A stretch of 37,930 bases of DNA, taken from assembly GCA_028287565.1 (NCBI GenBank), contig JAQBPK010000203.1:1-37930 (forward strand), given 5' to 3'. The stretch's first letter is position 1. Every line of letters starts with the position of its first letter. Below are positions 1 through 37,930 of this stretch, in pieces. The position numbers and the translations under genes are program-made. The stretch comes from Vulcanimicrobiota bacterium (GTDB lineage Bacteria > Vulcanimicrobiota > Vulcanimicrobiia > Vulcanimicrobiales > Vulcanimicrobiaceae). The notes below the pieces were generated by a model, which made no database searches, was not told where the DNA came from, and saw only the letters and a list, made by a program, of their open reading frames with translations.

Positions 1-216
1 CTGAGGTCGCGGTCGTCGATCCGGTAGTTCATGGCAGGCGAAATATGCCCAACTGCCGGGACGACTATACCTGCTTGCAAACACGAAAATTAGCGTCCAT
101 CGCTTGGTGATGCCGCTTACGTTTCTCCAGCGCATGCCGCCGCGGGAGCATCCGCGAGGCACGTCGACCTCTCCATACCCCGGCCGAATAGGACTCAATC
201 CTCAACCGAGCGGGAC

Positions 217-930
217 TTAGTTCACGTTAGATTCCGTGCGAGCGAGCAGCAGGTCGCGAGCGCGCGAAAAAACGGCGTCGAGCATCGGCTCGGTGAGCAC
301 GCCCGTATTCGTGTTCTGGCGGCTCGGATGATATGAGGCGAGCAGCGTCACGCCCGGGCGCCCGGGCAAATCGACGATCGTCTCGGCAAGATGCGCGAAT
401 GGCGCGCGGGGCGTGCGGTAGGTGCCGGTTTCCTTGATCAGCGCGTGCACCGTGTCGTCGGCGATCTTGCCGAGCGTCACCACGACGCGCGCGTTCACGA
501 GCGCAGCGAACTCCTCGCGCAGATACGGAAAGCAGCGCGCTTTTTGCTCGGGCGTCGGCTTGTTGGCAGGCGGCGCGCAGCGAACGGCCGCGGTGATGAA
601 CGCATCGTGCAGCGTCAGGCCGTCGTCGCGGTGCGAGGCGTTCGGCTGGCTCGCGAAGCCCGCCCGGTGCAGCGCACGAAAGAGCCACTCGCCGCTGCCG
701 TCGCCGGTGAAGACGCGGCCGGTGCGGTTCGACCCGTGCGCCCCCGGCGCCAAGCCCACGAGCACCAGGCCGGCCCGCGGATCGCCCCAGCCGGGGACCG
801 GCCGGGCCCAGTAGTCGTGGCTGAGGAAGGCGCGTTTCTTGACGCGCCCGATCTCGGCGCAGTAAGCGCGCAGCTCGGGGCATCTCCGGCACGCGACCAC
901 CCGCCTCTCGATGGTCTCGAGGTTCGGCAT
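217..930 (-). CDS. Family 5 (UdgB-type) uracil-DNA glycosylase
   Basis: Base-excision repair enzyme that removes uracil, and in this family other deaminated bases, from DNA. The 237-residue protein begins with a CxxC pair (C14, C17), and two further cysteines (C118, C133) complete the expected 4Fe-4S set. Motif 1 reads GLAPGAHGSNRTGR at residues 59-72, the family 5 form with an alanine-rich loop in place of a catalytic acid. Motif 2 is the HPSRQNT near the C terminus. The open frame extends upstream to 1002, but the ATG at 930 gives the normal family N terminus just before the first cysteine pair, so I chose it. It stands alone and is divergent from the lipocalin-like gene at 1101. Identification is from motifs and is firm. 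Confidence 0.93.
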   Translation of the reverse strand: MPNLETIERRVVACRRCPELRAYCAEIGRVKKRAFLSHDYWARPVPGWGDPRAGLVLVGLAPGAHGSNRTGRVFTGDGSGEWLFRALHRAGFASQPNASHRDDGLTLHDAFITAAVRCAPPANKPTPEQKARCFPYLREEFAALVNARVVVTLGKIADDTVHALIKETGTYRTPRAPFAHLAETIVDLPGRPGVTLLASYHPSRQNTNTGVLTEPMLDAVFSRARDLLLARTESNVN

Positions 931-1060
931 CACGATCACCTTCGACGGCAGCCGCGGCGTGCCCGGGCCGGGGCACGCCGGTCCAACGGGCCGGCGGCGC
1001 ATCGCCTCAGGCGGCTTGCGGGCCGCAAGCTTGCCGCCAAAGCGCCGCGGTAGACCGCCG

Positions 1061-1081
1061 CGTTGACGCCGTTTGAGGACG
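1061..1081 (+). repeat. Upstream copy of a 21-bp repeat before the lipocalin-like genes
   Basis: The 21 bases here match those at 1641-1661 at 18 of 21 positions, and the last 11 (GTTTGAGGACG) are identical. Each copy lies just before one of the two paralogous genes (starts 1101 and 1692). The second copy contains the stop codon of the first gene. Inference: the tandem duplication unit included the end of one gene and its spacer, or the element is a shared upstream control site. Confidence 0.6.
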
Positions 1082-1100
1082 TCCGTCTTAGCGCGGCGTT

Positions 1101-1646
1101 ATGATGCTCACGATGCTCCGCCGTGCTCTCGCCGCCGTCATCGCACTCGCGCTCGTTCTGATCGGACCCGTGCCGCTGCGTGCGCAGCAAGCCGCGCCGG
1201 TGGCGTGTAGCGCCGCGGTGCGCGGCGCGCTCGACTTCTGGGTCGGCGACTGGATCGTCACCGCCGGCCGCGAGCGGGCCGGAACCGACCGCGTCGAGCG
1301 CGTCTCGAAAGGCGCGGGCGTCATCGAGCGCTGGACGGATGCCGACGGCGGCGAGGGCACGAGCCTGTTCTCATTCGACCCATACGCCTGCACCTGGCAT
1401 CAGCTTTGGATCACCGACATGCCCGAGCGCGTCGGCGGCCTGAAGCACAAGGATCTCGTCGCGGTGGCACCCGGCGGCGGCGTGCGCTTTCAAGGCGCGT
1501 ATGCCGGCCGCAAGGCGATCACGGTGCTCGACCGCACGACGCTCACGCCGCTTCCGAACGGCACCGTGCACCAGGTGATCGAGACAAGCACCGACGGCGG
1601 CGCCACGTGGCAGAACGGGTTCGACGCGATCTACACCCGGCGTTGA
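1101..1646 (+). CDS. Secreted lipocalin-like protein (DUF1579-like), copy 1
   Basis: 181 residues. The N terminus is a signal peptide: a basic start, a hydrophobic stretch at about residues 8-25, and an ALRAQQ-type cleavage region. The mature part opens with a DFWVGDW motif, typical of small calycin or DUF1579-like proteins that begin with FDFWLGEW. It continues with alternating short beta segments and Trp/Gly turns, ending in a TDGGATW motif. No catalytic residues can be assigned, and the role is unknown (likely small-ligand binding outside the cytoplasmic membrane). It is the first of two tandem paralogs, with the second starting 45 bp after this stop. A second ATG lies at codon 2 and another at codon 5, so the exact start is uncertain by a few residues. 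Confidence 0.75.
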   Translation: MMLTMLRRALAAVIALALVLIGPVPLRAQQAAPVACSAAVRGALDFWVGDWIVTAGRERAGTDRVERVSKGAGVIERWTDADGGEGTSLFSFDPYACTWHQLWITDMPERVGGLKHKDLVAVAPGGGVRFQGAYAGRKAITVLDRTTLTPLPNGTVHQVIETSTDGGATWQNGFDAIYTRR

Positions 1647-1661
1647 GACGGTTTGAGGACG
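1641..1661 (+). repeat. Second copy of the 21-bp repeat
   Basis: Matches 1061-1081 at 18 of 21 positions. It overlaps the TGA stop of the first lipocalin-like gene and precedes the second one at 1692. That the upstream copy also starts with CGTTGA suggests it may be the leftover 3' end of a lost third paralog; this is inference. Confidence 0.6.
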
Positions 1662-1691
1662 CAGCCGGCGCCGCTGCGCTAGCATGCGCGC

Positions 1692-2276
1692 ATGAAGGTG
1701 CTTCGTTCCACGATCGCGCTGGGGTCGCTCGCGGCGTTTTCGCTCGTCGCGTCCCCGCTCTATGCGGGCGCACAGTCCGCCGCGCCCGCCGCGGCTCCGA
1801 GCGCCGCGGCCGCCGCACAGACTCCTCCGCCGAAGCCGTGCGCCACGCGGCAGGACCGCCAGTTCGACTTCTGGCTCGGCAAATGGAACGTCACCGACCG
1901 CGCGACCGGCAAGCCGGACGGCACGAACGACGTCACCAGCGAGCTCAAGGGCTGCGTGCTGCAGGAGCACTGGATCGGCGCCGGTCCCAACGGCCCGCGC
2001 GGCACGAGCTTCAACCACTACGACCCCGCGCGCAAGCTCTGGCACCAGACCTGGGTCGACGACGGCGGCGGCATTCTCTACCTCGACGGCGGCTTGAAGA
2101 ACGGCTCGATGGTGCTGTCCGGAGCGCGCATCGGCCGCGCCGGCAAGCGCGTGATCGACCGGATTACCTTCACGCCGCGGCCCGACGGCTCGGTGCGCCA
2201 GTGGTGGCAGGTGTCGCGCGACGGCGGCAAGACCTGGACCACCTCGTTCGACGGAATCTACCGCAAGGCGTCGTAA
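1692..2276 (+). CDS. Secreted lipocalin-like protein (DUF1579-like), copy 2
   Basis: 194 residues, a paralog of the gene before it. A signal peptide (about residues 1-27) is followed by an Ala/Pro-rich linker to about residue 45. The fold then opens with the diagnostic FDFWLGKWNV, continues through a conserved Gly-Cys (KGCVLQEHW) and an NHYDPARKLWHQTW strand pair, and closes with RDGGKTWTTSFDGIY. The last segment matches the TDGGATWQNGFDAIY end of copy 1, which shows that the pair are related. Function is unknown; a small-molecule-binding barrel is the likely fold. The MFS transporter gene starts only 10 bp after this stop, so the two are probably co-transcribed. Confidence 0.78.
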   Translation: MKVLRSTIALGSLAAFSLVASPLYAGAQSAAPAAAPSAAAAAQTPPPKPCATRQDRQFDFWLGKWNVTDRATGKPDGTNDVTSELKGCVLQEHWIGAGPNGPRGTSFNHYDPARKLWHQTWVDDGGGILYLDGGLKNGSMVLSGARIGRAGKRVIDRITFTPRPDGSVRQWWQVSRDGGKTWTTSFDGIYRKAS

Positions 2277-2286
2277 CTCGGGCGGG

Positions 2287-3483
2287 GTGTCCCGCCTCGA
2301 CGTTCGGTCCATGGTGCTCCTCGCGACCGCGCACGTCGCGGACGACGTCAACCAGAGCTTCATCCCGGCGCTGCTGCCGTACCTGATCCTCGAACGGCAC
2401 CTCTCGCACCAGACCGCCGGGACGCTGATCCTCTGCCAGGCGATCTCGTCGTCGGTCGTGCAGCCCGCGATCGGCCACCTCGCCGACCGGCGCTCGATGC
2501 CGTGGCTGATCGCCGTCGGGCTGCTGCTCGCGGGTGGGGGCGTCGCTGCGCTCGGCGTGCTCCCGTCGATGCCGCTGCTGTTCCTCGCCGCGCTGATCAG
2601 CGGGATCGGCGTCGCCGCGTTCCATCCCGAGGCGGCGCGCTTCGCGAACTACGTCGCCGGCGAGAAGAAGGCCAGCGGGATGCGCTGGTTCACGGTCGGC
2701 GGAAACCTCGGTTTCGCTATCGGTCCGGCCTTCGCGACAGCGGCGATCGCGGCATGGGGACTGCATGGAACGCTCGCGGCCGCAGTCCCGGTCGCGGTCG
2801 TCGCGGGCGTGGTGCTGCTCGAGCTGCGGCGGCTCTCGGGATTCGTTCCGGCGCACGTGCGGTCGCGCGTGTCGGCGGGAACGGACGACTGGCCCGCGTT
2901 CGGCAAGCTCAGCGCGTTCGTGATCGTGCGCTCGATGGCGTATCTCGGGCTCGTCGCGTTCATCCCGCTGTACGTGGTGGAAGTGCTCCACGGCTCGCCC
3001 GCGGTGGGCGGTTTGGCGGATACCGCGTTCTTGCTGTCAGGCGCGTGCGGAACGATCGCCGGCGGTCCCATCGCTGATCGCGTCGGCCGCAAGCCCGTGC
3101 TGATCTGGTCGACCGCGCTCACCGTCGTGCTGGTCGTCGCGCTGGTCGCACTGACGCATCGCGGCGGCCCGCTGTGGCTCGCGATCGCTATGCTGATCGT
3201 CACCGGCTTCGTGCTGGTCGCGTCGCAAGCGTCGTTCGTGGTGCTCGGCCAGGAATATCTGCCGAACCGCATCGGCCTCGCATCGGGCGTCACGCTGGGA
3301 CTCGCGGTCTCGCTCGGCGGCGGACTGTCGCCGGTGCTCGGCGCGATCGCGGACGCGCACGGCGTCGCAACGACGATCCTCACCATCGCCGCGCTCGCGT
3401 TCGCCGGAACGCTGATCTCATTCACGCTCCCGGGCGAGAAGCGCGGCGCCGTCGTCCCCGATGAGGTCGTCATCCCGACCTAA
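2287..3483 (+). CDS. MFS efflux transporter, fosmidomycin-resistance (Fsr)-like
   Basis: 398 residues forming about 12 membrane segments, an integral inner-membrane antiporter of the major facilitator superfamily. The N-terminal signature HVADDVNQSFIPALLPYLI is characteristic of the Fsr subfamily, which in characterised members exports fosmidomycin and some other drugs. The loop after helix 2 reads GHLADRRSMP, and the equivalent second-half loop reads GPIADRVGRKP, the expected repeat of the MFS A-motif. The GTG at 2287 gives ten extra residues before an alternative ATG at 2311; either could be used. The actual substrate cannot be read from sequence. Confidence 0.85.
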   Translation: MSRLDVRSMVLLATAHVADDVNQSFIPALLPYLILERHLSHQTAGTLILCQAISSSVVQPAIGHLADRRSMPWLIAVGLLLAGGGVAALGVLPSMPLLFLAALISGIGVAAFHPEAARFANYVAGEKKASGMRWFTVGGNLGFAIGPAFATAAIAAWGLHGTLAAAVPVAVVAGVVLLELRRLSGFVPAHVRSRVSAGTDDWPAFGKLSAFVIVRSMAYLGLVAFIPLYVVEVLHGSPAVGGLADTAFLLSGACGTIAGGPIADRVGRKPVLIWSTALTVVLVVALVALTHRGGPLWLAIAMLIVTGFVLVASQASFVVLGQEYLPNRIGLASGVTLGLAVSLGGGLSPVLGAIADAHGVATTILTIAALAFAGTLISFTLPGEKRGAVVPDEVVIPT

Positions 3484-3552
3484 ACGGCCAACAATCGGCG
3501 AATATGCGCGCCATTGTCCATTTGCCTGTCCACCGGCGAATTTCACGCCGCC

Positions 3553-3861
3553 ATGTACGCAATCATGTTCGGTCTTGATACCGATACGCTGCAACAGACC
3601 TATCCAGGGGATTCCTGGCGTAACGCTTACACCGAGATTCGGCGCATTCTCATCGAAGAGGGATTCGACTGGCAGCAGGGTTCCGTCTATTTCGGCAATC
3701 CCGAGCAGATCGACGCCGTGACGTGCGTGGTCGCGTCCCAACGCCTTGCGTCGGAGCTGTCCTGGTTCGGCGAATCCGTCCGCGACATCCGCATGCTGCG
3801 CATCGAAGAGAACAACGATCTGGGCCCGGCCATCCAGGAGCCGCGCCGGCGTCGGCGTTGA
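3553..3861 (+). CDS. vapD: VapD-family endoribonuclease (toxin-like)
   Basis: About 102 residues and close in plan to Haemophilus VapD, a small RNase with a Cas2-like ferredoxin fold. The start MYAIMFGLDTD matches the family's first beta strand and its conserved Asp. Next come a helix (WRNAYTEIRRILIEEGF), the QGSVYFGN strand and the terminal SVRDIRMLRIEE, all family hallmarks. I chose the ATG at 3553 because VapD proteins begin with MYAI; a TTG at 3514 would add 13 unsupported residues. Known VapD toxins usually have a small antitoxin gene (VapX-type) next to them. None is visible here: upstream is the MFS gene, and downstream trmL converges with no gap between the stops. A stand-alone RNase is therefore possible. 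Confidence 0.85.
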   Translation: MYAIMFGLDTDTLQQTYPGDSWRNAYTEIRRILIEEGFDWQQGSVYFGNPEQIDAVTCVVASQRLASELSWFGESVRDIRMLRIEENNDLGPAIQEPRRRRR

Positions 3862-4377
3862 TCAGCTCAATCCCGGGAAGCCGAGGCGTGCGAGTGCGGC
3901 GTACGTCACGATGCCGGCAGCCGTTGAGAGGTTGATCGAGCGGACCGCGTTCGGGCGCATCGGGATGCGCAGTGCGTGGTCGGGGTGCGCGTCGAGCAGC
4001 GCTTGCGGCAGGCCCGCCGTTTCCTTGCCGAAGACGAGCGCGTCGCCGGGCGCGAAGTCCGCGTCGGCATAGCTGCGCGCCGCTCGCGTCGAGAGCAGCC
4101 AGAGGCGCCGATCCGCGAACGCGGCGAGGAACGCGTCCAGCGACCGGTGCACGACGACACCCAGCGATTCCCAGTAGTCCAGGCCCGCGCGCTTGAGTTC
4201 GCGATCGTCGATGCGAAAGCCGAGCGGCTCGACGAGGTGCAGCGCGCAGCCCGTCGCGGCGCAGAGGCGGGCGACATTTCCGGCGTTTGGTGGAATCTCC
4301 GGTTCGACGAGAACGACGTGCAACGGCGCATCGCGCACGACGTCCTGCGCAACGACGCGATCTTGCGGTTGCGTCAC
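3862..4377 (-). CDS. trmL: tRNA (cytidine(34)-2'-O)-methyltransferase
   Basis: 171-residue SPOUT methyltransferase that methylates the ribose of the wobble base of leucine tRNAs, using S-adenosylmethionine. The three SPOUT motifs are plain: PNAGNVARLCAATG near residue 32, FGKETAGLP near 117, and IPMRPNAVRSINLSTA near 137, which forms the trefoil-knot cofactor site. The N terminus is about 15 residues longer than in E. coli TrmL and starts with GTG; a shorter start closer to HVVLVEPEIP is possible. It converges with vapD with abutting stop codons, so the two mRNAs must overlap unless termination is internal. Confidence 0.93.
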   Translation of the reverse strand: MTQPQDRVVAQDVVRDAPLHVVLVEPEIPPNAGNVARLCAATGCALHLVEPLGFRIDDRELKRAGLDYWESLGVVVHRSLDAFLAAFADRRLWLLSTRAARSYADADFAPGDALVFGKETAGLPQALLDAHPDHALRIPMRPNAVRSINLSTAAGIVTYAALARLGFPGLS

Positions 4378-4472
4378 GCGGGCTGCGGTATCATGCTGAG
4401 GTTGTCGCGCCGATGCATCGCGCTAAATGTGTCGTTACCGTTTCGCCTGGGCGCACGCCACGATTCGCGGCG

Positions 4473-5387
4473 TCAATGGCTCACGGCGAGCTCGGCGCCG
4501 TTCGCTAGCGCGACGAGCTCGTTCGTGCGCTCGCGCGGCGCGACGAGGTATGCGATCCCGCCTGCCGAGCGGAACACGAGGTCGAGCGCCGCGCGGGGAT
4601 AGCGGGTTGCGACGGCTGCGTGTGCCGGGTCGTTCACAGCGACTTGCGTCGCGTCCACGCCGCGCACCACAAGAAGATGGCCGTCGCTGTGCTCGAGCGG
4701 CGCGCCTGGAAGCTCGCCGGGTTTCCAGCTGATCGAGATCGCGATCGGCAGGCCCGCATGGACGAACGCCGCAACGTGGTCGATCCCGCGCAAGTACGCG
4801 ACAACGCCGCGCAGACCGCGCGAGCCGGCGTACGCGGCGTTGAACGACCAGTTCCCGGTGCCGCCGTACGCGGTGTCGAAGACGCCGCGCGCGACCGCCG
4901 GCACGGCCGCTTTCACGCCGTGGTAGCGCAGCAGCATCGCGAGGGACGCTGCCGAGCACCAGCCGCGCTGATCGGGATGCGCGGCGAGATACTGCGAGAA
5001 TTTCGGCACGTCGAGCATCGCCGCGTGCGTGCGCCGCGCGACGCGCGCGTCCGGCGGCGGCGGCACGGTAACCGCGACGGCGTCGAGCTCGACGGTGCTC
5101 GCGACGCCGATCGCCGAGAGCGGCACGTCGCTCTGCATGACGTCCGTCTCGACGCGCGTCTTCGCGTCGGCGCCGCCGAGCGAGCGCCGTTCCGACGGCG
5201 ACCAGCGCGCGTAGAGCAGCGGCTCCGACACGGTTCCGTCGCTGCGGTGCGCGATCACCGCGATGCCGCCCGACGGCGCGTCGGTATTCCAGGACACGAC
5301 CGCGCGCGTCGACGCCGGAACGCGCAGCAGCGCATGCTGTCCCGGCCGCTCGATCAGCCGCAGCACAACGAGCCCACCGTGCGACAA
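4473..5387 (-). CDS. C39-like cysteine peptidase (peptidase_C39_2 type)
   Basis: 304 residues. The first 125 form a beta-rich region with no motif I recognise. The papain-like domain follows: DVPKFSQYL near 126, then RGWCSAASLAMLLRYHG with the probable nucleophile C144, the HSDGHLLVVRG strand with H237, and VNDPA with D253. These give the expected Cys-His-Asp triad. No signal peptide is evident. It is the last gene of the minus-strand cluster that begins with the dipeptide epimerase, 49 bp after the peptide-binding lipoprotein. That context suggests it trims peptides, perhaps murein-derived, but substrate and location are inference. An alternative is a housekeeping C39-fold amidase unrelated to transport. 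Confidence 0.8.
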   Translation of the reverse strand: MSHGGLVVLRLIERPGQHALLRVPASTRAVVSWNTDAPSGGIAVIAHRSDGTVSEPLLYARWSPSERRSLGGADAKTRVETDVMQSDVPLSAIGVASTVELDAVAVTVPPPPDARVARRTHAAMLDVPKFSQYLAAHPDQRGWCSAASLAMLLRYHGVKAAVPAVARGVFDTAYGGTGNWSFNAAYAGSRGLRGVVAYLRGIDHVAAFVHAGLPIAISISWKPGELPGAPLEHSDGHLLVVRGVDATQVAVNDPAHAAVATRYPRAALDLVFRSAGGIAYLVAPRERTNELVALANGAELAVSH

Positions 5388-5436
5388 ATGAATCGGCCGA
5401 AGACCGAACGTGACGGATTCGGTGCAGTCGAATCCA

Positions 5437-7062
5437 CTAGATCGTCCATTCCCAGCAGTTCCAGAAGTCCGAGATGTACGACGCGGGCTTCCAGTTCTTC
5501 AAGTCGTCGTTGACGGCCGTGAACGAGTTCTGCCAATACAGGAACACCGCGGGCGTCAGCTCGTGGATGCGATCGGCTTGCTTTTGGTAGAGCGCTTTGC
5601 GCTTCGCGCGGTCGAACGTCAGGTTCGCGTCGTGGCTCACTTGCGTGAGCACCGGATCGTTCAGCCACGACGCGTTCGCGCCGTGGGGCGGGATCATCTT
5701 GCCGCTCCAGAGGCCTTCGTTGTCGGGGTCGGGGCCTTGCGTCTCGATGGTGAACTCGGAGTCGAACTTGCCGGTGTAGATCGGACCGGTTTGCGCGAAC
5801 AGCAGGCTCGTCGGGTAGTTCTTGATCTCCAAGTGCACGCCGATCGCGCTGAGCTCTTGCTGCATCTGCAGCTCGGCCTGGATGTTGGCCTGCTTCGAGA
5901 CGGTCGTGGACACGGAGAACGCGAGCGGCACGCCGTTCTTCGCGCGCGCGCCGTTCGGGCCGGTTTTCCAGCCTGCGGCGTCGAGCAGTCGCCGTGCGTC
6001 CGCGACGTCGTGCTTCATCGGGGCGATACCGCTCGGCGCCGCCCACGACAACGGGAAGACGTCGGTCGCGGCGCGCTGGTTGTAGCCGTGGTAGATCGTA
6101 TCGTTCATGCGGTCCCAGTCGATCGCCTCGCCGATCGCCAGCCGCACGCGCGGGTCGGACAGCACCGGTTTGGACGTGTTGAACTGCAAGCGCCGCAGGT
6201 TCGCGATGAGGCGCTTCGTGACCGCGTAGCCTTGCAGCGATTTGAGCCGGTCGATCTGCGCTTCGGTGACGCTGTCGAACATGTCGACCTCGTGCGTCTG
6301 CAGCAGGTTGAACAGCGTGTCGGCGCTCGGCACGATGCGGTACGTGAGGCGTTCGAGCCCGGGCTTGCCGCGCCAGTAGTTCGGGTTCGGTGCGAACTCC
6401 AGCGACGAACCGTGATTCCAGGCCGTCAGCACGAACGGACCGCTCGATATCGGCTTGCTGTTGTACGGCGCGTGGTTCAGGTCGGGCAGTTGTTCGAGGA
6501 CGTGCGCGGGCAGCGGCGGATAGCCCGCGCCGCCGGACGCGAAGATCCCGAGGATGCCGCCGTACGGTTTCTTGAGATGCACGATGACGGTGTGCGGGTC
6601 GGGGAGGTCCATCGACGCGATGTCGTCCCAGCCGGTCGTCAGTCGCGTGTTGTTGCGCGGGTTCATCACGGCGTGCCAGGTGAACGCGAGATCGCGGCCG
6701 TCGTACGGCGCGCCGTCCGACCACTTCATCCCTTTGCGGATGTGCAGCGTGATCGTGTGCTCGTCTTTGCCGATGCCGCCGTTCTGCAGCGTCGGCACCT
6801 CCGTCGCGGCGGCGGGAAGGTATTCGCCCGACCGGCCGTAGCGGAACAGCGGCTCGGAGATGAACTGTGCGACCTGGTCGGCGGCGTCGGTGTTCGCGAA
6901 CAGCTTGTTGAGCGTGTCGGGCTCCTCGCCCGCGGCCCCGATGATGAGATGCCCCGGCCGCGTCCACGGATGCCGCCCGCCGGTGCTCTGCGCCCGATCG
7001 ACTTTCGTGCACGCGCCGAGCAGAACCGCGCATGCGGCGAGCGCGGCGATGAGCTTACGCAT
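5437..7062 (-). CDS. Peptide ABC transporter substrate-binding lipoprotein (SBP family 5)
   Basis: 541 residues. The N terminus is a lipoprotein signal ending in LLGAC, with C18 as the lipidated cysteine, so the protein is anchored on the outer face of the membrane. The rest is the large two-lobed family 5 binding protein (DppA/OppA type). It shows EEPDTLNKLF at the start, GMKWSDGAPYDGRDLAFTW, QLQFNTSK-like (RRLQFNTSKP) and the late WQNSF segment. The family binds di- and oligopeptides, including murein tripeptides in characterised cases. Its first 8 bases overlap the end of the DUF1611 gene, indicating translational coupling. No permease or ATPase gene of the transporter lies in this window, so it must work with components encoded elsewhere. 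Confidence 0.92.
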   Translation of the reverse strand: MRKLIAALAACAVLLGACTKVDRAQSTGGRHPWTRPGHLIIGAAGEEPDTLNKLFANTDAADQVAQFISEPLFRYGRSGEYLPAAATEVPTLQNGGIGKDEHTITLHIRKGMKWSDGAPYDGRDLAFTWHAVMNPRNNTRLTTGWDDIASMDLPDPHTVIVHLKKPYGGILGIFASGGAGYPPLPAHVLEQLPDLNHAPYNSKPISSGPFVLTAWNHGSSLEFAPNPNYWRGKPGLERLTYRIVPSADTLFNLLQTHEVDMFDSVTEAQIDRLKSLQGYAVTKRLIANLRRLQFNTSKPVLSDPRVRLAIGEAIDWDRMNDTIYHGYNQRAATDVFPLSWAAPSGIAPMKHDVADARRLLDAAGWKTGPNGARAKNGVPLAFSVSTTVSKQANIQAELQMQQELSAIGVHLEIKNYPTSLLFAQTGPIYTGKFDSEFTIETQGPDPDNEGLWSGKMIPPHGANASWLNDPVLTQVSHDANLTFDRAKRKALYQKQADRIHELTPAVFLYWQNSFTAVNDDLKNWKPASYISDFWNCWEWTI

Positions 7063-8131
7063 GCAGCACCTCGGTCTTCACCAGCGCGGGGGCGATCGCG
7101 TCGTAGAGGGCGTGCGGGCCGTTGCGCACGACGTCGTCGCACGGCAAGCCCGTCTCGCTGCGCGCGCGCTCGATCTGCGCGCGCGCTTCGTTGTCGTCGC
7201 AGTCGCGCGTGTTGAGCGCGATGCCGACCACGCGCGCGGGCTTCACCGTCGCGCACAAGCCTTCGTACGTGCGGATGAGCGCGCGGTAGGACAGGACCGG
7301 GACGTCGTAGTCCTCAATGCGGTCGCGCGAGACGTTGTGCACCAGCACCAGCGCGTCCGGCGCGCCGCCGAACAGCAGCGCCAGCGTCACCGGCGCGAAC
7401 GCGGGGTTGTTGATGCCGCCCTGCCCTTCAAGGAACAGCAGGTCGCGCGCGCGGCGCTCGCCTTCGAGCACGAGCTGCTCCGCCGCGCCGGGCGCGAAGT
7501 CGGCGACGACGCGGTCGATCGCCGTTCCCCAGCCGGCGATCGCGATCCCGATCTGTCCGGTGGGGACGAACGCCGCGTCCACGCCGCGGTCGCGCGCCGC
7601 GCGCAGCAGCTCCAGCGCCGCCGTCATCTTGCCCACGGCCGCATCGCTGCCGACGGTCAGCACGATCTTGGCCGACACGTCCCACGCCGCGCCGGAGAAC
7701 AGCGGCGCGGCCGGCGGCAGGCGCAGATCCCAGATGCGTGTGTCGTGCTCGCGCGCGAGCGCGGCGAACTCTTCGTCGTCCCCGAGCATCACGTGCAAAC
7801 CGCTGACGACTTCGAGCCGCGCGCGCAGCGCGCCGCGAATCGCTTCGCGAAAGTCGTCGGGGAGCTTGCCGCCGGCGGGCGCTATGCCGACCAGCAGCGA
7901 CGTCGGCGCGAGCAGCAGGCCTTCGTCGAGCGATGCGACGATCGGCGCCTCGCTGCTCAGATACGGGAGCACGTCGCGCACGCGCTTGCCGGCGTGATCG
8001 GGATCGACGACCGCGACGACGCTGTCCGACGAGTACGCGATCACCCCGTGCGCCATCTTCGCCGCGCGGGAGGTCAACGCGTGCGGCGCGAGGACGACGT
8101 ACCGCCTGCGCGCGGAAGTGAACTCGCTCAC
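7055..8131 (-). CDS. DUF1611 family protein, DgcN-like (candidate D-glutamate N-acetyltransferase)
   Basis: 358 residues of the DUF1611 family. An N-terminal Rossmann-like part (about 10-140) leads to a P-loop-like GSDAAVGKMT at 161-170 and a conserved LFLEGQGGINNP segment around residue 230, both typical of the family. One characterised member, DgcN of a marine Pseudoalteromonas, acetylates D-glutamate; its partner DgcA, an enolase-superfamily racemase, converts the product to N-acetyl-L-glutamate. Here the next gene upstream in the operon (17 bp away) is exactly such an enolase-superfamily enzyme, and the following gene is a peptide-binding protein. I infer a role in using D-glutamate or D-Glu peptides; the acetyltransferase activity is assigned by family only. 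Confidence 0.8.
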   Translation of the reverse strand: MSEFTSARRRYVVLAPHALTSRAAKMAHGVIAYSSDSVVAVVDPDHAGKRVRDVLPYLSSEAPIVASLDEGLLLAPTSLLVGIAPAGGKLPDDFREAIRGALRARLEVVSGLHVMLGDDEEFAALAREHDTRIWDLRLPPAAPLFSGAAWDVSAKIVLTVGSDAAVGKMTAALELLRAARDRGVDAAFVPTGQIGIAIAGWGTAIDRVVADFAPGAAEQLVLEGERRARDLLFLEGQGGINNPAFAPVTLALLFGGAPDALVLVHNVSRDRIEDYDVPVLSYRALIRTYEGLCATVKPARVVGIALNTRDCDDNEARAQIERARSETGLPCDDVVRNGPHALYDAIAPALVKTEVLHA

Positions 8132-8148
8132 GTTCGCGGCGGCGGAGC

Positions 8149-9162
8149 TCAGGACAGGCTCGCCGCGGAGGTTTCGCGCACGCCGAGCCCCGCACCATCA
8201 GGCAAAACGATCTTTCCGTCGGCGTACGTGATGCCGGCGAACGGGTCGTGCGCGGTGAGAAACGGTCCGTCCAGATCGGCCCAGTCGACGAGCGGGCTCA
8301 AGTGCGCCGCAGCCGTCGTGAGGATCTGCGACTCCACCATGCAGCCCAGCATGATCTTGAGTTTCATCGCGCGCGCCGTGTGGATCATCGCGAGCGCGCC
8401 GCGGATGCCGCCGCACTTCACGAGCTTCACGTTGATCCCGTCAACGCAACCGAAGAGCGCGGGAAGGTCGCTCGCGTCCTTGGAGTCCTCGTCGGTGACG
8501 ATCGGGATCGACGAGCGCTCGCGGATCCAGCGCAGCTTCTCCGGCGAGCCGGCGGGGATCGGCTGCTCGCAGAACTCGATGTCGTGCTTCGCGAGCTCGG
8601 CGAGCACGTTCACGGCGCGCTCGGGCGTCCAGCCCTCGTTCGCGTCGATGCGGATCGTGCCGGCGTACACGGAGCGAATCGCTTCGATCGTCTCGACCTC
8701 GGCGCCCTTGCCGAGCTTGACCTTGATCACCGGGTGCGTTCCCACTTCCCGCACTTTCGCGAGCGTCTCGCCGATGCTCGCGATGCCGATCGTGAACGAC
8801 GTTTGGGGCGTGCGCGCTGGATCGAGCCCGAGCAGCCGCCACAGCGGGCGGTCGAGGTCCTTGCCGATGAGATCGTGCAGCGCGATGTCAAGACCGCACA
8901 TCTGCGCCGGCGTGAGGCCGGCGAGGAGCCGCTCGAACGCGTACGGATCGTCGCCGAGATCCAGCGCGGTCAACCCGGCCGCGACGCTGTCCACGCTCTC
9001 GCCGTAGCGCGGGATCGGCGCGCTCTCGCCCAGCCCTTCGAGGCCGTTCCAGCGCAGCCGCACGATCGCGGTGCGCGACACGCGCTCCGAGGAGCGCGCG
9101 ATCGTGAACGTGTGCCTGAGCGGGAGTTCGAGCGGTTCGACCGCGAGCCGGATGGGGGTCAC
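8149..9162 (-). CDS. Dipeptide epimerase, L-Ala-D/L-Glu epimerase-like (enolase superfamily)
   Basis: 337 residues from the GTG at 9162. I chose that start because TPIRLAVEPLELPL is the usual family N terminus, and longer starts run into the divergent gene at 9219. The catalytic set is complete: KVK at 147-149, Mg ligands D173, E199 and D224, and the opposite base K246 in NVKLVK. Near the C terminus, DLD at 296-298 matches the Asp-x-Asp that holds the dipeptide amino group in characterised Ala-Glu epimerases. This favours a dipeptide substrate over simple muconate-type chemistry. It is the first gene of the operon with the DUF1611 protein, the peptide-binding lipoprotein and the C39-like peptidase, consistent with recycling of L-Ala-D-Glu from peptidoglycan. 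Confidence 0.88.
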   Translation of the reverse strand: MTPIRLAVEPLELPLRHTFTIARSSERVSRTAIVRLRWNGLEGLGESAPIPRYGESVDSVAAGLTALDLGDDPYAFERLLAGLTPAQMCGLDIALHDLIGKDLDRPLWRLLGLDPARTPQTSFTIGIASIGETLAKVREVGTHPVIKVKLGKGAEVETIEAIRSVYAGTIRIDANEGWTPERAVNVLAELAKHDIEFCEQPIPAGSPEKLRWIRERSSIPIVTDEDSKDASDLPALFGCVDGINVKLVKCGGIRGALAMIHTARAMKLKIMLGCMVESQILTTAAAHLSPLVDWADLDGPFLTAHDPFAGITYADGKIVLPDGAGLGVRETSAASLS

Positions 9163-9218
9163 GCCGGGCCGCTTCTCGACGTGAAAGGACGGCTCCGCTC
9201 CGCTGAGAAGGGCGAGCG

Positions 9219-9716
9219 ATGACGTCCCAACGCCTGTGGTTCCTGCGTGCGATCGTCGCGGTCGTCGCGGTCGTGGTGGTGGCGCAGGCGCCTGCCACAG
9301 CCGCCCCGACACCGTTCCCGTCGCCGCAAGTCCAGAACGAGTCGCGCGAGTCGAAGACGTTCACGATCGTCCGCGGCGCGGGCACCTGCCCCAAGGCCGT
9401 CACCGTCGCAACCCATGCGAAGGGGTACGAGGGCGGCGCGGAGATCGAGATCACGGCGCGGACGAACGCGTTCGCCGTGGCGCCCCGCGCGGTCGTCACC
9501 AAGCCGAGCCGTATCGAATTCGTCGCGACAAAGCTCAAACCGGAATACGGGAGCTGCGAGGCGACCGCGCGCTTCTCCGATGCCGGCAACCGGTACCAGC
9601 TCAAAGTGCATGCGGGTGGGATGAGGTTCATCATCCTGCCCAGCGCGGAGCTGACGCTAATGCGCACCAGCGTCGCAGCGGGGAATCCGACCGTCACGTT
9701 CGGCGTCGCCGACTGA
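9219..9716 (+). CDS. Small exported protein of unknown function
   Basis: 165 residues. Residues 1-29 form a signal peptide: a basic start, a long Val/Ala core and an ATAAP cleavage region. The mature part (about 136 residues) looks all-beta, with two cysteines (in GTCPKAVT and YGSCEAT) that could form a disulfide. I recognise no family. It is divergent from the dipeptide epimerase gene, with 56 bp between the starts, so the two may share a control region. Photolyase follows 38 bp after its stop. Confidence 0.65.
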   Translation: MTSQRLWFLRAIVAVVAVVVVAQAPATAAPTPFPSPQVQNESRESKTFTIVRGAGTCPKAVTVATHAKGYEGGAEIEITARTNAFAVAPRAVVTKPSRIEFVATKLKPEYGSCEATARFSDAGNRYQLKVHAGGMRFIILPSAELTLMRTSVAAGNPTVTFGVAD

Positions 9717-9754
9717 CGCGAAGCCGCCGGCCCCTCGCGGCGTCCTAACCACGT

Positions 9755-11272
9755 ATGGCTTCCCGGTATCCCGTCTCGCTGGTGTGGCTGCGGCGCGATC
9801 TGCGGCTCGACGACCACGTCGCGCTGTTCCACGCCGCACGGCGGAGCGACCGCGTGGTGTGCGCATTCGTCCTCGACCCGCCGCTGCTGCGCGGGTCCCG
9901 CGTGGGCGCGCCGATCGTGCAGTTCTTCTTCGACAGTTTGCGCGTGCTGCGTAAGCGGTTGCGCGCGCTCGGCTCGGACCTCGCGCTGCTCGAAGGCGAC
10001 TTCGCCGGTGAGCTGATCGCGCTCGCGCGCCGCACGAACGCCGGTGCGGTGTTCTACAACGCGGACTACGACCCGAGCGCGATCGCACGCGATCTGCAAG
10101 TAACGCAGCGCCTTCGCAATGCCGGATTCGATGTGCACGCGTTCACCGACCACGTTTACTTCGGCGCGGACGACGTGGTGCAGGACAGCGGCAAGCCGTA
10201 CACGGTGTACACGCCGTACCGGCGCCGCTGGAACGCCCGTTTCGAGACGGCGCCGCATCCGCCGGTGCCCTCGGAAGCGGCGGCACGCGACAAGGTGCTG
10301 CCGCGCGAAGCCATCGGCGCGACACGCGAGATTCCGCGGCCCGAAGATTTCGGCCACGCGTCCAGCGCTGCGTATCCACGCGCAGGCCTAACCGACGCGC
10401 ACAGCCTGCTGCAGCAATTTCTGGACAGCGGTGCGACGGATTACGCCGGCGCACGCAACATCCCGGCGCTGCCCGGAACGTCCCGCCTGTCGCCGCACCT
10501 GCGCGCCGGTACGATCGGCATCCGTACGGTCGTGCACGCCGCGGCGCGGCTACGCGACCGCGCCGCGCAGCATGACGGCGCTCGCGAAGCACACCGTTGC
10601 GCATACAACATCGAGGCGTGGCTCGGCGAGCTGGTGTGGCGCGACTTCTACCAGCAATTGCTGGCGCACCACCCGCGCGTCGCGCACGAGCCGTTCGCCG
10701 AAGCGGCGAAGGAGATCGCGTACGCGCACGATCCGGCGGGATACGCGGCGTGGTGCGACGGCAGGACCGGCTATCCGATCGTCGATGCCGCGATGATCCA
10801 GCTCAACACGATGGGCTGGATGCACAACCGCTTGCGCATGATCGTCGCGTCGTTCCTCACCAAGCACCTGCTGACCGACTACCACGACGGCGAGCGCTAT
10901 TTCGAGCAGCATCTCGCCGACGCGGATCTCGCCGCGAACAACGGCGGCTGGCAATGGTCCGCATCGACGGGCACGGACGCCGCGCCGTACTTTCGCGTGT
11001 TCAACCCGACGCTGCAAGGCAAGACGTTCGATCCGGACGGTACGTTCGTGCGCGCGATGATCCCCGCGCTGCGCAACCTCCCGCCGAAGTACGTGCACGA
11101 GCCGTGGAAGCTTGCGCCGCTGCTGCAAGCCGAGCTCGGCTGCGTGATCGGCCGTCACTATCCGGCCCCGATCGTCGACCACGCGTTCGCGCGCCAGCGT
11201 GCGCTCGACGTATATGGTGCCGCGATGTCCAAAATGCGTAGACGGGACGGCGGCCCCCTGTCAAGGTCTTGA
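9755..11272 (+). CDS. phrB: Deoxyribodipyrimidine photolyase (class I CPD photolyase-like)
   Basis: 505 residues, the normal length for the photolyase/cryptochrome family. The enzyme splits UV-induced pyrimidine dimers with blue light and FAD. The N-terminal antenna domain begins LVWLRRDLRLDDH. The FAD domain has LVWRDFYQQLL, RTGYPIVDAAM, MGWMHNRLRM, NNGGWQWSASTGTDAAPYF and RVFNP, which include the conserved tryptophans of electron transfer and dimer binding. The set fits a class I repair enzyme rather than a signalling cryptochrome, although motif reading alone does not separate CPD from 6-4 activity. It starts at ATG 9755, and its stop lies inside a 12-bp-stem palindrome (11254-11279). Confidence 0.94.
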   Translation: MASRYPVSLVWLRRDLRLDDHVALFHAARRSDRVVCAFVLDPPLLRGSRVGAPIVQFFFDSLRVLRKRLRALGSDLALLEGDFAGELIALARRTNAGAVFYNADYDPSAIARDLQVTQRLRNAGFDVHAFTDHVYFGADDVVQDSGKPYTVYTPYRRRWNARFETAPHPPVPSEAAARDKVLPREAIGATREIPRPEDFGHASSAAYPRAGLTDAHSLLQQFLDSGATDYAGARNIPALPGTSRLSPHLRAGTIGIRTVVHAAARLRDRAAQHDGAREAHRCAYNIEAWLGELVWRDFYQQLLAHHPRVAHEPFAEAAKEIAYAHDPAGYAAWCDGRTGYPIVDAAMIQLNTMGWMHNRLRMIVASFLTKHLLTDYHDGERYFEQHLADADLAANNGGWQWSASTGTDAAPYFRVFNPTLQGKTFDPDGTFVRAMIPALRNLPPKYVHEPWKLAPLLQAELGCVIGRHYPAPIVDHAFARQRALDVYGAAMSKMRRRDGGPLSRS

Positions 11273-11279
11273 CGGGGGG
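11254..11279 (+). terminator. Palindrome over the photolyase stop codon (terminator or operator)
   Basis: CCCCCTGTCAAG and CTTGACGGGGGG are complementary over a 12-bp stem (one T-G wobble) around a 2-base centre at 11266-11267. The TGA stop (11270-11272) is in the right arm. No T-run follows, so intrinsic termination would be imperfect. The exact two-fold symmetry also fits a protein-binding operator just before the structured RNA. Confidence 0.5.
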
Positions 11280-11285
11280 TATACG
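11258..11285 (+). promoter_or_regulatory. Possible promoter of the 6S-like RNA
   Basis: CTGTCA at 11258-11263 and TATACG at 11280-11285 are separated by 16 bases. They would place the transcript start near 11292, a few bases before the stem of the structured RNA. Both boxes are poor matches to consensus and overlap the palindrome, so this is tentative. Confidence 0.3.
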
Positions 11286-11295
11286 ATACAGCAGC

Positions 11296-11480
11296 GACGA
11301 GCACTGCGACGGTACGCGTAGGTCCTACGGTGGTAGACCAACGTCGTAACCTAGGGAGCATCAGCTCCGGATACGACCGGTTGTCCGGCCCTCACAGGCT
11401 GGCCACTGGGCGCCCGGGCCGCACCCACCTGCCATAGGCAGGTCTTCAACCCGGACCCAGACGTCCGTTGCGGTCTCGCC
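11296..11480 (+). ncRNA. ssrS: Structured RNA, probable 6S RNA
   Basis: 185 bases, the usual size of 6S RNA, which binds housekeeping RNA polymerase by imitating an open promoter. The ends form a long imperfect closing stem: 11296-11325 pairs with 11453-11480, including GGTCC with GGACC and CGACGG with CCGTTG. Then comes an open region containing CCTACGGTGGTAGACC on the 5' side. The 3' side has a small hairpin, ACCTGCC-ATA-GGCAGGT at 11427-11443, as found in the 3' strand of the 6S bubble. Inner hairpins are GGAGC-ATCA-GCTCC (about 11355-11368) and CCGGCC...GGCTGG (about 11385-11402). It fills the gap between photolyase and the converging TIM-barrel gene. The strand is chosen from the motif order; I could not score it against a covariance model. 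Confidence 0.65.
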
Positions 11481-11491
11481 GCTTCACCAAC

Positions 11492-12217
11492 TTACCGCCC
11501 GGCCACGAGCAGGCGCTGAGCGTCCGCATGACGCAGCGCCGCCACGCCGTCCCGGGCGAGGTCCCACGGCCGGTCCGCCGGCGCCACGTCGAGGACTACC
11601 CACGCCCGGCTCGCCCGGGCAGCCACCGCGACCGGATCGTCTGCCGGGGTCGCGACGAACGCCGGATAGCGGTCTCTCGGACCGACCTCGTCCAGCAGCG
11701 CGGTCGGGCACGGCCGGAGCCAGGCACTGTCGACGTCCTTCATCAGGTGCTTTACGCCGGCGAGGTCCGCGCCGAGCGTCCCGGGCGCGGTGGCGACGAC
11801 GATCGTTACGTTAGCCGCCTTCGCTGCCCGGCTGAACGCCTTGGCAACCCCGGTCACCTCGGCGAACGTCGCCGGCGGGACCTCGCCGGGCGCGGGCAGC
11901 GTCGTGCGCACGACCGCGGCACCGAACCCGCTTGCGAGCGCGAGCGCTTCCTCGCGTGCGGCGCCGCCGTTCGGCTCGAACAGACCCGCGGCATCCAGGC
12001 CGAACGGCACGAGCCCGAGGTCGATCGCGACTTTGCGCAGCTGCGCGACGTACTCGGCGTCCCGGCGGGGAAAGTCAGTGACGTCGGCGAGCACGCCGTC
12101 GACGCCCAAGGCCGATGCGCAGCGCTCGAGCCACTCGAGCTGCGTGAGCTCTCCGGCGGCGAGCGGTCGTCGGAACGTCGAACTCGAAACAGCGATTCGC
12201 ACCGCCGCCGCATTCAC
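11492..12217 (-). CDS. Xylose-isomerase-like TIM-barrel protein (sugar phosphate isomerase/epimerase family)
   Basis: 241 residues. The protein starts with the first-strand pattern RIAVSSSTFRR, then the WLERCASALGVDGVLADV helix-strand unit and LRKVAIDLGLVPFGLDAAG, all as in AP_endonuc_2-type barrels. It is shorter than most members (about 270-300 residues), and the usual metal-binding Glu/His/Asp residues of the later strands are not evident. Catalytic activity is therefore doubtful and the substrate cannot be named. It is divergent from the small membrane protein at 12262, and its 3' end lies 11 bp from the end of the 6S-like RNA. Confidence 0.65.
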   Translation of the reverse strand: MNAAAVRIAVSSSTFRRPLAAGELTQLEWLERCASALGVDGVLADVTDFPRRDAEYVAQLRKVAIDLGLVPFGLDAAGLFEPNGGAAREEALALASGFGAAVVRTTLPAPGEVPPATFAEVTGVAKAFSRAAKAANVTIVVATAPGTLGADLAGVKHLMKDVDSAWLRPCPTALLDEVGPRDRYPAFVATPADDPVAVAARASRAWVVLDVAPADRPWDLARDGVAALRHADAQRLLVAGR

Positions 12218-12261
12218 CGGAGAAACGGGTTGACCATCGTTTCCGCCACGCGCACCCGCAC

Positions 12262-12519
12262 GTGATCGACCGCCAGACGCTCGGGAACATCGTCCCGCTC
12301 GCGGCGGTGGTGATCGCGCTCGCCGAATATCTGCTCGACCACACGGTTCCGCGCTACGCGAGCCCGTGGTTCTGGATCGCGCTGATCGCGACCGTCGGAC
12401 TGCTCGTGATGGTGCAGGTGCTGCGCTTCACCGGGGCGCGCAAGCCGCCCACGGCGAAGCCGGACTACTCCGCCACCACGCTGATCCGCCGCCGCACCGA
12501 CACCGACGACCGAGGCTGA
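12262..12519 (+). CDS. Small membrane protein of unknown function
   Basis: 85 residues from a GTG start. Two hydrophobic segments (about residues 9-24 and 35-53) flank a short polar loop with DHTVPRY. They are followed by a basic, polar C-terminal tail. It is a likely inner-membrane hairpin protein with no recognisable family. It ends only 8 bp before glyA, so it is probably co-transcribed and perhaps translationally linked with it. Confidence 0.55.
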
Positions 12520-12527
12520 ACACCGAC

Positions 12528-13774
<1,247 letters not shown>

Positions 13775-13775
<1 letters not shown>

Positions 13776-14320
13776 TGAGCGAGGGCGTCCGGCTCGACAC
13801 CGAACGGCTGATCCTGCGCGAGCCCGTCGCATCCGATGCGCCGCTGCTCGCGGCGTACCATGCGCGCAACGAAGCGCGGATCGCGCGCTGGGAGGTCAAG
13901 CGCAGCGAGGACGTCGCCGCGCACGCGGCCTGGATCGCATGGCGGCATACGGAGAGCGCGGCGGGCCGCGCGCGCTCGTGGCACGCCTTCGACCGCGCGG
14001 CTCCGGAAACGCTGGTGGCGCTGGTGAACCTGGATGCAATCTCGCACGAGCCGCAGCGCACGGCGATGCTCGCGTATTCCGTCGACGCCGCGTACGAAGG
14101 ACGCGGTTACGCGCGCGAAGCGTGCGAGGCCGTGATCGCGCACGCGTTTGGCGAGCTGGGTTTGCACAACCTCAGCGCGACGTACGATCCCGCCAACGAG
14201 CGCAGCGGCGGATTGCTGAAGCGGCTGGGATTCATGGAAGTCGCACGCACGGCGGTCGTTCCCGGCTTCGAGCGGCACATGCGCGCGCAGGTGCTCGCAG
14301 CGCTCGCACGCCCGGCATGA
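13775..14320 (+). CDS. GNAT acetyltransferase (RimJ/RimL-like), copy 1
   Basis: 181 residues. The start LDTERLILREPVASDAPLLAAY is the standard opening of RimJ/RimL-like N-acetyltransferases. The acetyl-CoA loop is YEGRGYAREACEAV, followed by AFGELGLHNLSATYDPANERSGGLLKRLGF, the usual end of the fold. The substrate may be a protein N terminus, amino acid or aminoglycoside-like amine; it cannot be chosen from sequence. The GTG start shares one base with the glyA stop. The gene overlaps the next by four bases (ATGA), and the two proteins are clearly related. Confidence 0.88.
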
Positions 14321-14886
14321 GCGCGCGGCTGGAGTCTCCGCGCCTCGTGCTCCGCGAGCCCGAGGAGGGCGACGTCCCGGCGCTGCTGCTGTACTACCAG
14401 TTCAACGACGAGCGCTTCGCGCGCTGGGAACCCTTTCACGAAGACGACTTGAGCTATCACATGCGCTGGGTCCACTGGCGGCGCGGCGAAAGCGCGATCG
14501 GGCGCGGCTGGTCGTTTCTGGCGCTCGACCGCGCCGAACCGGACGCGCTTATCGCGATCGTCAACCTCTATGACATCGTCGCGAGCTCCGCGCACAGCGG
14601 AATGCTCGGCTATTCGGTGGACGGCGCGCACGAAGGCAAAGGCTACGCGCGCGAAGCGGTGGAGACGGTGATCGCATACGCGTTCGGCACGCTGAACCTG
14701 CACCGCCTCACGGCGAACTACCACCCAGCGAACGAGCGCAGCGGCGCGCTCCTGCGCCGTCTGGGCTTTGTGGTCGAAGGCTACGCGCGCGACATGCTCT
14801 ACCTGCGCGGCACTTGGCGCGACCACATTTTGACGTCGCTGACGAACCCGGCGTGGAAACCGCCGGAGGTTACGGGGCCGGCTTGA
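14317..14886 (+). CDS. GNAT acetyltransferase (RimJ/RimL-like), copy 2
   Basis: 189 residues and the same plan as copy 1: LESPRLVLREPEEGDVPALL at the N terminus, HEGKGYAREAVETV as the acetyl-CoA loop, and YHPANERSGALLRRLGF. Relatedness to copy 1 runs through the whole length, including the rare pattern of an Arg-Trp pair near residue 35 (RFARWEP here, RIARWEV there), so the pair arose by tandem duplication. The start codon overlaps the previous stop in ATGA, a sign of coupled translation. The 3' end overlaps the converging serine hydrolase gene by 17 bases. The substrate is unknown. Confidence 0.88.
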   Translation: MSARLESPRLVLREPEEGDVPALLLYYQFNDERFARWEPFHEDDLSYHMRWVHWRRGESAIGRGWSFLALDRAEPDALIAIVNLYDIVASSAHSGMLGYSVDGAHEGKGYAREAVETVIAYAFGTLNLHRLTANYHPANERSGALLRRLGFVVEGYARDMLYLRGTWRDHILTSLTNPAWKPPEVTGPA

Positions 14887-16327
14887 ACCAGATGCCGCCG
14901 ATCTTGCCGCCGGCGTCGACCGCATAGACGTAGCTCACCGCGCCGTTCGGCGTGACGACGCGGTAGCTGTAGGCTGTTCCGGCGTTGTTCGGCAGTGCCG
15001 TCTTTGAGGTGAACAGAAATGCCGTCGGTTCGCCGAGCGAGGACAACCCGCTCGAGACTTGCTGCACCGTCGCAGGGGTGAGCGCGGCGCGCATCGTCGC
15101 GTCGTAGCGTGACATGTCGACGTTTCCGGAACGCCAGCGACCGTACTCCGCGCGCGCCGCCTGCGTGATCGCGGCGTCCTCGCCCGGCGCGGACTTCGTG
15201 TCTTTCTCGCGCTCGGCGGCCAGCTGCGCCGGCGTCGGCGGCACGAGCGCGCGAAACGCCTCGCGCACGATGCGGGTCTCGTCGAAGCCGACGGTGTTTG
15301 CGAACACAACGACGCTGATGCGATCGTCCGGGAAATATGCGTTGCGCGTGTTGGCGCCGATTACGCCGCCGTTGTGCCAGATCAGCGGATGGCCGTCGAG
15401 CGTCTCGCGCAGCCATCCCATCGCGTAGGTCGTGTGCGTGCCGCCGGGGAGCTGCGGCGGTGTGGTGAGGAGCGCGACGCTCTTTGCGTCGAGCAGCCGT
15501 CCGCCGAAGAAGGCTTCGTCCCAGCGCACGAGGTCGGCCGGCGTCGCGTAGAGCGCGCCGGCGGCGTACGTCGCTTGCGGCGTCCACGGCGTCACCGCGG
15601 TGTTTCCGGTCTCCGCTTCATAACCGCGCGCGGCGTTCGCGCCGGCCGGCGGCGGGCCGTACGTCAGATGCGCCAGTCCGAGCGGCGTCGCGATGCGCTC
15701 CTGGATGAAGCGCCCGTACGGCACGCGTGCGATCGCTTCGACGATCATGCCGAGAACGACGTAGTTGGTGTTGCTGTACGCGAACTGCGTGCCCGGCGGG
15801 AACGCGAGCGGCGCTCGCCCGACGAGCGCTAGGAGCCCTTCGGGCGTAATCGTCTTGGAAGTCGCGATGGTGGTGCGGAAAGCGGGCGCGCCGAGGTAGT
15901 CCGCCAGCCCGGTGGTCTGCTGCAGTAGCTGGCGCACGGTGTACTCCGTCCCGTGCGGCGCGAGCGAGACGTAGTCCGCCGCTTTCGCGTCGAGGTCGAC
16001 GCGCCGGTCGCGCACGAGCAGCACGATCGCGGCGGCCGTGAACTGCTTGGTGATCGAGCCGATCGGAAAGATCGTGTCCGGCTCGACCGCGAGGTTCGCG
16101 CCGACATCGCGCAACCCGAACCCGTTCGCGTACACGATCTCGCCGGCGCGCGCCACCGACACGCTGACGCCGCGCGCTCCGACCGCCGCCATCGCCTTTG
16201 CGACGGCGTCCTCGATGGGCGCGCGCTGCGCCGCGGAGAGCATTGCCGGCGCCGCGAGCGCGGCCGCGGGCGTCACTGCGGCGCCCAGCGTTGCGGCGGC
16301 GGTTTCGAGGAAGCGTCGTCTGACCAT
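14870..16327 (-). CDS. Exported serine hydrolase of the beta-lactamase / penicillin-binding-protein family
   Basis: 485 residues. The N terminus MVRRRFLETAAATLGAAV is twin-arginine-like and followed by a hydrophobic stretch, so export is likely. The serine-hydrolase motifs are complete: SITK with S91 and K94, YSN at 184-186 (QFAYSNTNY), and WHNGG with H318-G320 in place of the KTG box. This pattern is typical of class C beta-lactamase-like esterases and D-amino-acid peptidases. A C-terminal domain of about 120 residues follows the catalytic part. True beta-lactam resistance should not be assumed. It converges with the GNAT pair and is divergent from upp. Confidence 0.9.
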   Translation of the reverse strand: MVRRRFLETAAATLGAAVTPAAALAAPAMLSAAQRAPIEDAVAKAMAAVGARGVSVSVARAGEIVYANGFGLRDVGANLAVEPDTIFPIGSITKQFTAAAIVLLVRDRRVDLDAKAADYVSLAPHGTEYTVRQLLQQTTGLADYLGAPAFRTTIATSKTITPEGLLALVGRAPLAFPPGTQFAYSNTNYVVLGMIVEAIARVPYGRFIQERIATPLGLAHLTYGPPPAGANAARGYEAETGNTAVTPWTPQATYAAGALYATPADLVRWDEAFFGGRLLDAKSVALLTTPPQLPGGTHTTYAMGWLRETLDGHPLIWHNGGVIGANTRNAYFPDDRISVVVFANTVGFDETRIVREAFRALVPPTPAQLAAEREKDTKSAPGEDAAITQAARAEYGRWRSGNVDMSRYDATMRAALTPATVQQVSSGLSSLGEPTAFLFTSKTALPNNAGTAYSYRVVTPNGAVSYVYAVDAGGKIGGIWFKPAP

Positions 16328-16396
16328 CGGGTCGTTCTATCCACGGAGCGAGTTCGGGTTGCAGGGCGGCGGGACCGCAGGCGCGATGATTCTCTC

Positions 16397-17056
16397 GTGC
16401 CTTCAGCGCCGCAGATCGTCGACCACCCGGCCGTCCAGGACCGCCTCGCGCGCCTGCGTGACGCGACGACGCCGACCCCGGTGTTCCGACGACTCGTGGA
16501 AGAGCTGGGCCAGCTGCTCGCGTACGAGGCGACCCGCACGCTGCCGCTCACGGACATCGAGCTCCAGACGCCGGTCGCGCTCGCGAAGGTCCAGCGCATC
16601 GCGACCCGGCCGGTCGTCGCGCCCATCCTGCGCGCGGGCCTGGGGCTGCTGCCCGGATTTCTCGCGGTCGTGGACGACGCCGTCGTGGCGCACCTCGGCT
16701 TCTACCGCGATCCGAAGACCCTCGCGGCGATCCCGTACTACGCGAACCTGCCCGACGATCTCGCGACGCGCGAGGTGTTCGTCCTCGACCCGATGCTCGC
16801 CACGGGCCACTCCGGCTCGGCGGCGCTGTCGCTGCTGGCGGAGCGCGGAGCGAAGGCGCCCGTGTTCGTGTGCATCATCGCCGCGCCCGAAGGGCTTGCG
16901 ACGCTCGCGAGCGAGCACCCGGGCGTGCGCGTCGTGACGGCGGCAGTCGACGAGCACCTCAACGATCACGGCTACATCGTCCCGGGCCTCGGCGACGCGG
17001 GAGACCGCATGTTCGGCTCGACGAGCTCGGTCCCGGTAAGCGCGCGCAACCCCTGA
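16397..17056 (+). CDS. upp: Uracil phosphoribosyltransferase
   Basis: 219 residues, normal for the family. It makes UMP from uracil and PRPP in pyrimidine salvage. The diagnostic stretches are RDATTPTPVFRRLVEELG, PVVAPILRAGLGLLPGF, GFYRDPKTL, the PRPP loop VLDPMLATGHSGSAA, and the C-terminal uracil-binding YIVPGLGDAGDRMFG. I start it at GTG 16397, which gives VPSAPQIVDHPAVQDRLARL; the open frame upstream has no homology and overlaps the divergent serine hydrolase. It is the last core gene before the 12.5-kb accessory stretch. Confidence 0.95.
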   Translation: MPSAPQIVDHPAVQDRLARLRDATTPTPVFRRLVEELGQLLAYEATRTLPLTDIELQTPVALAKVQRIATRPVVAPILRAGLGLLPGFLAVVDDAVVAHLGFYRDPKTLAAIPYYANLPDDLATREVFVLDPMLATGHSGSAALSLLAERGAKAPVFVCIIAAPEGLATLASEHPGVRVVTAAVDEHLNDHGYIVPGLGDAGDRMFGSTSSVPVSARNP

Positions 17057-17154
17057 CCGGACGAGGCGCCGCGCGCGCACACGAGTGAGGCGAAGCCGCC
17101 AAGGTAGCGGTCTTTGGTTGCTTTGTTAGCCGATGCGACATACAGTACTAGCTA

Positions 17155-17181
17155 GCGTCGTAGGGCAGTACCTTGCGACGC
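17155..17181 (+). other. Hairpin in the upp-haloperoxidase intergenic region
   Basis: GCGTCG and CGACGC are perfectly complementary, and five more pairs (two of them G-T) extend the stem around a CAGTA loop. No T-run follows. It lies about 130 bp before the haloperoxidase start, inside a 258-bp stretch with no gene. It may be a leader structure or a weak terminator for upp. Confidence 0.35.
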
Positions 17182-17314
17182 GTTCGTAGCATCCGCGACG
17201 CTCGTCGTCGCCGGCCGGGCCGTGATTGTCCGGAGCATCAAATTCAGTTTCGGGACATCTGGGCGCAGTAGCGGATGCCTTTCCTGCGGCGAGCCACCCC
17301 GTTTGGAGGGGAAA

Positions 17315-18589
17315 ATGAGCTGTACCGACACGCCCTATCCCTGCCCGGTGCACGAGTACGCGCTCAGGCAGTCGCGCCAAGTCGAGCCGGATGCGAGCTA
17401 TTGGAACTATTGCCCGCAACTGCGGTTGATCTCGATCGAAGAACTCACCGAGATCACCGACGACCCAAATCATCCGGGCTATTTCCCGCCATACCCGGAC
17501 CCGTGCACGGCGCCGGGCAAGGCAGAGATCGAGCGCGAGATACAAGAGCTGCTGGATCTGCAGCACTTGCGAGACGAGCCGTGCAGCCTGGAGCTTTCCG
17601 CGCACGGAGAGTACGCGCTCACGGACTCGCCGTGCAAGCCGCGGCCGAAGCTACCGCATGCATTCGATTACCGAGCGCCGATCAGCAAGCTGCTAAACTT
17701 GCAACCGTTCGCGCTCGGCGCCGTGCTGGTGAACCGCTTTCCGGGAGAGCGGATCATCCACACCGGGCGTGGCATGGCGCGCGCCGTGGAGATGGAGACG
17801 CCCGGGCTGCATCATCGCCACGCGCTGAACTACCTGATGCGCACTCGCACGTCGTGGTCTCCGCCACGACAGGCGCTGGTATGGGCCGCGCTCGACGTCG
17901 GGCTTGCGAGCGCGTTGCAGGCTGCGTGGTACTACAAGTGGCTGAGCTCACGGCCGTACACGTCACGGCGAGAACGCCCGATTGAGTATTCCGCGCGCAA
18001 CAACAGCGGTTTGCACGTGCTGTTCGATCACCCCGACGAGTTGAACCCGACGTACTCCACGTGTCCCGAGGCGCGTCCATCGTGCGGCCCCGCGAGCATC
18101 GCGTTCAGCCCCGGGACTCCGCGGCATCCGGCGTACCCGTCGGGGCACAGCACGTATTCCGGTGCGGCTAGCACGATTCTCGGCTACTTCTTCGGCAATG
18201 ATCACACGCCGGAGTTTCTCCGGCTCGGCACACCCGCGACGATGATCGGCGAAGAAGCGCGGCGGATGGCCGACAACATCGGCATGGGGCGCCTCTGGGC
18301 CGGCGTCCACTGGCGTTCCGATCACGAAGCCGGGCTCAAGCTCGGACAAGTGGTTGCGTGCCTGGTGCTGCAGCAGCTCGCCAGCATCTGCGGCGGCGAT
18401 TTCGATCTGTGCCCGCCGGTTCCGAAAACCGTCGCGCAGTGCAAGTGCGAGAAAGACGACTGCCCCGACGACCCGCCGCCGCCATGCATTGATCTCAAGA
18501 AGAAGGCAAAACAGTGCCGCGACAAGTGCAAGCAAGACGACGATCGGGCACTCCCCGCCGTGCCCGGCACACCCGTGACGGCGCCGTAA
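17315..18589 (+). CDS. Vanadium-dependent haloperoxidase / PAP2-superfamily enzyme with Cys-rich tail
   Basis: 424 residues from ATG 17315, preceded by a strong GGAGGGG ribosome site at 17306-17312. The phosphate/vanadate-binding set is present in order: K208 with RP at 213-214 (KWLSSRP), PSGHSTYSG with the histidine at 278, and RLWAGVHWRSD with R326, H332 and D336. This is the PAP2/vanadium haloperoxidase active site. The HPAYPSGHSTYSGAA form is the one usual in bacterial haloperoxidase-like members. No signal peptide is seen. Oddly, the last 60 residues hold seven cysteines (366-405) among many Lys and Asp, like a metal-binding tail. Either halide oxidation or phosphatase activity is possible. 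The 45-bp repeat covers its last codons. Confidence 0.82.
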   Translation: MSCTDTPYPCPVHEYALRQSRQVEPDASYWNYCPQLRLISIEELTEITDDPNHPGYFPPYPDPCTAPGKAEIEREIQELLDLQHLRDEPCSLELSAHGEYALTDSPCKPRPKLPHAFDYRAPISKLLNLQPFALGAVLVNRFPGERIIHTGRGMARAVEMETPGLHHRHALNYLMRTRTSWSPPRQALVWAALDVGLASALQAAWYYKWLSSRPYTSRRERPIEYSARNNSGLHVLFDHPDELNPTYSTCPEARPSCGPASIAFSPGTPRHPAYPSGHSTYSGAASTILGYFFGNDHTPEFLRLGTPATMIGEEARRMADNIGMGRLWAGVHWRSDHEAGLKLGQVVACLVLQQLASICGGDFDLCPPVPKTVAQCKCEKDDCPDDPPPPCIDLKKKAKQCRDKCKQDDDRALPAVPGTPVTAP

Positions 18590-18617
18590 GCCACTCGCGC
18601 GTAACCGAGCCTCCGAC
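18573..18617 (+). repeat. Direct repeat, left copy
   Basis: Matches 24922-24970 with one mismatch and a 4-base gap. The final 27 bases (18591-18617) are identical to 24944-24970. The two copies are in the same orientation about 6.35 kb apart. The left copy spans the last codons and stop of the haloperoxidase gene. Possible boundary marks of an inserted segment, or a dispersed intergenic element. Confidence 0.8.
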
Positions 18618-18773
18618 CTGCATGAGCGGCTCCCCGTCGGGGGTCGCATGACTTGCCGCGGGCCGCCGCGCGCGAAATGGCGAAGAAGCAAGCAGTTTGA
18701 GAGCGGACGAGACATTTTCCGGGACGCAGCATCGTTCCACGGGCAGATTTTCCAGAGGCCGGCGGGTGAGGCA

Positions 18774-19838
18774 GTGCACATTCGAGGGTTAGCGGCGCGT
18801 GCGCTCGGCCTGGTGCGCTTCGGGAATTGGTGGACGCACAAGATCCCGCCGTTGTTGCTCGTCGTCTATGTCGAGCTCATTCGCCGGCACGCGCCGCTCG
18901 GCGCGTCGGTGGCTGCGATATGCGTCTTGGTGTTCTGCGTCTCGTGCGTCGCGGCGTACGGGCACGTCGTGAACGACTGGTGCGATATCGCGGACGACGA
19001 GCGGGCCGGAAAGCCGAACGCGATGCGCGACGTCCGCGTGGTTCAACGGGCTGCTCTGTGCGTCGGATTGCTTCTTGCCGGCTTCGTCGTCTTGGCCCCG
19101 TTCTCCAACGCTTGGCCCGCGCGCATCGCGCTCGCGGTGAACTATCTGTGGCCGACGCTCTATTCCATACCGGGCGTCCGGCTGAAGGAACGCGGGCTCC
19201 TGGGAGTCCTCAGCGACGCTGCCGGCTCGCACATCACACCGACGCTCTTCGCGCTCGCGGTCGCAGGCTTCTTCGTCCCCGGTCCCGCGAACGCCGTGGT
19301 TTTCGCGGCGCTGCTGCTATGGGCGACGGTCCTCGGAATCAAGGGAATCCTGTACCACATGATCGCCGACAGAGCGAACGACGAGACGGCTGGAGTCGAC
19401 ACCTTCGTCGCCACGTTCGACGTGAGCCGGTTGTTCGCAGTGCTGGCTCGATACAATCTGTTGGTGGAGTTGCCGGTCAGTATTGTGTTGACGGTCGTCG
19501 TCGCCGCTTTTCTGCCGCTGGCCGTCGCGGCGCTCGTCGTGTACCTGGCGCTGGAAAGTACGAAGTACGCGCTCGGCTTCGAGTTCGCGGTCAGCAGCGA
19601 CGCGCGGTTGCGCCGAGCGAGCGTGCCGTTTGCCAACGAGATGTTCTACACCCTGTGGCTTCCGCTCGCAGCCGCTGTTCAGCTTGCGCTTCACAGCGTT
19701 TGGTTCGCTTGGCTACCATTTGTTCACGGACTGCTTTTCCAGCAGCAGATCGCCGTTCAGATCGGCGACACGCGTGCGGTCATCAGCCAGCTCAAAGCAC
19801 GGTTCAGCCATCTGCGATCGAGGCGCATACACCGTTGA
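18774..19838 (+). CDS. UbiA-family prenyltransferase
   Basis: Integral membrane enzyme with about eight to nine membrane segments that transfers a prenyl chain to an acceptor. From the GTG at 18774 it has 354 residues; an ATG at 18648 would add 42 residues without family likeness, so the shorter form is preferred but not certain. The first Asp-rich motif, VVNDWCDIADDERAGKPN, lies near residue 65. A second segment, RLKERGLLGVLSDAAG, and the later YHMIADRANDETAGVDTF are typical of the polyprenyl and chlorophyll-synthase-like branch. The acceptor cannot be named. Context: a haloperoxidase gene before, a glycosyltransferase and a cyclase-like gene after, on one strand. Confidence 0.85.
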   Translation: MHIRGLAARALGLVRFGNWWTHKIPPLLLVVYVELIRRHAPLGASVAAICVLVFCVSCVAAYGHVVNDWCDIADDERAGKPNAMRDVRVVQRAALCVGLLLAGFVVLAPFSNAWPARIALAVNYLWPTLYSIPGVRLKERGLLGVLSDAAGSHITPTLFALAVAGFFVPGPANAVVFAALLLWATVLGIKGILYHMIADRANDETAGVDTFVATFDVSRLFAVLARYNLLVELPVSIVLTVVVAAFLPLAVAALVVYLALESTKYALGFEFAVSSDARLRRASVPFANEMFYTLWLPLAAAVQLALHSVWFAWLPFVHGLLFQQQIAVQIGDTRAVISQLKARFSHLRSRRIHR

Positions 19839-20020
19839 AACGCGACGCGATAAAGGGTAACGCTGATCCGCTTGCCTGCTGCGTTTGCGGGCTGGACCGG
19901 CCGTCCGGCGAGTATCGCCCGAAAGAAGCGCGTAGCCGTGCAGAGCCGATTCGCGGTACGGCCTCGCCGGGACGCTGAGTCCAGGGTCTACGCTTGGTGA
20001 CCTTCACAACCCGAGTGTGG

Positions 20021-20040
20021 CCGGCCGGCGCTCCGGCCGG
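20021..20040 (+). other. Strong GC hairpin between the UbiA and glycosyltransferase genes
   Basis: CCGGCCGG, a CGCT loop, then CCGGCCGG: a perfect 8-bp stem in the 277-bp gap between the prenyltransferase stop and the glycosyltransferase start. No T-run follows. It may end the upstream transcript or affect expression of the next gene. I see no gene in the rest of the gap. Confidence 0.4.
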
Positions 20041-20115
20041 TGTTCCGCGCCGCAAGCTCGAAGCACGGATCGAACTCGTGACGTCAATTCGCACACTTTT
20101 GGTCTCTGTACGCGC

Positions 20116-22149
20116 TTGAAAATCGTTCATATTGGTGATTCGGACAGCGGCGGGGGCGCCGCTCATGCGATGTCCCGGCTGCACGAAGCGCTGCGACGGC
20201 TCGGCGTCGATTCGCGTCTGCTCGTGCGGAACAGTCCTGCGCCCGGAACTGCGGTCCAAACGATAGGAACCCGCGGCGACGCGGACGATCTGTTCCCGGC
20301 AGTACGCGAAGCGGTCGTTCGGCAATACGTGGAACTGAACCGCACGAGCATAACGAACACCCATTTTTCGCTGCACATCGACGGAGCCGACGTATCGCGC
20401 GTGCCGCTCGTTGCGTCGTCGGACATCGCGCATCTCCACTGGACCGGATCGTTCCAAGCACCCGCCGACGTCCGGGCGCTTCTGGACGCCAAACCGGTCG
20501 TTTGGACGCTGCACGACCTGGAGCCGCTCACCGGGGGATGCCACTTCCCCGCCGGCTGTGAAGGATACACCGGCGATTGCGCGGGCTGCCCGCAGCTCGT
20601 TCGCGATCCGTTCGAGGTCACCGCCACGACATTGAGCGACAAGAAGACGCTTTGGGCAGGCGGTCGGCCGACGTTCATCGCGCCCTCGCGGTATATGGCG
20701 GAACGTGCGCGGCGCAGCGCCGTAGCGCAATGTGCGGCGGCTTCGATCGTTCACATTCCGTACGGCATCGACGTGGATAGGTTCCGCCCACAGCCCAAGG
20801 CCGCCGCCCGGCGCGCGCTGGGCCTGCCGGTGGACGGAACATACGTGCTCTGCGGTTCGAATTACAACGCGGAGCAGCGCAAAGGCCTGCGTTTCCTCGA
20901 CGGCGTCCTGGCTGCCGCAACAGCTCGTTCCCGGCCGGATTCCTCGAAGCTGACGCTTTTGACCGTCGGCGAGCCGAAACTCGACCTTCACGACGCCGAC
21001 GGCGCCGGCGTCATCCAGCTCGGGCGCGTCTCGGTAGACCTGATGCCGTCGGTCTATGCTGCCGCGGACGTCTTTCTGCATCCGTCGGTCGAAGACAACT
21101 TTCCGCTCATGCTGTTGGAGTCGATGAGCTGTGGGACGCCGGCGATCGCGTTCGATGTCGGCGGCGTAGCCGACATCGTGCAAGACGAGGTGTGCGGCCG
21201 CCTAGCCGCGGCGGGCGACGAGCTTGCCATGGCGGCGGCCTTGTCGTCCCTCGTTCACGACCGCGAAGCACGACAGCGCATGGGCGAGCGCGCGCGTGCG
21301 CACGTCGAAGAGCACTTCAGCGATAGTTCGGTCGCACGACGGCACGCCGAGCTCTATGACGATGTCGCCAAGAACCGAGCTGCGCCGCAAGCGCTCGCAG
21401 GCCGGTCACGACAAACCGGGATCGATGCGATATTTCCGCGCTGGTCCGCCGCGTGTCTCGTGCAAGAGATTGCGCTCGCACGCGAGCACGCTATGCAGCT
21501 CAACGAAGAATCGCATGCAAAATCGGAGCACATCGCGGGCCTTCAACGCGAATCTGCGGGCCTGGCGCGGAGCTTAGCCGACCAAAGCCGTCAAGTCCAA
21601 GAGAAAGAAGCGGAGCTCGCTGCGATCCACGAGGTGGCTGAAGAGCGCAAGGCCTTGGCGGACAAACTTCACGCCTCGGCCGCGAGCATCGAAGCGATAG
21701 CGGCGAACCTGCAACGCGAAGTTCGCGAACGGGACGATCTGCTTGGGAAGCTCGAAGCAACGATAGCCGAACAGCGTGCCGAAATCGAGCTGGTCCGTCG
21801 CGAAACGGCGGGGCTTGCGCGGAGCTTGGCCGAGCAAAGCCGTCAAGTACAGGAGAAAGAAGCGGAGCTCGGTGCGATCCACGAGGTGGCCGAAGAGCGC
21901 AAGGCCTTGGCGGACAAACTTCACGCCTCGGCCGCGAGCATCGAAGCCATAGCGGCGAACTTGCAAAAAGAAGTTCGCGAGCGGGACGATCTGCTGGCGG
22001 ATCTCGAAGCGGCGATCGACGAACAGCGCGCCGAAATCGAGCTGGTTCACCACGTCGCTGCCGATCGGCGGGAGCTCATCGAGCATTTGCACCGTGTGGC
22101 CGAGGAGCGAGCAGCCATCATCGACCGGCTCGTCGATGCGCCGCAGTAG
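20116..22149 (+). CDS. GT4 glycosyltransferase with a C-terminal tandem-repeat coiled coil
   Basis: 677 residues from the TTG at 20116, where LKIVHIGDSDSGGGAAHAM matches the normal GT4 start; a GTG at 20083 is possible. Residues about 1-400 are a GT-B fold transferase. It has WTLHDLEPLTGGCHFPAGC and a CAGCPQL cysteine cluster, as in WcaC-like enzymes, and the donor-site EDNFPLMLLESMSCGTPAI. From about residue 450 to the end the protein is a long, charged, helical coiled coil built mostly of two 84-residue repeats (12 heptads each). GT4 enzymes with such tails are unusual; the tail may hold a partner or give oligomers. It is followed 12 bp later by the cyclase-like gene. Confidence 0.88.
   Translation: MKIVHIGDSDSGGGAAHAMSRLHEALRRLGVDSRLLVRNSPAPGTAVQTIGTRGDADDLFPAVREAVVRQYVELNRTSITNTHFSLHIDGADVSRVPLVASSDIAHLHWTGSFQAPADVRALLDAKPVVWTLHDLEPLTGGCHFPAGCEGYTGDCAGCPQLVRDPFEVTATTLSDKKTLWAGGRPTFIAPSRYMAERARRSAVAQCAAASIVHIPYGIDVDRFRPQPKAAARRALGLPVDGTYVLCGSNYNAEQRKGLRFLDGVLAAATARSRPDSSKLTLLTVGEPKLDLHDADGAGVIQLGRVSVDLMPSVYAAADVFLHPSVEDNFPLMLLESMSCGTPAIAFDVGGVADIVQDEVCGRLAAAGDELAMAAALSSLVHDREARQRMGERARAHVEEHFSDSSVARRHAELYDDVAKNRAAPQALAGRSRQTGIDAIFPRWSAACLVQEIALAREHAMQLNEESHAKSEHIAGLQRESAGLARSLADQSRQVQEKEAELAAIHEVAEERKALADKLHASAASIEAIAANLQREVRERDDLLGKLEATIAEQRAEIELVRRETAGLARSLAEQSRQVQEKEAELGAIHEVAEERKALADKLHASAASIEAIAANLQKEVRERDDLLADLEAAIDEQRAEIELVHHVAADRRELIEHLHRVAEERAAIIDRLVDAPQ
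21547..22050 (+). repeat. Two tandem 252-bp repeats inside the glycosyltransferase gene
   Basis: Copy 1 is 21547-21798 and copy 2 is 21799-22050. The period is exactly 252 bp or 84 codons. The copies share long identical stretches, such as the run around GAGAAAGAAGCGGAGCTC at 21601 and 21853, implying recent duplication or ongoing conversion. They encode coiled coil only. Confidence 0.9.
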
Positions 22150-22161
22150 GCCGCGCGTGCG

Positions 22162-23184
22162 ATGACCGCGGGTGTCGGCGCCGCGGCGGCGAGGTTGGAC
22201 GCGGGCGTCGCAAAGGCCGCGACGTTCCTGCGCGAATGTCTGCGGTCCGGGGCGTACGGCCTGGCGTGCATCGGCAGCGACGGCTTGCCGCGCGTGTCGA
22301 ACGACAAAGGCCACGTCTTCGTCGCGGCCTTCATAGCGGAGGCGATGACCGGGCTGTTCGACGAGATCGACCGAACGATCGTGCTGGTCCGAATCCTCTC
22401 CGAGGAGAACGGCGGCCTGTGGGGCTTCGCGCCGCCGATGTCGTTCCACGACGACGCGTTTCGCGTGTTCCACGTCGACGCCGACGACACGGCGTACGTC
22501 CTTCGCACGTTGCGACGGCTCGGCGCGAACCGCAATCCCGAGTGCCTCGCGCGGTTCTACCGCGAGCCCGAGCGGCTGTTCGCCACGTTCGACGCGCCCG
22601 GCCCCACGGCGCTGACAACGGAGCCGTCGCCGCGGCACAACCTCCTCGCGCACCCGGACGTCAACGCGAATGTCTTCCTGGCGCTCCGCGGCACGCACGT
22701 CGAAGGGCTCGTCGACTACGAGCTGCTCTTACGGACGCAGGACGCGAGCGGGTTCTGGCGATCGTACTTCTACCCGAGCCTGCTGTTCGGCACGCTCCTC
22801 GCGCTCGAGGCGATGGACGGCAACCCGGCGCTGCACGGCATTCCGGCGTTCGCGGATGCGACCGCGCGCGCGCTCGCGTTCGTCGCCGGCTCGCAGAACG
22901 CCGACGGGTCGTGGGGCCGAGCGGGCGATCCGTACGAAACCGCGCTCGCCGTCGCCGCGCTCGCCGGCCGTCACGAGCACGATGAGGCAACGCGCCGCGG
23001 CGTCGAGCACCTGCTCTCGACGATGGCGGCGGACGGTTCATGGATGTCGGAGGCGTGCGTGTGGGAGTTCCACGCCGGCGAAACCGACGTGTGGCGCGCC
23101 TACGACCGCCACCGCGCGTACGTCACCGCGCGCTGCACGACCGCGCTACGACGAGCCGCAGGCCAGCTAGCGGCGTTCCCGTGA
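22162..23184 (+). CDS. Short squalene-cyclase/prenyltransferase-like protein with a DxDD motif
   Basis: 340 residues of alpha-alpha barrel repeats. QW-like repeat motifs appear at 192-199 (TQDASGFW), 245-252 (QNADGSWG) and 289-294. Residues 106-111 read DADDTA, the catalytic DxDD of class II terpene cyclases, which start cyclisation by protonation. Full class II cyclases usually exceed 500 residues, so this protein seems to have only one barrel, or two very short ones. It could be a compact cyclase, a partner subunit, or a non-catalytic relative. The position after the UbiA and GT4 genes on the same strand, 12 bp from the GT4 stop, supports an isoprenoid role. Confidence 0.75.
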   Translation: MTAGVGAAAARLDAGVAKAATFLRECLRSGAYGLACIGSDGLPRVSNDKGHVFVAAFIAEAMTGLFDEIDRTIVLVRILSEENGGLWGFAPPMSFHDDAFRVFHVDADDTAYVLRTLRRLGANRNPECLARFYREPERLFATFDAPGPTALTTEPSPRHNLLAHPDVNANVFLALRGTHVEGLVDYELLLRTQDASGFWRSYFYPSLLFGTLLALEAMDGNPALHGIPAFADATARALAFVAGSQNADGSWGRAGDPYETALAVAALAGRHEHDEATRRGVEHLLSTMAADGSWMSEACVWEFHAGETDVWRAYDRHRAYVTARCTTALRRAAGQLAAFP

Positions 23185-23220
23185 CCGCAAGAATGTAGGG
23201 CCTATGCCGAACTCGTGATG

Positions 23221-23247
23221 GGCATCGATCCCGCGTACCACGATGCC
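23221..23247. terminator. Candidate bidirectional terminator hairpin
   Basis: GGCATCG and CGATGCC form a 7-bp stem with a 13-base loop. It lies between the converging cyclase-like gene (ends 23184) and the nuclease gene (ends 23277). No T-tract is seen on either strand, so this is a weak call based on placement. Confidence 0.35.
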
Positions 23248-23276
23248 GGCGTGCTTCATAAGCGTTGGGTCCTCGC

Positions 23277-24890
23277 CTAGTGAGGAAGCGAACACGCTAT
23301 GAGGCGTCGGAACCGCGCGAAGTGCAAAGCGTCGTCCGTGCCCGCTGCAACCAATGCGAACGGTTTCATCGACCAGCGAATGTCGGTGCTCACCACGGCG
23401 GCGGCGCAGTCGCAGAATTTGGCGTCCGGCAAAGCCGCGCGTAGTGCGGGATACGCCACGGTTCGCGATTCGTGCACGATGTGGGCGATCTTCCGATGCC
23501 GCTCACGTGCGAGCGCCTGAGCGATGAACGCCTCTATGCCGGTATCCGTTGCGAGCGCGAAACCGATGCCTTCCTGCTCGCACCATTGTATCGCATGCGA
23601 TATCTTGACGACGTTCTCGTACAGGAACACTTGCCATGCCGGCTTGATCTCGATGAGCAAACCCCGGCCGTCGGCGAGGCGCAGCAGCACGTCCGGATAG
23701 AACGCGCGTTGCGCATCGTCGCGAATGTACGGCAGTGAGAGCGGCTGCTCTTGATACGCGGCGATGTGCGCCGCCGCCGCCTCGAACTGCTCGAACGTAG
23801 CGCGTTCCAGGTACGACTCGAACCAGATCACCCGTTTGTTCAACGCGCTCTCGAACGAGCCGACGTTGTTTTTCGCATCGACCGCACGCGCCGGAATCGT
23901 GCCGACGGGATAGTTTGGGTGAATGCGCTCCGGCCACCACGCTCCGGCAAGCAGCTGGCCGAACCGGACCGCGCGATTGCGTTCGCGCTGCTGTTCGGCA
24001 TGGCGGACGGCGACGTCGTCCTTCAGCCGTTGCGCTTCTGCGTTCGTCAATCCGGCGAGACGGCCAAGGGCGAGGCTCGTCGCCGGGCTATGCTCTGACG
24101 TTTCGGCATGGAACGACGTCTGGAGGGTGTGCAGCACCGTCGCCGCGTCGAGCGCGTCGCGGCGTGAGGAGCCATGATGGAGCAGCGTGTGCGATGCGAT
24201 CCGAAGCGCCGCGGCGGCTGGCCACGCTCCGTCGCGAATCTCGGAGATCGCCTTGTATTCGAGAGCTCGTACCGAACCGCGCTGCATGCCCAGCGCAAAT
24301 GCTGTCCCCTGCTGGGACAACGGAGGATCCTTGAGCCCGAGCCGTGCGGTGAGCACCTCGCGCTGCTCCGAGACCGCGAGACCTGCGATCGCGGCTTCGA
24401 ACAGGCTGAACAGGCCTTCCGCAAGGATCAGCCATGCATCGCGGTCGGTGCGCTCAGGCAATGCCATCAGCTGCGCCAGCGTGACGCCAGCGCGGGCGAA
24501 CTCCGCCAGGACCGCCGGCGTGAGATCGTCACGGAGGCGCGGTGCCGGCGCGGGACGCCGCCGTTTGTAGCCGGGCGCCGGAGGCGGTGCGACTTCAGCC
24601 TCGCGCGGTATCGGTGCATGTCGTGCATCGCCGATCCGGTACTCGTAACCGTGAGCGACGAGCAGCCGGACGACGCGCTCACCCAGCGCGTGCAGCGCCG
24701 CGTCGTACTCGTCGCCGCTGCAGCACAGTTCCGCCCGGATGGTGCTGGCAAACAAGCCGCGCACGACACCGCTTGCGTCCGCGTGCACGGTCAGTATCTG
24801 GTACAGGCGCGCGGAAAGCTCGCCGGACACACCCATGGTCCCCATGCCATACGATTCGGCTCGAACCATCGCCCCGAATAGGGAACCCAC
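23277..24890 (-). CDS. Sigma-region-4-like HTH protein fused to a TnsA-like PD-(D/E)XK nuclease
   Basis: 537 residues. Residues 22-90 form a helical domain I do not recognise, followed by a Pro/Arg-rich linker (93-120). Around 172-220 the pattern EQREVLTARLGL, then QQGTAFALGMQRGSVRALE, ending in YKAISEIRD, resembles region 4 of sigma-70, a promoter-binding helix-turn-helix. The C-terminal domain (about 350-460) is nuclease-like: FESYLER with E359, then YQEQPLSLPYIRD, then FYPDVLL with D400 and LIEIKP with E414 and K416. This is the TnsA N-domain arrangement. No TnsB, TnsC or other transposition gene is nearby. The first codon at 24890 is GTG; ATGs at 24869, 24845 and 24836 are possible. Biological role is unknown: defence, mobile-element or regulatory. 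Confidence 0.78.
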   Translation of the reverse strand: MGSLFGAMVRAESYGMGTMGVSGELSARLYQILTVHADASGVVRGLFASTIRAELCCSGDEYDAALHALGERVVRLLVAHGYEYRIGDARHAPIPREAEVAPPPAPGYKRRRPAPAPRLRDDLTPAVLAEFARAGVTLAQLMALPERTDRDAWLILAEGLFSLFEAAIAGLAVSEQREVLTARLGLKDPPLSQQGTAFALGMQRGSVRALEYKAISEIRDGAWPAAAALRIASHTLLHHGSSRRDALDAATVLHTLQTSFHAETSEHSPATSLALGRLAGLTNAEAQRLKDDVAVRHAEQQRERNRAVRFGQLLAGAWWPERIHPNYPVGTIPARAVDAKNNVGSFESALNKRVIWFESYLERATFEQFEAAAAHIAAYQEQPLSLPYIRDDAQRAFYPDVLLRLADGRGLLIEIKPAWQVFLYENVVKISHAIQWCEQEGIGFALATDTGIEAFIAQALARERHRKIAHIVHESRTVAYPALRAALPDAKFCDCAAAVVSTDIRWSMKPFALVAAGTDDALHFARFRRLIACSLPH

Positions 24891-24921
24891 CGCCCTTATG
24901 TCGCCGGACGGGCAGACTCAG

Positions 24922-24970
24922 CCGTGACGGCGCGGTAAGCGGACCACTCGCGCGTAACCGAGCCTCCGAC
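24922..24970 (+). repeat. Direct repeat, right copy
   Basis: Near-identical to 18573-18617, with four extra bases (CGGA) after GTAAG. It lies about 30 bp upstream of the nuclease gene start and 12 bp from the end of the small gene at 24983. It is not coding in any convincing frame here. Confidence 0.8.
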
Positions 24971-24982
24971 GCTGCGTTCACG

Positions 24983-25306
24983 CTAGCAAGGCCACAGCGG
25001 GCCGGCCTCGATGACGTGCGACTGAACGGCCGCCAAGACGTCGTCCTGGTGCTTGTGCAGCTTCAGCGCGAGCAGAATCTCAGCATGGTCGGCGGCGGCT
25101 TGAAGATCTTCCGCGACGTTTCCGCGGCGGCGAGAAACGGTCGCCAAGAGGATCAGCGACACAAGCCCGTTCGGGCCGCACGAACTCTCGTAAGTAAGAA
25201 ACGCTTCACGCAGGGACTGCTCGGATTTGTTGAGCGCGGCTCGCGTCCAATCGATACCGACGCGGTCGAACAGCTCGGGGGCCTTGAACGGTACGACGTT
25301 CTTCAT
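24983..25306 (-). CDS. Small orphan protein of unknown function
   Basis: 107 residues from the ATG at 25306 (MKNVVPFKAPELFDRVG). It is predicted mostly helical, soluble and acidic-to-neutral, with two cysteines (one in SSCGPNG and one next to the C terminus). No family is recognised. The open frame extends to 25525, but the extra part is Arg/Pro-rich and unlike protein, and the promoter-like signal at 25482-25506 lies inside it, so the shorter start is preferred. The transcript would have a leader of about 170 bases. It could be co-transcribed with the nuclease gene, with the right repeat copy between them. Confidence 0.5.
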   Translation of the reverse strand: MKNVVPFKAPELFDRVGIDWTRAALNKSEQSLREAFLTYESSCGPNGLVSLILLATVSRRRGNVAEDLQAAADHAEILLALKLHKHQDDVLAAVQSHVIEAGPLWPC

Positions 25307-25481
25307 GACGCGTCGCTCGTGCAATGCGGGGTGACCAATGCGAGCGCGTTGAATAGGCGTGATGTCATTCGGTGGCTTCCTCCATCGGGTGACAGGCCTG
25401 GTCGGTGTCTTTAGCACCGATCGGGCCGCTCTGTGTTGTAGCGGATGACGACGCCTGATGCCGCGCGTCCATCCGTCGCTA

Positions 25482-25506
25482 ATTATAGCACAAACATCGC
25501 ACAAAC
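25482..25506 (-). promoter_or_regulatory. Extended -10 promoter with a direct-repeat operator
   Basis: On the minus strand TGCTATAAT is a perfect extended -10 box (TATAAT at 25482-25487). Immediately upstream are two identical octamers GTTTGTGC separated by 3 bases (25488-25495 and 25499-25506), an 11-bp period or one helical turn. This fits a repressor or activator site. The likely target is the small gene starting at 25306 and perhaps the nuclease gene beyond. Confidence 0.55.
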
Positions 25507-25567
25507 GTTCGATGGAGACAGTCAAAGTTTTCGCGACAATACGTGCCCACGTCGGCCCTCGCAGGAC

Positions 25568-26056
25568 TCAGCCGATGATCGTGGTTTCTTTGGAACGAAG
25601 CCTTGTTACGACTGCACGATCCGCCGGACCAAATCGCAGTAGCGCTTTTGCCGTGACACGGTAGTGGTGTCCGGACACCAGCGCGAAAAGCTGCTTGAGG
25701 TTCACCGCAGATTCGTAGCTCTGACCGGATTTGAGCGCGTCGCCCGTTGATGTAATGCGGCCGGCCGCAATCGGGGGGACGAGCCTGCGAGGATGCCGAT
25801 GCTCGGAATCGCTGTCGAGGTCAACGATGTTGAAGTCATTGTCGACGGTCGAAAATGCACGATATATTGACTGCGTTGCCGAGGTCATGTTCCGAATTCG
25901 GACAATGACGGCGCCGGGAACTGAACCTCGTGCGAGCTCATATGCAAATCCGGGATTTTCGACGACCTGAATACGAACCGCTTTGTCGTCCGCAAAACCT
26001 GGTACGGCGAAACCCATCTTCACCGTGAGGAAGCTTAGGAATGCTAGGCGTCGCAT
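25568..26056 (-). CDS. Exported protein of unknown function
   Basis: 162 residues. I start at the ATG at 26056 because MRRLAFLSFLTVKMGFAVPG is a clear signal peptide. It is preceded by GAGGGAGA as ribosome site; the ATG at 26071 would add five residues. The mature domain contains AVIVRIRNMTS, LKSGQSYESAVNLKQLF and HHYRVTAKALLRF, a beta-sandwich-like pattern of a small periplasmic or surface protein. No family assigned. It lies between the orphan gene and the SEFIR gene, all on the minus strand, in a stretch of lower G+C than the surrounding chromosome. Confidence 0.6.
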   Translation of the reverse strand: MRRLAFLSFLTVKMGFAVPGFADDKAVRIQVVENPGFAYELARGSVPGAVIVRIRNMTSATQSIYRAFSTVDNDFNIVDLDSDSEHRHPRRLVPPIAAGRITSTGDALKSGQSYESAVNLKQLFALVSGHHYRVTAKALLRFGPADRAVVTRLRSKETTIIG

Positions 26057-26163
26057 GGTCGTCTCCCTCACCCTTCACGAAGATTGCCGTCCACTGCGGC
26101 AGATTGCGCGCCTGAGTGTCCCTCGGTTTGGATACATTACGCTCCCGAAGGCCGCATTGCCAG

Positions 26164-27419
26164 CTAGTTGGACGTCGGACAGACTCCAGCGACGATAATT
26201 GTTATCGGCGCGACGTTCGAATACTGCCGTTTCCGGACACCGGCGAAGTCTACGCTGACTCCGCTGTCCGCCGTTTCAAGGTCTAGTTTCGAAATGCGTT
26301 CCACCGTGTGCGTTAGGTAAAGCATCAAGACACACATAAGTCGCGCGACCGCGAGCACCTCGTCATCTACCGCCGACGCGGACTTGATGACCGCGGGAAT
26401 CGGCGAGCCGGTTACAGCGAGCGACGCGCCGATCCGACCGCTCACGAACGCTTCGAACGTCGTGTCATTGAGTCGGCCCCCCAAGTCGCGTTGTGCGGAT
26501 CGCGCCTCGAGCTTCTCGTCGAGTAGGATACGTCGCGCGCGCAGGACAGCGATGTCGTCCGCGGAGATGCTGTTATAGCCCATCTCCATTGGGTAGCCCG
26601 ACGCTTCATCTTCGACGAGATCGATTTCGATGTACTCATGGTCTTCGCGGAGGTATTCTCGGAAGCCATGAACGCCTGCCCATAGCGCGCTCAAGTTGTA
26701 CGCGACGCCTAATCGCCGTCGATAATTCTGCAGTTGACGCAACGCGGACGCCTCATTGGCGCTCCGAGGCGCCAGCACCATCTTCAGCGCTCGCCCTTCG
26801 CGCGAGAAATCGGCCAGCGGAGCGACAGCACCGCCGTCGTCACCCAGATGGAAGAACGCCAGCCGTGGTGCGGTTACTGAACTCGATGAAGCACGTTTCG
26901 CGGCCGCTCGCGATTCCAGCGAGATGGATGGCATCTCGCGGACCGTTCCGAGCGGTGGCGGAACATACGCCGGCTGATCGGTCAGCACCCGGTACAGGTC
27001 GTCGTAGTCCCGAGGCAGCACGAAGCGCGTGTCGTCCCGCAAGAATTCCGGAATCCACCGGACGTCGTCAGCGTGGAAGACGATCGGAATCACACCGTGC
27101 TGCGAGCCTTGGGCCTCCAGCACGCGCCGGTTCAGCATCCCGCTTTCGAACGTCGCGCCCTGACCGATGCCGGGCTGCTCCTCGAGATGATACCTGCGGT
27201 AATACGGCTCCGAACATACGACAAGCACGATGTCGGTGCCGCTCATCTTCTCGGCCATCCAGCGCGACCAACTCCGGCCGGTCGCGGTTCGAACAAGTCA
27301 AGGGCACACGGCACGCCTTCGGTGATGAGCCGGTGAGCGAGCGCGAACACCTCGGCGTCGTGAGGACCACGGACATAGCTGATGACCGTCTCGTGCGGTG
27401 AAAGGCGCGGGGGCATCAT
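26164..27419 (-). pseudogene. SEFIR (TIR-like) domain protein interrupted by a frameshift
   Basis: Two overlapping frames together make one SEFIR protein of about 418 residues. The upstream frame (start 27419, with a CGGCGGAG ribosome site) gives HETVISYVRGPHDAEVF and ends its homology at LDLFE (27288-27299). The downstream frame, one base out of phase, resumes at GRSWSRWMAEKMSG (from about 27279) and gives DIVLVVCSEPYYRRY, then FESGMLNRRVL and the HGVIPIVFHADD strand, the classic SEFIR core. Restoring one base would join them. After a serine-rich linker, residues about 180-418 form a C-terminal domain I do not recognise. SEFIR and TIR proteins in bacteria often serve in defence or signalling. 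The break may be a real mutation, recoding or an assembly error. Confidence 0.75.
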
Positions 27420-27562
27420 AGCCGCTCCGCCGGAAGCCGTGAAGACTCCTCGACGTTTTGCCCTTACTGCGCCAAGCCGGCGCCGTTCAGAGTAAGCGGA
27501 CACGCAATTCCGACCGCATCATCTTTCAAGGCAGCACGCGGAACCGCCGCGGCTTCTGTTCG

Positions 27563-27868
27563 TCATGGCTTGCTAAGCCAGCACCTTGTTTCGCTCGTTG
27601 CGCGTTCATCGGTTATCTCTACGGGGTTCAAATATGCGGCAGAAAAACGCTGCTCCCAAGTCCTTATCGTTGGCGACAGGCGGCTAACGAAAAGATCTTC
27701 TGCCGTGGCTATCTGTGTCCAGTTATTTTGTAACGCAAGCATCAGCCGGTATGTCTGAAGTTCTCGACTATTGCGTATGAGCGTCGCTGCGGCTGATCGC
27801 GTCAGAATCGGTGCTGACGTTTGCGCCGTGGCTGGTCCACGGAGCGTCAGGCAAAGCGCGCTTAACAA
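27563..27868 (-). CDS. Possible small exported protein
   Basis: The frame reads LLSALCLTLRGPATAQ as a signal-peptide-like start and then about 80 residues including RNSRELQTYRLMLALQNNW. The only conventional start is a TTG at 27868, which lacks a near ribosome site. A good AGGAGG lies 24 bases further upstream, and the intervening in-frame codons (from CTG) would also be hydrophobic. The gene may be mis-started, damaged or not real. No family found. The rest of 27420-28099 shows no convincing gene on either strand. Confidence 0.35.
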   Translation of the reverse strand: MLSALCLTLRGPATAQTSAPILTRSAAATLIRNSRELQTYRLMLALQNNWTQIATAEDLFVSRLSPTIRTWEQRFSAAYLNPVEITDERATSETRCWLSKP

Positions 27869-28099
27869 GATGATAAGCAGCCGAAGATGCGTCCTCCTCT
27901 GCTACACAGGCAACCCCGCCAGTGTGTCTAAGCGAGCATTCGTCGGCTATTGTCTCTCCCCGATCAAAGCCAGGACCGATAACGTCGGCAAAGCAATCAG
28001 GTGTTGCGGTCGGCGCAGGTGCTTCTCGGAGTTTTAAAGGTGCCGGGCTTTTGACGGCGCGTTTTGTCGGCTATGCGGAAAGGCGTTCGAGTGTGATAA

Positions 28100-28129
28100 G
28101 TGACCGTCGTCGATGGCGACGACGGTCAC
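28100..28129. terminator. Perfect 13-bp hairpin, likely terminator
   Basis: GTGACCGTCGTCG and CGACGACGGTCAC are exact complements around the loop ATGG. It lies 11 bp beyond the end of the minus-strand gene at 28140-28427, the right place for a terminator; the bases after it on that strand (TTATCACAC) are only weakly T-rich. Confidence 0.6.
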
Positions 28130-28139
28130 TCCCCGCCCG

Positions 28140-28427
28140 CTACGGCAACGCGATTGCGCGAACGTCGGCCTCGTACTTACATGCACGTTCGAGCGCACGA
28201 TTTGCCTCGCCGGCGAAGTCGAACGGCTCGTCGGCCACCGTGAAGACCGGATTGATTTTCGCGTCTTCACCACCCTTGACGTAGGTCTCATGTTCCCAAC
28301 GAGCGTGATGCGCGGCTCCCGCGAGCAAGGTCTGATGGAAATCACGGGTCGCGCTCGGTTCGCGATTCGTCGTCAAATAATCAATAACTGGTTGTAGTTT
28401 CTCGTAGTAAGATTCACGTAAACTCAT
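28140..28427 (-). CDS. Small orphan protein of unknown function
   Basis: 95 residues from the ATG at 28427, preceded by GAGGGG at a 5-base spacing. The start is MSLRESYYEKLQPVIDYLTT, and the rest is helical with several His and acidic residues and two short conserved-looking segments (HHARWEHETYVKGG and DFAGEANRALERACKYEAD). No family known to me. A 13-base inverted repeat, CGGTTTGAAACCG (28437-28449), sits just before the ribosome site and may be an operator. The upstream stretch 28441-28500 has only 24 G or C in 60, far below the chromosome level, which suggests acquired DNA. Confidence 0.55.
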   Translation of the reverse strand: MSLRESYYEKLQPVIDYLTTNREPSATRDFHQTLLAGAAHHARWEHETYVKGGEDAKINPVFTVADEPFDFAGEANRALERACKYEADVRAIALP

Positions 28428-28689
28428 GTGGCCCCTCGGTTTGAAACCGATTTGTGCTTTATTGATAAATCGCCCAATAAAAAGACGAATGGCCGCCACA
28501 CCGTAAGTGCGGAAAGCCATGCGATGATGATACCACCGTTACTGCGTCATGTCCAGAAAAGCGGTGTGGCTATAGAGATCTTGCTCTATTGAAAAGTCGC
28601 CGCGGCCCAAAGTTGCCATATATGCGCCGCCACGAAAATGAAACTCCGGTCACCCGCCCGCAAAACAGGAAGAAGAACGGTTCGTCACG

Positions 28690-29460
28690 ATGAGCCGAGG
28701 TCAGTTCACGACCCCCAACGCCAGCGTCGCGGCGGCCGTGGCCGGTTCTAAATCACGACGGACCGGTTAGCCAGCGCTGTTCCTTGGCCAGCTGCGGCGA
28801 CCGAAGACGCTTGTCGAGATCGGCGCGCTGAACCGGTCTCGATCAACGACCTACCCGGGCGCGCCAACGTCACCGACGCCAACCTCGGGCACGCCGTCCG
28901 CCGGCTGATCGCGCTTGAGTTGGTCCGACGTTATCGGCGCGCCGATCACCTCGACCGCTACCTGCTCACCCTTGACCGCTCCCATCCCGTAGCAGATTCG
29001 GCCATGGCGCTGGGATTTATCGCCATCGCGACCCTTGCCTGGACCCCCTTCCCTTCGCCGCCAATATTTGGCGGTTCAGGAACGACCGAACGTCATCGAG
29101 CCGCGCCCTTCGGATGCCGTCCGGGCCAGATCGAGACCATCTTTGGTCATCCCAATTGACCGTGACGATGGTCGTCTTTGGGACGCTCCAAGCCGTCGAC
29201 GGTTCGACAATCTCGATCATCGGGATCAAGCCCGACGGCGACACGCGCCGCCTACTGGATCCGTTGAGGCCGACGGGTCTTCATGAGCGAGCTGTTCGGG
29301 ACCATCCGCTCTACGCGCTCACCCCGGAGCCTTTGGGCCGACCCCAGCGGATGTCGTCCGCGCCAATGCTCGTCGGCCACCCGAGGTTGCCAGCCTGGGT
29401 GGTGCAGCTTTTGGGCGCTGATGCTTACGAGACGGTTCTCGAACCGGATTCCCGTAAGAC
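28690..29460 (+). pseudogene. Decayed winged-helix / nucleotidyltransferase gene
   Basis: Pieces of one protein appear in all three plus frames. Frame A (ATG 28690) gives MSRGQFTTP, a TAG at 28768, then ALFLGQLRRPKTLVEIGALN. Frame C gives GHAVRRLIALELVRRYRR followed by LTLDRSHPVADSAMAL; together these are a winged-helix domain. Frame B (about 29160-29400) gives VTMVVFG, then DGSTISIIGIKPDGD and ALTPEPLGRPQR, which resemble a degraded GSxAR/DxDxV nucleotidyltransferase (MNT-type) core and its tail. At least one nonsense change and two frameshifts are needed, and the catalytic GS and DxD are lost. No other gene is seen from 28428 to 29618; a weak hairpin lies at 28572-28589. Confidence 0.45.
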
Positions 29461-29618
29461 GCAAGCTCGGATTGGAAGCAGGCCCAGTCCGCGACCCTCG
29501 GGGAATCCACCACGTTTGAGGATGCCTCGCTCGCCCGACGTTCGGAAGCCGGCGTCGCTCGCGACTAGGCGGCCGCAAAACGGGCCGCCTTCGAGGTCTA
29601 CCGAATAAACGGAATTGC

Positions 29619-30107
29619 GTGCAGAGCGACGAGCCAATCAACGGACCCATAGCAATAAACGGTGCAGCGCGGCCCGGCTGGGACGAGTATTTCATGGAGA
29701 TCGCGCGGACCGTTGCGACCCGGGCCACCTGCCCGCGGGCCAGCGTCGGGGCCGTGCTCACCCGGGAGCGGCGCATTCTCACGACGGGGTACAACGGGGC
29801 GCCTCGCGGGGTCGCGCACTGCACCGACGCCGGGTGCATCATCGTGGACGGGCACTGTCTGCGGGCAACCCATGCCGAGGCCAACGCGATCGTCCAGGGG
29901 GCGCTGCACGGCGTCTCGCTCGAGGGCGCCACCGCGTATTGCACCCACCAGCCTTGCTCGGGCTGCTCGAAGCTGCTCATCAGCGCCGGCGTCGTGCGGA
30001 TCGTCTACCGCGACGCCTATCCCGACCCCGTTGCCTCGATGCTCCTCCGTGAGGCGAATGTCGCGGTGGAGCAGTTCGTTCCCGATCCGCTGCGGACGCT
30101 GACGTGA
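29619..30107 (+). CDS. comEB: Deoxycytidylate (dCMP) deaminase
   Basis: 162 residues. It makes dUMP from dCMP, feeding thymidylate synthesis. The zinc site is complete: THAEANA with H85 and E87 (the proton shuttle), and QPCSGC with C113 and C116. WDEYFMEIARTVATRATCPR and TTGYNGAPRG are family hallmarks for substrate binding. It starts with GTG at 29619, giving about 18 residues before the conserved WDEYFM, slightly longer than usual. The next gene's GTG overlaps its stop by three bases. In Firmicutes this gene, upp, tagO and mnaA stand together before atp, as seen here apart from the inserted island. Confidence 0.94.
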   Translation: MQSDEPINGPIAINGAARPGWDEYFMEIARTVATRATCPRASVGAVLTRERRILTTGYNGAPRGVAHCTDAGCIIVDGHCLRATHAEANAIVQGALHGVSLEGATAYCTHQPCSGCSKLLISAGVVRIVYRDAYPDPVASMLLREANVAVEQFVPDPLRTLT

Positions 30108-31126
30108 ACCCGCTGATCGTCCTCGCCGTCGCGCTCATCGCGTGCGCGACGGCGCTCTTCACCACGCCGTACGTGCGGCGGCTCGCGCTCAACGTCGGGA
30201 TGCTCGACGCCACCGGCGAGCGGCGCATGCACGACCAGCCAAAGCCCCGCATCGGCGGAATCGCCGTGTATCTCGGCTTTGCGCTCGCGCTTTTCTCCGC
30301 GCTCGGGTACCTGATCTCCACCGGCCAGCTGCCGCATGCCGGGCACATCAAGGAAGACCTCGGGACGCTGCACGACATCATCGGGATCATCTTCGGCGGC
30401 ACGCTGATCCTGATGGTCGGCATCTGGGACGACGTGATGGGCATGTCGCCGCGCGCGAAGCTGCTCGCGCAAGCGCTGGTCGCCGGCATCGCGATGCTGT
30501 ACGGCTTCCAGATCCACTACGTCACCAACCCGCTCCACCCCGGCGGACCGCCGCTCTACTTTCCCGAGTGGTTCACGATCGCGCTGACGCTCGTGTGGTA
30601 CGTCGGGATGATGAACGCGATCAACTTCATCGACGGGCTCGACGGCTTGCTGTCGGGATTGACCGTCATTTCGGCCGCATCGCTGATCGCAATCGACTTA
30701 ATGCGTGGCCATGCCGAGATCGCGCTCATCCTCGCCGCGCTCGCCGGCGGCGCGCTCGGATTTCTGCGCTATAACTGGAATCCCGCGAACATCATCCTCG
30801 GCGATTCCGGCGCGTTGTTCATCGGGTACGTCTTCGCGACCGTGTCGATCATCGGCGCAAGCAAGACCGCATTTGCGATCTCGCTGCTCGTGCCGCTCGT
30901 CGTGCTCGCGCTGCCAGTGCTCGACACGGCGGCCGCGATCGTCCGCCGCACGCGCGCCGGCAAGAAGTTCTACGAAGCGGATCGCGGGCATTTCCACCAC
31001 CAGCTCATCTTTCGGTTCGGGCTGAACGTTCGTCAGGCGGTGCTTCTCATTTACGCCGTGTGCATCGCGCTCGGGCTCGTCGCGCTTTACCTCACCAGCG
31101 GGTACGCGCCGCTGCGCGGCGCATGA
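30104..31126 (+). CDS. Undecaprenyl-phosphate N-acetylhexosamine-1-phosphate transferase (TagO/WecA/MraY family)
   Basis: 340 residues with about ten membrane segments. The enzyme loads a sugar-1-phosphate, usually GlcNAc-1-P, on undecaprenyl phosphate to start teichoic-acid or other surface polysaccharide synthesis. The polyprenyl-phosphate transferase motifs are present: GIWDD with D109-D110, NAINFIDGLDGL at 171-182, GDSGALFIG at 233-241, and the HFHHQL loop at 296-301, which marks the TagO/WecA branch rather than MraY. The GTG start overlaps the previous stop by three bases. The following gene makes the related sugar nucleotide UDP-ManNAc, and its ATG overlaps this stop. Confidence 0.93.
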   Translation: MNPLIVLAVALIACATALFTTPYVRRLALNVGMLDATGERRMHDQPKPRIGGIAVYLGFALALFSALGYLISTGQLPHAGHIKEDLGTLHDIIGIIFGGTLILMVGIWDDVMGMSPRAKLLAQALVAGIAMLYGFQIHYVTNPLHPGGPPLYFPEWFTIALTLVWYVGMMNAINFIDGLDGLLSGLTVISAASLIAIDLMRGHAEIALILAALAGGALGFLRYNWNPANIILGDSGALFIGYVFATVSIIGASKTAFAISLLVPLVVLALPVLDTAAAIVRRTRAGKKFYEADRGHFHHQLIFRFGLNVRQAVLLIYAVCIALGLVALYLTSGYAPLRGA

Positions 31127-32295
31127 CCGTCGCCCCGCTGCGCGTGATGGCCGTGATGGGGACGCGGCCCGACACCATCAAGATGGCGCCCGTCGTGCAC
31201 GCGCTGCGCGCCGCGCGGCCGGCCGTCGAGCCGATCGTCTGCGTCACCGCGCAGCACCGCGAGATGCTCGACGAAGTCTTGCAGCTGTTCGGCATCACGC
31301 CGGACATCGATCTCGACATCATGACCAAGACGCAATCGCTCACCGACATCACGACGCGCGTGCTGATCGGCATGGAGCGCGCGCTCGAGCAGGCGCGTCC
31401 GGACGTCGTTCTCGTGCACGGCGACACCACCACCTCGACCGCCGCCGCGCTCGCCGCATTCTATCAGAAGATTCCGGTGGGCCATGTCGAGGCCGGATTG
31501 CGCACGTCGACCATCGCCGAGCCGTATCCGGAAGAGGCGAACCGCCGGCTCACCGGCGTGCTGACGTCGTTTCACTTCGCGCCCACGTCGCGCGCGAAAG
31601 CAAACCTGTTGGCGGAGCGCACCGACCACGCACACGTCGTGGTCACCGGAAACACCGTCATCGACGCGTTCCTCGCCACCGAGCGCCGCGTCCGCGAGAA
31701 CGGCATCGCCACCCCGTCGCTCGACGCTCTCGACCCCGCGCGGCCGACGATTTTCGTCACCGCGCACCGGCGCGAGAACCACGCCCTCATGCCGGACATC
31801 GCCCGCGCCATCGGGACGATCGCCGGCTTCCCCGAGCGCCCGCAGATCGTGTGGCCGGTCCATCCGTCGCCACAAGTCCGGCCGGTGGTCCACGACATCC
31901 TCGGCGCGACCCCGGGCGTGCGGCTCGTCGAGCCGCTGAACTACGCCGAGACGGTCGCCGCCGTCGCCGCCTGCCGCTTCGTCCTCACCGACTCGGGCGG
32001 GCTCCAAGAGGAGGCCCCGACGCTGGGCAAGCCCGTCCTCGTGATGCGCCGCGAGACCGAGCGCCCCGAAGGCCTCGAAGCCGGGACATTGCGACTGATC
32101 GGCGCCGAGTACCCCGACATCGTGGAGTGGACGCGCCGGTTGCTGACCGACCAGGCGCTGTACTCACGGATGGCCCACGCCTCCAACCCGTACGGCGATG
32201 GCCACGCCGCCGAGCGGATCGTCGGCTGGCTGCTCCACGTTCTGCGAAGCGGTCCGGCCCCGGACGAATTCGCGCCCGCGACGGCCGCTGCGTGA
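31123..32295 (+). CDS. wecB: UDP-N-acetylglucosamine 2-epimerase (non-hydrolysing)
   Basis: 390 residues. It interconverts UDP-GlcNAc and UDP-ManNAc for surface glycans. The GT-B-like fold shows VMGTRPDTIKMAPVV at the N terminus, VCVTAQHREMLD, VHGDTTTSTAAALAAF, GHVEAGLRT, VTAHRRENH and LTDSGGLQEEAPTLGKPVLVMR, all hallmark segments with the catalytic acidic and His residues. ATG 31123 overlaps the preceding stop in ATGA. It is the last surface-glycan gene before the ATPase operon, 49 bp upstream of atpZ. Confidence 0.95.
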   Translation: MTVAPLRVMAVMGTRPDTIKMAPVVHALRAARPAVEPIVCVTAQHREMLDEVLQLFGITPDIDLDIMTKTQSLTDITTRVLIGMERALEQARPDVVLVHGDTTTSTAAALAAFYQKIPVGHVEAGLRTSTIAEPYPEEANRRLTGVLTSFHFAPTSRAKANLLAERTDHAHVVVTGNTVIDAFLATERRVRENGIATPSLDALDPARPTIFVTAHRRENHALMPDIARAIGTIAGFPERPQIVWPVHPSPQVRPVVHDILGATPGVRLVEPLNYAETVAAVAACRFVLTDSGGLQEEAPTLGKPVLVMRRETERPEGLEAGTLRLIGAEYPDIVEWTRRLLTDQALYSRMAHASNPYGDGHAAERIVGWLLHVLRSGPAPDEFAPATAAA

Positions 32296-32344
32296 CGCGG
32301 TCCCTCCGCCGCGGCATGACCCGGCCCTGTCCGGCGGTCCCCGC

Positions 32345-32530
32345 ATGATCCGGCTGCTCGCCGCCGCCGGCGCGTTCACCGGCACCGTCGTCGGCGGTTT
32401 CTTGCTCGGACTTCTCCTTGCGCGGGTAACAGGTGCAAGTTGGTGGCCCATCGTGGGGCTGTTCGGCGGCCTGGCCGTAGGAATCGGGGCCGTCGCGGTG
32501 GCCCTGCGGCCGTTCTTGAGGTCCAATTGA
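32345..32530 (+). CDS. atpZ: AtpZ/AtpI-like small membrane protein
   Basis: 61 residues forming two glycine-rich membrane helices (about 5-24 and 33-52). GTVVGGFLLGLLLARVTGASWW is broken by the turn at ASWW, as in AtpZ and AtpQ proteins that precede ATP synthase genes. AtpZ with AtpI is thought to help ion (Mg or Ca) supply or assembly of the c-ring. I chose the ATG at 32345; the frame upstream overlaps wecB and has no membrane-protein character. Its stop overlaps the TTG start of the next gene. Confidence 0.7.
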   Translation: MIRLLAAAGAFTGTVVGGFLLGLLLARVTGASWWPIVGLFGGLAVGIGAVAVALRPFLRSN

Positions 32531-32973
32531 CGCTGAATGCGAGAAACGTCGAGGAGGGCGCGCTCTTCGACTGGCACAATAAGGGCGGCGCCGACCCGAC
32601 GGCCGAGCTGCTGGCATATCATGCCCGCAAACGGCTGATCTCCGTGCGGACGTCCCTCTTCCTCGCGCCGCTCGTCGTCCTCGCGACGTGGCGGAATCCG
32701 GTCGCCGGCCTCGAGCTGGCAACGGGCGGGGTCGTCGGAGTCCTGAACATGTTGGCGACGATGCGCGGGAACGAGCGGCTTCTGGAAGGCCGCAGCAACC
32801 GCGCGATCTTCGCCCTCAACGCTCAGATCCGCATCTTCGCGGTCGGCATCCTACCGGTGGCAATCGCGATGCGCTTCGGGCAGCTCTCGACGATCGCGCT
32901 CTACGTCATCGGCTTCTTCACGCCGCTCGCGCTCTACGCGATCGCCTACCGCAGAACCATACAGGAAGTCTAG
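32527..32973 (+). CDS. atpI: ATP synthase subunit I (AtpI-like)
   Basis: 148 residues from a TTG start that overlaps the stop of the gene before it (TTGA). An N-terminal cytosolic piece of about 40 residues precedes four hydrophobic segments: SLFLAPLVVLATW, TGGVVGVLNMLATMRG, IRIFAVGILPVAIAM and LYVIGFFTPLALYAIA. This four-helix pattern and the position just before atpB identify AtpI, a helper in c-ring assembly. Sequence conservation in this family is low, so the call rests partly on place. The stop overlaps atpB by one base. Confidence 0.75.
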   Translation: MTLNARNVEEGALFDWHNKGGADPTAELLAYHARKRLISVRTSLFLAPLVVLATWRNPVAGLELATGGVVGVLNMLATMRGNERLLEGRSNRAIFALNAQIRIFAVGILPVAIAMRFGQLSTIALYVIGFFTPLALYAIAYRRTIQEV

Positions 32974-33704
32974 TGCACGAAGAAATCGGCGCGCACCCGA
33001 CCTGGAACCTTCCGGTCCTCGGGTCCGTCCACGCCGACACCATTCTGACGACGTGGGTCGCGATGGCGATCGCGATCGCGTTCTTCTGGTGGCTCGGCAG
33101 CTCGTACAAGACCAACCGCGTGCGCAAGACGCAGGCGACGTTCGAGGGGATCATCCAGTTCCTCGCCGACCTCGCCGTCGGCACGCTGGGTCCCAAGGGC
33201 GAGCGTTTCGTCCCGATCTTCGTCGGGATCTTCCTGTTCATCTGGATTCTCAATGAGTTCGGCGTGCTCTTCATCAAGGCGCTGGGTCTGCCGTTCGGCG
33301 GGTCGCCGACGTCCGACCTGAACACCACCGCCGCGTTCGCGCTGTGCGTGTTCTTCGGGATCCAGTTCCTCGCGATCCGCCAGAGCGGGATCAAGGCGTA
33401 CGCTCACCTCTTCAAACCGTACTGGTTTCTGTTCCCGATCAACCTGATCGAGGAAGTTGCGCGGCCCGTCGTCCTGGCGATGCGCCTCGCGTTCAACATC
33501 CTCGCCGGCGAGCTGCTGCTGTTCGTCATCGCGACGATCATCGTCTCGAACGTCACGGTCGGCCCGCTGAACATCTCCGTGCTTTCGTCGGTAGCACCGA
33601 TCGGGATCGAGTTCTTCAACTTCCTGATCGGGACGATCCAGGCGTTCGTCTTCACCCTCCTGAGCATCGTGTATCTGTCCTTGGCAACGTCCGAGGAACA
33701 CTAG
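32973..33704 (+). CDS. atpB: ATP synthase Fo subunit a
   Basis: 243 residues from GTG 32973. This is the stator channel that passes protons to the c-ring. The key arginine is R171 in AMRLAFNILAGELLLF, the conserved penultimate-helix motif, with supporting E180 and E161. Other family marks are FLADLAVGTLGPKGERFVP near residue 63, IWILNEFGVL and the C-terminal GTIQAFVFTLLSIVYL. It is shorter than the 271-residue E. coli protein and more like the forms of Gram-positives and cyanobacteria. Confidence 0.95.
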   Translation: MHEEIGAHPTWNLPVLGSVHADTILTTWVAMAIAIAFFWWLGSSYKTNRVRKTQATFEGIIQFLADLAVGTLGPKGERFVPIFVGIFLFIWILNEFGVLFIKALGLPFGGSPTSDLNTTAAFALCVFFGIQFLAIRQSGIKAYAHLFKPYWFLFPINLIEEVARPVVLAMRLAFNILAGELLLFVIATIIVSNVTVGPLNISVLSSVAPIGIEFFNFLIGTIQAFVFTLLSIVYLSLATSEEH

Positions 33705-33738
33705 TGGCTTCGTGCCTCAACCCATCGAAAGGTCAATC

Positions 33739-34029
33739 GTGAGTCCTGATTCCGTCGTAGCCGCCGTCCTGATCCTCGGCTTTGCGCTGATCGTCGCGGC
33801 AGTCGCCCTGGGTTCCGCCGTCGGCGACGGTATCGTCGCGTCGAAGGCGGTCGAGTCGATCGCGCGCCAGCCCGAAGCGCGCGGCAACATCTTCACGTTC
33901 TTCTTCCTGGGCGTCGGTATTCTGGAAGCGTTCCCGATCATCGGGCTCGTTCTGGGATTCTATCTGTTCTTCGCCGTCGGCGGCGGCGTCGGGCCGCTCG
34001 TCACCAAGATCCTCGGCGGCGGACACTAA
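33739..34029 (+). CDS. atpE: ATP synthase Fo subunit c
   Basis: 96 residues from the GTG at 33739, preceded by GAAAGG. Two hydrophobic helices are joined by the polar loop ARQPEARG. The ion-binding acid is E63 in GVGILEAFPIIGLVLGF. The residue after it is Ala, not Ser or Thr, and there is no helix-1 glutamine pattern of sodium-type rings, so a proton-driven ring is likely. Residues SAVGDGIVASKA in helix 1 carry the close-packing Gly/Ala pattern. Confidence 0.95.
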   Translation: MSPDSVVAAVLILGFALIVAAVALGSAVGDGIVASKAVESIARQPEARGNIFTFFFLGVGILEAFPIIGLVLGFYLFFAVGGGVGPLVTKILGGGH

Positions 34030-34048
34030 AGCGCAGGCGATCTGCTAG

Positions 34049-34474
34049 ATGCTCTCGCTCGACGGGACGCTCGTCGTCCAGCTCATCAACTTCATCGTCT
34101 TCCTGGCGATCCTCAACGCGATCTTCTTCAAGCCCGTCGGGGCGGCGATCGCGCGGCGCCGGGCGTTCATCGATGGGTTGCGGCACGACATCGAGCAGCT
34201 CCACGGCGAGGTGAAGACGCTCCGCGGCCAAGCCGAGGAGCATCGCGCCGCCGCGCGCCGCGAAGCGGACGAGCTGATCGCCCGCGCGCGCGTCGGGGCC
34301 GGCAAAGAGTCGGACGTCATCGTGAGCCGCGCGCAGGAGCAGGCGAGCCAGATCGTCGCGCAGGCGCATGCGGAGGTCGAGCAAGAGCTCGCGGCCGCGC
34401 GCGCCGAGGAGCCGCGCATCGTGAACGCGCTCGCGGACGACATGCTTGCGCGCGCACTCGGGGGGCTCGCATGA
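34049..34474 (+). CDS. atpF: ATP synthase Fo subunit b (first of two)
   Basis: 141 residues. One N-terminal membrane helix (VVQLINFIVFLAILNAIFF) is followed by a long charged helix up to the C terminus. The FKPVGAAIARRRAFIDGL segment after the membrane is typical of b and b' subunits. It forms, with the next gene product, the peripheral stalk. The stop overlaps the following start in ATGA. Which of the two is b and which b' cannot be fixed from sequence reading; this shorter one lies first, where b' lies in cyanobacteria. Confidence 0.85.
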   Translation: MLSLDGTLVVQLINFIVFLAILNAIFFKPVGAAIARRRAFIDGLRHDIEQLHGEVKTLRGQAEEHRAAARREADELIARARVGAGKESDVIVSRAQEQASQIVAQAHAEVEQELAAARAEEPRIVNALADDMLARALGGLA

Positions 34475-34959
34475 GTCTCGAATCGCTTGCGATGTGGTCG
34501 CAGATCGTCGGCGCGGTGGTCTTCCTGATCGTCGCGGTGCTGATCTGGAACAAGTACATCGCGCCCGGCGTGAAGACGTATCAGGCGGCGAAGAACGCGG
34601 AGCTCGCGGAAGCGGAAGCGCGCCGCGAGCGCATGCGCGCCGATGCGACCGCGGCGCGAGCCGAGATCGAGGCTGCGGACGCGGATGCGCAGATGATTCG
34701 GGAGCGCGCTGCGAGCGCCGCGGAGCACGAGCGCGTGAAGACGCTCGAAGAAGCACGGGGCGAGGCCGTCCGCATCGTGCACAACGCGCAAGGCGAGCTG
34801 GAGCGCGCGCGCCTTGCGGCGCGGGACCGGCTGCGCATCGAGTTCATCGAGAAGGCGCTGGCCAAGGCACGCGGCGAGGCGCCGCAGCGCGTCAGCGACA
34901 CCATCGACAAGAAGCTGGTCGAGTCCACCGTCGCCGATCTCGTGCGGGGGAAGACATAA
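34471..34959 (+). CDS. atpF: ATP synthase Fo subunit b (second of two)
   Basis: 162 residues with the b-subunit plan: a membrane helix (IVGAVVFLIVAVLIW), the NKYIAPGVKTYQAAKNAELAE transition, a charged coiled coil rich in Ala, Glu and Arg, and an end (DTIDKKLVESTVADLV) that should contact subunit delta. It differs in sequence from the first b-type protein, so the pair would form a b/b' heterodimer stalk, as in phototrophs and some other lineages, rather than the b2 homodimer of E. coli. atpH follows directly, with no gap. Confidence 0.88.
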   Translation: MSLESLAMWSQIVGAVVFLIVAVLIWNKYIAPGVKTYQAAKNAELAEAEARRERMRADATAARAEIEAADADAQMIRERAASAAEHERVKTLEEARGEAVRIVHNAQGELERARLAARDRLRIEFIEKALAKARGEAPQRVSDTIDKKLVESTVADLVRGKT

Positions 34960-35496
34960 ATGCCGAACGAGACCCTCGCCCGGCGCTACGCGACCGCGGT
35001 GTTCCAGCTCGCGCAGGAAGCGGGCAAGGTGACCGGCGTGCAGCACGACCTCCACACGTTCACCGAGTCGCTCGGCGCGGACGAGGACGTGCGCAAGTTC
35101 TTCCGCTCGCCCGTCGTCGACCGCAAAGAGAAGGAGACGATCGTCGCGCAGGCGTTCTCGCGCCTGGACCCGATCGCTCTCCACACCATCTTGCTGCTGA
35201 TCCGCAAGCGCCGCGAGAACATGGCCGAGGAGATCGTCGCGCAGTTCGACGTCCTCGAGCGCCAGGCGCGCGGCGCGAAAGAACTGCGGGTCACCAGCGC
35301 GCGGCCGCTCGCCAAGAACGAGCTCGACGCGATCGTCGAGCGCCTGGCGGCGGCGTACCACACGAAGTTCGACGTCACGCAGTCGGTCGATCCAAGCCTG
35401 ATCGCCGGCGTTCGCATCACGATGGGCGACCGGCGCGCCGACGGCACGATCGCCGGCCGCCTCGACGACATCGCCCGCCTGTTCAGCACGAACTAA
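34960..35496 (+). CDS. atpH: ATP synthase F1 subunit delta
   Basis: 178 residues, a normal size. The protein starts [20 protein letters not shown], the standard delta/OSCP opening, followed by an N-terminal six-helix domain. The C-terminal part has RVTSARPL-type sequence ([17 protein letters not shown]) and [21 protein letters not shown], ending in LFSTN. It links the top of F1 to the peripheral stalk. ATG 34960 follows the stop of the second b gene immediately; atpA follows after 37 bp. Confidence 0.94.
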
Positions 35497-35533
35497 TTCA
35501 CGACGACATCCCAAAGAGCCACGAAAGCACAGC

Positions 35534-37033
<1,500 letters not shown>

Positions 37034-37041
37034 GCAGCACT

Positions 37042-37899
37042 ATGCCGAGCGTTCGCGATCTTAGAGACCGGATTCGGTCGCTGAAGAACACGCAGCAGAT
37101 CACCAAGGCGATGAAGCAGGTCGCGGCGGCGAAGATTCGCCGTGCCGAGGCGCTGCAGAAGCAGTCGCGCCCGTACGCGGACGCGATCGGTGCGATGCTG
37201 CGCGACCTCATCGCGAACGTCGGCTCGGTCGACCACCCGTTCATGAAGCCGGGCGCCGCGAACGCGCCGGGCGGCGTGATCCTGATGACCGCCGACAAGG
37301 GCCTGGCCGGCTCGTTCAACGCGAACCTGATCCGCTCGGCGGAGATCCACGCGCGCGCGAACGCGAACCTCGCGTTCTACGCGGTCGGGATCAAGGCGCG
37401 TAATGCGCTACGCCGCCAAAGCGGTGAGACGCTGCAGGTCTGGGCGCTCTCGCAGGGCGACATGTTCGCGAACGCGCAAGCGCTGGCGCAGCGCGTCACG
37501 GACGATTTCACCAGCGGGCGCATCGGCTCCCTGACGCTCGTGTCGCCCAAGCTCGTCAACATGATGACGCAGCGCCCGGAAGTCCGGCAGATCCTGCCGA
37601 TCGCGCCGGACAAAGAAGTCGGCGAGAACGCGAAGGGCGGCTCGGTGGAGTTCGAACCGTCGCCGGAGTTCGTGCTCGGGCGGCTGCTGCCCAAATACCT
37701 CGAGTTCACCCTGTACTCGGCGATGCTCGAGACGAACGCGTCGTTCTACGCCGCGCAGCTCGTCGCGATGAACAACGCCACCGACAACGCCAAGAAGCTG
37801 ATCGACGAGAACACCGTCGAGATGAACAAAGCGCGCCAAGCGGCGATCACCAAGGAGATCTTGGAGATCGTCGGCGGCGCGGAAGCCCTCAAGGGCTAG
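37042..37899 (+). CDS. atpG: ATP synthase F1 subunit gamma
   Basis: 285 residues from ATG 37042. This is the rotating central shaft. The opening RDLRDRIRSLKNTQQITKAM continues with KQVAAAKIRRAE, followed by the TADKGLAGSFNANL segment and the C-terminal EMNKARQAAITKEILEIVGGA; these are the defining parts, and both terminal helices are complete. No plant-type regulatory cysteine insert or cyanobacterial insertion is seen. The open frame runs upstream over atpA, but only the sequence from 37042 is homologous. The next gene starts 27 bp after the stop. Confidence 0.97.
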   Translation: MPSVRDLRDRIRSLKNTQQITKAMKQVAAAKIRRAEALQKQSRPYADAIGAMLRDLIANVGSVDHPFMKPGAANAPGGVILMTADKGLAGSFNANLIRSAEIHARANANLAFYAVGIKARNALRRQSGETLQVWALSQGDMFANAQALAQRVTDDFTSGRIGSLTLVSPKLVNMMTQRPEVRQILPIAPDKEVGENAKGGSVEFEPSPEFVLGRLLPKYLEFTLYSAMLETNASFYAAQLVAMNNATDNAKKLIDENTVEMNKARQAAITKEILEIVGGAEALKG

Positions 37900-37926
37900 T
37901 CGCAAGCAAAGCACCGAAGGAAACAC

Positions 37927-37930
37927 ATGA
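37927..37930 (+). CDS. atpD: First codon of the next gene, presumed atpD (partial)
   Basis: ATG at 37927 is preceded by GAAGGAA, a good ribosome site, and the window ends one base later. In this operon order, subunit beta (atpD) is expected after atpG. No coding sequence can be seen, so the name rests on gene order. Confidence 0.6.

What the first reader, a model, noticed from the sequence alone, without database searches (positions are those of the whole stretch)
23277..24890. Sigma-region-4-like HTH joined to a TnsA-like nuclease
Seen: an EQREVLTARLGL...SVRALEYKAISEIRD segment (about 172-220) with the spacing of a sigma-70 region 4 HTH, and a C-terminal E359...D400...E414-x-K416 nuclease core in the order of TnsA. 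Known: TnsA cuts transposon ends with TnsB, and region 4 contacts the -35 box. Inference: a nuclease guided to promoter-like DNA, or a mobile-element or defence protein. Its N-terminal domain and its role look undescribed to me, and no transposase or ATPase partner is nearby.
Basis: partly seen in the sequence, partly recalled or inferred. Interest (0 to 1): 0.78.

Follow-up and report, generated by a model that had tools for sequence, protein, structure and literature searches.

The report
Sigma-4 domain fused to TnsA-type nuclease
This gene makes a DNA-cutting enzyme like the one that frees the Tn7 transposon, but joined to the part of a sigma factor that normally finds promoters; relatives ride on plasmids, a phage and a genomic island without any transposon genes, so it is probably a stand-alone weapon or tool of mobile DNA that nobody seems to have studied.

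Summary
Window 23277-24890(-) encodes a 537-aa protein whose C-terminal part is a TnsA-type PD-(D/E)XK nuclease: Pfam 2e-8; model pLDDT 91; TnsA Z 12.3, next family 5.8; E362, D400, E414 and K416 intact. A winged-helix-like segment follows. Residues 149-230 have a sigma-70 region 4 fold (Z 10.1, 1.5 A over 81 residues). The sigma-4 signal in this copy alone is weak. It becomes firm through a family with the same architecture assembled here. Members lie on about 290 enterobacterial IncI-type plasmid records, mycobacterial plasmids, other Mycobacteriales genomes and a phage contig. Here it sits in a 12.5-kb strain-specific insertion beside a SEFIR gene. No member examined has a recognisable transposase or ATPase partner. 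One Nocardia clade has lost the catalytic residues but is under purifying selection. Best reading: an accessory nuclease of mobile elements, docked to promoter DNA or RNA polymerase by sigma-4, acting in conflict with competing DNA. That function is inferred, not shown. The window copy has replaced two residues equivalent to sigma-70's -35 base readers (E585 to G, Q589 to A), so 'guided to promoters' is doubtful for this copy. I found no description in the searchable literature.

The parts
23277..24890 (-). sigma-4/TnsA fusion gene, 537 aa, GTG start
24447..24890 (-). N-terminal region, residues 1-148; no relatives found, low-confidence model. Other members have a Myb/SANT-like WTxEED...HxRSxGAI segment (my reading) or nothing here
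24201..24446 (-). sigma-70 region 4-like domain, residues 149-230
24225..24284 (-). recognition helix of the region-4 HTH, residues 203-222 (QRGSVRALEYKAISEIR); family consensus SRERVRQL; E585 and Q589 equivalents are Gly205 and Ala209
23916..24200 (-). helical middle segment, residues 231-325, with family-conserved A279-G280
23541..23870 (-). TnsA-type PD-(D/E)XK catalytic domain, residues 341-450; E362, E381-Q382, P399-D400, E414-x-K416
23343..23540 (-). winged-helix-like C-terminal segment, residues 451-516, in the position of the TnsA C-terminal domain
17081..29618 (.). strain-specific insertion; in same-genus genomes the flanks are 0.25-0.7 kb apart
26164..27503 (-). SEFIR (TIR-like) defence-type gene in the same insertion, split into two frames (27243-27503 and 26164-27258)
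24983..25525 (-). 180-aa protein of unknown function upstream; a homolog lies at the same hotspot in another species (L082:7800-8506)

Best explanation
The protein is a free-standing DNA endonuclease carried as cargo by mobile or strain-variable DNA. A TnsA-type PD-(D/E)XK domain with a winged-helix-like tail does the cutting. In front of it, a sigma-70 region 4-like domain acts as the docking module, reading -35-like DNA and/or gripping the RNA polymerase beta-flap. I propose that this places the nuclease on transcribed incoming or competing DNA (phage or plasmid), which it nicks or cuts: an element-versus-element interference system. Shown: both domains, intact catalytic residues, accessory distribution, no recognised transposition partner. 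Inferred: cleavage, the docking target and the conflict role. In the window copy the base-reading residues are changed, so there the domain more likely works through polymerase contact, another sequence, or non-specific DNA binding.
For: TnsA is the specific fold match: Z 12.3, 2.8 A over 123 residues; best non-TnsA chain Z 5.8; Foldseek E below 0.001 to TnsA only. The region-4 match spans the whole domain, not just an HTH, and the family profile retrieves SigA/HrdB/RpoD at E 3e-15 to 1e-11. Both domains exceed Pfam cut-offs together in IncI-plasmid, M. abscessus plasmid, phage and Mycobacteriales members. Accessory distribution: 207 of 5426 complete E. coli genomes hold most of the gene; all 261 places are on plasmids, none on chromosomes. 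It lies between excA and hok, with an alternative allele lacking it. It sits between virion-protein genes and on the opposite strand in a 34-kb phage contig. It lies in a strain-specific insertion beside a SEFIR gene here. The sigma-4 part of relatives also matches the MzaA defence-protein model, a possible precedent for such a domain in defence.
Against: No activity data exist. No PADLOC model covers the protein. The Nocardia clade keeps the protein under purifying selection (dN/dS about 0.1-0.25) with catalytic residues gone, so at least part of the family works without cutting. The window copy lacks two -35 reader equivalents. The same loci would fit a homing or regulatory gene.
Confidence: 0.45

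Rival explanations
1. A DNA-binding regulator: sigma-4 binds promoters or polymerase and the TnsA-like fold serves as a DNA-binding or structural part; cleavage is secondary or has been lost.
For: A single Nocardiaceae clade (100/99 support) has lost the D and E-x-K residues yet stays under purifying selection in both domains, in a partly conserved chromosomal neighbourhood.
Against: Every member of that alignment outside the clade, window included, keeps E, D, E-x-K, which a regulator would not need.
Confidence: 0.22
2. A homing-type or self-spreading endonuclease that cuts alleles lacking it and spreads by repair.
For: In IncI plasmids the gene occupies a sharply bounded site between excA and hok, and an allele without it exists. 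It is intergenic in the phage contig.
Against: No common insertion site across members; in IncI plasmids it replaces about 160 bp of unrelated sequence rather than being a clean insertion; sigma-4 is not, to my knowledge, a homing specificity domain.
Confidence: 0.13
3. The TnsA subunit of a Tn7-like transposon acting with a TnsB supplied elsewhere.
For: Best fold match is TnsA; four rve-type transposase matches exist elsewhere in the draft genome.
Against: No recognised TnsB or TnsC domain in the scanned neighbours here or in the relatives; this is the only PF08722 hit in the draft host genome.
Confidence: 0.05
4. The sigma-4 resemblance in the window copy is only a generic HTH retained by descent, without sigma-like binding.
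For: Subthreshold Pfam score; changed reader residues and the longest branch in the tree.
Against: Full-domain match Z 10.1; leave-one-out profile above all 2000 shuffles.
Confidence: 0.15

Closest known systems
TnsA of Tn7 and Tn7-like transposons (1t0f, 1f1z, 9bw1)
   Same: PD-(D/E)XK catalytic fold and active-site order, followed by a winged-helix-like segment
   Different: Sigma-4 domain and long N-terminal extension in front; no TnsB/TnsC partner recognised; residue 414 is Glu where, from memory, Tn7 TnsA has Gln130
Sigma-70 family region 4 (SigA, RpoD)
   Same: Whole region-4 fold; RERxRQ recognition motif in most catalytically intact members
   Different: No sigma region 2 model matched; fused to a nuclease; reader residues changed in the window copy
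MzaA of the MzaABCDE anti-phage system (PADLOC PDLC02203)
   Same: Its model positions about 593-663 match the sigma-4 part of four of the eight relatives scanned at E 0.001 or better, six at 0.003
   Different: Only that segment matches; no TnsA part, no other Mza genes recognised; the window protein itself gave no PADLOC match
NCBIfam NF033179 TnsA_like_Actin
   Same: Partial match to the nuclease, 41.4 bits
   Different: Far below its 110-bit cut-off; annotated as a heteromeric transposase subunit

Membership tests
TnsA-type PD-(D/E)XK endonuclease | TnsA_N domain above Pfam cut-off | tested here: met
   34.9 bits vs 26.5
TnsA-type PD-(D/E)XK endonuclease | TnsA fold clearly above other nucleases | tested here: met
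   Z 12.3 vs next family 5.8
TnsA-type PD-(D/E)XK endonuclease | Catalytic acidic residues and lysine | tested here: met
   E362, D400, E414, K416, conserved in the catalytically intact members
TnsA-type PD-(D/E)XK endonuclease | DNA cleavage | not testable with these tools
   no assay
Tn7-like transposon component | tnsB and tnsC adjacent | tested here: not met
   no rve or AAA partner domain in the scanned window ORFs or the immediate neighbours of scanned relatives (the one ABC-transporter ATPase there is of transport type); annotated plasmid neighbours are tra, excA, hok, WhiB and others
Sigma-70 region 4 domain | Region-4 fold over the full domain | tested here: met
   81 residues, 1.5 A, Z 10.1
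Sigma-70 region 4 domain | Pfam Sigma70_r4 above cut-off | tested here: not met
   window copy 17.2 vs 24.1 bits; met in 7 relatives
Sigma-70 region 4 domain | -35 reading residues (R584, E585, R588, Q589 equivalents) | tested here: not met
   window copy R, G, R, A; most relatives R, E or D, R, Q
RNA polymerase sigma factor | Region 2 present | tested here: not met
   no region 2 family matched
Known anti-phage defence system | Match to a defence-protein model over most of the protein | tested here: not met
   none for the window protein; only the sigma-4 part of relatives matches MzaA

The most novel reading that the evidence does not exclude
A new class of element-borne interference nuclease that finds its target through the transcription machinery: a sigma-4 domain docks a TnsA-type nuclease on promoters or RNA polymerase of competing DNA, and a Nocardia branch has turned the same protein into a catalytically dead form that works by binding alone.
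Probability: 0.3. Interest if true: 0.85.

Novelty: new variant of a known kind. Interest (0 to 1): 0.62.

Why it matters
TnsA is known as half of a two-part transposase. Here it appears alone, with a sigma-factor domain as its apparent targeting part, on conjugative plasmids of E. coli and Shigella, actinobacterial plasmids, a phage and a variable island. If sigma-4 docking is real, it would link transcription to DNA destruction in element conflict. The E. coli plasmid version makes this directly testable in a laboratory strain.

Tried and rejected
Genome-contig scan with the single window protein: nothing; it needed the family alignment. PDB sequence search with the window protein alone: nothing. 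The own-phylum profile search was swamped by housekeeping sigma factors through the sigma-4 columns; the only full-length member among 149 genomes was the window's own. Viral scans with exact-type patterns found nothing; the A6 scan gave one full member, L085; the other returned loci carry the nuclease domain without a detected sigma-4, mostly in short proteins. A conserved partner gene: the genes upstream of the M. abscessus and M. houstonense members are unrelated. A gene shared next to the Nocardia dead clade (L037:10647-11630) has no Pfam hit. FinQ as the alternative cargo at the same IncI site: rejected, because it lies beyond hok, between hok and trbA. A Tn7-like transposon: rejected for lack of partners. 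Literature: searches for TnsA with sigma region 4, defence, IncI1 or excA, and for the RefSeq product name, found no description of this protein. That covers open-licence PubMed Central papers only.

Full report
What is there. The ORF at 23277-24890(-) is a real gene: 537 aa, coding-type codon bias, with relatives in other bacteria. Its C-terminal half is a TnsA-type nuclease. Pfam Tn7_TnsA-like_N is above cut-off, and a separate model of residues 301-537 has pLDDT 91 and pTM 0.88. Among solved structures only TnsA stands out: Foldseek E 3.7e-5; VIA-align Z 12.3 over 123 residues against 5.8 for the best other chain. After the catalytic domain the chain continues into a winged-helix-like segment, in the position of the TnsA C-terminal domain; the winged-helix matches there are only middling (Z about 5).

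Sigma-4. In the window copy taken alone the signal is weak: Pfam 17.2 bits against a 24.1 cut-off, and 15.7 bits in a leave-one-out profile, above all 2000 shuffles. The full-length model matches SigA region 4 over the whole domain, residues 149-230, Z 10.1, 1.5 A. That model drew on the family alignment and has modest confidence there (pLDDT about 50-72). The family makes the case firm: its profile finds SigA, HrdB and RpoD at E 3e-15 to 1e-11. Relatives on the E. coli plasmid, the M. abscessus plasmid and the phage, and three Mycobacteriales members, hold both Pfam domains above cut-off; L037 passes for sigma-4 only.

The family. Members with both domains: about 290 plasmid records, mostly Escherichia and Shigella; M. 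abscessus pGD21-1; Mycolicibacterium houstonense and Rhodococcus; further Mycobacteriales (9 of 299 genomes, counting the centre genome itself; 3 of 396 in a phylum-wide Actinomycetota sample, again counting the centre); and one phage contig, L085. In the window's own phylum no other full-length member was seen in 149 genomes. The window copy is the longest branch of the tree, and its position is unsure.

Context. In E. coli the gene is plasmid-restricted: 261 places on plasmids, none on chromosomes, in 256 of 5426 genomes, 207 of them with most of the gene; some copies are interrupted by insertion sequences. It lies between the exclusion gene excA and hok. The allele without it has about 160 bp of different sequence between the same flanks, and other plasmids carry other small genes there. 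In L085 it lies on the strand opposite to a major head protein and an internal virion protein gene. In the window it lies within a 12.5-kb block (17.1-29.6 kb) absent from same-genus genomes, whose flanks are 0.25-0.7 kb apart there. That block includes a SEFIR gene and a GC dip. A second species has different cargo at the site but shares the 180-aa neighbour. No transposase or AAA partner was recognised in any of the neighbourhoods scanned.

A dead branch. The Nocardiaceae copies replace D400 by T or S and E-x-K by D-x-(E, Q, I, A or V), form one clade (100/99), and show dN/dS of about 0.1-0.25 overall, with the nuclease-domain stretch no looser. So the fold is kept for something other than cutting in that branch.

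Reader residues. E. coli RpoD region 4 reads TRERIRQIE. From general knowledge R584, E585, R588 and Q589 contact the -35 element. Catalytically intact relatives mostly read SRERVRQL; Nocardia reads SRDRxRQL; the window copy reads QRGSVRAL. The window copy therefore keeps two of the four and has lost E585 and Q589 equivalents.

How it most likely works. Shown: a TnsA-type nuclease with intact active site, a sigma-4 docking fold, accessory mobile distribution, no transposition partner recognised. Inferred: sigma-4 brings the nuclease to promoter DNA or to RNA polymerase on competing DNA, and the nuclease damages it. The MzaA match suggests that sigma-4 domains recur in defence proteins. Rivals are a regulator, a homing nuclease and a transposase subunit; a neutral statement is that the biological role is untested.

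Limits. The host genome is a draft (84% complete, 4% contamination) and unnamed. Actinomycetota and the window's phylum were the only groups whose genomes could be sampled; plasmid and phage collections are biased to Enterobacteriaceae. Literature was restricted to open-licence papers.

Noticed in passing
window 26164-27503 (-): SEFIR (TIR-like) gene, PADLOC bSEFIR 1.7e-13, whose N-terminal part (27243-27503) and remainder (26164-27258) are in different frames: a frameshift, pseudogene or assembly error.
   Followed up: partly
window 24983-25525 and L082:7800-8506: A 180-aa protein of unknown function shared between two different insertions at the same genomic hotspot in two species.
   Followed up: no
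window 17081-29618: Hotspot between a core gene ending near 17.06 kb and a dCMP-deaminase-type gene at 29.62 kb; empty or differently filled in same-genus genomes.
   Followed up: partly
L037, L041, L042, L045, L050, L051 and relatives: Nocardiaceae clade with nuclease catalytic residues lost but both domains under purifying selection.
   Followed up: yes
L037:10647-11630, L042:10617-11579, L041:16067-17053: An uncharacterised gene, on the opposite strand next to the Nocardia members, is conserved in all eight loci compared (in L041 it lies about 5.4 kb away); no Pfam hit.
   Followed up: partly
PADLOC MzaA model, about positions 593-663: The MzaA anti-phage protein model matches the sigma-4 part of these proteins, suggesting MzaA itself ends in a sigma-4-like domain.
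   Followed up: no
L057:8182-8919: A gene that looks like RNase HI (my reading of the sequence) directly precedes and overlaps the member on a contig that also carries a ParA-like gene.
   Followed up: no
window 22162-23184: Squalene-hopene-cyclase-like gene whose homologs in same-genus genomes lie far away from the island's flanking genes.
   Followed up: partly
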